Shown in pieces: positions 1-47,685 of a DNA stretch of 47,685 nucleotides. Below the pieces are notes generated by a model. It had not been told where the DNA came from and searched no databases. It saw only the letters and a program-made list of their open reading frames with translations. The stretch's first letter is position 1. The number at the start of each line of letters is the position of its first letter. Source of the stretch: a virus; the IMG/VR virus record IMGVR_UViG_3300026186_000003, positions 1-47,685 of that record. One strand, given 5' to 3'. The position numbers and the translations under genes are program-made.

Positions 1-585
1 GTTCTTGAAGAACTTTTGGTTGAATGTGGTGGTGAGCTAAAAGAAGAAATGGCTCAAGAAGTAGACAAGTATCTAAATTACGTAGTTGAAGAATGGATGG
101 AAGAAAACAAGCTTGCTGTCGAATCTGGTATTCAGAATGAATTATCAGAAAACTTTATGACAGGTTTGAAACAACTATTTACTGAAAATTATGTTGATAT
201 TCCTGAAACCAAAGTTGATGTTGTAAGCGAATTGGCTAACAAGGTTCAAGAGCTAGAAGCTGATTTGGAAACTAAACTTACAGAAAATATTGAATTGAAA
301 GAAAGCCTCGGAGATCTTAAACGAGATGATCTAATTCGATCAATTTCTGGTGATTTAGTAGAAACTGAAATTGACAAGGTTAAGGAACTTTCATCTGGAG
401 TGGACTACACTGGCGATGATGAAGAATTTATAGCCAATGTTCAAACTTTAAAAGAGAGTTATTTTCCTAAAGGGAAAGTTAATTCACCTGTAAGTGAAAC
501 TGATACAGTCCAAGAAGTGGATTATGAGAATTTATCAGATTCAATGACAGCTTATACAAACGCTTTAAGCAGAGTTTTAAAATAA
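1..585 (+). CDS. gp22: Prohead core scaffold protein gp22 (5' partial)
   Basis: The frame is open from the first base, so the start lies outside the window. About 194 residues are visible; T4 gp22 is about 270. The protein is acidic and helical, with a coiled-coil-like middle containing the gp22-type stretch KVDVVSELANKVQELEADL. In T4, gp22 forms the core on which gp23 assembles and is later digested by the gp21 protease. Its position directly before the major capsid gene matches the T4 order. Identity rests on sequence pattern plus synteny. Confidence 0.85.
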   Translation, partial: VLEELLVECGGELKEEMAQEVDKYLNYVVEEWMEENKLAVESGIQNELSENFMTGLKQLFTENYVDIPETKVDVVSELANKVQELEADLETKLTENIELKESLGDLKRDDLIRSISGDLVETEIDKVKELSSGVDYTGDDEEFIANVQTLKESYFPKGKVNSPVSETDTVQEVDYENLSDSMTAYTNALSRVLK

Positions 586-593
586 TATAAATA
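586..593 (+). promoter_or_regulatory. T4-type late promoter upstream of gp23
   Basis: An exact TATAAATA box lies just after the gp22 stop and 20 nt before the gp23 ATG. This is the T4 late consensus recognised by the gp55 sigma factor with the clamp gp45. A gp55 gene is present at 5052-5534, so the system is self-consistent. Confidence 0.75.
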
Positions 594-613
594 TAGAATA
601 AAGGAGATTGAAA

Positions 614-2041
614 ATGGAATTTTCAAATCAATTAGTTGAAAAGTGGAAGCCTGTACTAGAACACAGTGCTTTACCTGAGATTACGGATACGTACCGTAAA
701 CAAGTGACAGCAATCCTCTTGGAAAATCAAGAGAAAGCTGCAAGAGAAGAAATCGCTGTAGGAATGGGTTCTGGTCTATTGACTGAAGCAGCCCCGACCT
801 CAAATACTGGTGGTACAGCTGCTGGTGTTGATGGTTTTGGTGGTAGTACGGCCGATGGTATTGGTAAAGCTGGTTATGATCCGATTATGATCAGTCTAAT
901 TCGACGTTCGGCCCCTAACCTAATCGCTTATGATTTGGTTGGTGTTCAACCGATGACTGGCCCGACTGGCCTTATTTTCTACATGAAATCTAACTATGTA
1001 GAAGATGATGGTACTACAGTTGGCAATGAAGCACTGTTCAACGAAGCTCAAACTGGACAATCCGCTAATCCACAATCAACTGAAGTTCCAGGCGTTGATA
1101 ATGCTAATACAGCTGAAACTGATCCATTTGCGGCGTCGGGTGATTATTATGCTGATCCAGCTATAGCTAACGGAGTTCAAACAGCTGGAGATACTAATCA
1201 AGGTATGACCACGAATGAACTAGAAGCATTGGGTGATACAGGTACTAATCAATTCCGTCAGATGTCATTCTCGATTGAGAAAACTAGTGTAACAGCTAGA
1301 AGTCGAGCATTGAAAGCTGAATACACTACTGAATTGGCCCAAGATTTAAGGGCTGTTCATGGTCTGGACGCTGAAGCTGAGTTGGCTAATATTCTGTCAA
1401 CTGAAATTTTAGCTGAAATCAACCGTGAAATAATTCGTACAGTTAATGGTGTGGCAGTTGATGGTGCTCAAGTTGGTACAGCTACTCAAGGTACTTTTGA
1501 CTTGGATACAGATTCTAATGGCCGTTGGTCAGTGGAAAAATTCAAAGGGTTGCATTTCGCTATTGAACGTGATGCTAATACTATTGCTGTTCAAACTCGA
1601 CGTGGCCGTGGAAATATCATTCTAGCTTCAGCTGATGTGGTGGCTGCTCTGTCAATGACAGGTAGTTTAGATACTGGTGCTGGTGGTAATATTGGTACTG
1701 GTGCACTAGCTGCTGATGGTATTACTGGAAACACTTTTGTTGGTACATTGAATGGCCGATATAAAGTTTATGTCGATCCTTATTTCTCAGCTACTCATGA
1801 ATACGTTACTATTGGCTATAAAGGCACATCACCGTATGACGCTGGAATCTTCTATTGTCCATACGTACCGTTGTCAATGGTTAAAGCTGTTGGTGAAACT
1901 AGTTTCCAACCTAAAATCGGATTTAAAACTCGATACGGTTTGGTAGCTAATCCATTCGCAGCCGTAAGTCAAGATGCTGGCCTCTTAGAAGAAGCTGGTA
2001 ACAATTTCTATCGTACAATCAAAGTTACGAATATAATGTAA
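614..2041 (+). CDS. gp23: Major capsid protein gp23
   Basis: This 475-residue protein matches T4-like gp23 (T4: 521 aa). It forms the hexameric shell of the head. I chose ATG 614 because AAGGAG at 601-606 sits about 7 nt upstream; a TTG at 608 would be too close. The N-terminal 58 residues look like the removable propeptide: LLTE58 followed by AAP fits the gp21 protease rule [LI]xE before a small residue. Family stretches include the RRSAPNLIAYDLVGVQPMTG region and the C-terminal YVDPYFSATHEYVTIGYKG region. It has its own late promoter and is followed by a strong terminator, consistent with very high late expression. Confidence 0.97.
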   Translation: MEFSNQLVEKWKPVLEHSALPEITDTYRKQVTAILLENQEKAAREEIAVGMGSGLLTEAAPTSNTGGTAAGVDGFGGSTADGIGKAGYDPIMISLIRRSAPNLIAYDLVGVQPMTGPTGLIFYMKSNYVEDDGTTVGNEALFNEAQTGQSANPQSTEVPGVDNANTAETDPFAASGDYYADPAIANGVQTAGDTNQGMTTNELEALGDTGTNQFRQMSFSIEKTSVTARSRALKAEYTTELAQDLRAVHGLDAEAELANILSTEILAEINREIIRTVNGVAVDGAQVGTATQGTFDLDTDSNGRWSVEKFKGLHFAIERDANTIAVQTRRGRGNIILASADVVAALSMTGSLDTGAGGNIGTGALAADGITGNTFVGTLNGRYKVYVDPYFSATHEYVTIGYKGTSPYDAGIFYCPYVPLSMVKAVGETSFQPKIGFKTRYGLVANPFAAVSQDAGLLEEAGNNFYRTIKVTNIM

Positions 2042-2064
2042 TCGCATTTCGTCGCTACCGCAAG

Positions 2065-2092
2065 AAAGGGCTCAAATAAAGAGCCCTTTTTT
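2065..2092 (+). terminator. Rho-independent terminator after gp23
   Basis: A 9-bp stem (AAAGGGCTC / GAGCCCTTT) with a 7-nt loop is followed by an uninterrupted T run (2087-2092). It isolates the capsid gene from the tail/recombination genes downstream. Confidence 0.9.
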
Positions 2093-2096
2093 GTTG

Positions 2097-2104
2097 CCTA
2101 AATA
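2097..2104 (+). promoter_or_regulatory. Possible late promoter upstream of the tail-tube-like gene
   Basis: CCTAAATA matches 6 of 8 bases of the T4 late box. The 13-mer TAAATATAGAATA at 2099-2111 is identical to 588-600 within the gp23 late promoter region, and it lies 20 nt before the next ATG, the same spacing as for gp23. Confidence 0.45.
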
Positions 2105-2123
2105 TAGAATATAGGGGTGATTC

Positions 2124-2645
2124 ATGGCCATTATAGCTAACTTACCAGAAAATTATAATACACTATCTTCTGTTTCTTTTAGATTACAGATAGAAAAACT
2201 TCCACATGTTACTTATTTTTTGCAAACTGCAAATCTGCCAGGAATTACAGTTGCAGAATCTACTGTTACAACTCCAACCAGAGCTTATCCAGTAACAGGT
2301 ACTATAATTGAATTTGAAACTTTGGATGTGACTTTTATTATAGATGAGGATATGAAAAACTTCATGGAGATTTTTCAATGGTTGAGAGCTATGAGCTCAA
2401 CAGAAGATTTAGGAGAAGAAAGAGAAAGATTGCAATCGATCTTCGGCAATACAAGCCTCTATTCTGATGCAACTTTAACTATCCTAACAAATAATATGAA
2501 CGCCAGTAAGTCAGTAACATTCAGAGATGTATTCCCAACTTCATTAAGCAGTATTGCTTTTGAAAGTTCAGTAGATGCTATTGAAGTAATTACTTCTGAT
2601 GTATCCTTCCAACTCAGAGATTATGTTATAGGAGATGTGATTTAG
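2124..2645 (+). CDS. Tail-tube-family virion protein (gp19/gp54-like)
   Basis: A 173-residue protein with the pattern found in T4-like tail-tube proteins: an N-terminal FRLQIEKLPHVTYFLQTANLPGI stretch is followed by a TP motif, a G-x-I-x-F-E-x-L-x-V-T-F segment and DEDMKNFMEIFQWL (about residues 72-85). Such proteins polymerise into, or initiate, the inner tail tube. Whether it is the major tube subunit or a baseplate/tube initiator cannot be decided here. GGGG at 2115-2118 gives the ribosome site. Its stop overlaps the GTG start of uvsY. Confidence 0.6.
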   Translation: MAIIANLPENYNTLSSVSFRLQIEKLPHVTYFLQTANLPGITVAESTVTTPTRAYPVTGTIIEFETLDVTFIIDEDMKNFMEIFQWLRAMSSTEDLGEERERLQSIFGNTSLYSDATLTILTNNMNASKSVTFRDVFPTSLSSIAFESSVDAIEVITSDVSFQLRDYVIGDVI

Positions 2646-3070
2646 TGCAAGAATTGTTTAATGAAGTAGACAAAGATATAAAAATAATAGACAAAGAAAG
2701 ATTAGAAGAAGAAAGTTTACGAACTCCACTACTACACCACAAATATTTAAAAATGATGATTACTTTTAGCTTGGAATTTGCAAAGCTAGAAGAACAGTAC
2801 AACATGATGATAAAAGATAAGACACATTTCTATCTTGGAAAATCTGATCCTGAAGTGTACAGCAAAACTCCATTTGATTTAAAGGTATTGAAGGGAGATT
2901 TAAAACTGTATATAGATTCAGATGAAGATTTGTCTAAATTAAGGCAGCGAATTACTTACACAAAAGAGAGAGTTGACTATCTTCGCAGTGTATGTAAAAT
3001 AGTAAGTGACAGAAATTGGGCTATAAAAAATTCTATGGATTGGTTGAAGTTTAAGGAAGGCATTGTCTGA
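2645..3070 (+). CDS. uvsY: UvsY recombination mediator
   Basis: A 141-residue protein comparable to T4 UvsY (137 aa) in length, charge pattern and place beside uvsW. UvsY loads the UvsX recombinase onto gp32-covered single-stranded DNA. Family-like features are the central aromatic/Gly segment (HFYLGKSDPEVYSKTPFDLK), and the C-terminal IVSDRNWAIKNSMDWLKFKEG, which resembles the T4 end around AIKHIQDMRAFEAG. Translation probably starts at GTG 2645, which overlaps the previous stop (TAGTG), indicating coupling. It overlaps uvsW by 8 bp. Confidence 0.85.
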   Translation: MQELFNEVDKDIKIIDKERLEEESLRTPLLHHKYLKMMITFSLEFAKLEEQYNMMIKDKTHFYLGKSDPEVYSKTPFDLKVLKGDLKLYIDSDEDLSKLRQRITYTKERVDYLRSVCKIVSDRNWAIKNSMDWLKFKEGIV

Positions 3071-4532
3071 TATATTAAAGCTTCGTAAATTGAACGAAGT
3101 TTTCCTCCAAGTTGGTTCTGATAGAGGCATTTTAAAAGAACTGTCAGAATATTTTACCTTTGAAGTGCCAGGACACAAGTTCATGCCATCTTACAGAAAT
3201 AAAAGTTGGGATGGTAAAATTCGCTTATTTTCTCATCAAAATCAAACTATCTATCGTGGACTATTGCCTAGAATGGTTACATGGGCAGTAAAAAGAAATT
3301 ATGATATTGAAAATCTAAATGATTTCAAACCAAACTTTCCTGATTCTGATGATATAAAATCTTTTTTAGCCTCTCTTAACGTATGTTCCAACAACAAGAA
3401 AATAGAATTCAGAGATTATCAATCAGATGCAGTGTTGCATACTTTGAATAATAAAAGATGCATCTTGCTATCACCTACTGCATCTGGTAAATCTTTAATC
3501 ATTTATGCATTAGCTAGATACCTAAAGGACAAGAGAACTTTAATTATAGTTCCTACCACTTCTTTAGTAGAACAAATGTATAAAGATTTTATAGAATATT
3601 CAACCTACAATGGATGGGATGCTAAAAAGAACTGCCATATTTTATATTCTGGAAAAGAAAAAGATACAGATAAGCCTATTTTAATATCGACATGGCAATC
3701 ATTGTTCAGAATGGATAAATCTTTTTTCAAAGAGTTTGATATGGTAGTAGGTGATGAAGCTCATTTGCATAAAGCTAGCAGCTTAAAAAGAATATTGGAA
3801 AATTGTACAAACTCTGAATACAGAATAGGAACTACTGGTACATTAGATGGATCTAAAGTACATCAGTATGTATTGGAAGGACTATTTGGTTCTGTTTATA
3901 AGGTTACTACCACTAAAGAATTAATTGATAATAAAACTCTATCAGATTTAAAAATTCATTGTGTAGTTTTGAAATATTCAGATGAAGAAAGAGAGTTGGT
4001 TAGTCATTTGGAATATAGAGATGAATTAAATTTTTTAATACTTTCAGAAAAAAGAAATCAATTCATTGTAGATATGGTTAGTACCTTAAAGGGTAATACA
4101 TTGCTATTATTCCAAATGGTCGAGAAACATGGTGAAGCATTATTTGAAATGCTTAAGCAATTAGGAAAGGATGTGAGTTTTATACATGGGAAAGTTTCAG
4201 CTGATGACAGAGAAGTTATTAGGTTGGCAACTGAAAAAAAGAATGAATCAATTATTGTGGCTAGCTATGGAACTTATTCTACCGGCGTTAATATTCGTAA
4301 TCTGCATAACATTGTATTTGCTAGTCCGTCGAAATCTAGGATAAGAAATTTACAATCTATAGGTAGGGCTTTAAGAAAAACTGATAATAAAATATCAGCT
4401 AATCTTTTTGACATAGCTGATGATTTAACACTGAAGAAAAAGATGAATTATACTTATCGTCATTTCTTGGAAAGATTAAGGATTTATGATAGCGAAAAGT
4501 TTACATATAGCATATTTGAATTTGACATTTGA
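3063..4532 (+). CDS. uvsW: UvsW RNA-DNA/DNA helicase
   Basis: A 489-residue superfamily 2 helicase (T4 UvsW about 500-590 aa depending on annotation). The N-terminal region includes the family segment FEVPGHKFMPSYRNKSWDG; Walker A is SPTASGKS, Walker B is the DEAH box (about residue 231), motif III is GTTGTLDG and motif VI is SIGRALRKTDNK. UvsW unwinds R-loops and branched recombination intermediates and helps switch origin-dependent to recombination-dependent replication. The start is TTG 3063, preceded by AAGGAAGG; it overlaps the uvsY stop. An antisense promoter lies just beyond its 3' end. Confidence 0.93.
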   Translation: MSDILKLRKLNEVFLQVGSDRGILKELSEYFTFEVPGHKFMPSYRNKSWDGKIRLFSHQNQTIYRGLLPRMVTWAVKRNYDIENLNDFKPNFPDSDDIKSFLASLNVCSNNKKIEFRDYQSDAVLHTLNNKRCILLSPTASGKSLIIYALARYLKDKRTLIIVPTTSLVEQMYKDFIEYSTYNGWDAKKNCHILYSGKEKDTDKPILISTWQSLFRMDKSFFKEFDMVVGDEAHLHKASSLKRILENCTNSEYRIGTTGTLDGSKVHQYVLEGLFGSVYKVTTTKELIDNKTLSDLKIHCVVLKYSDEERELVSHLEYRDELNFLILSEKRNQFIVDMVSTLKGNTLLLFQMVEKHGEALFEMLKQLGKDVSFIHGKVSADDREVIRLATEKKNESIIVASYGTYSTGVNIRNLHNIVFASPSKSRIRNLQSIGRALRKTDNKISANLFDIADDLTLKKKMNYTYRHFLERLRIYDSEKFTYSIFEFDI

Positions 4533-4556
4533 TCTTCTTTTGCTTAAGACATATCT

Positions 4557-4586
4557 ATTATACCATATTCAGCTAGCGTTTGTCAA
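4557..4586 (-). promoter_or_regulatory. Leftward sigma70-type promoter (antisense to uvsW)
   Basis: On the minus strand, TTGACA (plus 4581-4586), an 18-nt spacer ending ATATGG and TATAAT (plus 4557-4562) match the phage early promoter consensus perfectly. Start of transcription would be near 4550, running into the uvsW 3' end. No convincing leftward gene follows. Its spacer matches that of the promoter at 40971-41000 in 17 of 18 bases. Confidence 0.75.
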
Positions 4587-4606
4587 GGCTAAATTTAGCC
4601 TTGACA
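4581..4606. repeat. Perfect 26-bp palindrome joining two -35 elements
   Basis: The half-site TGTCAAGGCTAAA is followed immediately by its reverse complement. The arms are the two -35 regions of divergent promoters, so the palindrome centre (4593/4594) separates back-to-back RNA polymerase sites. Confidence 0.95.
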
Positions 4607-4630
4607 TTGGATGTCCAGATATGGTATAAT
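4601..4630 (+). promoter_or_regulatory. Early promoter P1 for 4653 gene and gp55-gp47-gp46
   Basis: TTGACA (4601-4606), 18-nt spacer ending ATATGG, TATAAT (4625-4630) with the extended -10 TGG. Predicted start near 4637. It is followed by AAAGAGGT and ATG 4653, and probably drives the overlapping block to gp46 and the GIY-YIG gene. Confidence 0.9.
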
Positions 4631-4652
4631 ATGGAGTAAAGAGGTCAAGAGT

Positions 4653-4847
4653 ATGATAAGCAAATTGTTAAATTACCATAGGAAAATTCCTCCTATTGTG
4701 ATTCGGATAGCATTGGCGGAATCGATTCAGATGATTGCCTTTTCATTTATTTTTATGGTATTTATGTTAATGGTTATCCATTTACTTATAGCAGGTGAAT
4801 TGGGTATTTGCTATTGGAGTGCTGAAAGGGGTTGGTTATGGAATTAG
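4653..4847 (+). CDS. Small one-helix membrane protein
   Basis: A 64-residue protein I do not recognise. A basic N-terminus (ISKLLNYHRK) is followed by a long hydrophobic segment (about residues 15-45) that could span the inner membrane. ATG 4653 is chosen because it follows AAAGAGGT and lies downstream of the predicted P1 transcription start; an earlier start would sit inside the promoter. Its end overlaps the next gene by 10 bp. As the first gene after an early promoter it is a candidate host-modifying protein, but no function can be assigned. Confidence 0.65.
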   Translation: MISKLLNYHRKIPPIVIRIALAESIQMIAFSFIFMVFMLMVIHLLIAGELGICYWSAERGWLWN

Positions 4848-5038
4848 AATTTGATGATTTGACTGTAGAATTGATTTTTGAATTGAAGGTCAGTAGTAAA
4901 ACTGATACTGATCCAAAGCATATAGTTAATATCATTGCTGATGAAATACGGATTAGAAAAAATTACGATGGGTTTACTATTAATGGATTTGAAATGGATT
5001 ATGAGGTTCGTAAGAACACTGATATGATAGAAGTATAA
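4838..5038 (+). CDS. Small acidic protein, unknown
   Basis: A 66-residue acidic protein without recognisable family. ATG 4838 is preferred over the TTG at 4832 because AAAGGGG lies 7-13 nt upstream. Pattern of alternating charged and hydrophobic residues suggests a small alpha/beta fold. Lies in the P1 block between a membrane protein and gp55. Confidence 0.6.
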   Translation: MELEFDDLTVELIFELKVSSKTDTDPKHIVNIIADEIRIRKNYDGFTINGFEMDYEVRKNTDMIEV

Positions 5039-5051
5039 ATGAGGGAGTCTT

Positions 5052-5534
5052 ATGGGGAAGAGTGATTATGTTGACAACAAGAAATTTTATCAAGAGATAG
5101 TAGAATATAAGGAATTAGTGGCTAGGAGTGCGGACTTGCCACCAGTACCAGAATATATTGCTAAGTGTTTTTTGGAAATTGCAAATGGATTATCATACAG
5201 GCCAAATTTTATCAATTATACTTACAAAGAAGAAATGATTCTGGATGGTGTAGAAAATTGTTTAAGATATTGCCTAAATTTTGATGGAGAAAAATCTAAA
5301 AATCCATTCTCTTATTTTACACAGATTATTTACTATGCATTTTTAAGAAGAATTGAAAAGGAAAAAAAGCAATCTTATATTAAAAACAAACTCACTTCTA
5401 ATTATGAGCATGTGGCTGATTCAAGTGTCAAAGTCTATTATGATGACGATTTGATTAATGATTTTGAGCGAAAAATAGAAGAACGAAAACAAACAAAAAC
5501 CAATGAAAATAGCTTGGAGAAATTTATAGAATGA
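5052..5534 (+). CDS. gp55: Late transcription sigma factor gp55
   Basis: A 160-residue protein (T4 gp55: 185 aa). It replaces sigma70 on host RNA polymerase and recognises the TATAAATA late box. The diagnostic region is present: EEMILDGVENCLRYCLNF, then KNPFSYFTQIIYYAFLRRIEKEKK, equivalent to the sigma2-like polymerase and -10 binding parts. The protein ends SLEKFIE, a short hydrophobic tail like the sliding-clamp-binding peptide by which T4 gp55 contacts gp45. Ribosome site GAGGGAG lies at 5041-5047; the stop overlaps the gp47 start by 4 bp. Confidence 0.92.
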   Translation: MGKSDYVDNKKFYQEIVEYKELVARSADLPPVPEYIAKCFLEIANGLSYRPNFINYTYKEEMILDGVENCLRYCLNFDGEKSKNPFSYFTQIIYYAFLRRIEKEKKQSYIKNKLTSNYEHVADSSVKVYYDDDLINDFERKIEERKQTKTNENSLEKFIE

Positions 5535-6580
5535 AAATAGCATTATTGACTGATACACATTTTGGTATTAAAAATGATAATCAAACTTTTCAAAAATATT
5601 TAAATAAATTTTTTTCTGATGTATTTTTCCCATATATAGATGATCATGATATTAAAACTATTATACATTTAGGGGATCTAGTTGATAGACGGAAAACAAT
5701 TAATTTTTTAACCCTGAATAATTTACGTAAGAGTTTTATTCAACCAGCCTTTGATCGAAGTATTACCACACATATAATAGTTGGCAATCATGATGTCTAC
5801 TATAAAAACACAAATCAGATTAATGCTATAAATGAGTTGTATGGGGAAGCCCCTTTCATCTGGTCATACGAAGATGTGATTACTACTGAGTTTGATGGCC
5901 TTAAAGTGTGTTTTGTGCCATGGATTTGTTCAGAGAACTATGAAGAATCAATGGATGGGATAGAAGAATCTGATGCTCAGGTATTGATGGGTCATTTGGA
6001 GATCAGAGGATATTTGCTACAAAAAGGGATTCATTCTATGGTTGGACTGAAGCGAGATATATTTAATAAATTTGATACAGTTTATAGTGGGCATTTTCAT
6101 TATAAAAGTTCAGCTGATAATGTAGAATATCTTGGTACTCCCTATCAATTGATGTGGAGTGACTATGATTGTGAAAAAGGATTTTATATTTTTGATACAG
6201 ATACTCGTAAGCTAGAATTTATTGAAAATCCACATCAACTGTTCCATAAAATTGTATACGATGAAGATGTTTGGTATGATATTGATAGATTTGATTTTGA
6301 AAAGTATAAAGATAGCTATGTAAAAGTTGTAGTCAAAGAAAAGCCAGATAGCTATCTGTTTGATAATTTTTTGGATAAGTTGTATTCTGTCAATCCAAGC
6401 AGTGCTAATATCTTGGATGAAACTGAAATATTTTTAGCTGAAGATGAAGAAGTCACAGAAGCAGAAGATACATTGACCATACTATCTAAATATGTTTCTA
6501 ATCTAAATGTGGATTTGGACAAAACTGTATTGGATGGTTTACTAAGGGAGCTGTACTCAGAAGCAGTTGAAATTTTATGA
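5531..6580 (+). CDS. gp47: Recombination endonuclease subunit gp47 (Mre11-like)
   Basis: A 349-residue metallophosphoesterase-type nuclease (T4 gp47: 339 aa). Metal-binding motifs are visible in order: DTHFG near the N-terminus, GDLVDRR (about residues 48-54), GNHDVYY (about 87-93), and GHFH (about 187-190). With gp46 it resects double-strand ends to allow UvsX-driven strand invasion and recombination-dependent replication. It overlaps gp46 by the ATGA stop/start, so the two subunits are translationally coupled. Confidence 0.94.
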   Translation: MKIALLTDTHFGIKNDNQTFQKYLNKFFSDVFFPYIDDHDIKTIIHLGDLVDRRKTINFLTLNNLRKSFIQPAFDRSITTHIIVGNHDVYYKNTNQINAINELYGEAPFIWSYEDVITTEFDGLKVCFVPWICSENYEESMDGIEESDAQVLMGHLEIRGYLLQKGIHSMVGLKRDIFNKFDTVYSGHFHYKSSADNVEYLGTPYQLMWSDYDCEKGFYIFDTDTRKLEFIENPHQLFHKIVYDEDVWYDIDRFDFEKYKDSYVKVVVKEKPDSYLFDNFLDKLYSVNPSSANILDETEIFLAEDEEVTEAEDTLTILSKYVSNLNVDLDKTVLDGLLRELYSEAVEIL

Positions 6581-8289
6581 TAGAATTTGAAAAAATAAGA
6601 TGGAAGAATTTCCTCAGTACAGGAAATAATTTTACTGAATTGGCTCTCAATGGCCATGCTACTACATTGGTTATAGGGGAAAATGGTTCAGGCAAGTCTA
6701 CATTTTTAGATGCATTGACTTATGGATTATTTTCTAAGCCATTTCGTAAAATCAATAAGAATCAGATAATAAACTCTGTCAATAATAAAGCATGCCTAGT
6801 AGAAATTGAGTTTAAAATTGGAAGTAAAAATTATTTGGTTCGACGTGGGATTAAACCTACCGTTTTTGAGATTTATGTAGACGGTGAATTAATCAATCAA
6901 GATTCAAAGGCTAAGGATTATCAGGAAAAGCTAGAGAAACAGATTCTTAAATTGACATTCAAGAGCTTTACACAAATAATCCTCCTTGGTTCTAGCTCTT
7001 TTTTGCCTTTTATGAAATTGCCAGCTGCGCATAGGCGTGAAGTAATAGAAGATTTGTTAGACATTCAAATCTTTTCTATTATGAATCAAATACTGAAAGA
7101 AAGATACTCTGAGAACAAAATCAATATATCTGATAATAATCAAATATTGAATCTGAATTTAGAAAAGATTGATGTCCAACGAAAGTATATACAAGAAGTT
7201 AAAGAGATAAATTCTGATAAGATAGTAGATATCAGAAAATTGATTGAGACTACAAATCAAGAAATGTCTGATATCGATTTAAAGGTAATGGCATTGCAGG
7301 CCGAGGTTAAATCTTTATCCGAGAATATTAAGGATAGAGATAATTTGGTATCTGAAAGAAGTAAATTACAGCAAATAAAAATTAGTATAGAATCGATGAT
7401 AGAGAAGATTGGATCAGATATAAATTTCTTTGTCAATAATACTAATTGCCCCGTGTGTAAGCAGGATATCGAAGAAGATCATAGAGTGGAGATATTACAT
7501 AACAGGGAATCAGTTAAGGATTCAAAAGAAAATGGATTGAGGGAATTGAATGATCATTTAGAAGATTTATCTGGCAAGTTGGCAGCTATTGAATTATTCC
7601 AAGATGTGATCAATGATAAAGAAAAGGATATAACATCCTTGGGGTACAAGCACAGTTCATCAGAGGATTATGTTAAAAAATTGAATGATGAAATTGAATA
7701 TTTGTACAAGGTCAAGAAGAAATCTTATGGTGATGATGAGAAACTAAAGAACCTCAAAGAAGAAAGAGAGCAATTATATTCTAGTAGAAAGCGCTTATTG
7801 AAGGATAGAGATTATTTGAGCTTGGCCAGTAATCTGTTGAAGGATACAGGTATTAAGACTAGAATAATTAAGCAGTATTTACCTGTGATGAATAAGCTTA
7901 TTAATGGCTATTTGAATGCCATGGATTCTTATTTCAAGTTTACATTGGATGAAAATTTTAATGAGTTGATACAGAGTAGGTTCAGAGATGAATTTTCATA
8001 TGAAAATTTCAGTGAAGGCGAGAAGATGAGGATTGATCTGTCCTTGTTGTTTACGTGGAGATCTATAGCTAAAATGAAAAATAGTGCTAATACTAATCTG
8101 TTAGTGCTGGATGAAGTTTTTGATAGTTCTTTGGATTCAACAGGTACAGAGGAATTCTTGAAGTTGATTCAGACAGTAGGTCAGGATACTAATGTATTTG
8201 TAATTTCGCATAAGGGTGATGCACTGTATGAAAAATTTGAAAATAATATAACTTTTGCCAAAGTAGGCAATTTTAGTAAGGTGGTCTAG
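6577..8289 (+). CDS. gp46: Recombination endonuclease subunit gp46 (Rad50-like ATPase)
   Basis: A 570-residue SMC/Rad50-type ATPase (T4 gp46: 560 aa). Walker A is GENGSGKST (residues 34-42); a long coiled coil carries a zinc-hook CPVC at residues 291-294; the signature motif is FSEGEKMRIDLSLLF and Walker B is LLVLDEVFDSSLD near the C-terminus. It powers the gp47 nuclease. Genes gp47 and gp46 are adjacent and coupled as in T4. Confidence 0.95.
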   Translation: MIEFEKIRWKNFLSTGNNFTELALNGHATTLVIGENGSGKSTFLDALTYGLFSKPFRKINKNQIINSVNNKACLVEIEFKIGSKNYLVRRGIKPTVFEIYVDGELINQDSKAKDYQEKLEKQILKLTFKSFTQIILLGSSSFLPFMKLPAAHRREVIEDLLDIQIFSIMNQILKERYSENKINISDNNQILNLNLEKIDVQRKYIQEVKEINSDKIVDIRKLIETTNQEMSDIDLKVMALQAEVKSLSENIKDRDNLVSERSKLQQIKISIESMIEKIGSDINFFVNNTNCPVCKQDIEEDHRVEILHNRESVKDSKENGLRELNDHLEDLSGKLAAIELFQDVINDKEKDITSLGYKHSSSEDYVKKLNDEIEYLYKVKKKSYGDDEKLKNLKEEREQLYSSRKRLLKDRDYLSLASNLLKDTGIKTRIIKQYLPVMNKLINGYLNAMDSYFKFTLDENFNELIQSRFRDEFSYENFSEGEKMRIDLSLLFTWRSIAKMKNSANTNLLVLDEVFDSSLDSTGTEEFLKLIQTVGQDTNVFVISHKGDALYEKFENNITFAKVGNFSKVV

Positions 8290-8290
8290 T

Positions 8291-9109
8291 ATGGATCAGA
8301 ATGTTGCAAATAGAAAGAAACGTAGACGAAAGTTAAGGAATATTTCAAAAAATAAGTCAAGTCTTATAAAAGATAAAGAAAATTCAATTAAAGATTCTTT
8401 TGTATATTTGATTCAACAATTGAATGAAGGATCTAGTATAGACAAATCTTATTATAAGGTAGGGATTAGTAAAAATCCTGACCAGAGATTATCACAATTA
8501 CGAACATCTAATCCTTTTAAGCTTAAGTTGAGACTGTCATATCCTACTTCTAATTTTGTTGAATTAGAAAAAATGTTTCTTGAAAATTTTAAACGTTTTA
8601 GAATAAGGGGAGAATGGTTATACCTATATGATGATTTAGTAGAGGATTTTCTTGCAGATCTACAAGTCATGGAAGTTGATATCGAGAATATACTGGAGGA
8701 TCTGGATTTTCTCGATCCACAGGGGTGTAATTTATATTATTTGCTTAAAACTAAATATACGATGAAAAATATGATGCCCTCTGAGATATTAAAACAATAT
8801 AAGCAAAAAAGAATAGATCCTTATCCAATAGAACAGATGGCTGATGACAGAGCTCGTAAAAGAATACAAAATGAAAAGGATGGTATTCTTACATTAGAAG
8901 GAGAAGGGAAATGTGAGGGGCGAAAATCTCATAAAGAAATTAATTCTAAACTGGTGGCTCTAGTTAAGAAATTACGAAGGCAAAATTGGAAAACTAAAAA
9001 GGTGATGTCGCTTAAGCGAATATCTGATTATTTATTTTCCCTTGGATATGTAAATGAAAGGGGAAATCCGTATAATCCTAAGTCAATTAGTAGGATGTTA
9101 GATCAGTAA
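8291..9109 (+). CDS. GIY-YIG nuclease domain fused to a recombinase-like C-terminal domain
   Basis: A 272-residue protein. After a very basic start (RKKRRRKLR), residues 37-109 look like the T5orf172/MUG113 branch of GIY-YIG nucleases: VYLI at 38-41 for GIY, YKVG at 55-58 for YIG, R66 and E91/E93 as candidate catalytic residues, and GEW at 107-109. Residues about 203-272 (CEGRK, then a Ser-Leu-Ile helix and GYVNERGNPYNPKSISRML) resemble the helix-turn-helix region that follows the catalytic domain in serine recombinases. The middle is unassigned. A site-specific or homing-type nuclease is plausible. It starts one base after the gp46 stop; no strong ribosome site is seen. Domain calls are by eye. 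Confidence 0.6.
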   Translation: MDQNVANRKKRRRKLRNISKNKSSLIKDKENSIKDSFVYLIQQLNEGSSIDKSYYKVGISKNPDQRLSQLRTSNPFKLKLRLSYPTSNFVELEKMFLENFKRFRIRGEWLYLYDDLVEDFLADLQVMEVDIENILEDLDFLDPQGCNLYYLLKTKYTMKNMMPSEILKQYKQKRIDPYPIEQMADDRARKRIQNEKDGILTLEGEGKCEGRKSHKEINSKLVALVKKLRRQNWKTKKVMSLKRISDYLFSLGYVNERGNPYNPKSISRMLDQ

Positions 9110-9161
9110 AAAGGTGGTATAATATGATTTCAGCAATCAATGAAAGTAATGAAAATTAGCC

Positions 9162-9191
9162 TTGACAAACCATGATTGAATATGGTATAAT
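9162..9191 (+). promoter_or_regulatory. Early promoter P2 (adenine methyltransferases)
   Basis: TTGACA (9162-9167), 18-nt spacer ending ATATGG, TATAAT (9186-9191). Only six bases separate the -10 from ATG 9198, so the predicted transcription start falls on the start codon. Confidence 0.9.
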
Positions 9192-9197
9192 ATAGGT

Positions 9198-10070
9198 ATG
9201 ATGAAAAATATTGAAGTTAAACCTGCTTTAAAATGGGCTGGGGGTAAAAGGCGACTGATACCCGATATAAGAAAATATTACAAAGAGATAAGACCTAAAA
9301 AATACATTGAACCCTTTTTTGGCGGAGGTTCTGTTTATTTTGATATAATTAAAACATTTGGTATTGATTATAAGAACCGTTCAATCATAAATGATGTAAA
9401 TACAGATTTGATTGAGATGTATAGGAATATAAAATCTTTTCCCCAAGAAATTATATTTAATTGCAAAGAACTTGAAAAGGATTATTACAAATATAACTAT
9501 TATTATATCAGAGATAGGTTTAATGGAATAGATAGGGAAAAAAATGCGGTAGAAAGATATGAAGGAATAATTCGTTCTTCTGCTTTAATTTTACTAAATA
9601 GAACTTGTTTCAATGGTTTGTATAGGATTAATGGTAAAGGATTATTCAATGTTCCCAAAGGGAGCTATAAAAACCCTAGAATAGTCGATGAAGAAAATTT
9701 ATACAAACTTTCTTCATTACTTCCAAATATTGAAAATATTAGAAATACTGAGTTTGATAAAATAGAAGAAGTAGAAGGGGGTGATTTGGTTTATTTTGAT
9801 CCACCATATCATCCATTGAATGAAACATCATCATTTACATCTTATAGTGGTTTATTTGGCAGAAAGGAACAAATCAGATTGAGAGATTATTATAAGGAAC
9901 TTAATGAGAAAGGTGTTTATGTTATATTATCCAATTCTTCATCTCCCTTTATAAAGGAAATTTATGATGAATTTAATATAGTTGAAGTTTATTGCAGTAG
10001 AAGTATAAGTAGCAAATCTAATAAAAGAGGAAGAATTCCTGAGTTTCTTGTAGTTGGTGATAAATTATGA
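9198..10070 (+). CDS. dam: DNA adenine methyltransferase, Dam/D12 class (first of two)
   Basis: A 290-residue N6-adenine methyltransferase. The AdoMet site is seen in KWAGGKRRL (about residues 12-20) and EPFFGGGSVYFD (about 36-47); the catalytic motif IV is DPPY in LVYFDPPYHP (about 199-208). The internal LNRTCFNGLYRINGKGLFNVP segment is typical of Dam proteins and shapes the target-recognition region; GATC is a likely but unproven target. P2 puts transcription at or within a base or two of ATG 9198 (a second ATG is at 9201), so the mRNA appears leaderless. The 3' end overlaps the next methyltransferase (ATGA). Confidence 0.93.
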   Translation: MMKNIEVKPALKWAGGKRRLIPDIRKYYKEIRPKKYIEPFFGGGSVYFDIIKTFGIDYKNRSIINDVNTDLIEMYRNIKSFPQEIIFNCKELEKDYYKYNYYYIRDRFNGIDREKNAVERYEGIIRSSALILLNRTCFNGLYRINGKGLFNVPKGSYKNPRIVDEENLYKLSSLLPNIENIRNTEFDKIEEVEGGDLVYFDPPYHPLNETSSFTSYSGLFGRKEQIRLRDYYKELNEKGVYVILSNSSSPFIKEIYDEFNIVEVYCSRSISSKSNKRGRIPEFLVVGDKL

Positions 10071-10918
10071 TTAGTTACATTGGTGGAAAAGCTCGGATGG
10101 CCAAGTGGATAATCGAGTACATTCCAAGAGATATTGAAACATATGTAGAAGTGTTTGGTGGCGCCTATTGGGTTTATGTCAACAGTGACGTATACACAAT
10201 ACCACGAACTGTTGTATATAATGATTTTAATAGGTACATGGTGAATTTGTTTGAGTGTTGTAGGAATCCACAAAGATTTTATGATTCTATGCAAGAGATA
10301 GAAGCTCAAGATGAAGAATTGTTTTATCAATTCAAGAAAGAGGTATTTGAAGATAATGATGTAAACGATGTGGTACTTGGTGATATGGAATTTGCTATGA
10401 AGTATGCATATATTGTTACACAAGTGTTTTCAGGATTGAATCCAGAGAAGGGTAAGTTTATAGATTTAAGAGGCAAGTATAATTCAAAATTTGATGCTTT
10501 TAGGAATAGGTTACTGAAACCACTGGTACAAGAGAAGCTGAAAAAGATTAGTGCTTGTGAAAATCTTGATTACTCAGAAGTGATTGAAAAGTATGATAGT
10601 CCGTCTACATATTTTTATACTGATCCGCCTTATTGGAAAACAGAGAATTACTATTCTCTGCATGATTTTGATAGGGATGATCATGAAAAATTGTGTAATC
10701 AATTGAAAAATATTAAAGGTAGATTTGGCCTGTCATATTATGATTTTGATTTGTTGGGCCAGTGGTTGCCTGAAGATGAGTACGTTTGGGAGCGTAAAGA
10801 ATTTGCAAAAGCAGCGTCAGCGCGAAAGAAAGTCAAGCAGAACAAAGGGGAGGAATTGCTAATTATGAATTATGAGATCGAGGATTACAATTTAGAGAAA
10901 TTTTTTAAAGATGGCTAA
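10067..10918 (+). CDS. Second D12-class DNA adenine methyltransferase
   Basis: A 283-residue methyltransferase of a different subgroup from its neighbour. Motif X/I are SYIGGKARMAKWI and YVEVFGGAYWVY near the N-terminus; motif IV is YTDPPYW (about residues 185-191). The specificity segment is unlike Dam, so a different recognition sequence is likely. It overlaps the upstream gene by 4 bp and shares promoter P2. The C-terminus, YNLEKFFKDG, resembles the clamp-binding tails of gp55 (SLEKFIE) and gp43 (SLEGFFG), suggesting it could ride the replication clamp; that is inference. Confidence 0.88.
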   Translation: MISYIGGKARMAKWIIEYIPRDIETYVEVFGGAYWVYVNSDVYTIPRTVVYNDFNRYMVNLFECCRNPQRFYDSMQEIEAQDEELFYQFKKEVFEDNDVNDVVLGDMEFAMKYAYIVTQVFSGLNPEKGKFIDLRGKYNSKFDAFRNRLLKPLVQEKLKKISACENLDYSEVIEKYDSPSTYFYTDPPYWKTENYYSLHDFDRDDHEKLCNQLKNIKGRFGLSYYDFDLLGQWLPEDEYVWERKEFAKAASARKKVKQNKGEELLIMNYEIEDYNLEKFFKDG

Positions 10919-11135
10919 TATACAAAAACATGGTCATTGGTTCAGGACAACTGACAAGTGTTGTTTTAACTGTAATCATTTATTATGGATGATTGGAGTG
11001 GGGCAGGGCTTGAGATGCGGAGTGGACAAGTCAGTGATACCTGGCATTTATCATGTTTGTGATAATTTCAGTGGATTGGGTGGCACAGAGTGGTCATGCA
11101 AATGTGATAAGTGTAAAGAGAAAGGGATGGTGTAA
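10911..11135 (+). CDS. Cys-rich zinc-binding small protein
   Basis: A 74-residue protein with eight or so cysteines in pairs (CCFNC, CG, CD, CKCDKC), typical of small metal-binding proteins. No family recognised. It overlaps the second methyltransferase by 8 bp and ends 1 base before the next ATG, so it belongs to the P2 block. Confidence 0.65.
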   Translation: MANIQKHGHWFRTTDKCCFNCNHLLWMIGVGQGLRCGVDKSVIPGIYHVCDNFSGLGGTEWSCKCDKCKEKGMV

Positions 11136-11136
11136 T

Positions 11137-11499
11137 ATGGGATATAGTAGAAAATATGGTTTTGCATATACAGATAGGAATGATTATAAGAGGAAATTAT
11201 ATAAATATGGGAATGATGGATATTCTCAAATGATAAAACGTCATAGGAAAAATACTTATGGTTTAACTGATGAACAATACAGGCAGATATTAGAGGAACA
11301 GAATTATCAATGTGCTAATCCGAGATGTGATGGAGCTCCAGAACATATTGATCATGACCATTCTTTTGAAAAGGGTGATGTAAATGGTGTAAATTGTATA
11401 TTATGTGGGGGTTGTAATTCGGCTAGAGGATTTCTTGCTAATAATTCTGAGAGGATGATTGGTTTATCTGAACTTCAAAATAGCCTTGACAATGGATAG
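11137..11499 (+). CDS. Endonuclease VII-like HNH nuclease (T4 gp49 family)
   Basis: A 120-residue protein. Residues 40-50 (TYGLTDEQYRQ) and the zinc-knuckle core CANPRC (59-64), HIDHDH (70-75), CILC (87-90) and CN at 93-94 match the recombination endonuclease VII family; D72, H73 and N94 correspond to catalytic residues in T4 gp49 (157 aa). It could be the junction resolvase needed for DNA packaging or a related HNH nuclease; the short length, lacking the gp49 dimer tail, leaves this open. I chose ATG 11137 (one base after the previous stop, AAAGGGAT upstream). Residues 1-20 form a motif repeated twice in the next protein. Its 3' end runs into promoter P3. Confidence 0.75.
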   Translation: MGYSRKYGFAYTDRNDYKRKLYKYGNDGYSQMIKRHRKNTYGLTDEQYRQILEEQNYQCANPRCDGAPEHIDHDHSFEKGDVNGVNCILCGGCNSARGFLANNSERMIGLSELQNSLDNG

Positions 11500-11515
11500 G
11501 CAGATATGGTATAAT
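11486..11515 (+). promoter_or_regulatory. Early promoter P3 (DUF3310 gene and replisome)
   Basis: TTGACA (11486-11491), 18-nt spacer ending ATATGG, TATAAT (11510-11515). It overlaps the last codons of the endonuclease VII-like gene. It is the last strong early promoter before the clamp, clamp-loader, RegA and polymerase genes. Confidence 0.9.
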
Positions 11516-11551
11516 ATATGTTGTACGTTAAGAAAGGGATTGTTTAAGATT

Positions 11552-12091
11552 ATGGGATACAGTAAAAGATACGGTTTTTATTTCACAGATAGGAAAGATT
11601 ACGACAAGCAACGTTGGGCCCTTGCGAAACCGATTAAGAGAAAATCCAATGGTGTAAAATATTCTAAAGCTTATAATTTTCATTACACTGATAGAAAGGA
11701 TTATGAGAGACAGAAGTGGTTGGTGAGAAAATCGCGCCAAGAAGGAAAAGAACAGCCAATTGCAATTGGAAAACTTGATAACGTATTATTTGAGCAATCA
11801 AATGTCAATGAATTTGATATGAGTAAATGGGATAAGTTATTAGAGGATTTGGGGAATTATGTTAAAGGTAAAGAAAAGGGTAATTACTATGGTGATGATA
11901 CAGTTCAAGTGGTTGACCTATTGAGGTCATCAGATGATTTAGATAGTTTTTGTCGTGGCAATGCGATAAAATATATTATTAGAGCAGGTAGAAAAGCTCA
12001 AATGAGCGAGCTAGATTTATTTAAGGCCATTCATTACATTTTAATCATGATATTGGAGAATGAAGATGCAGATAAGCAGACAAACAGTTGA
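11552..12091 (+). CDS. DUF3310 domain protein with two N-terminal TDRxDY repeats
   Basis: A 179-residue protein. Residues 111-172 fit the phage DUF3310 family (YYGDDTVQVVDLL, then GNAIKYIIRAGRK and DLFKAIHYILIMILE), a small helical domain of uncertain, possibly nucleotide-related, role. Residues 1-20 (MGYSKRYGFYFTDRKDYDKQ) and 35-54 (VKYSKAYNFHYTDRKDYERQ) are two copies of the motif that also starts the upstream endonuclease VII-like protein. ATG 11552 follows GAAAGGGA and lies downstream of P3. It overlaps the clamp gene by 26 bp. Confidence 0.75.
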   Translation: MGYSKRYGFYFTDRKDYDKQRWALAKPIKRKSNGVKYSKAYNFHYTDRKDYERQKWLVRKSRQEGKEQPIAIGKLDNVLFEQSNVNEFDMSKWDKLLEDLGNYVKGKEKGNYYGDDTVQVVDLLRSSDDLDSFCRGNAIKYIIRAGRKAQMSELDLFKAIHYILIMILENEDADKQTNS

Positions 12092-12749
12092 GATATTAAA
12101 GAATTTTTCAACAATTAACCCATCAATTTTAGTAAAGCCAGGTAGTGAGATTCAGACAATTTCAACTATGAAAAATATTTTGGCTAAATCAGCAGTAACA
12201 GAGGATTTTATCAATGAATTTGCTATTTATGATTTACCAGAATTTTTAAATTTGGTTACGAGTGAAACCTTTTTAGGCGGGGAGTATACATTCAATGAAG
12301 ATTTTGTATCCTTGGAAAAGGAACGAGCGCAATCTACATATTATTATGCTGATCCATCTACCATTGTTTCGCCACCAGCAAAGCCAATATCAATGCCTGA
12401 TATTGAAATTGAGTTTGATTTGAAAGAACCAGATCTAGCTACTATTCGGAATATGAGTTCGATTTTGGCTAATCCAGATTTAGTTGTTAAAAGTGAAGCA
12501 GGAAAAGATATTATAGTTTCTGTGTTGGATAAAAAAGATCCAACATCAAAGGTATTCAATCTTAGGGTAGGTGATGGCAATGGCGATACCTTTACTATGT
12601 ATTTTAAGAATGAAAATCTTAAGCTTATGAAGGGTAACTATAAAGTATCTATTTCAAGCGAGGCTATTAGTAAGTTTTGTCATGAAGATATTGATTTGAC
12701 TTATTGGATAGCTCTTGAACCAGATTCTATATACAATGGAGAAAAATAG
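12066..12749 (+). CDS. gp45: Sliding clamp gp45
   Basis: A 227-residue protein, matching T4 gp45 (228 aa) in length and in its position immediately before gp44 and gp62. It forms the trimeric ring that tethers gp43 to DNA and, with gp55, activates late promoters. The start MQISRQTVEILKNFSTINPSILVKPG is the family pattern. ATG 12066 is chosen over 12060 because GGAG at 12055-12058 is correctly spaced only for the former. The start lies inside the end of the DUF3310 gene. Confidence 0.88.
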   Translation: MQISRQTVEILKNFSTINPSILVKPGSEIQTISTMKNILAKSAVTEDFINEFAIYDLPEFLNLVTSETFLGGEYTFNEDFVSLEKERAQSTYYYADPSTIVSPPAKPISMPDIEIEFDLKEPDLATIRNMSSILANPDLVVKSEAGKDIIVSVLDKKDPTSKVFNLRVGDGNGDTFTMYFKNENLKLMKGNYKVSISSEAISKFCHEDIDLTYWIALEPDSIYNGEK

Positions 12750-12757
12750 ATAATTTA

Positions 12758-13696
12758 ATGCGTGATGAATTTCTTTGGGTCGAAAAGTATCGGCCCAAAA
12801 CTATAAATGATTGTGTTCTTTCTGAAGGCTTGAAAAAAACTTTTAGAGAGTTTGTTGAAAACAAAGAAATTCCAAATTTATTATTAACTGGTAGTGCAGG
12901 GGTTGGAAAAACTACTGTAGCCAGAGCGTTATGTGAGCAACTTAATACGGATTACATTTTAATTAATGGTTCAGAAGAATCTGGTATAGATGTATTAAGA
13001 AATAAGATTAAAGGTTTTGCCAGTACTGTTTCTCTGAGTGGTGGCAATAAAGTGGTGATTCTGGATGAAGCTGATTACTTGAATCCTCAATCAACACAGC
13101 CAGCACTCAGAGGGTTCATTGAGGAATTTAGTAAAAATTGTCGATTTATACTGACATGTAATTTTCTCAATAGAATAATCACACCTTTACATTCAAGAAC
13201 TAGTGTAATTGATTTTAAAATACCAAATAAAATATTACCATCATTAGCTGATCAATTTTTTAACAGGGTTCAATGGATATTGGAATCTGAGGATATAAAA
13301 TTTGAAGTTAAAATAGTAGCTGAGCTTATCATGAAGCACGTGCCCGATTGGAGGCGTGTGCTTAATGAGTTGCAAAGGTATAGTGCTAGTGGTATAATTG
13401 ATATTGGTATTCTTACTGATTTTTCTCAGGCCAATATAGAAGAATTGGCTGGGTTTTTAAAAAGTAAGAATTTTGGTGCTATCAGGAAATGGGTAGCTGA
13501 AAATTTAGACAACGATCCACATATATTATACAGAAAAATTTATGATGTTTTGTTGACAAAAATTGAACCTACATCTGTACCAGATATGGTATTGGTGATT
13601 GCTGATTATGTTCACAAATCAGCATTTGTGGTAGATCAGGAAATTAATCTTTTAGCTTGTCTAACTGAGCTTTTTGGTAGGTGTCAATTTTTGTAA
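12758..13696 (+). CDS. gp44: Clamp loader large subunit gp44
   Basis: A 312-residue AAA+ ATPase (T4 gp44: 319 aa). N-terminal WVEKYRPKTINDCVL is the clamp-loader signature, Walker A is GSAGVGKT (residues 45-52), Walker B is ILDEADYLNPQ, and the SRT of LHSRTSVIDF corresponds to the SRC arginine-finger motif. With gp62 it opens and loads gp45. Its stop overlaps the gp62 ATG (TAATG). Confidence 0.96.
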   Translation: MRDEFLWVEKYRPKTINDCVLSEGLKKTFREFVENKEIPNLLLTGSAGVGKTTVARALCEQLNTDYILINGSEESGIDVLRNKIKGFASTVSLSGGNKVVILDEADYLNPQSTQPALRGFIEEFSKNCRFILTCNFLNRIITPLHSRTSVIDFKIPNKILPSLADQFFNRVQWILESEDIKFEVKIVAELIMKHVPDWRRVLNELQRYSASGIIDIGILTDFSQANIEELAGFLKSKNFGAIRKWVAENLDNDPHILYRKIYDVLLTKIEPTSVPDMVLVIADYVHKSAFVVDQEINLLACLTELFGRCQFL

Positions 13697-14082
13697 TGGA
13701 CATATTTGATTATCTCAATGATATAGGATACAAGAAAGAAAATATCCTAAAGGATGGAGATGAAATTCTTGAAGCTGGATATGAACCTTATCGTATAAAT
13801 AAGTTTCTATCCCAGCACATTGACTGCCTTTTCCTTGCTAACGATATGAATTTTCATAATCATATCGATAACAAGTTACAATTTGATTATTTTATAAATA
13901 CTATTAGGAAGAAATTCCGACAGTCAGGTAAATGGCTTAAAGCTGATCAGATTGATGAAATAGATTTGATTAAGGAATATTATAATTATAGTAGACCTAA
14001 AGCCAAAGAAGTTTTGAATTTGCTCAGTGAAGAAAATATTGAATTTATAAAAAGAAAATTGAGAAAAGGTGGTTTGAAATGA
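13696..14082 (+). CDS. gp62: Clamp loader small subunit gp62
   Basis: A 128-residue protein in the exact position of T4 gp62 (187 aa), between gp44 and regA. It is helical and charged; short versions occur in aquatic T4-like phages. gp62 is the non-ATPase subunit that sits at the top of the loader pentamer. ATG 13696 overlaps the gp44 stop; an in-frame GTG at 13681 is the alternative. Assignment relies mainly on order. Confidence 0.8.
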   Translation: MDIFDYLNDIGYKKENILKDGDEILEAGYEPYRINKFLSQHIDCLFLANDMNFHNHIDNKLQFDYFINTIRKKFRQSGKWLKADQIDEIDLIKEYYNYSRPKAKEVLNLLSEENIEFIKRKLRKGGLK

Positions 14083-14477
14083 TAGAACAATTAATTGAAG
14101 TTGTATTAGATCAGCCCGATGATTTTTTAAAAATTCGTGAAACACTCACCCGCATAGGCATATCATCCAGAAAAGAACAAGTATTGTATCAATCTTGCCA
14201 TATTTTACATAAAAGAGGTAAATATTATATAGTGCATTTTAAAGAATTGTTTGCTTTAGATGGTAAACCAACAAATTTTTCAACGAGTGATGAAGGTCGT
14301 AGAAATACGATATCGAATTTATTAGAAGAATGGGAATTAGTAACAATTGTAAATGGAGATACTAAAACAAATGTAGTTCCATTGAATCAAGTAAAGATTT
14401 TGACTTTTTCAGAAAAAGATGATTGGGAATTGATACCTAAATACAATATAGGCAAAAAGGCGAATTATATAGAATGA
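14079..14477 (+). CDS. regA: RegA translational repressor
   Basis: A 132-residue protein matching T4 RegA (122 aa): the pattern IRETLTRIGISSRKEQVLYQSCHILHKRGKYYIVHFKELF is characteristic. RegA binds ribosome-start regions of early mRNAs and blocks their translation, including clamp genes in T4. It overlaps gp62 by 4 bp and gp43 by 4 bp, keeping the T4 order 62-regA-43. Confidence 0.95.
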   Translation: MIEQLIEVVLDQPDDFLKIRETLTRIGISSRKEQVLYQSCHILHKRGKYYIVHFKELFALDGKPTNFSTSDEGRRNTISNLLEEWELVTIVNGDTKTNVVPLNQVKILTFSEKDDWELIPKYNIGKKANYIE

Positions 14478-16948
14478 ATGGTTTTTATACCAGTGTAGAA
14501 GTTTTAGGCGATAATGTACTGGTTAGATATGTAGATGGTGATAAGCGTGATTCCTATGAGGAAGAATTTTATCCAACCCTATTTTTCCCTACCAAAAAAC
14601 AAACAAAATTCAGAACCTTAAATGGTGCACCAGTTGACAAGATCAAGCCAGGCAATATAACAGAATGTCGCAGAGAGCGTGGCAAGTGGAAGAAGAACTA
14701 TAACATAGAATTGCATGGTTTGTCAGATTGGAATATTCAATACATTGGCAAAGAGTTTGAAGATTGTCAATATGATTTTTCTAAAATCAAAGTAATGAAT
14801 ATCGATATTGAAACTGGTTCTGAAAATGGATTTCCTAATGTCAAAGAAGTCAGAGAAGAAGTGATTTCAATTACATTAAAGGATAGCATCACTAATAAGT
14901 TTGTAGTACTTGGCAGAGAAGCATATTCAAATAGCAGAGAAGATGTTTATTACATTCATTGTGCAGATGAGAGTACATTGTTGTCTAAGTTTTTAGATGT
15001 TTATAAAGCAATTGATCCAGATGTCATCACAGGATGGAATGTCAGATTTTTTGATATACCATATTTGGTTAGGCGAATTGATAAAATTTTAGGAGAAGGG
15101 AATTCCAAAAAACTTTCGCATTGGAATTTTATCAAGGAACGAAATGTTATAATGAATAATCGTGATAACATTACTTATAAATTGTTGGGTGTATCTACAT
15201 TAGATTACATGGAGTTGTATAAAAAATATACTTACTCAAATCAAGAAAGTTATAGGCTACAGCATATAGCAGATGTAGAATTAGGTGAAGGTAAATTATC
15301 ATATGAGGAATATGGTAATCTGCATAATCTATACAAAGAAAATTATCAAAAATTTATAGATTATAATATCAAGGATGTTGAATTAGTTGACAAATTAGAT
15401 TCAAAGTTGAATTTATTAGAACTTATCATGACACTGGCTTATACAGCTGGTTGTAATTATGAGGATGTTTATGGTCAAACTAGATTTTGGGATTACATAA
15501 TTTATAATCATTTACGAAAACAAAACATAGTTGTGCCTTCAAAAGATGAACGAGAACGAAAGAAGGATAAAGAATTTGAAGGTGCATATGTCAAGAATCC
15601 AATAACAGGTATGCATGATTGGGTAGTTTCTTTTGATTTAGCTTCATTGTATCCACATTTAATTATGCAGTATAATATTTCACCTGAAACATTTTTGAAT
15701 ACTAAGAATGATGTAGACATAGATGAATTAGTTCAAGGTAATATGAAAATTACCAAAAAGAAAGAATCATGTATGGCTGCTAATGGATATCATTTTTCAA
15801 CAGTCAAGAAGGGATTCTTGCCACAACTAATGGAGAATATGTATAATGAACGTGATTTAGCTAAAAGAAAAATGCTAGACTTGCAGAGGATAGGTGGTGA
15901 CAGTGAAGAAATTTCACGGCTTGATACTTTGCAAATGGCCATGAAGATTGCATTGAATAGTGCATATGGCGCTATGGGTAATCAGTATTTTAGATATTTT
16001 GATATTCGATTATCGGAGGCCATTACCAAATCTGGGCAATTGTCTATTAGATGGATAGAACGAAAGTTGAATGAATATCTAAATAAAATATTAAAAACAG
16101 AAGATGGAGATTATATAGTTGCATCTGATACAGATAGTGTTTACTTGACAATGGGATTGCTTGTTGAAAAATGCTTAGGAGATGTAACTGATAAAAATCG
16201 CATCATTAATTTTTTAGATAAAATTTCTGATAGTGAAATTCAACAATACATCAATGAAAGTTTTCAAGAGTTGTTTAGATATATGGGGTCATATCAACAA
16301 AAGATGTCGATGAAGCGAGAAGTTATCGCTGAAAAAGGGATCTGGACAGCAAAGAAACGATATGTATTGAATGTATGGGATAATGAAGGTGTCAGGTATC
16401 CAAGTCCAAAGATAAAAATTATGGGTATTGAGGCTGTTCGTAGTTCTACACCACAAGCATGTAGAGCTAAAATCTTAGAGTTGATGGAAGTTATAATGGA
16501 AGGTACAGAAGGTGATGTTATAGATTATATTGCAGATTTTAGGGATGAATGGAGTGATTTGCCAGTTGAAAATATTTCATTTCCAAGAAGTGTTAATAAT
16601 TTAGACAAGTATCATCATTCAGTTTATGGATATATTAAAGGTACGCCAATACAGGTAAGAGGTTCTTTATTATACAATAGACTTTTGGATGAAAATAATT
16701 TATCAAGTAAATATGAGAGAATTCAAAATGGTGAAAAAATAAAATTCACTTATTTGAAAGAACCAAATTCTTTGCATGATAATGTGATTGCTTATGTCAA
16801 TACATTGCCAAAAGAATTTGGATTGAATAAATATATAGACTATGATTTACAATTTGAAAAATCATATATTGATCCGATTAAAACAGTTTTAGATGTGATC
16901 GGATGGAAACATGAAAAAACATCAAGCTTAGAAGGCTTTTTTGGATAG
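14474..16948 (+). CDS. gp43: Family B DNA polymerase gp43
   Basis: An 824-residue polymerase (T4: 898). The 3'-5' exonuclease motif DIETGS lies near residue 112, exonuclease II in ITGWNVRFFDIPYL, polymerase motif A DLASLYPHL near 390, motif B KIALNSAYGAMGNQYFR, and motif C DTDS near 551-554. It ends SSLEGFFG, the clamp-binding peptide position of T4/RB69 gp43. There is no sign of an intron or homing-gene split, which are common in this gene. Confidence 0.98.
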   Translation: MNGFYTSVEVLGDNVLVRYVDGDKRDSYEEEFYPTLFFPTKKQTKFRTLNGAPVDKIKPGNITECRRERGKWKKNYNIELHGLSDWNIQYIGKEFEDCQYDFSKIKVMNIDIETGSENGFPNVKEVREEVISITLKDSITNKFVVLGREAYSNSREDVYYIHCADESTLLSKFLDVYKAIDPDVITGWNVRFFDIPYLVRRIDKILGEGNSKKLSHWNFIKERNVIMNNRDNITYKLLGVSTLDYMELYKKYTYSNQESYRLQHIADVELGEGKLSYEEYGNLHNLYKENYQKFIDYNIKDVELVDKLDSKLNLLELIMTLAYTAGCNYEDVYGQTRFWDYIIYNHLRKQNIVVPSKDERERKKDKEFEGAYVKNPITGMHDWVVSFDLASLYPHLIMQYNISPETFLNTKNDVDIDELVQGNMKITKKKESCMAANGYHFSTVKKGFLPQLMENMYNERDLAKRKMLDLQRIGGDSEEISRLDTLQMAMKIALNSAYGAMGNQYFRYFDIRLSEAITKSGQLSIRWIERKLNEYLNKILKTEDGDYIVASDTDSVYLTMGLLVEKCLGDVTDKNRIINFLDKISDSEIQQYINESFQELFRYMGSYQQKMSMKREVIAEKGIWTAKKRYVLNVWDNEGVRYPSPKIKIMGIEAVRSSTPQACRAKILELMEVIMEGTEGDVIDYIADFRDEWSDLPVENISFPRSVNNLDKYHHSVYGYIKGTPIQVRGSLLYNRLLDENNLSSKYERIQNGEKIKFTYLKEPNSLHDNVIAYVNTLPKEFGLNKYIDYDLQFEKSYIDPIKTVLDVIGWKHEKTSSLEGFFG

Positions 16949-16957
16949 GTGATAAAT

Positions 16958-17551
16958 ATGAGAGTGCATGAACTAGCAAAAGAATATAAAATCAAATCAA
17001 CAGATTTTGTTGATATAGTACAGAGTTTCGGCGTTAATATCAAAAGCCATTTGAATTCTTTAGATGAAGCTCAAATAGCGGATATTAGATTCAAAATGAA
17101 TATGAAAGATCATTCCAAGAAAGCCGAGTTGTTGTCTGAGGAAGAAATTGAAGAACTCAATCCTTTGGGTAATATCACACCAGAAGAAACTGTAGTTACT
17201 GATTGGGTAAAGGTTGAGGAAGAATTGAATCAAGCTCATGAAAAATCAGAAAAGATAGAAACAGAAATTAAAGAAACCCTTTCAGAGATGAAAAATTCAG
17301 ATTCTATTGATCCATTAGTTGATGAAGGTGATCCAGCACCAGCTTCTTCTGTTGTTACTAAGACAGGAGAAACCGCAGACGAATGGAATACAAGGAGAAC
17401 GGAAGAAATTGCGGAAGAAAATGATTTGATAATAAAGCGAGAACAAGAATCAGAAGAAATTAGGAAACATGCTGAGACATATAAGCGAGATCAGGTTGTG
17501 AAAATGGAAAGATCTGGTTTTTGGGGATGGCTAAGAGGATTTTTTGGTTAG
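16958..17551 (+). CDS. Protein with translation initiation factor IF-2 N-terminal domain
   Basis: A 197-residue protein. Residues 1-48 (MRVHELAKEYKIKSTDFVDI, then GVNIKSHLNSLDEAQI) match the small IF2_N domain at the start of bacterial IF-2. The rest is acidic, low in hydrophobics and probably flexible, ending in an aromatic tail GFWGWLRGFFG. It is not IF-2: there is no GTPase domain. ATG 16958 follows GGATAGG; GTG 16949 is an alternative. It sits between polymerase and uvsX in the replication block. The tail resembles clamp-binding ends in gp43 and gp55, so it may bind gp45, conceivably as a transcription co-activator like T4 gp33. Role unknown. Confidence 0.7.
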   Translation: MRVHELAKEYKIKSTDFVDIVQSFGVNIKSHLNSLDEAQIADIRFKMNMKDHSKKAELLSEEEIEELNPLGNITPEETVVTDWVKVEEELNQAHEKSEKIETEIKETLSEMKNSDSIDPLVDEGDPAPASSVVTKTGETADEWNTRRTEEIAEENDLIIKREQESEEIRKHAETYKRDQVVKMERSGFWGWLRGFFG

Positions 17552-17559
17552 GAGATTAA

Positions 17560-18627
17560 ATGACAGATTTTTTAAGTGCATTAGTTAAAGATTTAGGTGA
17601 TGAACATACTACTATAGCTGCCGATAGGAAATCTTCGGCAGAGTATAGTGGTACAATTGATACAGGTTCTTATGCACTAAATGCTTTGTTCTCTGGTTCA
17701 ATTTATGGGGGTGTGCCCAATAATAAGATTACTGCCTTGGCAGGAGAAAGTGCAACAGGTAAAACATATTTTGCTTTGGGCTTGGTCAGGCGATTTTTAG
17801 AAACCAACGAAGGTGGAGGTGTTGTCTATTTTGATACAGAATCGGCTGTAACTGCAGATATGATGGAGCAAAGGCAAATTGACATCAATAGAGTTATTAA
17901 ATCTGAACCAGATACTATACAAAAGTTTAGGCATACTGTACTTACTATTTTAGACAATTATACTGCACAAGATGTAGAAGAACGTAGGCCAATGATGCTA
18001 GTTTTAGACAGCTTAGGTCAATTGTCATCCACTAAAGAAATGGAAGATAGTATTGCAGGTGAAGAAACAAGGGATATGACAAAGGCACAGCTACTGAAAG
18101 CTACATTCCGAGTATTGAACTTGAGATTAGCTAAAGCTGGTGTGCCTTTGATTGTATGTAATCATGTCTACGAAAAAGTTGGATCTTATGTACCAATGAA
18201 AGTAGCGTCAGGTGGATCTGGATTAACTTATTCAGCTTCGACCATTGCCATGTTGAGTAAAAAGAAAGAGCGAGAAGGTACTGATGTTATTGGTAATATC
18301 ATTAAAGCTAAAATGCACAAATCCAGATTGTCAAGAGAAAATAAAGAAGTAGAAGTTTTATTGACATATGATAAAGGATTAGATAGGTATTATGGTTTAA
18401 TTGATTTAGCAATTGAAGCCAAGATATTAAAGAAATCAGGAAATAGAATAGAGTTACCTGATGGGGCTAAGCAGTACGCAAAAACCATATACGAAAATCC
18501 AGAAAAATATTTTACATCTGATTTAATGGAGAAGATTGAAGAATATGCAGCTGCAGAATTTACATATGGTGGTATTCCAATTGAAGAAGAATTGGAAACG
18601 GAGATAGAAGAAGAAGAAGATGTCTAA
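17560..18627 (+). CDS. uvsX: UvsX RecA-like recombinase
   Basis: A 355-residue RecA/UvsX family ATPase (T4: 391). Walker A is GESATGKT (residues 62-69), Walker B region is MMLVLDSLGQL, and GGSGLTYSAS is the family loop. It performs homologous strand exchange and works with UvsY, gp46/47 and UvsW found elsewhere in the window. GGAG at 17551-17554 gives a ribosome site; the end overlaps gp41 by 8 bp. The C-terminus is very acidic, as in RecA. Confidence 0.96.
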   Translation: MTDFLSALVKDLGDEHTTIAADRKSSAEYSGTIDTGSYALNALFSGSIYGGVPNNKITALAGESATGKTYFALGLVRRFLETNEGGGVVYFDTESAVTADMMEQRQIDINRVIKSEPDTIQKFRHTVLTILDNYTAQDVEERRPMMLVLDSLGQLSSTKEMEDSIAGEETRDMTKAQLLKATFRVLNLRLAKAGVPLIVCNHVYEKVGSYVPMKVASGGSGLTYSASTIAMLSKKKEREGTDVIGNIIKAKMHKSRLSRENKEVEVLLTYDKGLDRYYGLIDLAIEAKILKKSGNRIELPDGAKQYAKTIYENPEKYFTSDLMEKIEEYAAAEFTYGGIPIEEELETEIEEEEDV

Positions 18628-20008
18628 TTTAGAATCAGCTGTTTTAAGAAATCTTTTATCCAATGAAGGATATTTACGAAAAGTTTTACCATTCTTGAAA
18701 TCAGAATATTTTTTGGAAAAGCCACAGAGGATTATATACAATGAATTGAGTAATTATTTAGAAAAGTACAACAGTACACCAACAGCTGAAATATTAAAAA
18801 TTTCAGTTGAGCAATTGGATACAATTACACAGGATGAATACAATGAGGTGGTTGAATACATATCTGAATTGAAATCTGATTTGGATTTGGAAACTGATAT
18901 AGAGTGGTTGACAGATGAAACAGAAAAGTTTTGCAAAGATAAGGCGCTGTATAATGCTATAATGAAATCTATTCAGATATATGATGACAAGGATCAAAAA
19001 GAAGATGTTGGTGTTATACCAGAATTGGTCAAGTCTGCATTGTCTATTAGTTTTGATCCAAATGTAGGGCATGATTACATTGATGATAGTGATGAAAGAT
19101 ATAAATTCTATCATACTAAAGAAGAAAAGGTGCCCTTTGATTTGGAGATTATGAACAAGATAACCAAAGGTGGCCTGTCTAAAAAAACTTTGAATATTGT
19201 TTTAGCTGGTACAGGTGTTGGTAAGAGTTTGTTTATGTGTCATTGTGCAGCTGGTAATCTGGATGCTGGGAAAAATGTATTGTATATTACATTGGAGATG
19301 GCTGAAGAAAGAATAGCCGAAAGAATTGATTCAAACTTAATGGATATAGCCATGGAAGATCTGCGACTTTTACCAAAGGATTTGTATGATAAAAAAATCC
19401 AAGAAGTAGAAAAGAAAACTGTGGGTAAGTTGATAGTCAAAGAATATCCAACAGCTGTGGCCAATGTAGCACATTTTAGGCACTTATTAAATGAATTGCG
19501 CTTGAAAAAGAACTTTTCACCTGATATAATATACATAGATTATCTTAATATCTGTTCATCGTTTAGGGTCAAGGCTACGGCTTATACTAACAGTTACAGT
19601 TATGTTAAATCGATAGCTGAAGAATTACGTGGGTTGGCAGTGGAAGTCAATGTTCCAATTATGAGTGCGACACAAACTAATAGAACAGGTTATAATAATA
19701 CAGATGTAGAGTTGACTGATACATCAGAGAGTTTTGGACTACCAGCTACAGCAGATTTTATGATAGCCTTGATTAGTACTGAAGAATTGGATGAATTAGA
19801 TCAGATAGCAGTCAAGCAATTGAAGAACAGGTACAATGATCCATTCTATTATAAGAAATTTGTAGTAGGGTTGAATAGGTCAAAGATGAAATTATATGAT
19901 GTTGAAGATTTTGCACAGGTGGAAGTGTCAGAGGATCAGGATGATGAAAATGTAATAGGGCATAATGGTAGGAAATCAGGATTCAATTTTGAAGGTATAC
20001 AACTGTAG
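18620..20008 (+). CDS. gp41: Replicative DNA helicase gp41 (DnaB family)
   Basis: A 462-residue DnaB-like helicase (T4: 475). An N-terminal helical domain precedes Walker A GTGVGKS (about residue 198), Walker B IIYIDYLNICSS and the SATQTNR motif with its following arginine-finger region. It forms the hexamer that, with primase gp61, opens the fork. A terminator closes the replication block right after it. Confidence 0.96.
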   Translation: MSNLESAVLRNLLSNEGYLRKVLPFLKSEYFLEKPQRIIYNELSNYLEKYNSTPTAEILKISVEQLDTITQDEYNEVVEYISELKSDLDLETDIEWLTDETEKFCKDKALYNAIMKSIQIYDDKDQKEDVGVIPELVKSALSISFDPNVGHDYIDDSDERYKFYHTKEEKVPFDLEIMNKITKGGLSKKTLNIVLAGTGVGKSLFMCHCAAGNLDAGKNVLYITLEMAEERIAERIDSNLMDIAMEDLRLLPKDLYDKKIQEVEKKTVGKLIVKEYPTAVANVAHFRHLLNELRLKKNFSPDIIYIDYLNICSSFRVKATAYTNSYSYVKSIAEELRGLAVEVNVPIMSATQTNRTGYNNTDVELTDTSESFGLPATADFMIALISTEELDELDQIAVKQLKNRYNDPFYYKKFVVGLNRSKMKLYDVEDFAQVEVSEDQDDENVIGHNGRKSGFNFEGIQL

Positions 20009-20031
20009 GATGTTGTTGACAGATAATTTAC

Positions 20032-20055
20032 AGCCTCTTTGATAGAGGCTTTTTT
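20032..20055 (+). terminator. Rho-independent terminator after gp41
   Basis: AGCCTC / GAGGCT stem with a 7-nt loop followed by five Ts. It separates the early/middle replication block from the late block that begins at 20069. Confidence 0.85.
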
Positions 20056-20068
20056 CTGCCAAAATTTG

Positions 20069-20076
20069 TATAAATA
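20069..20076 (+). promoter_or_regulatory. T4-type late promoter for the 20.1 kb block
   Basis: Exact TATAAATA, immediately followed by an overlapping second TATAAATA-like repeat (20075-20082 reads TAAATAAT). It lies 26 nt before ATG 20103 and just after a terminator, so the large unknown protein and its followers are probably late genes. Confidence 0.7.
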
Positions 20077-20102
20077 TAAATAATAAAAGTTAAGGAATTA
20101 CT

Positions 20103-22133
20103 ATGTTAAGATATAGACAATTTTTACTATCGGAAATGACAGCTGATCAAGAAACTGATATCATTAGTACCTTTATATCTACAGCTAAAAACCATAATAT
20201 ACCATTAGAAAATGTACTAGTATGGATAGAGGCTGATTTGAATCCAACTACATCAGTTAATATTTCAGCATCAAATATATCTTTTAGGAAAGGTAAAGAT
20301 AGAGTGAAACAGATGGGAACATCTGGTTCTTCATTTAATCTTTTGAAATTATCTTCTGCCAATGACTTTTGGCCCAATTTACTTAAAAAAATAAATGACC
20401 CAGATAAAGAACTTTCTCAAAATGATAAAGCTCTATTATCTTTGTTGTGGTTGATTCAAAATAAACCAGATGTTCCTATAGTTTCTTATCAAGCATCAAA
20501 ATCTGGAGCAGGTGGTGATAAAACAAAGGGTAAATTAGCTAATGCGACACCTTTGTTTGAGCAGGTAGCTGCAGCTGCATTTAGATTAGCTGATAATGAT
20601 GTAGTATCTTTACCAGATGACAACACTGAATTGATAAATTTGATCAGAGGTGTAATGGATGCCGGTTATAAAAATACCGATAGTGGTGGAACTAAATTCA
20701 CTGATGAAAATTGGAATTATTACACTGAACAAACTGGACAAGTAAGGAAAGCTGCGCAAGGATCATTTAATTTTATCAATCAGTATGGATTAAAACCTGG
20801 CAATATGGAAATAATTTGGTCAGATATGAAACCATATTATTATGCTAAAATGAGATCTTATAAAAAATATGCTGTTCCTAACAAAAAAGAGAATACAGCT
20901 GATATGGCCATACTATTTGGTGGTTTGGATATAGGAACATTATTCGGAGAAGATTATCATATTTCCAATGAAACAGAAGATGGATATTTAGAAGTTATTA
21001 ACGTAGAAGATAATAGTCACGCCGGGTGGTTATTACAAGTTTCACTGAAGATTGGAAAAGAAGAAGCTCAAGTAGGAAAATCTGGAAAAGATTATCAGCC
21101 TTATTCATCTATAATTGATCCAAAAACAAAGAAGAAAGTAAGTAGGAAAGCTCTTACTTTACAAGGACTTAAAAAAATATTGAATTTGCATCATGATCCA
21201 ATTGATGAAGGATTTTTTGGCGATTTAGCTAAGTCAGCATATGGTTTTGTTAAACATTCGTTGGCTACATTGAAAAGATATTTAGATTGGACTATATCAA
21301 AATTATCCAATCTTCATGGAAAATTGATAAAAAAAATGTCTACAAGAAATGTCCTAAAACAGTCTAGTTCTTTATTGAGAACATATGCTAGAAGATTGAA
21401 TCTTAAAGAAGAATTTCTTGTAGAGAAAAAAATGAAAGATGAAGATATAGTGGATGCTGTTATGGCTGATTTCCGAGGCCCTGAAATGGTAACGGCAGGA
21501 GCCAATCATGCTTTAGATCAATTAAGAACAACACTAAACATAATAAAGAGAAATGATGAAAACAATAGATTTAAAATTAATATAATAAATAACTTGAGCG
21601 ATGATAGTTCCATAGGATTGGTAGCAGAAGATATTCGATATTTACTTTGTAATACAATTGCTTTTGAAACTTTGAATGAGTTTTATCGAAGTGTAATAAG
21701 AGAAAATGTACCAGATCAAGATGGTAATCTAAAAAATATACTTTCAGCTATAGCTGATTATACAGTGGATATGGGTATAACTACATTGATGGGTGAATCT
21801 TTACTACCTGTTCTCAAATTATATGGTGATTCAACGATTGGCGGTAGTGATTGGGAAGTACTACAAAGATCAGATGTGAAATATACTGATGCAAAAAAAG
21901 AGGCAGAAAAAGGTGCTATAGATATAGGTGGTATAGATATTGGAAGATCAATACAGAGTAAAACTAAAAAAGAGGGAATGGGATATTATACAGTACAACA
22001 AATTACATTGGCTAAGTATGAAAATGGTAAACCGACTTATAATAAAGTTCAATTAAGAACAGGTGGTAAGAGTGGAGGATTTGCCTTTTTCATTGAAGCA
22101 AACAAGCAAGTAAATGAGGTAAAGTTTAGTTAA
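20103..22133 (+). CDS. Large putative head-packaged protein, unknown
   Basis: A 676-residue protein that I do not recognise. It begins MLRYRQFLLSEM, resembling the T4 internal-protein capsid-targeting peptide with a possible gp21 cut after LSE11; a second candidate is KEEFLVEKK near residue 440. No membrane segment or catalytic motif is clear. A Gly/Lys stretch (SGAGGDKTKGK) lies near 140. It is driven by a late promoter and its stop overlaps the next start (TAATG), linking it to another candidate packaged protein. A virion role is therefore likely, but the activity is unknown. Confidence 0.7.
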   Translation: MLRYRQFLLSEMTADQETDIISTFISTAKNHNIPLENVLVWIEADLNPTTSVNISASNISFRKGKDRVKQMGTSGSSFNLLKLSSANDFWPNLLKKINDPDKELSQNDKALLSLLWLIQNKPDVPIVSYQASKSGAGGDKTKGKLANATPLFEQVAAAAFRLADNDVVSLPDDNTELINLIRGVMDAGYKNTDSGGTKFTDENWNYYTEQTGQVRKAAQGSFNFINQYGLKPGNMEIIWSDMKPYYYAKMRSYKKYAVPNKKENTADMAILFGGLDIGTLFGEDYHISNETEDGYLEVINVEDNSHAGWLLQVSLKIGKEEAQVGKSGKDYQPYSSIIDPKTKKKVSRKALTLQGLKKILNLHHDPIDEGFFGDLAKSAYGFVKHSLATLKRYLDWTISKLSNLHGKLIKKMSTRNVLKQSSSLLRTYARRLNLKEEFLVEKKMKDEDIVDAVMADFRGPEMVTAGANHALDQLRTTLNIIKRNDENNRFKINIINNLSDDSSIGLVAEDIRYLLCNTIAFETLNEFYRSVIRENVPDQDGNLKNILSAIADYTVDMGITTLMGESLLPVLKLYGDSTIGGSDWEVLQRSDVKYTDAKKEAEKGAIDIGGIDIGRSIQSKTKKEGMGYYTVQQITLAKYENGKPTYNKVQLRTGGKSGGFAFFIEANKQVNEVKFS

Positions 22134-23389
22134 TGCTATCATTCAAAGAATTTTTAATAGAAGCCGCACCAATCAAGAATTTGCATCTTGAGCATATTGA
22201 GGATGAAATCTTCAATTTAGGTGTAAGGGGTGCCAGAGAATCTATTAACTTTTTGAGATCATTGCGTAATATGCTATCAGGTGATAGTCAAACTCCAGTT
22301 ACGGTGACTGTTAAATTTGATGGTGCACCAGCAGTTTTTGTTGGTATTGATCCTAGTGATGGCAAGTTCTTTGTTGGTACAAAGGGTGTATTCAATAAAG
22401 ATCCAAAAGTGGTTAAGGCAGAGAGTGATATAGCAAATCTTGGCTATAAGGGTGGACTAGCTGAAAAATTAAAAGTAGCTTTTAAAGAATTGAAATCGCT
22501 TGGTATCACTGGTGTGTTGCAAGGTGATATAATGTTCACTAAAGGCGATTTAGAAGAAAAAGAAATAAGCGGTGAATCTTTTACTACATTCCAACCTAAC
22601 ACAATTGTATATGCTGTACCTGTTGGCAGTGATTTAGACAAGAAGATTAAAAAGGCAAATATTGGTGTAGTGTTCCATACTACATATGAAGGTGATTCAT
22701 TAGAAACTATGGGGGCTGCATTTGGGGCCAATGTATCTAAATTAAACAAATCATCAAATGTATGGTTTTCTGGTGTTGACTATGAAGATTATTCTGGATC
22801 AGTTACTATGACTAAAGCAGAAACTTCAGAAATAACTAAACATTTGTCAAATGCGGGAAAAGTGTTCCATAAAATTAAAACTAGTTCATTGGATGCATTT
22901 TTAAAATCACAAGATGAATTACCATCAAGTTTAGTTGGGGCTTCACTTAAAACATATAACAATTCTAAAATTAGACAGGGTGAAAAAGTTACCAATCCTA
23001 CTTCTCACGCTATGGGTTATGTTGGTTATATTAGACAATATTTCGACACAAAGGTATTTCCTAAAGTTAAATCAGAAGCAGGTAAAAAAACTAAAGAACA
23101 ACAGATGCTGGCCATTATAAAAGAAACTAAAAAATTGATGTCTACTATTGTCAATTGTCTAATATTACATAATCACATCGTAGACGCAAAAATGATAATA
23201 ATAGAAAAGCTAAATAATGGTGCCAAGAGATTTCCTAATACATTTGTTAGGACTGATAGTGGATATAAGGTAGTTAATGATGAAGGTTATGTGGCCATTG
23301 ATAAATCTAGCGGTGGCGCAGTTAAATTAGTAGATAGATTAGAATTTTCGTATAACAATTTCAATGGTATTAAAAATTGGGATAAATAG
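22133..23389 (+). CDS. KxDG nucleotidyltransferase/ligase-like protein with capsid-targeting start
   Basis: A 418-residue protein resembling an uncharacterised family (DUF6267, as I recall) in T4-like aquatic phages. K61-F-D-G64 sits in VTVKFDGAPAVFVG, like motif I of DNA/RNA ligases and capping enzymes, where the lysine takes the AMP or GMP. GTKG (82-85), LQGDIMF (129-135) and VVFHTTYEG (179-187) are in the right order for later motifs. The start MLSFKEFLIE followed by AA is the best capsid-targeting and gp21-cleavage match in the window. It may be an injected nucleic-acid-modifying enzyme; catalysis is unproven. Confidence 0.65.
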   Translation: MLSFKEFLIEAAPIKNLHLEHIEDEIFNLGVRGARESINFLRSLRNMLSGDSQTPVTVTVKFDGAPAVFVGIDPSDGKFFVGTKGVFNKDPKVVKAESDIANLGYKGGLAEKLKVAFKELKSLGITGVLQGDIMFTKGDLEEKEISGESFTTFQPNTIVYAVPVGSDLDKKIKKANIGVVFHTTYEGDSLETMGAAFGANVSKLNKSSNVWFSGVDYEDYSGSVTMTKAETSEITKHLSNAGKVFHKIKTSSLDAFLKSQDELPSSLVGASLKTYNNSKIRQGEKVTNPTSHAMGYVGYIRQYFDTKVFPKVKSEAGKKTKEQQMLAIIKETKKLMSTIVNCLILHNHIVDAKMIIIEKLNNGAKRFPNTFVRTDSGYKVVNDEGYVAIDKSSGGAVKLVDRLEFSYNNFNGIKNWDK

Positions 23390-23397
23390 GAGTTAAG

Positions 23398-24654
23398 ATG
23401 ATTGACACTTTGGATATTTTGCGTGATGACAGTAATATTTTATGGACTTTGATAGCAGCTTTTTTGGTATTTTTTATGCAAGCAGGATTTGCTATGGTAG
23501 AATCAGGATTCACCAGAGCTAAGAATGTATGTAATATCTTGATGAAAAACTTAATGGATATATCACTTGGTTCTATTATTTTTTGGTTGATTGGTTTTGG
23601 TCTGATGTTTGGTATCAGTAATGGTTATGTTGGAACTAATCTATTTTTGTTTGATGGTGGTAGTGAAGCAGCTAAGGCAACAGGTAATTCAGTTGGATTC
23701 AATTGGGCCTTCTTGTTGTTTCAAACAGTATTCTGTGCTACTGCTGCAACTATTGTCAGTGGTGCTGTAGCTGAAAGGACAAAGTTCTCAGCTTATTTGA
23801 TATATTCATTGTTGATATGTGGATTGATATATCCTATATTTGGATCATGGGCATGGGGTGGACTTTTTGCTGGTGGTGGATGGTTGGAGAATTTAGGCTT
23901 CTTGGATTTCGCAGGGTCAACTGTTGTCCATTCCATTGGTGGATGGGCTGCTCTAGCAGGTGCTATTGTGGTCGGTGCCAGAAAAGGTAAGTATGGTAAA
24001 GATGGAAAAATGAATATGATCATGGGTCATAATATACCGATTGGTGCGTTAGGGGTATTTATTCTGTGGTTGGGATGGTTTGGTTTCAATGCAGGTAGTA
24101 CAACCGCTGTCGGTGGTGATATGGCCTATATTGCTGTGACCACTAATCTTGCAGCTGCAGCTGGTGCATTGGCAGCTGGACTATTGAGTTGGTTTATATT
24201 TGGCAAACCAGATCCATCATTTGCACTAAATGGTGCACTGGCAGGGTTGGTATCAATTACGGCTGGATGTGATATCATGTCACCATCGATGGCTGTATTA
24301 ACAGGATTGGTAGGTGGATCACTTGTAATTGGTGCAATAATGTTATTTGATAAATTGAGAATTGATGATCCAGTAGGAGCTATTTCGGTACACGGAGTAT
24401 GTGGTGCTTGGGGTACTTTAGCCATTGGTCTATTCAGTAGTAAAGCAGGATGGACTCAATTAGGTATTCAAGCTGTTGGTGTTGGTGCAGCATTTATTTG
24501 GTCATTTGGATTAAGTATGATTATGTTTTTAGCTATTAAACATACTATTGGGATGCGAGTAGAAGAAGAAGAAGAAGAATTGGGATTAGATATATCAGAA
24601 CATGGTGTGTCGGGTTATGAGCCTATCACATCAACCATTTTAGATCATGTCTAA
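23398..24654 (+). CDS. amtB: AmtB-type ammonium transporter
   Basis: A 418-residue Amt/MEP/Rh-family channel, full length without obvious damage. About eleven hydrophobic segments are visible. Pore histidines are H178 (DFAGSTVVHSIGG) and H332 (ISVHGVCGAWG); the substrate-site acid D170, the WFGFNAGS motif (227-234) and the cytoplasmic C-terminal tail ending SGYEP (regulatory GlnK-contact region in bacteria) are all kept. It would sit in the host inner membrane and raise ammonium uptake. AGGAG precedes ATG 23398. It is flanked by late, virion-type genes, so it is a host-derived auxiliary metabolic gene. Confidence 0.97.
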   Translation: MIDTLDILRDDSNILWTLIAAFLVFFMQAGFAMVESGFTRAKNVCNILMKNLMDISLGSIIFWLIGFGLMFGISNGYVGTNLFLFDGGSEAAKATGNSVGFNWAFLLFQTVFCATAATIVSGAVAERTKFSAYLIYSLLICGLIYPIFGSWAWGGLFAGGGWLENLGFLDFAGSTVVHSIGGWAALAGAIVVGARKGKYGKDGKMNMIMGHNIPIGALGVFILWLGWFGFNAGSTTAVGGDMAYIAVTTNLAAAAGALAAGLLSWFIFGKPDPSFALNGALAGLVSITAGCDIMSPSMAVLTGLVGGSLVIGAIMLFDKLRIDDPVGAISVHGVCGAWGTLAIGLFSSKAGWTQLGIQAVGVGAAFIWSFGLSMIMFLAIKHTIGMRVEEEEEELGLDISEHGVSGYEPITSTILDHV

Positions 24655-24657
24655 TCC

Positions 24658-24723
24658 ATGACAGATTTTGAGCTGGCATGTATAATAGTACTAGTAACGC
24701 TCATTATATTAGCAGGAAAATGA
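24658..24723 (+). CDS. Tiny hydrophobic peptide (or promoter-bearing spacer)
   Basis: A 21-residue frame, MTDFELACIIVLVTLIILAGK, reads as a single membrane helix. It has no clear ribosome site but follows amtB by 3 bp. A degenerate, frameshifted copy occurs at 39839-39908. The same bases also contain ATGACA (24658-24663), a 17-nt spacer and TATAAT (24681-24686), a plausible sigma70 promoter for the following gene, so the conservation may be for promoter function instead. Confidence 0.35.
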   Translation: MTDFELACIIVLVTLIILAGK

Positions 24724-24748
24724 TGCAATGCTCAGGTATGGAGATTAT

Positions 24749-25876
24749 ATGTTAAGATATAGACAGTACGTAAATTTAAGAAGTAGAACTTTACCCCTTC
24801 ATTTGAATGAAGCTAGACGGCCAACGCCAGATTATATCAAATCTTGGCTAACTACTAGATCAAAACCTTATCAGTATTGGTTGAGTTCTTCTTGGAATAT
24901 GCCGTTTCCTGTTTCAAAACCAATGATGACTCGACTGGCACAAACAGAAAAAGATGTTGACGCAGCTCATTCTACTAATCTCAATGGATTGCAATCATTA
25001 TTTGATATCCAAGGAACATCTAAATCTATATCAGTGTTTACTAAAGTATCTGACACTGATATGGGAATGGAAATGTTGCAGGGAATAGATACAACTGGCG
25101 GTATAATAGCAGAAGTCAGGGGTGATATTCCATTTAGAGGCACTTTTGATATTTTTTCAAGTCCTGATAGTCAAGGCCGTCGATGGTTCAACTTGAAGCA
25201 ATTTTCCTTTAATCAAGAATTCAAAAGAAAGCATCCTGATTTTTTTCAAGATTATGAGTTGTTGTATAATACAGTGCTTTATACATTTACGGATAAATTT
25301 TTAAATAAAAAAATGATGGATGATTTATCCAAGCTAGATATTTTTATGCATGGAGATGTGAGAAAATATACAGTAGAATCAGCGTTGGCTATCAAGCTGT
25401 TTTGGGTCGGATCAGCTACAACAAGTTCTTCAGGAACTGGCGGTTCTGATACAGGTATTAGAAATAAAATTCGTAAAAAATTAAGTGAAATAGTGCAAAG
25501 AATGGATAAAGCAGAATCCAGAACTGAAGGTAAAAAATTACAGATGCTATCTCAGAAAATAATCAAGCAAGTTGATAGGGCACTTTTCTCTATGACTAAA
25601 GCTTTATTTGATATGGCAGAAAAATATTTTGAAGAAAATATTGTTGAATTTATGGAAATGACTACAATGGGTGAAGGTGTAGCTCTCTATGATGAAGCAA
25701 TAATGGATAATGTTGATGTTATGGCTGTCTATTATGATCAAAGAATAGTATCAGAAGAAGATGTGATGGCTATAACTGAAGGGGATGTTCCAACTGTTGG
25801 CTGGAATGAAGATCAGCACTGGAAAATGTATTTTCAAAAATGGATATCCAAAGATATGGAAAGGAAATATATGTAA
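24749..25876 (+). CDS. ART-like paralogue A, candidate head-packaged protein
   Basis: A 375-residue member of a four-gene family. Shared motifs: H74-S-T76, S95/T98, G117-G118, D134, QGRRW 142-146 and W352-N-E354. The order His-x-Thr, Ser/Thr, Glu is compatible with an ADP-ribosyltransferase-like fold, but this is inference. ATG 24749 is preferred to ATG 24728: GGAG lies 5 nt upstream and the start MLRYRQY matches the start of the 20103 protein; LHLNE21 followed by A22 could be a gp21 cleavage site. Unlike B, C and D, it ends soon after WNE and lacks the following strand, so it may be degenerate. A long Lys-rich helical insert lies between. Confidence 0.7.
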   Translation: MLRYRQYVNLRSRTLPLHLNEARRPTPDYIKSWLTTRSKPYQYWLSSSWNMPFPVSKPMMTRLAQTEKDVDAAHSTNLNGLQSLFDIQGTSKSISVFTKVSDTDMGMEMLQGIDTTGGIIAEVRGDIPFRGTFDIFSSPDSQGRRWFNLKQFSFNQEFKRKHPDFFQDYELLYNTVLYTFTDKFLNKKMMDDLSKLDIFMHGDVRKYTVESALAIKLFWVGSATTSSSGTGGSDTGIRNKIRKKLSEIVQRMDKAESRTEGKKLQMLSQKIIKQVDRALFSMTKALFDMAEKYFEENIVEFMEMTTMGEGVALYDEAIMDNVDVMAVYYDQRIVSEEDVMAITEGDVPTVGWNEDQHWKMYFQKWISKDMERKYM

Positions 25877-25877
25877 T

Positions 25878-26855
25878 ATGAAAAAATACAATGATCTATT
25901 AACAGAAATTGTTGGATTGAAATCTATTGAGGACATGATCTTCGTAAAGCTTAATTCAACACCAACTTTTGCAAAAGAAGATCTTTATAATATTGTATTG
26001 CCTATGTCCAAAACAATATCAGATAGATTGTTCGGCCAAAAGCAAAGAGTTTTGGGTGCACATATTACTTCAATGGCAAATTTACCTAATTTGAAACAGA
26101 TGGAGGGTACACAACGATCTCTGGCTTGTATGACTGATCCTGTATCCGACACTGTGTTTTTACGTGGTGTGGCCACAGAAGGTGGTGTAGTGTGTATAGT
26201 AGAAGGGTATCCAACTGTATTAGCTAATGTTGACTTATATAGTAGAGTTGGCCCACAAGGCAGACGATATATTCCAATCGGTAATTTACTACCTTCTAAC
26301 ATGGCTTTTGAATACGGTGATAAAACGGTATGGGATAAACTGAGAAATACACTTGGTGATATTCAAATAGGTATATATAAAGCACAGATACAAATAGTAA
26401 AAGAAATAACAAGTAGATCAAGAGGTAGACAATTGAATATATCTCCTACTACTCACCCTGAATTATACAAATTTGCAACAGCTTGGCCAATGCTTAAACA
26501 TTCTGGTTTTGTTGGAAAGAAAGCTAAGGCGTATGCTATCAAAAGGTGGTTTGAAGAAACAGAGAAAATTTGGAAAAAGAATTTGAAGCAGCTTGAACTT
26601 ATATTCGATCCTAAGCACATGGGTAAAAGAACAGTAGGATGGAATGAAATCAATTTAGTAGATATTAAAATCAAAGAATGTTATATACCAATAAGTATAT
26701 ATGATTCACAAGATAATACAGATTATGATACTAGTGGAATTGAAATTGCTGGGTATATTGAATATAAAGAGGATATGTCAGGAACTAAAAGAGGAACTAG
26801 AGAAGGGATAGCCACAATGGTCAAAATTGTAGACAAAGTTACATTGGAGAATTAA
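25878..26855 (+). CDS. ART-like paralogue B, candidate head-packaged protein
   Basis: A 325-residue paralogue of the genes at 24749, 35197 and 38777. Motifs: H62-I-T64, S81 and T86 in RSLACMTDP, G102-G103, D119, QGRRY 127-131 and W255-N-E257 followed by a predicted strand (INLVDIKIKECYI). ATG 25878 starts one base after the previous stop. The N-terminus MKKYNDLLTE then I fits the capsid-targeting pattern with LTE10 as a possible cleavage site. Adjacent tandem placement with A indicates duplication. Function is not known; an injected mono-ADP-ribosyltransferase is one hypothesis. Confidence 0.75.
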   Translation: MKKYNDLLTEIVGLKSIEDMIFVKLNSTPTFAKEDLYNIVLPMSKTISDRLFGQKQRVLGAHITSMANLPNLKQMEGTQRSLACMTDPVSDTVFLRGVATEGGVVCIVEGYPTVLANVDLYSRVGPQGRRYIPIGNLLPSNMAFEYGDKTVWDKLRNTLGDIQIGIYKAQIQIVKEITSRSRGRQLNISPTTHPELYKFATAWPMLKHSGFVGKKAKAYAIKRWFEETEKIWKKNLKQLELIFDPKHMGKRTVGWNEINLVDIKIKECYIPISIYDSQDNTDYDTSGIEIAGYIEYKEDMSGTKRGTREGIATMVKIVDKVTLEN

Positions 26856-27116
26856 ATGAAAGTTTTTAAACAACTATTAAAAGAATTGAAAGAAGCAACA
26901 ATGTCAGGACTAGAATTTGTGATTGATCAGATATCTAATTCAATGGAATTTTATGATGAAGAAGATTTTGTTGAATTGCTGCAGCAAGAATTAGATGCAT
27001 CCGAAGAAGTGGCTGAAGAAGTATGGGATGCTTATCAAGAAATGGATACAATGGAAAAGTTTGAAAATTCAGACAAGGATTGGGCAGAATTTCTTGGGGG
27101 GTTCGGCTTGAGTTAA
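26856..27116 (+). CDS. Small acidic protein with capsid-targeting-like start
   Basis: An 86-residue protein whose start, MKVFKQLLKELKEA, fits the Lys-aromatic-Leu targeting pattern (possible cut after LKE13). The remainder is strongly acidic and helical (EEDFVELLQQELDASEEVAEEVW). It starts directly after paralogue B and its stop overlaps the next start (TAATG). No family recognised. A small head-internal protein is a reasonable inference. Confidence 0.6.
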   Translation: MKVFKQLLKELKEATMSGLEFVIDQISNSMEFYDEEDFVELLQQELDASEEVAEEVWDAYQEMDTMEKFENSDKDWAEFLGGFGLS

Positions 27117-27493
27117 TGAAAAGAATTAAATTTGTTTTAACTGTTATTTTTTTAATGCTTGTGCTCAATACAGCTGGATGTGTTGTAGAAACTTATCGCT
27201 ATGATACAATCAATGATCCAGTTAGATTTGTTTATATTCCTGACTACAGGCCAAACAAGTTATATCATTATAATAATTTCTGGTATGATGAACCATATAC
27301 CGAAATGATGTATGTGGATTTGTATAATAGAATTTCAGTAAAAAAGATTCCAAACAGTCGTTTACCAAGGCCACCAGTTAGGCGCGAAAGAATTTCAAAG
27401 CCTGACAGAGGATTACCTAAAATGCCTAAAATGCCTAAAAAACGAGAGCTTATTAGAAGTAGAATAAGAAGGCGAAAAAGAGAGCAAAAATGA
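27116..27493 (+). CDS. Putative lipoprotein with basic C-terminus
   Basis: A 125-residue protein. MKRIKFVLTVIFLMLVLNTAGC is a signal peptide ending in a lipobox, with the modified Cys at 22. The mature part has aromatic patches and a very basic, Pro-rich tail (PKMPKMPKKRE, then RSRIRRRKREQK). It overlaps the preceding stop and the next start. Phage lipoproteins can act in lysis (outer spanins) or in blocking superinfection; which applies here is unknown. The general design matches the 37891 gene. Confidence 0.65.
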   Translation: MKRIKFVLTVIFLMLVLNTAGCVVETYRYDTINDPVRFVYIPDYRPNKLYHYNNFWYDEPYTEMMYVDLYNRISVKKIPNSRLPRPPVRRERISKPDRGLPKMPKMPKKRELIRSRIRRRKREQK

Positions 27494-28326
27494 GTAGAGT
27501 AGTATTTACTTTTGGCAGATTCAATCCACCAACAGTTGGCCATGAAAAGCTAATCAAGAAAGTGGAGAAAGTAGCCGCTGGATCGCCTTTTTACATATAT
27601 CCAAGCTGGTCAGAAAATGCAAAGAAAGATCCGTTACCACATAAAGTTAAATATGAATGGATGAGGAAAATATTTCCTAAATACAAGAATAACATTATTT
27701 CAAATCCAAAGTGCAAAACTGCAATTCACGTATTGACTAAATATGAGGAGTTCAGTGAAGTGGTGATGGTGGTTGGATCAGATCGAGTAGATGACTTCCA
27801 GAATATATTTGATAAATATAATGGAGTAGATAGTGCACATGGATTTTATGAATTTGACAAAATAGAAGTAGTTAGTGCAGGTGAACGTGATCCAGATGCA
27901 GCTGGAGTTAGTGGAATGTCAGCTTCTAAAATGAGGCAAGCTGCAGCTGATGGTGATTTTAAATCCTTTGAAACTGGTATACCCAATACAATTTCAGAAC
28001 CAGAGAAAAAGAAATTGTTCAGAGATGTTCAAAAGTATATGGGTATTAAAGAAGAATTTTTATGGGAATGGGAATTCATCGATGAAAGAACATTGACTGA
28101 TGATGAAAAAAAGAAGCTAAAGGAAATTGTTAAGGCATTGAAGCGTGATTTTCCTGATTGGGAAAAGAGTAAAATGTATGCTATAGCAACGGCCACTGCT
28201 AAGAAGTGGTGGGATCGCAGGAAAAGATGGAAAGATCCTTGGACAGATAAAAAACCTAAAAAATTAAAGGCAGTTGGTGAAGGTATGAAATTGAAAACAT
28301 ATAAAGATTTTTCAAAAGGGATATAA
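27490..28326 (+). CDS. HxGH-type nucleotidyltransferase (NMN/cytidylyl-like)
   Basis: A 278-residue protein. FGRFNPPTVGHEKLI (residues 8-22) is the nucleotide-binding motif of the HxGH cytidylyl/adenylyltransferase superfamily, and SGMSASKMRQAA (about 141-152) corresponds to the ISxSxxR motif. The substrate could be NMN, pantetheine phosphate or another; it is not decided by sequence alone. A C-terminal domain (about 200-262) is Lys/Trp-rich (ATAKKWWDRRKRW), and the end MKLKTYKDFSKGI looks like the capsid-targeting peptide but at the C-terminus. Related proteins occur in T4-like phages. Confidence 0.7.
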   Translation: MSRVVFTFGRFNPPTVGHEKLIKKVEKVAAGSPFYIYPSWSENAKKDPLPHKVKYEWMRKIFPKYKNNIISNPKCKTAIHVLTKYEEFSEVVMVVGSDRVDDFQNIFDKYNGVDSAHGFYEFDKIEVVSAGERDPDAAGVSGMSASKMRQAAADGDFKSFETGIPNTISEPEKKKLFRDVQKYMGIKEEFLWEWEFIDERTLTDDEKKKLKEIVKALKRDFPDWEKSKMYAIATATAKKWWDRRKRWKDPWTDKKPKKLKAVGEGMKLKTYKDFSKGI

Positions 28327-28328
28327 CC

Positions 28329-28736
28329 ATGAGATTTAAACCAAAAAAGATTAAAAAAAATAAACCCATTAAGCAACTTAAAAGGTTAAAATTTCGTGGT
28401 ACTGCTGAAGCTAAAAAGGTTAAACAAAAATGGATGAATCAGCTTGAAACAATGGCAGGTAATAATCCTATTGATTGGAATTTAGCTATTATGTTTTATG
28501 ATCAAGGATTGCCAGTTCAAGCCGCTTATGAAAAATTAATGGTTGGTGAAGATATGAAAACAAAAACTTACAAAGAATTTATCTCTGAACGTTCAATAGA
28601 TTTAAGTGCTACAGCTGATGTAAATTTTGTTATGTTGGATAAAAGGTTTATAAAATTCTTTTTAAGAAAATTATATACATCTATTGGTCAGTACAGAGAA
28701 ACAAAACGTCCAAAAATACTAAAACAAAAAGATTAA
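28329..28736 (+). CDS. Basic small protein with internal targeting-like peptide
   Basis: A 135-residue very basic protein (start MRFKPKKIKKNKPIKQLKRL). No family recognised. Near residue 76 it contains MKTKTYKEFISER, almost the T4 internal-protein start MKTYQEFIAE; the Met is ATG 28554, so an internal start could make a 60-residue targeted protein. The preceding words VGED parallel VGEG before the same peptide in the 27490 protein, suggesting a shared segment. Confidence 0.6.
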   Translation: MRFKPKKIKKNKPIKQLKRLKFRGTAEAKKVKQKWMNQLETMAGNNPIDWNLAIMFYDQGLPVQAAYEKLMVGEDMKTKTYKEFISERSIDLSATADVNFVMLDKRFIKFFLRKLYTSIGQYRETKRPKILKQKD

Positions 28737-28754
28737 TAAATAAAGGAGATGTAT

Positions 28755-29051
28755 ATGAATGTTTTAGAAAATCCATTCGGGCCACTTATGAATGATCCTG
28801 AATTGATTAAAAAAATTGAAAAAATTTTATCAAAAAAGTTTGAGCCAGTTAGATCAGAAGAAGATGAAAAGGATGAAAAATCATCATCAAATAAAGTCGA
28901 TGGTAGGAGCTCTGCAGTTCAAGATTTTAAAAGCCGAGTTTCATCAGGGCCCACTAGATCTAATGCATCTTCAAAAGTTGATGGCAGAAGTAAAGCAGTT
29001 AGGGATTATAAAAATCGTGTTGCTAAAAGAAATAGGAGGAATGGAAAATGA
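28755..29051 (+). CDS. Small protein with two KVDGRSxAVxDxKxRV repeats
   Basis: A 98-residue hydrophilic protein. The C-terminal half carries two copies of one unit: SNKVDGRSSAVQDFKSRV and SSKVDGRSKAVRDYKNRV. ATG 28755 is chosen over ATG 28749 because AAGGAG (28743-28748) is 6 nt upstream of the former. No family recognised. It overlaps the virion protein gene by 4 bp and may be structural. Confidence 0.6.
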   Translation: MNVLENPFGPLMNDPELIKKIEKILSKKFEPVRSEEDEKDEKSSSNKVDGRSSAVQDFKSRVSSGPTRSNASSKVDGRSKAVRDYKNRVAKRNRRNGK

Positions 29052-29995
29052 GTTTATGGGGAAATGCAGATAGTGCTGCAATTACAGGTACAGTAGCAGT
29101 GGATAATGGTAATGCTACAGTTACAGGAACTAGTACAGTGTTTACAACTGCGGGTCAAATTGATGTCGGGGATCTAATGATGATTGTTGATGTACCATAT
29201 AGAATTAAATCCATTGCATCTGCTACTTCATTGGAATTGACCGAAGATTACGCAGGTTCGACCGATTCTGGGTTGACTGTACTTAAAAGAGAAACACCAA
29301 GAAATTTAAGTGTGTCTGAATCGGATGCTATTTTTGGAGTAGATGAAGCAGAAATGACAAAGGGTGGAGATAATGTGGCTGACATTGCTGTCAGTGATGG
29401 TGGTACTGGATACGCATCTGCACCATCAGTTACAGTAGCTGGGAATACTACATCTGTGGCCACAGTTTCTGCAACAACTGGTAAAGTTACAGCATTATCT
29501 GTTGCTGGAACAAACGATGATCATAGTTCAGCTCCAGCTGTTACCATTGCAGCTCCTGCAGCAAAAACTTTCAATGGTGCAAGTGCGGTTGATCCTGCAA
29601 CGGATCAAATCACGGTTAGTGGTCATAAAATGGAAACTGGTGATGAAGTAACTTTGGCTAGTAGTAATACACTTCCAACAGGTCTAACAGCAGGAACTTA
29701 TTATATTATTTTTGTAGATGCAAATAATGTACAATTATCAGCTACTGTAGGTGGAGCTGCGGTTGATATTACAGCTGATGGTTCTGGAAATAGTACTCTT
29801 ACTGGTAGAACTGCTACAGGTGTTGCATCTTTAGGTTCTGGTACTCCGCCAACAGTTACACATTCTGGTTGGGTAAAAAGAACGGTTGGTTCAGGTGGTA
29901 GAGCTGGTCGAGTCACTTATGAAACATTAGTAGCTATGAATACTATTACAGGAGATACTGTTGACGATACTGAATTTGATGAATCTGATGCTTAA
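29048..29995 (+). CDS. Virion structural protein, beta-rich (MSLWGN type)
   Basis: A 315-residue protein starting MSLWGNADSAAITGTVAVDN. In T4-like aquatic phages, proteins beginning MSLWG are annotated as virion structural proteins. Composition is Gly/Ala/Thr/Ser/Val-rich with few Lys, suggesting beta-sandwich or Ig-like decoration domains; YYIIFVDANNVQLSAT is a typical tail-fibre/structural segment. AGGAGG lies upstream. Codon use is more GC-rich than neighbours, as seen for gp23. Exact location in the particle is unknown. Confidence 0.75.
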   Translation: MSLWGNADSAAITGTVAVDNGNATVTGTSTVFTTAGQIDVGDLMMIVDVPYRIKSIASATSLELTEDYAGSTDSGLTVLKRETPRNLSVSESDAIFGVDEAEMTKGGDNVADIAVSDGGTGYASAPSVTVAGNTTSVATVSATTGKVTALSVAGTNDDHSSAPAVTIAAPAAKTFNGASAVDPATDQITVSGHKMETGDEVTLASSNTLPTGLTAGTYYIIFVDANNVQLSATVGGAAVDITADGSGNSTLTGRTATGVASLGSGTPPTVTHSGWVKRTVGSGGRAGRVTYETLVAMNTITGDTVDDTEFDESDA

Positions 29996-30017
29996 TAGTT
30001 AGAATAGTTAGTTTATT

Positions 30018-30425
30018 ATGTTTGATGTGATTACTGAGGAAAATTTCTTTTTATATGCGGCCAAGCATTACGATAATTCATCGTGTACTGGCCTTGATGA
30101 TTTTTATGAAGATTTGAATCACATTAAATATATTAAACGTTTATTTAACAGATACGAAAATAAAGAAGAATTGAAAGATAGGCTAATAACCAATCATTTG
30201 ATTCTTCTTTATAATGTTTTCGGCATTGAACCAGCAACAAAAATATTATTTTTTAAATTGGACGAAAGATACTGGTCGTTGTTGAAAACGTTTTTAGTTG
30301 GACTTAATGTATTGCCAGATGTTATTACAGGCATAAGTAACAAAGATATAAATACTGTTGAGATAGAAATTGATCAAAATATAGTAGAAAGATTGAGGCA
30401 AACATGGGAATCAAGAGATTTATAG
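30018..30425 (+). CDS. Conserved small phage protein, unknown
   Basis: A 135-residue mostly helical protein with an aromatic, Asp/Glu-rich first half (FYEDLNHIKYIKRLFNRY). It resembles an uncharacterised family frequent in T4-like cyanophages and pelagiphages; the exact family name cannot be confirmed here. A weak ribosome site precedes ATG 30018. It overlaps the next small gene by 22 bp. Confidence 0.6.
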   Translation: MFDVITEENFFLYAAKHYDNSSCTGLDDFYEDLNHIKYIKRLFNRYENKEELKDRLITNHLILLYNVFGIEPATKILFFKLDERYWSLLKTFLVGLNVLPDVITGISNKDINTVEIEIDQNIVERLRQTWESRDL

Positions 30426-30577
30426 ATTTCTTTTATGAAAATGCACCTGTGACTAGTATATCCACTGGTAAAGTTCCAAGTTTAACCAATCCATCAATCA
30501 TACCAAAAAAATCACGAAAAAAATGGATCGAGCAGAACAAGAAGAAGAAAAAACGCAAATTAAAGGCTAAAGAATGA
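30404..30577 (+). CDS. 57-residue basic protein with targeting-like start
   Basis: The frame reads MGIKRFIDFFYENAP, then a short spacer and a lysine-rich tail (KKSRKKWIEQNKKKKKRK). The start fits the Lys-aromatic-hydrophobic capsid-targeting pattern and YEN followed by A could be processed. It overlaps both neighbours (ATGA with the next gene), which supports it being real. A small DNA-binding internal protein is plausible. Confidence 0.5.
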   Translation: MGIKRFIDFFYENAPVTSISTGKVPSLTNPSIIPKKSRKKWIEQNKKKKKRKLKAKE

Positions 30578-30804
30578 GATCTGAAGTCGATTTCATACGA
30601 GAGCAATTAACGAGTATTTTTAAGAAAATCGAATCACTTGAAGATGAAATAAGACTGCTTCGTGAAAATCACATACATCACTTAGATCTGAGAGTCGAAC
30701 GCATGGAGACTTCATTGAAAATAGGCTGGAAAGCTATTCTTTTTGGTGCAGGTGTACCTGCTTTTATTAGTGCCATATTGTCAATTATAAATTTAGTAAA
30801 ATAA
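30574..30804 (+). CDS. Coiled-coil membrane-anchored small protein
   Basis: A 76-residue protein: an N-terminal coiled coil (about 1-45) and a C-terminal transmembrane helix (about 50-73, GAGVPAFISAILSIINLVK). The layout resembles holin/hemolysin-XhlA-like membrane proteins of phages, but identity is not established. It ends 3 bases before the P4 promoter region. Confidence 0.6.
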   Translation: MRSEVDFIREQLTSIFKKIESLEDEIRLLRENHIHHLDLRVERMETSLKIGWKAILFGAGVPAFISAILSIINLVK

Positions 30805-30807
30805 GCC

Positions 30808-30837
30808 TTGACAAATCCCACCTAGATATGGTATAAT
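30808..30837 (+). promoter_or_regulatory. Early promoter P4 (primase, RNR)
   Basis: TTGACA (30808-30813), 18-nt spacer ending ATATGG, TATAAT (30832-30837). ATG 30845 is only 7 bases downstream of the -10, so the primase message is predicted to be leaderless. Confidence 0.9.
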
Positions 30838-30844
30838 ATATACT

Positions 30845-31849
30845 ATGATTCACATTGATATTAACTACATCAACAAACTATCTGTAAGATTGAATAAATT
30901 CCAACGCAAGGGTGATTACCTATATCAATTTCGATGTCCTTATTGTGGCGATTCTAAGAAAAATCCAAATAAAGCTCGTGGTTTTTTCTATAGAAAAGAA
31001 GTTGATATGATTTATAAATGCCATAATTGTGGTATTGGACGCAATGTATTCAATTTCTTAAAGGATTATGATGTTGAATTGCATAAACAGTATGTTGTGG
31101 AGAAATTTAAACAGAATAAGAAAACCCAACCTGTATATAGTTTCAGCAAACCTAAATTTAGCAAAAAGATTGAATTAAAACTAGACAATTTAGTTCCAAT
31201 AAGTACTTTACCAGATGATCATCAGGCAAAGGAGTATCTTGTTCAGCGTGGCATTACTAGATATACAGATTTACATTGGACTGATAATTTTTATGATTAT
31301 GTAGATGGACTTTTACCTGATAAGTATCCAAGCTTGGGCACTGAAGGTAGAATAATTATTCCATTCTATACAAAAGAATCTGAATTGACGCATTTGCAAG
31401 GTAGAAGTATAGAAGAATCTGTATACAATCAAAGATATGTAACTGTCTCAATTATTGGTAAGGGATATCCAAAAATATTTGGATTGAATAGAATAAATTT
31501 TAATAGAAAAATATATATAGTGGAGGGGCCATTTGATAGTTTATTTGTACCAAATTCTGTTGCGCTGGGTGGCGGAGATTGTGATATGTTGCCAACTGTT
31601 GTGCCAAACGATAAATCAGTCATTGTAATGGATAATGAACCTAGAAATAGGGATACAGTCAAGCGAATGAGAAAGTATATATCGATGGATTATACAATTT
31701 GTATATGGCCAGAAAATTTGAATGAAAAGGATATTAATGAAATTTTTTTATCAGGATTGAATTCACAGAAAATATTAGATTTGATAAATAAAAATACCTT
31801 CAAGGGTATGGGTGCTAATCTGGCGCTCAGTAAATGGTGTAAATGTTAA
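30845..31849 (+). CDS. gp61: DNA primase gp61
   Basis: A 334-residue DnaG-type primase (T4 gp61: 342). The N-terminal zinc site is CPYCGDSKKNP plus CHNCGIG (about residues 30-63). The TOPRIM core shows IYIVEGPFDSLF (about 220-231) and VIVMDNEPRNRD (about 257-268). It makes RNA primers on the lagging strand with helicase gp41. P4 places the transcript start on the ATG and there is no Shine-Dalgarno sequence, so translation is probably leaderless. Confidence 0.94.
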   Translation: MIHIDINYINKLSVRLNKFQRKGDYLYQFRCPYCGDSKKNPNKARGFFYRKEVDMIYKCHNCGIGRNVFNFLKDYDVELHKQYVVEKFKQNKKTQPVYSFSKPKFSKKIELKLDNLVPISTLPDDHQAKEYLVQRGITRYTDLHWTDNFYDYVDGLLPDKYPSLGTEGRIIIPFYTKESELTHLQGRSIEESVYNQRYVTVSIIGKGYPKIFGLNRINFNRKIYIVEGPFDSLFVPNSVALGGGDCDMLPTVVPNDKSVIVMDNEPRNRDTVKRMRKYISMDYTICIWPENLNEKDINEIFLSGLNSQKILDLINKNTFKGMGANLALSKWCKC

Positions 31850-31864
31850 TGGGAGAAAAGATTA

Positions 31865-33859
31865 ATGGAAACAAATTTAGAAGTATTGAGTGATTTAGTT
31901 CATCATATGAAATACGCAAAATACTTAGAAGGAAAGAACCGCAGAGAAACATTTGAAGAAACAGTGACAAGAAACAGAGATATGCATATTAAGAAATTTC
32001 CAGAATTGAAAGATGAAATAACAGATGCTTATCAATATGTGTATGAGAAGAAAGTAATACCATCAATGAGGTCGATGCAATTCGCAGGAACGGCCATAGA
32101 AGTAAATCCAACCCGTATGTTCAATTGTTCATATTTGCCTATAGTAGAACCCGGCGCTTTTTGGGAAACAATGTTCTTGTTGTTATCTGGTGCTGGAGTT
32201 GGATATTCAGTACAAAGGCATCATGTAGAACAATTACCTGAAATTAGGAAACCAATAAAATCAAGGCGTTATTTGATTCAAGATAGTATTGAGGGATGGG
32301 CTGGTTCAATCAAAGTATTGATGAGAGCATATTTTGATAATCGGTCATTACCATTGTTTGATTACAGAGCTATAAGAGAAAAGGGTGCACGTTTAGTTAT
32401 TAGTGGCGGGAAAGCCCCTGGCCCTGAGCCTTTAAAAGTATGCTTAAATGAATTACAAAGAATATTAAATTTAAAAATGGATGGGGATAAATTGACCCCA
32501 CTTGAATGTCATGATATGATGTGTATTATTGCTGATGCTGTACTGTCGGGTGGTATACGTAGATCTGCCTTGATTTCACTTTTTAGTATTGATGATGAAT
32601 CAATGTTGAATTGTAAATCCTTACATCGAGCTGAAATCGATGAAGTGATAGGCAAGGTAAATGGTAGCTATAATGTAAGTGTTAATGTATTTAGAGAAGA
32701 TGAAGTTTATGAACAAAAAAATGTATGGATACCAAAATCAGATTTTGATAAATTGAAAGATGAAAGTTTATTACAGTGGTATTATTTACATCCATATAGG
32801 GCTCGCTCTAATAATTCAATGGTAGTAGCCAGATCTCTAATCACAGAAGATGTATTCAAGGAAAAATGGGATGTCATTAAAAATTCGGGTAGTGGAGAGC
32901 CAGGTTTATATTTTACTAACAATGTAGAATTGGGTTCAAATCCATGCTGTGAAATTAGTCTTAATGCTAATCAATTTTGTAATTTGACATCTATCAATGT
33001 GGCTACAATAGAGAGTCAGCAAGATTTAGAAGAACGAACTAAAGCTGCTACTTTTATTGGTACATTACAGGCTTCATATACTGATTTTCATTATTTGAAA
33101 CCAGAATGGAAAAAAGTGACAGAAAAAGAATCTCTATTAGGTGTATCATTAACAGGCATAGCTTCGATAGATCATACTCAGTTTGATTTCAAAAGAGCTG
33201 CTGATATATCAGTCGAAGAAAATCAAAGAGTTGCAAAAAAGTTAGGTATTGGTTCAGCTAAAAGGATAACTTGTATTAAGCCAGAAGGTACGGGAAGCTT
33301 GGTTTTGGGTACTAGCTCAGGTATACATGCTTGGCATAATGAACACTACAATCGTAGAATTAGAGTTGGCAAAAATGAAGCTATATATCAATATCTTGTA
33401 GGTACTAATCCTGATATAATGGAAGATGAAGTATTTGGAAATAATGCTGTTATTACAATTCCAATTAAATCACCAGCTGGGTCAGTCACTAGAACAGAAG
33501 ATGTTAAAGATTTGTTGCAACGTATTAAGTATTTTCATGAAAATTGGATACAGCCAGGTCATAAAAAAGGAATGAATACGCATAATGTATCAGCCACAAT
33601 ATCTATCAAACCAGATGAATGGGATGATGTGGCTGATTGGCTTTGGCAAAATCAAGATTCATTTAATGGATTGTCATTTTTGCCATATGATAATGGAAGT
33701 TATGTACAAGCACCATTTGAGGATATCACAGAAGGTGATTATGAACGAAATGTTATAAATATATCAAAGATTAATCTTGAAGATGTGATCGAGATTGATG
33801 ATAATACAGATTTGCAAGGAGAACTTGCTTGTAGTGGAGGCTCATGTGAGATAACATAA
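31865..33859 (+). CDS. nrdJ: Adenosylcobalamin-dependent (class II) ribonucleotide reductase
   Basis: A 664-residue monomeric ribonucleoside-triphosphate reductase type. Markers: FNCSYLPI (active-site Cys, about residues 90-97), SGGIRRSALISLF, NPCCEISLNANQFCNLTS (about 358-375, radical Cys region) and the C-terminal redox pair CSGGSC. It is somewhat shorter than the roughly 740-residue Lactobacillus type. It makes dNTP precursors and needs host or environmental vitamin B12. GGGAG lies upstream; its stop overlaps the next start by 1 base. Confidence 0.9.
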   Translation: METNLEVLSDLVHHMKYAKYLEGKNRRETFEETVTRNRDMHIKKFPELKDEITDAYQYVYEKKVIPSMRSMQFAGTAIEVNPTRMFNCSYLPIVEPGAFWETMFLLLSGAGVGYSVQRHHVEQLPEIRKPIKSRRYLIQDSIEGWAGSIKVLMRAYFDNRSLPLFDYRAIREKGARLVISGGKAPGPEPLKVCLNELQRILNLKMDGDKLTPLECHDMMCIIADAVLSGGIRRSALISLFSIDDESMLNCKSLHRAEIDEVIGKVNGSYNVSVNVFREDEVYEQKNVWIPKSDFDKLKDESLLQWYYLHPYRARSNNSMVVARSLITEDVFKEKWDVIKNSGSGEPGLYFTNNVELGSNPCCEISLNANQFCNLTSINVATIESQQDLEERTKAATFIGTLQASYTDFHYLKPEWKKVTEKESLLGVSLTGIASIDHTQFDFKRAADISVEENQRVAKKLGIGSAKRITCIKPEGTGSLVLGTSSGIHAWHNEHYNRRIRVGKNEAIYQYLVGTNPDIMEDEVFGNNAVITIPIKSPAGSVTRTEDVKDLLQRIKYFHENWIQPGHKKGMNTHNVSATISIKPDEWDDVADWLWQNQDSFNGLSFLPYDNGSYVQAPFEDITEGDYERNVINISKINLEDVIEIDDNTDLQGELACSGGSCEIT

Positions 33860-33981
33860 TGTTTGATTTAGATTGGTACAGGGTGTTAGTATATACCTTT
33901 ATACTATCATTCTGTTTTTTCGTTTGGATGGCGGGTTTTAAGCTTGGTGGAAAAGTAATTAATATGATTTTTGGAGGATAA
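33859..33981 (+). CDS. Tiny one-helix membrane protein
   Basis: A 40-residue frame: MFDLDWYRVLVYTFILSFCF followed by FVWMAGFKLGGKVINMIFGG. One hydrophobic helix. The start overlaps the RNR stop (TAATG) and the GGAGG near its end serves the next gene. Supported by tight overlaps rather than homology. Confidence 0.5.
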   Translation: MFDLDWYRVLVYTFILSFCFFVWMAGFKLGGKVINMIFGG

Positions 33982-33985
33982 TGTG

Positions 33986-34444
33986 ATGGGTGTATATAAA
34001 AGTTTGACAAAAGATTTTACGAGTGATGTGGCATGGTTGAGAAAAGAATTGATTAAAAAGGTATTGGACACATGCGATTATCTTGAATCGTATGAAACAT
34101 TTAATTTTTTTACTGCTGATATACCAGGCGAGATGGTATCACAGAAAATTGTTAATGAATATTTAGAATTAGTATATAGAATAAAGTCAGCATTACCAAC
34201 ATCTACAACAGAAGATATCAAAGGTGATATCTTATCTGAAATCATTTTACGAGAATCTGAATGGGCTGATGGATGGGCCAAATATTCAAATCATAAAAAA
34301 TTAGAAGAAGATGTTCTTACTGCTGCTTCTGAATATGCTGCAAAGTATACAGAACACAATAGATTAATGAAAGCACGTCAAAGGGCTGAAGAAGATTTTG
34401 CGGAATATGTAGCTAGGATGAACGCTAAATATGCAGATTGCTAA
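33986..34444 (+). CDS. Helical acidic protein, unknown
   Basis: A 152-residue soluble, mostly helical protein with charged C-terminal helix (EHNRLMKARQRAEEDFAEYV). ATG 33986 is preceded at 8 nt by GGAGG (33973-33977). No family recognised; no cysteine cluster, signal or membrane segment. Confidence 0.6.
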   Translation: MGVYKSLTKDFTSDVAWLRKELIKKVLDTCDYLESYETFNFFTADIPGEMVSQKIVNEYLELVYRIKSALPTSTTEDIKGDILSEIILRESEWADGWAKYSNHKKLEEDVLTAASEYAAKYTEHNRLMKARQRAEEDFAEYVARMNAKYADC

Positions 34445-34456
34445 TAGGGGGTTTTA

Positions 34457-34861
34457 ATGTCAGAGAGTATACGAGATTCTGATGATATAGAAAATGAACT
34501 TTTAGAATTGGCTAAGGAAATAAATGACGCAGATATTGAGGAAAAATTGAAATTGCAATCACAGAAATCCCATGATGAAATTAATCAGGAATTGTTAGAC
34601 TTAATAAGATATCGAACTCAAAAAAATTGGTTCGCTACGGCAGCAGTCGTTAGTATTTTTGGGGCAATCTTAACTATAATGATGATTCAGATAGCATTGG
34701 GAATTGATATTCAAACCGAATGGAAAGAAATTTTGCTAATCATGCTAGGCGCTTTTGTTGGGAGTTGGGGTAAGGTAATCGACTATTGGTTTAGTAATTC
34801 AGAAGCAGATAATGCTTTACTACAGGAGGGAACAACTAAATTTAATGGCAATAACCGATGA
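34457..34861 (+). CDS. Two-helix membrane protein, holin-like
   Basis: A 134-residue protein. A charged N-terminal half (about 1-55) precedes two hydrophobic helices (about 58-80 and 93-113, ILLIMLGAFVGSWGKVIDYWF) and a polar tail. The helical pair and the segment before WF-S-N-S resemble holin-type phage membrane proteins, which time lysis. GGGGG upstream at 34446-34450. No endolysin was found in the window, so the lysis role is a hypothesis. Confidence 0.55.
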   Translation: MSESIRDSDDIENELLELAKEINDADIEEKLKLQSQKSHDEINQELLDLIRYRTQKNWFATAAVVSIFGAILTIMMIQIALGIDIQTEWKEILLIMLGAFVGSWGKVIDYWFSNSEADNALLQEGTTKFNGNNR

Positions 34862-34934
34862 TGAGAAATTAATGGCCGATTTCGTAGGTTCGACAATTTT
34901 CATAATATTAATTCTAATTTTTTGCCTTTTATAA
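34845..34934 (+). CDS. Tiny one-helix membrane protein
   Basis: A 29-residue frame, MAITDDEKLMADFVGSTIFI then ILILIFCLL. It overlaps the preceding gene and its C-terminus is a short membrane helix. AGGAGGG lies 14 nt upstream, somewhat far. It could be real or a chance frame. Confidence 0.35.
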   Translation: MAITDDEKLMADFVGSTIFIILILIFCLL

Positions 34935-34954
34935 AGAGGCTTAAGGGGGCATCC

Positions 34955-35200
34955 ATGATCTTTAATGGTGAACGTCTGGAGAATATCAAAGATTCTATAT
35001 ACAAAAATGTAGAATGTTGCAAATACGCATTACAGGAAAAAAGGCAAGTTGGGATTCTAGGAAAGGGGCAGTATACTGTTGGTACTGTGACTAATGTTCA
35101 ATGGGATGATTTAGAGGATAGGGTGATTATAAATACAAAAGATGGCAAAAATAAAACTTTTTATGGTAGCGAAATAACTACAGTCAGGTTGGTAGAATGA
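34955..35200 (+). CDS. Small beta-rich protein, unknown
   Basis: An 81-residue protein. ATG 34955 follows AAGGGGG; the C-terminal half (GQYTVGTVTNVQWDDLEDRV, then KNKTFYGSEIT) reads like a small SH3-type barrel. It overlaps paralogue C by 4 bp. No family recognised. Confidence 0.6.
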   Translation: MIFNGERLENIKDSIYKNVECCKYALQEKRQVGILGKGQYTVGTVTNVQWDDLEDRVIINTKDGKNKTFYGSEITTVRLVE

Positions 35201-36807
35201 AAAATTTTAAGAATTTTCAAACTCTCTTATTTGAAGCTGCAGAAAAAACAGAGGATTATGCTTTTCACTTATATCCGCATATTCCTTTGAGTAAAAAGAT
35301 GATTCAGCGGATAGAGGGGCAGATAAATTTGCCCCTCTATGCTGTGCATATCACATCTATAGATAATGTAAGTACACTTATTCAAATACAAAATTCTGCT
35401 CGGCAGATATCTGCCATGACAGATCCAGGCGGTATGCTGAGTTCTTTAATCGAGGGCGGTGTAGCTACAGAAGGTGGTGTTTGGACAATTATCAATGGTT
35501 ATCCAGTGATAAGTGCAGCTCGTGATTTTTGGACAAAGTTAGATAAACAAGGTCGCAAATGGATGAGCTTGGAAAAGTTGCGTTATCAAGCTAAGCATAC
35601 AGATGATCCAGAAGGAAATGTTGGAAAAATCAATGATTTGTTAGGTGATATATATCAGTTAAAAAAAGAGATATTGGTAAGGGGTTGGAAAATATTCAAG
35701 AAGGATGAATGGCTTCAGAATTTTGCATATGCATATGCTTATGATTTAAAATCAGAAAAGTTTAGTCCGCGCGATTTCCAAGTTGGTAAGCAAAATAAAT
35801 TAGAACTGTATTGGAGTAAGCTTAGAACGATTGATGTGTCCAGAGGCCAGAGTGAATTATCTATGCATGCAAAGTATGCAGAATCTAAAGGAATAAAGCC
35901 GGGTGACCAATTTATGCATCCAACTTTGAAAATAACCAAAAAAGCTAAAGGGTGGATAATAAAACAGTATTTCGATGGACTTGAAAAATTACTCAAAAAA
36001 GGCGGGTATGAAGCTATTAAGGGTATACTTGCAAATCCAGGCGATGACTATGGAGCATGGAATGAAATTTCACTGAACGATTTCCGAATTGTATTGATGG
36101 GCGCGACTAATTCTCACATAGGACTTGAATTAGAAGGAATAGGAAATAGGAATAATATTCCAGTAGATGCAGTATATGGTGAAGAACCTGTTGATGATTG
36201 GGAAGTTGATGCCTATACTACAAATAGGCTAAAAGAATATTTCGATGCAGTCGAAAAGAACACTATGGCTGATGTTATGGATTTGGTAGATGATGCAGTT
36301 TTACCATCTGAAAGAGAAAAGGATCTTGGCGTAGATAAATTTGAGGTTGATGTACCACAACTGAACAATTCAGATGCTATACAAGGATGGAAAAAGGCTG
36401 GTTCACTTGTTGTGATACCTTATTGGAATATGAGTGGTGATTATTTAAATTACACCACTTACAAAGAATGGCGAGAAAATTCTGCAGGTCAACTTTTCCC
36501 ATCTACTTTCAGTAAGGGTGATTTGGTAAATCCATTTTTACATCAAGAAGTTGGAGCCATAGGATTAACATCGTTTTTCCATCCATATGAACCGAATGAT
36601 GCAACTCAAGAAGCTTTTAGTATGTGGCGAGAAGTAACACAAAAAAATTCATATAATATTATGATAAAAACTACAATGGGTGGCTCAGCAGCTGCTTATG
36701 GATTAGCTATAGCCTATGGTGTATTTGGTGATGTTGATGCTGAAGAAATAGTGAATTGGGCTATTGAATCGTTTACTGAATTTGAAGATAGTATTTTTGA
36801 ATCATAA
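35197..36807 (+). CDS. ART-like paralogue C with extra C-terminal domain
   Basis: A 536-residue member, longest of the four. Motifs: H51-I-T53, S72 and T75, G93-G94, D110, QGRKW 118-122 and W288-N-E290 followed by a predicted strand (ISLNDFRIVLM). MKNFKNFQTLLFE then AA gives a clean capsid-targeting start with LFE13 as cleavage site. Residues about 330-536 form an additional domain not seen in A, B or D, with acidic linker and GGSAAAYGLAIAYG. The ATGA-type overlap with the gene before and TAATG with the next indicate a coupled block. Function unproven. Confidence 0.75.
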   Translation: MKNFKNFQTLLFEAAEKTEDYAFHLYPHIPLSKKMIQRIEGQINLPLYAVHITSIDNVSTLIQIQNSARQISAMTDPGGMLSSLIEGGVATEGGVWTIINGYPVISAARDFWTKLDKQGRKWMSLEKLRYQAKHTDDPEGNVGKINDLLGDIYQLKKEILVRGWKIFKKDEWLQNFAYAYAYDLKSEKFSPRDFQVGKQNKLELYWSKLRTIDVSRGQSELSMHAKYAESKGIKPGDQFMHPTLKITKKAKGWIIKQYFDGLEKLLKKGGYEAIKGILANPGDDYGAWNEISLNDFRIVLMGATNSHIGLELEGIGNRNNIPVDAVYGEEPVDDWEVDAYTTNRLKEYFDAVEKNTMADVMDLVDDAVLPSEREKDLGVDKFEVDVPQLNNSDAIQGWKKAGSLVVIPYWNMSGDYLNYTTYKEWRENSAGQLFPSTFSKGDLVNPFLHQEVGAIGLTSFFHPYEPNDATQEAFSMWREVTQKNSYNIMIKTTMGGSAAAYGLAIAYGVFGDVDAEEIVNWAIESFTEFEDSIFES

Positions 36808-36884
36808 TGAAACGCAAATGGCCTCAGATTTTATATTGGGTCATCTTCGCTATTCTCATAGTTCGATTTATTAAAGGTATATAA
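36807..36884 (+). CDS. Tiny one-helix membrane protein
   Basis: A 25-residue frame MKRKWPQILYWVIFAILIVR then FIKGI: positively charged start, one helix, basic end. Start overlaps the stop of paralogue C and its own stop overlaps the next start (both TAATG), a strong sign of a real coupled gene. Confidence 0.5.
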   Translation: MKRKWPQILYWVIFAILIVRFIKGI

Positions 36885-36988
36885 TGGGTCGTGAATTTTA
36901 TAATTTATTTGGATATTCCATTACTGGATGGGGAATATTACAGATATTTGTTTTTGTATTACTTTTTCTTATTGGAATATCAAAGTAG
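36884..36988 (+). CDS. Tiny one-helix membrane protein
   Basis: A 34-residue frame with the hydrophobic helix WGILQIFVFVLLFLIGISK at its end. It starts on the previous stop codon (TAATG); AAAGG lies 7 nt upstream. Confidence 0.5.
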   Translation: MGREFYNLFGYSITGWGILQIFVFVLLFLIGISK

Positions 36989-36997
36989 GAGTTGGTT

Positions 36998-37237
36998 ATG
37001 ATGGTCAAATTTATTGTTTTTACGATATGGATTATATGCAGTTTAATATCAATGGTGATTGTTGGTGGATGTGACTATAGGTCTAATAAATTGCTCACTG
37101 AGCAATCTACCACTTTTGAGAAGGAACTAGCGTATAAACAAAGAGAACAGAATGAATTGGAAATGAAATTGAGAAAGGCCCAAGAGGATATACAGAAATT
37201 AGAAAGGCAGTTAGAATGTCTGGATGGTGACAAGTGA
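36998..37237 (+). CDS. Putative lipoprotein/coiled-coil (spanin-like)
   Basis: A 79-residue protein: hydrophobic N-terminus (VKFIVFTIWIICSLISMVIV) followed by GGC, a possible lipobox with Cys at 25, then a long charged coiled coil (KQREQNELEMKLRKAQEDIQ). It may be a lipoprotein or a type II membrane protein; the layout is reminiscent of Rz-type spanins. AGGAG is 6 nt before ATG 36998 (ATG 37001 also possible). Confidence 0.55.
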   Translation: MMVKFIVFTIWIICSLISMVIVGGCDYRSNKLLTEQSTTFEKELAYKQREQNELEMKLRKAQEDIQKLERQLECLDGDK

Positions 37238-37294
37238 TAGATTATGTTGAAAACAAAAGAACTTTCAGAGCAAGAGTGGTGATAAGGGTATATA

Positions 37295-37894
37295 ATGGTT
37301 ATTGGAATAAGTGGTAAGATAAGGTCTGGTAAGTCAAGAGTAGCAAAAACAATTATTGAAATTTTAGGGAAAAGTGGAAAAACAGGTGTTGTTAAAAGTT
37401 TTGCTGAACCAATTTATAAAATAATGTCTGGAATCTACAAAAGTGATATTAGAACTATTAAGAGGCACAAACAAGCCAATACTCCAATTTACATGAAGGT
37501 TCCTAGAACATCTATTAGTAATGGATTCTTGGAATCTAACTATCGACAAATAATGCAGTCTATTGGAGCTGGTGCTAGAGATTATGGTGATAATGATATT
37601 TGGGTAAATACCTTGTTTGGTACTAACAATGAAAAATTTAATGATTCCAATTCTGTTTGGATTATAGAAGATTTAAGATTTCCCAATGAAGCAAAACGAA
37701 TCAGAGAATGTGATGGACTATTAATCAGGGTAGAGCGTAAAATGCATCAGCCCAATGATCATTCTATCGAAAATTCGTTAAACAATTGGCAGGATTGGGA
37801 TTTGATAATAGAAAATAATTTTGAAACTAAGAAAAAGCGTGATAAGGGATTGAGAAAAATTTTAGATAGTTATTTATCAGGAGTAGTCATATGA
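37295..37894 (+). CDS. Deoxynucleoside monophosphate kinase (T4 gp1-like)
   Basis: A 199-residue P-loop kinase. MVIGISGKIRSGKS carries the Walker A (GKIRSGKS, residues 7-14); RQIMQSIGAGARDYG and VWIIEDLRFPNEAKRI are typical of the dNMP kinase family, with the DLRFPNEA segment as lid/Walker B region. It phosphorylates dNMPs released from host DNA and complements the RNR in feeding replication. AAGGG lies 7-11 nt upstream. The stop overlaps the next ATG. Confidence 0.88.
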   Translation: MVIGISGKIRSGKSRVAKTIIEILGKSGKTGVVKSFAEPIYKIMSGIYKSDIRTIKRHKQANTPIYMKVPRTSISNGFLESNYRQIMQSIGAGARDYGDNDIWVNTLFGTNNEKFNDSNSVWIIEDLRFPNEAKRIRECDGLLIRVERKMHQPNDHSIENSLNNWQDWDLIIENNFETKKKRDKGLRKILDSYLSGVVI

Positions 37895-38301
37895 AACTTA
37901 AAATACTGATAGTGATTATAGCTTTATCACTACAGTTAGGATGTGCGGTAAAACCTAAATACTTAGTCGAACAAACCTTAAAAGAAAAAGCCCAACAAGA
38001 ATTAAACGCAAGACAGGAAGAATGGAACTGGAAAAATCGTCATCGTATAAGACAGCAAAAGGATGCGTGGGAAAATAGAGTTGAGATATTGCCACGTAGG
38101 GGAATTGCTAAAAGGCAAGAGATTAGACGCATGAGACAATATCGCAATCCACAGTTGGGTATAGGTAGAAATACCTATAATCCAAATAAGAGTGGTCAAC
38201 GTAAGCATATAATACCTAAAAGGTATAATGGTGTTGCAATCCATAGAAAAAATTATTGGTCTAAAACTACTAATCATCCACAAAAGGAAAACAAACCATG
38301 A
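37891..38301 (+). CDS. Putative lipoprotein with basic C-terminal segment
   Basis: A 136-residue protein. MKLKILIVIIALSLQLGC is a textbook lipoprotein signal with lipobox LQLGC (Cys 18). The mature part is Gln/Arg/Lys-rich. Its last ~40 residues (from NPNKSGQRKHIIPKRYNG) are duplicated in the small gene at 38587. Similar in plan to the 27116 lipoprotein. Envelope target and role unknown. Confidence 0.7.
   Translation: MKLKILIVIIALSLQLGCAVKPKYLVEQTLKEKAQQELNARQEEWNWKNRHRIRQQKDAWENRVEILPRRGIAKRQEIRRMRQYRNPQLGIGRNTYNPNKSGQRKHIIPKRYNGVAIHRKNYWSKTTNHPQKENKP
38177..38296. repeat. Direct repeat R1, copy 1
   Basis: About 120 bp encoding the lipoprotein C-terminal segment (NPNKSGQRKHIIPKRYNG onward). 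The first 53 bases or so are identical to copy 2 at 38633-38752, later bases about 85-90 percent identical. Confidence 0.9.
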
Positions 38302-38459
38302 TAGCCAGGATAGTAGCTCAGCATATAATCGCTAAAAAAACAAAAGAAAAATCTAAGAAGGATCAGTTACCCAAAATGCCAGCAGTAAAACTAAAAACTA
38401 AAAAGAAACTCAAGCCTGATGTTCCTATATTGGACACTAATTTCAAGAAGGGGTTTTAG
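38298..38459 (+). CDS. Small lysine-rich protein
   Basis: A 53-residue frame: MIARIVAQHIIAKKTKEKSK at the start, a PKMPAVKLKTKKKLKP middle and DTNFKKGF end. It overlaps the lipoprotein stop (ATGA). Highly basic; no family. Confidence 0.5.
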   Translation: MIARIVAQHIIAKKTKEKSKKDQLPKMPAVKLKTKKKLKPDVPILDTNFKKGF

Positions 38460-38461
38460 AA

Positions 38462-38557
38462 TTGGAAATATATATATCATGCATTCTTGTTGGATTATGG
38501 TTTTCAAATGGATTATATTGGGCATTTGTTATGTTCAAAGATTTTCATAAACGATGA
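38462..38557 (+). CDS. Tiny one-helix membrane protein
   Basis: A 31-residue frame from TTG 38462: MEIYISCILVGLWFSNGLYW then AFVMFKDFHKR. One helix with basic end. AAGGGG about 9 nt upstream. Its stop codon overlaps an ATG. Confidence 0.45.
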   Translation: MEIYISCILVGLWFSNGLYWAFVMFKDFHKR

Positions 38558-38570
38558 AAACATCTCAGCC

Positions 38571-38627
38571 ATTTTGGAGCTTTACAATGTTTAATGGTGA
38601 TATGTATAAATATAGACAAAGATGGGA
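38571..38627. repeat. Direct repeat R2, copy 1
   Basis: 57 bp with four mismatches to 39934-39990. It contains a ribosome site (GGAG), an ATG, the MYKYRQRW-coding bases and a TATAAATA box. Confidence 0.9.
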
Positions 38628-38754
38628 TAGAGATAATCCAAATAAGAGTGGTCAACGTAAGCATATAATACCTAAAAGGTATAATGGAATCGCAGTTCAT
38701 AGAAAAAATTATTGGTCAAAAACTACCAAATATCCACAAGAGGAAAACAAATAA
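38587..38754 (+). CDS. Chimeric small protein built from two duplicated segments
   Basis: A 55-residue frame. Its first part (MFNGDMYKYRQRWDRDNP) is a copy of the start of the 39950 gene, and its remainder copies the C-terminus of the 37891 lipoprotein. ATG 38587 is chosen because the upstream GGAG and ATG are conserved with the 39950 gene; an in-frame ATG at 38554 also exists. It lacks the lipoprotein signal. It looks like a recombination product between two repeats; whether it is expressed is uncertain. Confidence 0.5.
   Translation: MFNGDMYKYRQRWDRDNPNKSGQRKHIIPKRYNGIAVHRKNYWSKTTKYPQEENK
38605..38612 (+). promoter_or_regulatory. Possible late promoter inside repeat R2
   Basis: Exact TATAAATA within codons for MYKYRQ. 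A duplicate lies at 39968-39975. It could drive the paralogue D gene at 38777, but the bases also have coding value. Confidence 0.35.
38633..38752. repeat. Direct repeat R1, copy 2
   Basis: Second copy of the 38177-38296 segment, fused in frame behind the R2 copy in the chimeric gene. Confidence 0.9.
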
Positions 38755-38776
38755 TGGAGTTGAAAAGGATATTATA

Positions 38777-39835
38777 ATGAAACGGTTTAGTCAGTTACGT
38801 GAAGAAATATCAGGTGTTGCGTGGCAGAAAAATCTTTATGATCTGATCTGGCAACCGAATGATCAAAAAATGGGGTATATTCCTTTGTCCAAACAGATGC
38901 TTCGTCGGTTAGGTATAACTGGTGAAACACAGAGAGAAGAATGGGCTATTCACGTAACAGACTATAGGGGTTTACTCAATGTATTGAAAATGCAAGGATC
39001 TGCTAAAGCACTTTCTAGCATGACTCAAGTAACTGATTCTGAAATGGCAGTAGAATATTTTGGTTCTGATCCAATGGGATCTGGTGGTATACAGACCAAA
39101 GGTGGAGTCATTATTCAGTTGTCTGGTGATGTAGTAGCTGCTGGTGCACAGGATTTGATGTCTGCTCCTGATAGTCAGGGTCGTAGATGGATGGATAGTA
39201 CAGGTGTATTAGGTGCTCTTACTGGTGCTAGTGATGAAATCAGGACAATGGAAAATATGATGTCTGAACTATTCAAGAGAAAAGCTAATCTGATTAAAAA
39301 AGAAGTTGGCAGTTTCTACAGTGGTTTAATGATGATACGTTGGCCCGAACCAGATAAAATGGAAGAAAATGAAATAGAAATACCCACAGCACCAGACGAT
39401 AGTACAGATCGTGAAGCAATGAGATGGATGCATTGGTTGGGATCAGGTCATTCTAGTAAGTATATCAAGTTAGCAGGTACAGGTAAGTCTAGGAATGATA
39501 AAGCTTTACTCAAGTATATTAGAAAATATGTAGGTACAATGGTTGGTCTAACTTTTGACTTGATAGAAAAACATCTATCACAATCACATTATACAGAGTT
39601 TCTGAAAGATTTGATAACGGGAGAAAAGGGCTGGACAACGTGGAATGAGATTGTTTTGAACAGAATTAAGGTCAAAGAGGTATGGATACGATATTCAGAA
39701 ACAATTCATGTGAATGCGTTGAGGGATATAGTAGAAAAACAGGGCATTGATGTTACATTGATTGGAGATGGATTTGATGATCCTATTGAGTGGGATCAGA
39801 ATATTAGATGGATTTTCCAAGATATGGAAGTTTAG
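38777..39835 (+). CDS. ART-like paralogue D, candidate head-packaged protein
   Basis: A 352-residue family member. Motifs: H59-V-T61, S80 and T83, G109-G110, D126, QGRRW 134-138 and W289-N-E291 followed by IVLNRIKVKEVWI. ATG 38777 is preferred over in-frame upstream ATGs because only it begins with the targeting-like MKRFSQLREE. The APDSQGRRWMD segment is nearly identical to paralogue A (SPDSQGRRWFN), whereas B and C are closer to each other (ATEGGV, NGYP/EGYP). Function inferred only as for the family. Confidence 0.75.
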   Translation: MKRFSQLREEISGVAWQKNLYDLIWQPNDQKMGYIPLSKQMLRRLGITGETQREEWAIHVTDYRGLLNVLKMQGSAKALSSMTQVTDSEMAVEYFGSDPMGSGGIQTKGGVIIQLSGDVVAAGAQDLMSAPDSQGRRWMDSTGVLGALTGASDEIRTMENMMSELFKRKANLIKKEVGSFYSGLMMIRWPEPDKMEENEIEIPTAPDDSTDREAMRWMHWLGSGHSSKYIKLAGTGKSRNDKALLKYIRKYVGTMVGLTFDLIEKHLSQSHYTEFLKDLITGEKGWTTWNEIVLNRIKVKEVWIRYSETIHVNALRDIVEKQGIDVTLIGDGFDDPIEWDQNIRWIFQDMEV

Positions 39836-39838
39836 AGA

Positions 39839-39908
39839 GTGACAGATTTTTGAACTTATAGTAATAATAGTGATAGGCGTTTTGATTATACTGAATAATA
39901 GTCAGTAG
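39839..39908 (+). pseudogene. Frameshifted copy of the 24658 peptide
   Basis: GTGACAGATTTTT has one extra T relative to ATGACAGATTTT at 24658; after the shift it reads ELIVIIVIGVLIILNNSQ, parallel to ELACIIVLVTLIILAGK. Like the 24658 copy it lies beside a member of the A-D family. A promoter remnant is an alternative reading. Confidence 0.4.
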
Positions 39909-39933
39909 AGGGTATATAATATGAAAAATATCC

Positions 39934-39990
39934 ATTTTGGAGTTTTACAATGTTTGATAGTGATATGTATAAATATAGACAGAGATGGGA
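39934..39990. repeat. Direct repeat R2, copy 2
   Basis: Matches 38571-38627 with four differences in 57 bases; covers the ribosome site and start of the 39950 gene plus a TATAAATA box (39968-39975). Confidence 0.9.
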
Positions 39991-40357
39991 ACGAAACAAC
40001 CCAATATTAAAAACAGAATTGATGGACATCGCGCATAATTATGATCCTTTGTATGGCTATCGACATCTTACCAAAAATACTACAAATTTCGGTTCTAAAA
40101 ATACTTGGTATACTTATATGCGAACAATTAAGTATATAGAACAAGACGTTTATAATTCTTGGAAAATCGAAATTCACCCAACTGCTGAAAATACAGATGA
40201 ACCTTTCCATAAACCACATCACATTTTTGAAGTTATGATGCCTGAAGAATTTCTCAATGATGAAATTTTTATGGCTGAAAATACTAGGCCATATGACAAA
40301 GATGAAAAACAACCAAGTTTTCTTGTAGGCGCAAATGTACGGACACTGGAAACCTGA
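39950..40357 (+). CDS. Unknown 135-residue protein
   Basis: Starts MFDSDMYKYRQRWERNNP, sharing its first 18 residues with the chimeric gene at 38587. The remainder is His/Tyr/Asn-rich (HNYDPLYGYRHL, PFHKPHHIFEVMMPEEF) with no recognised domain. GGAG precedes ATG 39950. It overlaps the next gene by 23 bp. Confidence 0.6.
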   Translation: MFDSDMYKYRQRWERNNPILKTELMDIAHNYDPLYGYRHLTKNTTNFGSKNTWYTYMRTIKYIEQDVYNSWKIEIHPTAENTDEPFHKPHHIFEVMMPEEFLNDEIFMAENTRPYDKDEKQPSFLVGANVRTLET

Positions 40358-40757
40358 TTTAAATCAGTTAGGTGAAAATTTTGATCCTACTACCTTTTTT
40401 GGTTTTGTTTATCGCATAACTCGCCAAGATTCAGGTAGGTCATATATAGGCAAAAAGCAAATGGTGTTTACAGAGAGAAGAAAGGTCAAAGGTAGAGTCA
40501 ATAGAAAGCATGTCAAAAAAGAGTCAGATTGGAAAACATATACAGGATCATGCAATGAGTTAAACAAAGAGATAGAAGAATTAGGCAAGGATAAGTTCGA
40601 TTTTAAAATTCTGAAATTTTGTTTGAATAAACGAGATTTAGGATATACAGAAACAATGTATCAATTTAACGAAAATGTATTGGATGAAAGATTTTCAGAT
40701 GGTACAAGAAAATATTATAATTCCAATATAATGAACAGATGGCATACAAAGGAGTAG
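40335..40757 (+). CDS. GIY-YIG endonuclease domain protein (Seg-like)
   Basis: A 140-residue protein. FVYRITRQDSGRSYIGKKQ (about residues 24-42) holds the GIY-YIG pair; WKTYTGSCNELNKEIEELG and the late Glu in GYTETMYQF match the layout of the T4 Seg-type and packaging-region GIY-YIG proteins. It may be a free-standing homing endonuclease or a repair/packaging accessory. It overlaps the upstream gene and is followed by a short basic gene. Confidence 0.75.
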   Translation: MYGHWKPDLNQLGENFDPTTFFGFVYRITRQDSGRSYIGKKQMVFTERRKVKGRVNRKHVKKESDWKTYTGSCNELNKEIEELGKDKFDFKILKFCLNKRDLGYTETMYQFNENVLDERFSDGTRKYYNSNIMNRWHTKE

Positions 40758-40761
40758 CTAT

Positions 40762-40956
40762 ATGGCAAAATTAAACCTTAACCAATTAGACATAGAAGAT
40801 CTTGAAGATACGTTTTATGAGAATCAGAGAAATAGCAAGAAGAAACAAGTAATGAAATTCAAAGATCCATATAGAAAGGCCAAAGGTAAAAAGCCAAAGA
40901 AGCATCGTGATTTTTCTAAGAAAAGTTTGAAGTTCAAAGATGAGGATACTGAATAA
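40762..40956 (+). CDS. Small lysine-rich protein
   Basis: A 64-residue protein with an acidic N-terminal part (LDIEDLEDTFYE) and a basic tail (KAKGKKPKKHRDFSKKS). GGAG lies at 40751-40754, 7 nt before ATG 40762. No family recognised. It precedes promoter P5. Confidence 0.55.
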   Translation: MAKLNLNQLDIEDLEDTFYENQRNSKKKQVMKFKDPYRKAKGKKPKKHRDFSKKSLKFKDEDTE

Positions 40957-40970
40957 AGGTGAAAATAGCC

Positions 40971-41000
40971 TTGACAAACGCTAGCTGGATATGGTATAAT
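40971..41000 (+). promoter_or_regulatory. Early promoter P5
   Basis: TTGACA (40971-40976), 18-nt spacer ending ATATGG, TATAAT (40995-41000), preceded by GTGAAAATAGCC. Spacer nearly identical to the antisense promoter at 4557-4586. Confidence 0.9.
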
Positions 41001-41025
41001 ATACCATAATCAAAAATAGGAAATT

Positions 41026-41244
41026 GTGATAAGAAACTTGAAAATAGCTAGAGAGCTGTTATGGTATAGTAGGTTTTTATTCGCCAAGGGCCGATTCCAA
41101 AAGAGTTGGCTTCTTTGGCGGATTGAAACCATATATGGAATTCCAGCTGATAATTTTCAATTTAGTCAACTTCCCCCAATCCGAAAAATAGCACATGACG
41201 TTTGGGGGTTTGGAAAATGGCTTGTACACTTACAACATAGGTAA
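41026..41244 (+). CDS. Small basic protein, unknown
   Basis: A 72-residue Trp/Arg-rich protein from GTG 41026 (weak TAGG upstream). First gene after P5. No family recognised; aromatic-basic surface suggests nucleic acid or membrane contact. Confidence 0.5.
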   Translation: MIRNLKIARELLWYSRFLFAKGRFQKSWLLWRIETIYGIPADNFQFSQLPPIRKIAHDVWGFGKWLVHLQHR

Positions 41245-41252
41245 ATGAGATT

Positions 41253-41549
41253 ATGGACAATTTAGACATGAAATTAGATCTTGATTTTATTTGGGAATTG
41301 ACTGAAGAAGAAAGATCGAGATTGGAAACTATTTTGAATCTGCGAATTCAAAAATTCAGAGAAGATCTATCAATCCAGCGAGTACGTAGTAATTGGGTTT
41401 GTAACGTTTGTAAAAAATCGACTTGGGAAACAGATTACGATTACTTATTAGCAGCAAATTTACATTTAGGATGCGCAATAGGAAATAGTACAGATGAAAA
41501 ACTTAAACAGCTCCAAGAAAGAAACAGTGAAATTCTTCAGTATGATTAA
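41253..41549 (+). CDS. Small acidic protein with possible zinc site
   Basis: A 98-residue protein. Acidic helical N-terminus, then VCNVCKKS and a later HLGC, a possible CxxC-HxxC metal site (about residues 49-75). It overlaps the next gene by 8 bp. Confidence 0.55.
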   Translation: MDNLDMKLDLDFIWELTEEERSRLETILNLRIQKFREDLSIQRVRSNWVCNVCKKSTWETDYDYLLAANLHLGCAIGNSTDEKLKQLQERNSEILQYD

Positions 41550-41724
41550 TAGTGATAAATATGAGTTAGTATTGGCACGTGGATTTTTACGTAAAATCAA
41601 AGAAGCAGTAGAACAGGGTATATATCCAGATAAAGAAAAGGGCAAAGAAAAGGTAGACTATTATCAAACACGTGTTGATTACTATACTGAGAAATTAAAA
41701 GAATTGAATGAATGGGATGACTGA
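41542..41724 (+). CDS. Small helical protein, unknown
   Basis: A 60-residue protein, MINSDKYELVLARGFLRKIK at the start, strongly charged, ending KELNEWDD. ATG 41542 overlaps the previous stop; an in-frame ATG at 41494 would overlap more. Its stop overlaps the next ATG. Confidence 0.5.
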   Translation: MINSDKYELVLARGFLRKIKEAVEQGIYPDKEKGKEKVDYYQTRVDYYTEKLKELNEWDD

Positions 41725-41891
41725 TGATTAGATATGTAACTGGATTTTTATTATGTTTAGGTGTAACGGGTGGAGCAGAGTTTGGTGATTTAGCATTAAT
41801 GCCAGCATTTCTGCTCGGAGTCGTGGGCCTCATGTTAATGGGTGCCCCTGTATTTGACGGTACGATGATTCGACTGTCAAAAAAATTATAA
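41724..41891 (+). CDS. Small two-segment membrane protein
   Basis: A 55-residue frame: RYVTGFLLCLGVTGGAEFGD, then LALMPAFLLGVVGLMLMGA and a basic end (RLSKKL). Two short hydrophobic stretches. It starts on the preceding stop (ATGA). Confidence 0.5.
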   Translation: MIRYVTGFLLCLGVTGGAEFGDLALMPAFLLGVVGLMLMGAPVFDGTMIRLSKKL

Positions 41892-41949
41892 ACAAGAATG
41901 GTCTAATATAGACATTCGCAATATCTTGCTTTTTTAAGGAGATAACAAA

Positions 41950-42393
41950 ATGACAATTTTCAATATGGATTCTATCCATCAAAAATACGATCCGTTTTTC
42001 TTAGGTTTCAATCGCTTGTTCAAAGAATTGGAAACTTTTAAACCAGGCTCAAAACCAAATTATCCGCCATATAATGTCATCAAATCTGATGACGGTCAAA
42101 TCATCATTGAAATTGCTTTAGCCGGATTTAGCGAATCTGAAATCAGTGTACTATATGAGATAGGTAAACTGACGGTCAGAGGCAGCAAAGATAGACATGA
42201 CGGTGAATATATACACAAAGGTATAGCATCTCGCGCTTTTGAAACTGAGTGGAAGCTAGCTGATACTATAGAAATCAAAGATGCGATTTTTACTGATGGG
42301 GTGTTGACAATTAATTTACTAAACGCCATTCCTGAATCTAAGAAACCGCAAGAAATTCCAATTAGTACTGAGAAAGAGCTACTAAAAGGATAA
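41950..42393 (+). CDS. Small heat shock protein Hsp20
   Basis: A 147-residue alpha-crystallin-type chaperone. The domain covers about 38-130: YNVIKSDDGQIIIEIALAGF, SEISVLYEIGKLTVRG, IASRAFETEWKLADTIEIKD and the DGVLTINL strand, followed by an I-P-I-S tail for oligomer contacts. Hsp20 genes recur in T4-like aquatic phages and probably protect capsid assembly. AAGGAG lies 9 nt before ATG 41950; a hairpin follows, so this is a single-gene unit. Confidence 0.93.
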   Translation: MTIFNMDSIHQKYDPFFLGFNRLFKELETFKPGSKPNYPPYNVIKSDDGQIIIEIALAGFSESEISVLYEIGKLTVRGSKDRHDGEYIHKGIASRAFETEWKLADTIEIKDAIFTDGVLTINLLNAIPESKKPQEIPISTEKELLKG

Positions 42394-42400
42394 AGGAAAT

Positions 42401-42428
42401 AATGGGCGCTGGTAAGCGCCCATTTCCC
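42401..42428 (+). terminator. Terminator hairpin after hsp20
   Basis: AATGGGCGC / GCGCCCATT 9-bp stem with a 6-nt loop; only three Ts follow, so efficiency may be partial. Confidence 0.65.
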
Positions 42429-42432
42429 CAAG

Positions 42433-42681
42433 ATGCCATTAATCAATTATAGATGTTTATATTGTATTAGAACTTTTGAAATTTTACAAGATATCAAAGA
42501 TGCACCATTAGAATTTTGTGGACAGGATTGTCAACTAGAAAAATATTTTGGGTCAAATCATTTGTATACACCATTACGAGAAAATCGAGGAAAAGGCGTG
42601 GTTAAAAAAGTGTTGTCAACATTTGGCGTTAGATTCAAGGGATCAGGATTTTATGAAACGGACTATAAGGATAAAAAGTGA
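42433..42681 (+). CDS. FmdB-like zinc ribbon protein
   Basis: An 82-residue protein. MPLINYRCLYCIRTFEILQ plus a later C-x3-C (FCGQDC) forms a zinc ribbon, and the end FKGSGFYETDYKDKK is the characteristic tail of the FmdB family of putative regulators. Occurs in other T4-like phages. Exact role unknown. Confidence 0.75.
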   Translation: MPLINYRCLYCIRTFEILQDIKDAPLEFCGQDCQLEKYFGSNHLYTPLRENRGKGVVKKVLSTFGVRFKGSGFYETDYKDKK

Positions 42682-42764
42682 TGGTAACTGAAAGCTATTA
42701 TTGGATTGTTGGAATCGGCCTTATTATAATAATGGGCTTATGTATAGTTATTTTTGGAGCTTGA
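42681..42764 (+). CDS. Tiny one-helix membrane protein
   Basis: A 27-residue frame: MVTESYYWIVGIGLIIIMGL then CIVIFGA. It begins on the previous stop (TGATG) and its last bases contain the GGAG for the next gene. Confidence 0.5.
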   Translation: MVTESYYWIVGIGLIIIMGLCIVIFGA

Positions 42765-42768
42765 GAAA

Positions 42769-42951
42769 ATGCAGAAAAGAAAACCAGATACGGGTATAAA
42801 AGGATTGCTCCAAAGATCAGATTCAAAATCATCTGCTCAACTACGAGGTGAAGTCCATAGACTAAAGAATGAAAATCAACAATTGAAGGAAAATATTACT
42901 TCATTGCTGCATACCATCAAAATTTTAAACTTAAAAGTAGACAATTCGTAA
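42769..42951 (+). CDS. Small coiled-coil protein
   Basis: A 60-residue protein with a basic start (MQKRKPDTGIKGLLQRSD) and a leucine-heptad helix (LRGEVHRLKNENQQLKENI). ATG 42769 follows GGAG at 9 nt; a TTG at 42754 is less likely. Unknown function. Confidence 0.55.
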   Translation: MQKRKPDTGIKGLLQRSDSKSSAQLRGEVHRLKNENQQLKENITSLLHTIKILNLKVDNS

Positions 42952-43050
42952 AACGGTTGTTTACAATCCAAGATATAAAATGCGGCCATGAAGTAACGTG
43001 TAGCTACACTTTATATGAACTTGAATAAATATTTGGGAATGGAGAATTAT

Positions 43051-43311
43051 ATGGATGATGATAAAATTATAATCCATCCGAGCTGTAGTTTTGAAGAAGT
43101 TGAAATTCCAGTAGTACTGCCGGATGAGCCCGAATCCTATATCGAGCAAGTTTTAGCTGAATGTTGTACCCATGTTTTGGTTATACTCAAAGAGAACAAT
43201 TTTGATATAGAAAGTGAAGCGTTCATGAAAGATTTCAATGCACTGGTGGATTTTCTCAGAGCTGTAATGTATCGTGAAATTGGATTAGAGCATCCATTAA
43301 TTAAAAAATAA
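43051..43311 (+). CDS. Conserved small acidic protein, unknown
   Basis: An 86-residue protein: MDDDKIIIHPSCSFEEVEIP, then DEPESYIEQVLAECCTHVLV and a conserved-looking FLRAVMYREIGLEHPLI end. GGAG at 43041-43044 supports ATG 43051 over ATG 43015. It sits directly before RNase H, which suggests replication or packaging context. A 12-bp palindrome (GTGTAGCTACAC, 42998-43009) lies upstream. Confidence 0.6.
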   Translation: MDDDKIIIHPSCSFEEVEIPVVLPDEPESYIEQVLAECCTHVLVILKENNFDIESEAFMKDFNALVDFLRAVMYREIGLEHPLIKK

Positions 43312-43315
43312 AATT

Positions 43316-44167
43316 ATGAGTATATTAGTTGACTATAGTCAGGTGTTCATATCTAACATCATGGCTCAACCGTCACATAACCGAGATATTGAAACCGACC
43401 TAATCCGTCATATGGTGCTAAATTCTTTACGCAGTCATAGACAAAAATTTAATTCCGAATATGGTGAACTAGTGATATGCTGCGACTCCAGACAAAATTG
43501 GAGAAAGTCATATTTCAAGCACTATAAGGCTAATCGTAAAATTACCCGTCAACGCACCAATGTAGATTGGAACTTACTATTTCAAAATTTGAATCAAATC
43601 AAAGAAGAGCTAGAAATTTATTTTCCATATCCAGTAATCGAAGTAGAAGGAGCAGAAGCCGATGATCTAATTGGCACCATCTGTCATGAAGAAAAAAATG
43701 AAAAACTAGACAACCTGATTTTGTCAGGTGACAAAGATTTTCAACAATTGCAGCAATATGACAATGTGCACCAATATAACCCAATGCGAAAAGAATTTAT
43801 TAGACAACCCAAACCCATCGATTTCCTAAAAGAGCAAATTCTACGTGGAGATCGAGGCGATGGTATTCCTAACATTCTATCAGCTGATGAGTCATTTGTG
43901 AATGGAGTTAGACAAACACCATTATCACTGACCAAAGTCAAGCAGTGGTTGGACTTAGAACCAGAAATTTTTTGCGATCATGATACACTGTCTAAGTATC
44001 GTCGAAATGAAACATTGATCGATTTATCAAAAACGCCCTCTGTATTAAAAAAGGAGTGCCTAGAACAATTATCTAGGCAAAAACTAGACAAGAATAGAAA
44101 GTACTTATTGAAGTATTTTACAAAATTCAATTTGAAAAATCTAACCGAGCATTTAGGAGAATTCTAA
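43316..44167 (+). CDS. rnh: RNase H / 5'-3' flap exonuclease
   Basis: A 283-residue FEN1-family nuclease (T4 RNase H: 305). Acidic metal ligands are spread through MSILVDYSQVF, VICCDSRQNWRKSYF, VEGAEADDLIGTI and LILSGDKDFQQL; the later RGDRGDGIPNI is the helix-hairpin DNA-binding segment. It removes RNA primers from the lagging strand. Confidence 0.93.
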   Translation: MSILVDYSQVFISNIMAQPSHNRDIETDLIRHMVLNSLRSHRQKFNSEYGELVICCDSRQNWRKSYFKHYKANRKITRQRTNVDWNLLFQNLNQIKEELEIYFPYPVIEVEGAEADDLIGTICHEEKNEKLDNLILSGDKDFQQLQQYDNVHQYNPMRKEFIRQPKPIDFLKEQILRGDRGDGIPNILSADESFVNGVRQTPLSLTKVKQWLDLEPEIFCDHDTLSKYRRNETLIDLSKTPSVLKKECLEQLSRQKLDKNRKYLLKYFTKFNLKNLTEHLGEF

Positions 44168-44200
44168 AACAAAGTTAGACACAAAGGAGAAAAGTTAGAC

Positions 44201-44668
44201 ATGAGCGATATATCATTACACGAAATTTTTACCAAAGTAGAGGAAGCACAAAAAGTAGCAGCAAAAGCAGAAATTTTACAACAGCATGAAAGCGATGGAT
44301 TAAAAGCCGTTTTGCGGGGAGCATATGACTCAAGGGTACAATGGAACATTCCATCAACACCGCCGCCGTATGAACCACATGATGCGCCAGATTGGGATCT
44401 AGCTGATTTACACTTAGAACGAGAAGCACTAAGAATCGGCCGTTTTGCCAATTTTGATAATCGACCTACAAATCAATCACAGAACATTACACAAGTACAA
44501 GCAGAAAATCAATTTATTCAACTACTAGAGGGATTACATGAAACAGAAGCAACGTTGCTACTAAATGTAATTAAAAAGAAATTGCCCTATAAGGGGCTAA
44601 CTAGTAGATTAGTAAATCAAGCATTTCCTGACCTATTACCAGAAAAGGATGCATTAGCTAGAAAGTAG
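44201..44668 (+). CDS. DUF6433-like phage protein
   Basis: A 155-residue protein resembling an uncharacterised family (DUF6433, as I recall) common in T4-like cyanophages: LHEIFTKVEEAQKVAAKAEI, PPYEPHDAPD, FIQLLEGLHETEATLLLNVI and KGLTSRLVNQAFPDLLP. Upstream, AAAGTTAGACA occurs twice around an AAAGGAG ribosome site. Function unknown. Confidence 0.7.
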   Translation: MSDISLHEIFTKVEEAQKVAAKAEILQQHESDGLKAVLRGAYDSRVQWNIPSTPPPYEPHDAPDWDLADLHLEREALRIGRFANFDNRPTNQSQNITQVQAENQFIQLLEGLHETEATLLLNVIKKKLPYKGLTSRLVNQAFPDLLPEKDALARK

Positions 44669-44686
44669 TGTATAGTATACAAATAT

Positions 44687-45085
44687 ATGAAGACTTATTT
44701 TATAGACATAGACGGAACTATATTTAAACATTTGACAAATCAGCTACTTGATGGAGCTAAAGAATTTTTAGACAATATCTATGAAAATGATGATATGATA
44801 ATCTTGACAACTGCTAGGCATGATACGGAAAGTAAGCTTACAGAAGAAGCTTTAGCTAAACATGGTATAGAGTATGACATGATATTGTATAATTTAGGCA
44901 ATGATGAAAGAATATTGATAAATGATACAAAGCCTACAGGAAAGCAGACAGCATATTCGTTAAATGTAGAAAGAAACAAGGGTTTGTCTAAATATCATAA
45001 TTGGGAGCCAGGCGATATATTCCTAAGAAAACCAGATAAAAGTGTATCTGTCTATAGTAAAGACGGAATATTAAAAAAGTCTTAA
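44687..45085 (+). CDS. HAD-family phosphatase
   Basis: A 132-residue haloacid dehalogenase-type protein: DIDGTIF (residues 7-13, nucleophile and acid), LTTAR (about 40-44) and INDTKPTGKQTA (about 84-95, Lys and acidic motif region). Small phage HAD proteins may act on nucleotides or 5'/3' phosphates; the substrate is not evident. Last gene before the structured intergenic region. Confidence 0.75.
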   Translation: MKTYFIDIDGTIFKHLTNQLLDGAKEFLDNIYENDDMIILTTARHDTESKLTEEALAKHGIEYDMILYNLGNDERILINDTKPTGKQTAYSLNVERNKGLSKYHNWEPGDIFLRKPDKSVSVYSKDGILKKS

Positions 45086-45351
45086 AAAACGTGTTTTAGT
45101 GGTTTTGAGTGTCGTTGAGTTTCTTGGCGAGTACCTTTGATGTTCCCAACACTCAGGAAAATTTTTGTTGACACCTTCAAACACACGCCACCACTGGATT
45201 TGAGATATACTTGACATACATTTCAGAGAAGTTGACATAACATTAAAGTCGTGTCAACTTTTTTCTGCGCCCACCAAAAATCCAGTCATAGCTTGACATT
45301 TTCCTATTTTACAGTATCTCAAAGAAAGTTGGTCGAAATGTGAAAATAGCC
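45086..45351. other. Intergenic region rich in inverted repeats and TTGACA words
   Basis: No gene seen. Inverted repeats include CTGGATTT (45194-45201) with AAATCCAG (45278-45285), and TTTGAGATA (45199-45207) with TATCTCAAA (45315-45323); both enclose the hairpin at 45229-45260. TTGACA words occur at about 45169, 45211, 45232 and 45293. Base composition is less A-rich than around it. It could be a control region, structured RNA or replication origin. Confidence 0.6.
45229..45264 (+). terminator. Hairpin/terminator in the intergenic region
   Basis: AAGTTGACA / TGTCAACTT, a 9-bp stem with a 14-nt loop followed by TTTT. Stops transcripts from the RNase H block, or is part of the larger structure. 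Confidence 0.6.
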
Positions 45352-45381
45352 TTGACTTTGGGTAGCGCCATATGGTATAAT
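45352..45381 (+). promoter_or_regulatory. Early promoter P6
   Basis: TTGACT (one mismatch), 18-nt spacer ending ATATGG, TATAAT (45376-45381), preceded by GTGAAAATAGCC. It is flanked by TTGGTCGA (45329-45336) and TCGACCAA (45420-45427), an inverted repeat. No gene with a ribosome site follows for over 600 nt. Confidence 0.85.
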
Positions 45382-45525
45382 ATACTTGTTAAGCATTTGA
45401 AATAGAGATTTGATCAAAATCGACCAAAAATGACAAATATTGAGCTAAAAATACCAAAAACAGACCAAAACAGCTGTATTTCAGTCCATAGTCAATTTTC
45501 AGCTCAAAAACAGCTCAGTTTCAAC

Positions 45526-45693
45526 AAAAAAGTTGGCACAGTTTGTGAATTGGGAAAATGGACTAAAAAGCAGCTGAAAATTGATATTGAGAAGCTGAAA
45601 AAAGTTGGCACAGTTTGTGAATCACAGAATTTTACAAAATGTTTACAAAAAAGCTCAAAAAAGTGGTTTTTTGACTTGGCACGGTTTGTGATT
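45526..45693. repeat. Three copies of a TTGGCACAGTTTGTGAAT element
   Basis: Copy 1 is 45526-45550 and copy 2 is 45598-45622, identical over 25 bases; copy 3 (45675-45693) has TTGGCACGGTTTGTGATT. Core starts are 45533, 45605 and 45676, giving 72- and 71-nt spacing. Confidence 0.9.
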
Positions 45694-45862
45694 CATGAAA
45701 GTGCACTAAAAAGTAGCTTTTTGAGCGATTTTGAGCTTTTCGACCAAAAATCAAAAATTCATAAAAAAGCGCTTTTTAGTCTAAAAAGTGGTTTTTTGAG
45801 CTTTTTGAGCAGTTATGAAAAGTTTTTTGATTTTGGGGAAAGTCGAAAAGGACAGTTATATA

Positions 45863-45936
45863 GGGTATCTCTGAAAATCGAGGGTGAAGTTCGGCTAGAC
45901 ACGCCCAAACACGAGCAGAGATTTTCAGAGATACCC
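45863..45936. repeat. Perfect 17-bp inverted repeat with 40-nt loop
   Basis: GGGTATCTCTGAAAATC (45863-45879) and its exact complement (45920-45936). Loop bases are GC-richer than the surroundings. A run of A/T-rich bases follows. Confidence 0.95.
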
Positions 45937-45993
45937 CCAGAAAAATTTTTTAAAATTTTTTTTATAAAAATGGTCAAAAACAGCTGTTTTACC

Positions 45994-46023
45994 TTGACAA
46001 CGGCCCCTGAAATATGGTATAAT
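45994..46023 (+). promoter_or_regulatory. Early promoter P7 with palindromic operator-like site
   Basis: TTGACA (45994-45999), 18-nt spacer ending ATATGG, TATAAT (46018-46023). The palindrome AAAACAGCTGTTTT (45977-45990) ends 3 bases before the -35; the same arrangement is at P10. Confidence 0.9.
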
Positions 46024-46050
46024 ATAGGAAAAGGGAAAAGGAAAAACGAA

Positions 46051-46386
46051 ATGAAACAGATTCCAAGAGAAGATAGAGTGATGCTTTCACAAACTGATTT
46101 AGAAAATGAAAATAAATCGAAAAAAGTGAAAATAGCCTTGACATTGGTCAAGGAAATATGGTATAATATAGGAAAAGGAAAAGAAATGAGAATCATTCCA
46201 ACCATTGCCACTAATTTACATTTGGACATTCAAAAGAAAGTCCAAAATTCAACCCAAAAAGAAATTATCAAAAAAGAGTACCAGAAAAATCGTGAGGAAT
46301 TTCTGAAAAGAGTATACCAGACCCTACGAAAAAACTTTGTAAAAAGTGAAAATAGCCTTGACAATGGTCAAGGAAATATGGTATAA
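46051..46386 (+). CDS. Small Lys/Glu-rich protein with a nested promoter
   Basis: A 111-residue frame from ATG 46051, preceded by AAAAGGAAAAAC. Promoter P8 lies inside it (46138-46167) without breaking the frame, and a second start, ATG 46186 with AAAAGGAAAAG upstream, would give a 66-residue product (MRIIPTIATNLHLDIQKKVQ at its start). The stop codon TAA is part of the -10 of P9. One or both products may be real. No family recognised; the 66-residue form is helical and basic. Confidence 0.45.
   Translation: MKQIPREDRVMLSQTDLENENKSKKVKIALTLVKEIWYNIGKGKEMRIIPTIATNLHLDIQKKVQNSTQKEIIKKEYQKNREEFLKRVYQTLRKNFVKSENSLDNGQGNMV
46138..46167 (+). promoter_or_regulatory. Early promoter P8
   Basis: TTGACA (46138-46143), 18-nt spacer, TATAAT (46162-46167), preceded by GTGAAAATAGCC. 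CCTTGAC / GTCAAGG arms (46136-46153) form a small palindrome over the -35. Confidence 0.9.
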
Positions 46387-46387
46387 T
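46358..46387 (+). promoter_or_regulatory. Early promoter P9
   Basis: TTGACA (46358-46363), 18-nt spacer differing from P8 by one base, TATAAT (46382-46387). The same CCTTGAC / GTCAAGG palindrome is present (46356-46373). Confidence 0.9.
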
Positions 46388-46415
46388 TACACTATAACAA
46401 TCAAGGAAAAATGAA

Positions 46416-46712
46416 ATGGGAATTCCAAAATCAAGAATCGACCAGAGTCGCCAACTAGACAGAGCTCTAGTACGTAAACGAAGAAATTATACCAAACAAA
46501 AGGACTGGCACAAAAAGGATAATTTATTTTATCATCCAGAAAGTTATATTAGATTCAAAGCTTATCTGAAATGGGATAGCTGTCACCGTGATGATGAAAA
46601 TGTAAAGAAAACAGTTCTAAAAGAAAAATTTCTTAAAAAAGAATTCAAAAACAGCTGTTTTACCTTGACAACAGCCCCTGAAATATGGTATAATATACTA
46701 TTAGACAATTAA
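46416..46712 (+). CDS. Small basic protein overlapping promoter P10
   Basis: A 98-residue frame from ATG 46416, with AAGGAAAAAT upstream and P9 before it. The first ~78 residues are Arg/Lys-rich (IDQSRQLDRALVRKRRNYTK); the last ~20 are translated from the P10 promoter bases. The real protein may have acquired this tail when the promoter was inserted. No family recognised. Confidence 0.5.
   Translation: MGIPKSRIDQSRQLDRALVRKRRNYTKQKDWHKKDNLFYHPESYIRFKAYLKWDSCHRDDENVKKTVLKEKFLKKEFKNSCFTLTTAPEIWYNILLDN
46665..46694 (+). promoter_or_regulatory. Early promoter P10 with palindromic operator-like site
   Basis: TTGACA (46665-46670), 18-nt spacer nearly identical to P7, TATAAT (46689-46694). AAAACAGCTGTTTT lies at 46648-46661, 3 bases before the -35. 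Confidence 0.9.
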
Positions 46713-46719
46713 GGAAATG

Positions 46720-46872
46720 ATGAAACAACTAACTTCAGAGAATTATCGAGATCAAAGAAAAAAGGAATTTTCTAAGAAAAATTCAAATAGCTGGGAATAT
46801 AGACTCAGAAGATCAGCACGGCGAGAAATAAGTAGAATTCAAGCTTGGACTAAAAAAGTAGGAAAAATATAA
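46720..46872 (+). CDS. 50-residue basic protein
   Basis: Frame MKQLTSENYRDQRKKEFSKK, then NSNSWEYRLRRSARREISRI and QAWTKKVGKI. AAGG at 46711-46714 supports ATG 46720 (ATG 46717 is adjacent). First gene after P10 and 2 bases before the nuclease-like gene. Arg/Lys-rich; possibly nucleic-acid binding. Confidence 0.5.
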   Translation: MKQLTSENYRDQRKKEFSKKNSNSWEYRLRRSARREISRIQAWTKKVGKI

Positions 46873-46874
46873 AT

Positions 46875-47306
46875 ATGAAAAAACAAACAGGGAATACCAG
46901 CGGTCGAGAATTTGAAAAATCAATAGAATCAATTATCAATCGAAAAACTGGATTTTCTAGTATACTTAATTCCAAGGCAAAAACTTTAAAAAATAATCTA
47001 ATCAGGGAATACCCATACACTACAATGTACGGGAGCAAGGGTAGAGTCGATTTTAGATTAAATTTAAATCAAAAAACCTATTATATTGAATGTAAATATC
47101 AAAGTTCTGCTGGAAGTGTAGATGAAAAATTAGTATACACTTTATATAACATGGATCAGCATGATGGTATTAAAATTATTGTTATCGACGGTCATGGTTG
47201 GAGAAAATCAACTCTAAATTGGATTTATAAAGCTTCTAAAAATACAGATACAAAAGTTATGAATCTTGAAAAATTTAAAAAATTTGTGGAGAAAATTTCT
47301 AAATAA
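46875..47306 (+). CDS. PD-(D/E)XK nuclease-like protein
   Basis: A 143-residue protein. GREFEK near the N-terminus, then GRVDFRL (D about residue 58) and YYIECKYQ (E72-x-K74, approximately) give the D...ExK active site of this superfamily, followed by the Gln/Ser region and a VDEKLVYTLYNM helix. It is similar to phage PD-(D/E)XK proteins that resemble Holliday-junction or restriction nucleases. It could serve in host DNA breakdown or recombination. Confidence 0.7.
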   Translation: MKKQTGNTSGREFEKSIESIINRKTGFSSILNSKAKTLKNNLIREYPYTTMYGSKGRVDFRLNLNQKTYYIECKYQSSAGSVDEKLVYTLYNMDQHDGIKIIVIDGHGWRKSTLNWIYKASKNTDTKVMNLEKFKKFVEKISK

Positions 47307-47315
47307 GGAAAATAT

Positions 47316-47507
47316 ATGAAATTTGTCAATGGTCAATTTGTTGAATTTGAAGGTAAAACCTTCTGGATTAAAAAAGTTTTACATCATTTGGAATTATATC
47401 AGATCGAAGATGCTTGGGGCAGAATACAATATTCTACTGGTAAAGAATTTGTGGCTCTGACTAGTAGTGATACTATTAAATTTCGATTACAAGCTGTAAA
47501 CATTTAG
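47316..47507 (+). CDS. Small beta-rich protein, unknown
   Basis: A 63-residue protein, MKFVNGQFVEFEGKTFWIKK at the start, with a regular strand pattern (SH3-like in appearance). TAAGGAAAA precedes ATG 47316. In the same unit as the nuclease-like gene. Confidence 0.55.
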   Translation: MKFVNGQFVEFEGKTFWIKKVLHHLELYQIEDAWGRIQYSTGKEFVALTSSDTIKFRLQAVNI

Positions 47508-47543
47508 TGTTTACAAGAAACTAAAGAAAAAATGAAAATAACC

Positions 47544-47573
47544 TTGACAACGGCCCCCCAAATATGGTATAAT
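47544..47573 (+). promoter_or_regulatory. Early promoter P11
   Basis: TTGACA (47544-47549), 18-nt spacer of the P7/P10 type (ACGGCCCCCCAAATATGG), TATAAT (47568-47573). The bases after the -10 (ATACTATTAGACAATTAAGGA) also copy the P10 leader. Confidence 0.9.
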
Positions 47574-47608
47574 ATACTATTAGACAATTAAGGAAAAAAG
47601 AAACAGAT

Positions 47609-47685
47609 ATGAAATTATCAGACCTAATCGAAGATTTACAGGAATTAGCTACCGTACATGGTAAAGATGTTGACGTTGAATTTGA
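47609..47685 (+). CDS. Start of a small protein (3' partial)
   Basis: ATG 47609 after AAGGAAAAAAG; 25 codons are visible (MKLSDLIEDLQELATVHGKD onward) and the frame runs off the window. The pattern resembles small phage proteins with an LIEELQ-type helix; no function. Confidence 0.6.
   Translation, partial: MKLSDLIEDLQELATVHGKDVDVEF

Follow-up and report, generated by a model that had tools for sequence, protein, structure and literature searches.

A stand-alone IF-2 N-terminal domain with a conserved aromatic tail in the replication block of a clade of T4-type phages

A small gene lying between the DNA polymerase gene gp43 and the recombinase gene uvsX of a T4-type phage was found to encode the N-terminal domain of bacterial initiation factor IF-2 (IF2_N) as a free-standing head, joined by an acidic linker to a conserved aromatic tail. 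From the anatomy of this protein (domain, fold, clade, locus, constraint at both ends, and tail chemistry by calculation) we infer each of its partners, and the reading we favor, at a probability of about 35%, is that of a two-ended tether, in which the head would sit on NusA and RNA polymerase (RNAP), the tail would anchor to the membrane or to a phage partner, and Domain I of host IF-2 would be displaced as a side effect or as the main effect. Stand-alone phage IF2_N proteins with a Trp/Phe tail are absent from PHROGs and NCBIfam and were not found in the literature searched, and PADLOC, NCBIfam, and PHROGs searches returned nothing useful. The IF2_N domain itself is known; its deployment as a stand-alone phage protein with such a tail appears to be a new use.

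The IF2_N gene, its locus, and its clade

The gene occupies positions 16958..17551 on the + strand of the window, the whole stretch of DNA analyzed (a 47,685-base IMG/VR virus record, itself a 47.7-kb fragment). It starts with ATG, encodes 197 residues, and is an open reading frame with co-located orthologs in 21 distinct relatives. The surrounding block is of the T4 replication type and runs gp55, gp47, gp46, gp45, gp44, gp62, regA, gp43, the IF2_N gene, uvsX, and gp41, with gp61 further on. Family searches assigned gp55, gp45, gp44, gp62, regA, gp43, uvsX, and gp41, confirming gp41 as well as the gp43 and uvsX neighborhood in which the original prediction had placed the gene; gp46, gp47, and gp61 were named by eye from sequence, and relatives show the same order. 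On the + strand lie the late sigma factor gp55 (5052..5534; phrog_234, E=3.7e-55), which has the clamp-type tail NSLEKFIE, the sliding clamp gp45 (12060..12749; phrog_223, E=4e-68), gp43 (14474..16948; phrog_262, 1052 bits) with the clamp-type tail SSLEGFFG, and, as the next gene downstream of the IF2_N gene, uvsX (17560..18627; phrog_97, E=2.7e-81).

The IF2_N gene starts 9 bases past the gp43 stop codon (TAG, 16946-16948) and ends 8 bases ahead of uvsX. A Shine-Dalgarno-like AGGTGA (16947..16952, + strand) overlaps that stop codon, and sites of the AGGTG/GGAGG type precede the gene in most relatives. Because of the tight spacing and the ribosome-binding-like site over the gp43 stop, the gene is most likely co-translated with those of the polymerase and recombinase. 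A longer form starting at a GTG at 16949 is unlikely, as every relative starts MRV or MRI.

Elsewhere on the + strand of the window are a full-length ammonium transporter gene (23398-24654; PF00909, E=6e-119), an auxiliary metabolic gene of the phage; a tandem pair of D12-class adenine methyltransferase genes (9198-10070 and 10067-10918) with a 4-base overlap; and an apparently B12-dependent (class II) ribonucleotide reductase gene (31865-33859). Open reading frames of 350 to 680 aa at 20103, 24728, 25785, 35197, and 38684 (+ strand) look similar by eye, with repeated wording and in some cases a common MLRYRQ start, and are possibly a multiplied family.

Searches of IMG/VR identified 21 distinct full-length family members, including the one in the window, ranging from 124 to 243 aa, in addition to a truncated member (L005) and a near-copy (L139) that came from the tail scan described below. 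Every member sits between gp43 and uvsX wherever the contig reaches. In a gp43 tree of 160 tips, all 21 gp43 sequences followed by an IF2_N gene formed one clade of uncultivated phages with support of 1.0, and the gene was present in 21/21 clade members with sequence beyond gp43 (one further tip, on a contig that stops 9 bases after gp43, cannot be judged). None of 105 T4-like loci outside the clade, all with sequence past gp43, had it. On this tree the simplest history would be one gain and no loss, for a sample in which most members were found through the IF2_N gene itself; scans started from gp43 returned several clade members, none of which was shown to be without the gene. Judged by gp43, the closest isolates are marine cyanophages, which are about 50% identical. 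Retention of IF2_N alone, without a GTPase and within the replication block, in every sampled clade member with sequence past gp43 suggests that the domain is useful by itself.

The domain has been borrowed more than once, because it also occurs in two unlike settings. On an 81-kb viral contig, IF2_N (Pfam E=2.9e-10) heads a different protein of 131 aa (L122, 8001-8396) that lacks a Trp tail and has no gp43 or uvsX found nearby. In a bacterial RNase E/G-like protein named by eye (L160, 928-3723), IF2_N lies around residue 691, flanked by highly basic stretches, and this presence outside IF-2 suggests that the domain can act as a portable module.

The head, the linker, and the tail

The original prediction held that the first ~48 residues match IF2_N with the GTPase missing, and profile and fold comparisons bore this out at a level far above chance. 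The head (residues 1-48; 16958..17101, + strand) matched PF04760 over residues 1-43 with E=2.1e-8 and 34.2 bits, above the Pfam curated cut-off of 25.3, and five family members scored 28.2 to 45.0 bits. When the PDB was searched with a profile of 16 relatives, IF-2 chains were found at E=5e-6 and all others were no better than E=0.26. An AlphaFold2 (AF2) model of residues 1-56, built from 22 sequences (pLDDT 76), superposed over 56 residues on positions 4-59 of Thermus IF2 (4B44; Z 9.3, rmsd 1.3), and also on the N2 domain of IF2 (7UIU) with Z 6.0. M1, L6, A7, G25, K29, S30, H31, L32, and L35 are invariant across the 22 sequences. By curated cut-off and by its predicted IF-2 N-domain fold, the window protein belongs to the IF2_N domain family.

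Several other identities for the protein were considered. It is not a bacterial IF-2, since it has IF2_N only and lacks the GTPase and C-terminal tRNA-binding domains: Pfam and other family searches found no GTPase, or any domain besides IF2_N, in the 197-aa protein, and most bacterial IF2_N relatives fetched whole do carry a GTPase motif. Domains of the pSK1 Par, RacA, and MerR types come next in the structure ranking (Z 6.5 and lower), and DNA binding by the head is unlikely because the head is near neutral, with a net charge of -3 to 0 across relatives. Recent capture from a host found no indicated source, the nearest bacterial relatives found (IF-2 of Firmicutes and Actinobacteria) being at most 48% identical. 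Head matches in cultured-phage records from Listeria, Staphylococcus, and Enterococcus (E about 1e-3 to 0.8), mostly short unannotated contigs, were set aside as apparent host IF-2 from contaminated assemblies.

Constraint on the protein is concentrated at its two ends. Over 210 pairs, mean pairwise identity reached 58% in the head and 57% across the last 12 residues but 17% in the linker, and in close pairs dN/dS was low in the head (0.00 to 0.31) and mostly higher in the linker (0.16 to 0.57), the values for the 12-residue tail being noisy. The linker (residues 49-186; 17102..17515, + strand) is acidic, as had been noted originally, with a net charge of -21 in the window protein and -9 to -48 in relatives, and an Asp/Glu content of 25 to 37% across relatives. 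It was mostly modeled with low confidence, AF2 pLDDT falling below 50 over residues 52-98, 108-125, and 127-138, and is probably disordered; the full-length model (pLDDT 56) was not good enough for fold searches beyond the head. Linkers of L008, L091 to L097, L100, L101, L114, L118, and L142 are mosaics of common short blocks (DDWTLGSGDTVVE, SFGQKAFAKAKAEE, SFDEY.DD, and ELNPLGN.T) that come and go independently of head type, which suggests recombination or short binding motifs.

The aromatic tail GFWGWLRGFFG was also recognized originally, and it proved to be conserved in the relatives. It spans residues 187-197 (17516..17548, + strand), and the family consensus is G-[FVL]-[WFL]-G-W-[LFI]-[KR]-x-[LFI]-F, with the Trp and the last Phe (+5) each present in 21/21 members. 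When 2.9 million viral contigs were scanned blindly with a DNA pattern for the strict version G-F-W-G-W-[LF]-[KR]-x-[LF]-F, with Arg as AGR only, nine stretches matched, and all nine encode IF2_N proteins, including L142, whose divergent head had escaped the head searches. Head and tail thus appear to be one functional unit, because a scan blind to the head met only IF2_N proteins and both ends are conserved.

Calculated properties of the tails gave a hydrophobicity of 0.74 to 1.18, a charge of +1 to +2 (a second calculation put the net charge of the tail at +1 to +3), and a lipid discrimination factor D of 0.63 to 1.26; by the same calculation D is 1.36 for MinD and 1.61 for FtsA. When 114 C-terminal 12-mers from the window and from a 67-kb relative were ranked by hydrophobicity, the two IF2_N tails took the top two places. 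The AF2 model places a helix at residues 188-196 with low confidence (pLDDT about 54), and a search of the PDB with the tail peptide found nothing. The C-termini of E. coli MinD and FtsA read KKGFLKRLFGG and RLNSWLRKEF, and those of relatives L097 and L100 are GFFGWFKGLFGG and GLFGWFKGLFGG. By these calculated properties the tail chemistry resembles an amphipathic membrane helix of the MinD/FtsA type.

Partners of the two ends and rival explanations

In E. coli, Domain I of IF2, whose folded part N1 spans residues 1-50, is both required and sufficient for binding NusA, according to pull-downs, in-cell photo-crosslinks, and a loss of nucleoid binding once the NusA C-terminus is removed (PMC12297416). 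This direct contact, which involves KH2/AR1 of NusA, was reported only in 2025, is known in E. coli only, and also involves IF2 residues 57-90, and its authors warn that the IF2 N-terminus and the NusA C-terminus are both not conserved (PMC12297416). No recognizable counterpart of residues 57-90 is present in the phage protein.

As a tether, the protein would be made along with the replication genes, and its head would take the docking site used by N-terminal domains of host IF-2. NusA on transcribing RNAP would be the likeliest such site, because the head is free at its N-terminus before a flexible linker, as is E. coli IF2 Domain I, which alone binds NusA. The tail would form a short amphipathic helix, inserting in the inner membrane in the manner of MinD and FtsA or gripping a phage partner. 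Host RNAP and NusA on phage DNA would be held at one place, IF-2 Domain I would be pushed off NusA, and the length of the linker would be of little importance, as expected for a tether. This tentative reading draws on IF2_N being recognized by both sequence and fold, the two conserved ends about a variable linker, the linkage of head to tail, the single clade and locus, the NusA binding published for E. coli IF2 Domain I, the near-neutral head, the use of IF2_N outside IF-2, and the lipid-like D of the tail. Against it are the restriction of the known NusA contact to E. coli and the low model confidence of the tail; moreover, the conserved Gly and Trp in the tail could just as well reflect binding to one particular protein, and the Gly-Trp pair may serve such a partner. 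A wider proposal, which we consider unlikely, is that the IF-2 docking domain tethers NusA-bearing host RNAP, or else initiating ribosomes, at the membrane or the phage replication site, forming a phage-built center uniting replication, transcription, and translation.

The original prediction also offered a gp33-like co-activator acting on the clamp, and this part was not supported. The T4 ligands of the clamp, gp43, gp55, and gp33, carry C-terminal motifs that are hydrophobic, acidic, and very much alike (PMC2988020); in sequence these were confirmed as SLDFLFG, SLDFLYEAND, and TLDFLL, respectively. The IF2_N tail is spaced like the clamp-type tail of the phage's own gp43, with L at position -6 and F at positions -3 and -2 from the C-terminus, and the window protein equals that gp43 tail at five of six letters (LRGFFG versus LEGFFG). 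The residue after Leu, however, is Glu or Asp in 153/172 gp43 tails and in 0/21 IF2_N tails, and Lys or Arg in 1/172 and 16/21, respectively. Clamp tails have a D of at most 0.19, below that of every IF2_N tail, and the two groups are likewise fully separate in net charge and in hydrophobicity. A helix-turn-helix-loop-helix seen by eye in both proteins had suggested gp33 homology, an idea dropped when comparison of the head profile with 13 gp33s (hhalign) found no similarity (E 0.07 and 0.18 over 12 to 14 columns). The gp33 family, phrog_254, did not match the window protein in a PHROGs search, and the structure matches listed for the head model do not include gp33, an absence that excludes nothing. 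The prediction had correctly noted that no gp33 is seen in the window, and phrog_254 is absent from the 67-kb relative as well; yet in a 142-kb relative gp33 lies about 46 kb from gp43, a distance that these fragments do not cover, so nothing follows from its absence and it lends no weight to a gp33-like role. Identification of the IF2_N protein as gp33 or as a clamp ligand is therefore not supported by these sequence comparisons, although a weak or altered clamp contact by the tail is possible because of the L-x-x-F-F register it shares with the phage's own gp43 tail.

A factor with its tail on gp45 and its head on RNAP or NusA could still couple late transcription to replication. The full register (WLRGFFG versus SLEGFFG), the presence of gp45, gp55, and gp43 in the window, and the interchangeability of T4 C-terminal motifs on variable linkers (PMC2988020) fit such a factor. 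The clamp motif at the end of enteric, Aeromonas, and Acinetobacter gp33s is missing from marine ones (Cyanophage, Vibrio, and uncultivated: L106, L107, and L127 to L131), which would leave a place for another clamp arm. Any amphipathic helix would yield the same register, however, and with the residue after Leu, the D values, and the gp33 comparison all pointing away from such a factor, we judge this explanation improbable. A pure decoy, in which the head titrates NusA or another IF-2 partner from host IF-2 and the tail provides only stability or localization, is less probable again: the missing GTPase in an otherwise IF-2-like domain fits it, but the tail, which a decoy would not need, is conserved as much as the head. 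Competition of the head with IF-2 for its partners, as originally suggested, is in itself possible.

The head might instead occupy the 30S shoulder at 16S rRNA h16, like IF-2 N2, and steer or block initiation on host mRNAs in favor of phage mRNAs. N2, a domain similar to N1 and of the same fold as the head, sits on h16 in cryo-EM structures (PMC9192638, PMC12820379), and the head model superposes on it. However, the turn holding the h16-contacting residues (S277-V278-K279 in Pseudomonas, by our mapping phage residues 11-13) differs from phage to phage (KIK, DKK, GIS, and KVT), and an acidic linker behind the head is ill-suited to wrapping rRNA, making this role unlikely, if less so than a clamp factor or a decoy. 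The least probable of these explanations is a replication or recombination adaptor, whose head would mimic IF-2 at recombination intermediates and help UvsX strand invasion give way to replisome loading. The position between gp43 and uvsX is invariant, and E. coli without its only IF-2 isoform bearing the N-terminal Domain I is impaired in PriA-helicase-dependent restart (PMC3334882); in the Mu system, however, only truncated IF-2 forms without the N-terminal domain were active in vitro (PMC3334882), T4-type phages use their own factors to start replication, and gene order alone is weak evidence. If the head does bind NusA or 30S, the family would add a new phage strategy for redirecting host gene expression. 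The ~48-residue head offers a compact natural reagent for finding the partner of the IF-2 N-domain.

Comparison with known systems

The closest known counterpart is the IF-2 N-domain (PF04760; E. coli IF2 Domain I/N1 and the Thermus IF2 N domain), which is like the phage head in sequence, in predicted fold, and in having a free N-terminus followed by a flexible linker; Thermus IF2 also has the conserved K-S-H segment of the phage head. Unlike bacterial IF-2, the phage proteins (124 to 243 aa) carry an acidic linker and a Trp/Phe tail in place of the GTPase and tRNA-binding domains. The RNase E/G-like protein resembles them in using IF2_N as a module outside IF-2, but is a large enzyme whose flanking stretches are basic rather than acidic. 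T4 gp33 is likewise small and joins a helical domain through a linker to a hydrophobic C-terminal tail, whereas the IF2_N protein has no profile similarity to it, lacks the acidic S/T-L-D/E signature in its tail, is encoded elsewhere, and takes its head from IF-2. The membrane-targeting helices of MinD and FtsA are, like the IF2_N tail, at the extreme C-terminus, short, amphipathic, basic, and hydrophobic. These proteins are unrelated to the phage family, and the Gly-Trp pair and the Gly/Ser polar face of the IF2_N tail are not MinD features, the likeness being one of calculated properties.

Follow-up and report, generated by a model that had tools for sequence, protein, structure and literature searches.

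A conserved noncoding stretch behind an early promoter of a T4-like phage and the untranslated RNA predicted from it

ROOL and GOLLD RNAs assemble by themselves into RNA-only cages and are often found beside a tRNA island, a context that is common without being strictly required. Both occur in phages and prophages and are long, structured and untranslated (PMC12286853). The Vibrio phage ICP1 has an abundant noncoding RNA of ~800 nt between gp139 and gp140 (PMC7567579), and at oriF and oriG of phage T4 a promoter is followed by a stretch from which a transcript may function untranslated (PMC4412123). The locus described here lies in a window of 47,685 bp, the complete IMG/VR record IMGVR_UViG_3300026186_000003, which by gene content comes from a T4-like phage whose nearest annotated phages reach a protein identity of just ~47%, in the SbcC-like gene. 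The + strand carries all likely genes of the window, among them the following:

608-2041, + strand, major head protein
6577-8289, + strand, SbcC-like exonuclease subunit
18620-20008, + strand, DnaB-like helicase
31865-33859, + strand, ribonucleotide reductase
43316-44167, + strand, RNase H

The genome is packed, the one large gap without a gene running for ~965 nt from the stop of a phosphatase-like gene at 45086 to the next small gene at ~46051; no other gap in the window exceeds 184 nt. A tRNA scan of the 47.7-kb window found none, and a genome-contig search with the neighbouring phosphatase-like gene returned no relative. A DpnII-like PD-(D/E)XK nuclease gene (46875-47306) lies among the early genes, and a search for its relatives in viral contigs also returned none. 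The gap holds these features:

45134-45205, no strand assigned, most conserved noncoding block, after the HAD-phosphatase-like gene and before the terminator
45229-45264, + strand, intrinsic terminator of the upstream operon, stem-loop AAGTTGACA followed by TTTTTT
45352-45381, + strand, P6, sigma70-type early promoter with extended -10, 11/12 consensus positions
45388-45700, + strand, conserved 5' section of the transcript predicted to be untranslated, with hairpin H1 and three spaced repeats
45430-46386, + strand, open frame of 318 aa, judged a non-gene from omega, codon phase and its lengths in relatives
45471-45576, + strand, hairpin H1, enclosing repeat 1, arms 45471-45489 and 45558-45576, with compensatory changes
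45533-45551, + strand, repeat 1, TTGGCACRGWTTGTGAWTC
45605-45623, + strand, repeat 2
45676-45694, + strand, repeat 3
45701-45965, + strand, 3' part, AU-rich and variable, in which A-tracts and U-tracts form short hairpins, 34-46% divergence from the relative L008

The transcript predicted behind P6 would resemble ROOL and GOLLD in being long, structured and untranslated, but its distribution is much narrower, its 5' half alone is conserved, its structure is far less elaborate and no tRNA lies nearby. Like the ICP1 RNA, the predicted transcript would be long and come from an ORF-free gap in a lytic phage without tRNAs, whereas the ICP1 RNA stands at the start of the lysis cluster and the P6 stretch among early genes; a search of the annotated phage collection gave no sequence match to the stretch. 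The likeness to oriF and oriG is confined to the layout of a promoter and an untranslated stretch: P6, with its good -35, is of the early type and a member of the 11 sigma70-consensus promoters, whereas the T4 promoters are middle-mode, and the stretch has neither an unstable DNA element, its nearest-neighbour stability being ordinary, nor a skew switch. The whole window had no match in Rfam at the gathering threshold, and relaxed thresholds yielded no known RNA family, ROOL and GOLLD being absent also from the matches to E 10 (45080-46050) and to E 5 (the relatives L007 and L008); because the P6 stretch fails the sequence/structure test for each Rfam family, we file it under none. CsrA/RsmA sponge RNAs carry many GGA motifs in loops. 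A sponge of this kind was considered and rejected, GGA being depleted in the stretch (4 occur, where the window average predicts 9.7).

The same locus is present in two IMG/VR contigs, L007 (~96% DNA identity) and L008 (~82%), which with the window form a comparison set of three sequences, two of them 95% alike. Pattern scans with three different conserved words returned, beyond chance matches, just these two contigs. Annotated phages yielded no DNA relative, the matches of the distant-mode search spanning 25-43 nt and being attributable to chance, and other contigs with the 16-mer repeat pattern, which have no comparable spaced cluster, likewise look like chance. In the more distant relative L038, RNase H is followed, in the order seen in the window, by the phosphatase-like gene and then by an AAA-type ATPase gene, assigned by eye from sequence and not by a family search; the promoter family is also shared at this place, and the sequence of the stretch is absent from it. 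Elsewhere, 712 nt directly 3' of RNase H in the relative L040 (8847-9558, corresponding to L042 2451-3163) have no listed ORFs of at least 70 aa, fold beyond shuffles (z -3.8 on each strand), end in a GC-rich terminator and match no Rfam family at the gathering score, and L033 carries at 7430-8000 a structured noncoding stretch with a 17-bp perfect stem (AGCAAGAACCATGCCAA/TTGGCATGGTTCTTGCT). These L033 and L040 intervals after RNase H are structured too, and no relation to the P6 stretch was detected.

P6 reads TTGACT-N18-TATAAT, with a predicted start near 45388, and is kept in L007 and in L008, where the -35 is a perfect TTGACA; the strong promoter that the sequence-only reading placed ahead of the stretch is thereby borne out. 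It belongs to 11 near-identical promoters in the window of the form (C)CTTGACA-N18-ATATGGTATAAT, and is the sole member without a gene close behind, the others having a start codon within ~60 nt. Later promoters follow at 45994, 46138 and 46358; at 46136-46153 and 46356-46373 an inverted repeat CCTTGAC..GTCAAGG spans the -35, as if it were a built-in operator. Upstream, the terminator has the same folding z of -4.85 in the window and in L008, and an inner pair is exchanged from A-U to G-C with pairing kept. This terminator insulates P6 against transcription from upstream, and since it is conserved and P6 is a strong promoter of its own, we regard P6 as the start of an insulated unit. Further upstream, the block 45134-45205, which holds TTGACAC and CAAACACACGCCACCAC, differs from L008 at 5 of 72 sites (7%), against 36-43% at synonymous sites of the neighbouring genes; it lies upstream of P6 and outside the interval taken up by the sequence-only reading.

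Divergence between the window and L008 is uneven along the locus: 8% in the terminator, 14% at 45265-45342, 20% around P6, 29% over the opening 73 nt of the predicted transcript, 14% at 45461-45582 and 15% at 45583-45700, then 46% at 45701-45840 and 34% at 45841-45965. The constrained element thus covers ~45134-45700, mostly at 7-15% against the synonymous 36-43%, and begins upstream of the interval first proposed. Nucleotides are conserved in the 5' part, but constraint on the full 600 nt is not supported, 45701-45965 drifting at the pace of synonymous sites. A U-rich tract at 45943-45962, kept in the relatives, closes the 3' part and may be a weak terminator; a terminator scan called none there and found no strong one before 45994.

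Within the constrained part, the repeat TTGGCACRGTTTGTGA begins at 45533, 45605 and 45676, with spacings of 72 and 71 nt; two copies are identical and the third differs at the R position alone. All three repeats keep the same spacing in the window, L007 and L008, so the three spaced repeats reported earlier are both present and conserved in position. Their RNA context differs from copy to copy, with no single consistent setting. The idea that the repeat acts as antisense to other sites in the window was dropped, as the - strand held no match with up to 3 mismatches.

The helix of H1 is conserved by compensatory changes across the three sequences, in keeping with the earlier description of the stretch as structured: C-G becomes G-C (45487/45560) and U-A becomes A-U (45489/45558), two to three pairs overall. 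When the same substitutions were placed at random in a Monte Carlo procedure, compensations as seen had P 0.0009 on the window structure and 0.02 on that of L008, and the scarcity of broken pairs P 0.003 and 0.00005, respectively; since only three sequences, two of them 95% alike, were available, this covariation rests on few changes. Among changes in H1 of L008 that pair only as G-U, 4 fit the + strand and 1-2 the - strand, and the change at 45482/45565 is compatible with the - strand alone. An H1 covariance model and DNA profiles, run over ~75 T4-like relatives, found no further copy save a weak resemblance in the gene for 72 aa at 41026-41244. There, 58 nt of coding sequence agree with part of H1 at roughly two thirds of their positions, by common origin or by chance; the covariance model gave E 0.003 in the window and 2e-4 in L007.

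Over the whole region, folding exceeded dinucleotide shuffles with z -6.8 in the window and -3.9 and -4.7 in L007 and L008; against trinucleotide shuffles the + strand gave z -3.4, -1.1 and -2.1 for the window, L007 and L008, and the - strand of the window z -4.4. The excess of self-complementary A/T words noted earlier is real, and the shrinking of the folding excess under trinucleotide shuffles means that some of it comes from A/T-word composition. Against column shuffles, consensus folding gave z -5.7 for the + strand, -5.8 for the complementary strand and -4.1 for 45388-45720; as the excess is equal on both strands, inverted repeats at the DNA level would explain it too. The 17-bp perfect inverted repeat (45863-45879/45920-45936) to which the sequence-only reading also pointed is present in the window, but as a functional part it is not supported: its folding z falls from -6.6 in the window to -1.7 in L007 and +0.2 in L008, the hairpin being lost in both relatives. 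It lies in the unconstrained 3' half, and we rejected it as a key part.

No ribosome site followed by an open frame of at least 8 codons was found in 45388-46000, and the 45430 frame does run through the promoters at 45994, 46138 and 46358, both as first noted. Its omega is 1.04 between the window and L007 and 0.68 between the window and L008, and its changes fall on the three codon positions as 27/29/33, an absence of phase bias that counts against a gene on both strands; the controls (RNase H, the 44201 gene and the phosphatase-like gene) gave omega 0.05-0.15 with a third-position excess. The frame is open for 318 aa in the window, 215 in L007 and 135 in L008, with differing ends, and its product has no family match. 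Purifying selection on codons, named at the outset as the result that would contradict a noncoding stretch, is thus absent, and on this codon test we rejected 45430 as a protein gene.

A product of P6 is therefore very unlikely to be a protein, and as the conserved part consists of H1 and the repeats, an untranslated RNA is the simplest reading. Noncoding sequence, conservation in two relatives, a conserved hairpin and three repeats together make a new untranslated early RNA probable, and we place at about even the chance that the locus gives a P6-driven, narrowly distributed, structured RNA of this kind, as predicted from sequence. P6 would start an insulated early transcript of roughly 300-580 nt, depending on where its putative 3' end falls; its functional domain would be the first ~310 nt, comprising H1 and, at even spacing, three copies of UUGGCACRGWUUGUGAWUC, and the 3' ~260 nt would form a variable, replaceable AU-rich tail. 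We infer that this transcript is made and that selection acts on it as RNA rather than on the DNA. Early in infection, the RNA would probably work in trans through the 5' domain, where the repeated element would offer a multivalent binding site for a partner, one host or phage protein or RNA. A tentative suggestion is that it belongs to a new class of early phage noncoding RNAs in which the 5' domain, with its three near-identical elements at even spacing, is a multivalent decoy for a host factor, or a scaffold for it, at takeover. Against an RNA we count the position of the most conserved block, upstream of the predicted transcript, and the lack of a clear 3' terminator.

The main rival is a control or replication region that acts as DNA in cis, which would account for the symmetry between strands and for the position of the conserved block ahead of P6. 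Here the repeats would be sites for a phage DNA-binding protein, the P6 transcript would activate or prime, and the inverted repeats would work at the DNA level. Direct repeats of 19 bp, evenly spaced and conserved in position, would suit such sites, constraint does reach back beyond P6 into DNA that looks untranscribed and has several TTGACA-like words, the folding excess is symmetric between strands, and T4 oriF and oriG combine a promoter with a downstream unwinding element (PMC4412123). Yet GC skew, as read on this fragment record, is positive on either side, with the long genes all in one direction and no skew switch; the duplex is of ordinary stability, with 6-46% of the window less stable; P6 belongs to a general early-type family whereas T4 origins use a middle-mode promoter; and the stretch is missing from the syntenic place in L038. 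The origin transcript proposed by the sequence-only reading accordingly gains no positive support from skew or DNA stability, and we consider a cis-acting region possible, though on the unlikely side.

Less probable still is a long untranslated leader, by which the P6 transcript would read into the small early genes from 46051 onward and control their expression or RNA stability: the downstream genes share the strand and no strong terminator intervenes before 45994, but each has its own perfect promoter within ~60 nt, so that a P6 leader would add little, the part adjoining them is the unconstrained part, and the genes themselves vary among relatives. We see little likelihood that the stretch is left over from a pseudogene or from repeats and is decaying between two operons, selection acting on promoter and terminator alone. 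The freely drifting 3' half and the resemblance of 58 nt of H1 to part of the coding gene 41026-41244 would fit, but 45461-45700 diverges well below the synonymous rate and carries compensatory changes and three positioned repeats, and debris would be unexpected in a genome otherwise nearly gap-free. The 45430 frame as an early protein gene deserves almost no credence; its open lengths in the three sequences speak for it, and omega of about 0.7-1.0, the even codon phase, the missing ribosome site and family match and the differing ends against it.

We conclude that the stretch is real, noncoding and conserved, and that it most likely represents a new family, narrow in range, of early phage RNAs predicted to go untranslated. 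Lytic phages devote little DNA to non-gene sequence, and a conserved untranslated unit of 600 nt with its own early promoter is for this reason likely to be useful to the phage. For the present, being so narrowly distributed, it is of limited general importance. An untranslated RNA acting in trans would constitute a new family of phage RNAs at work in the takeover stage; if the stretch acts instead at the DNA level, it would point to a region of control or replication in a branch of the T4-like phages about which little is known.
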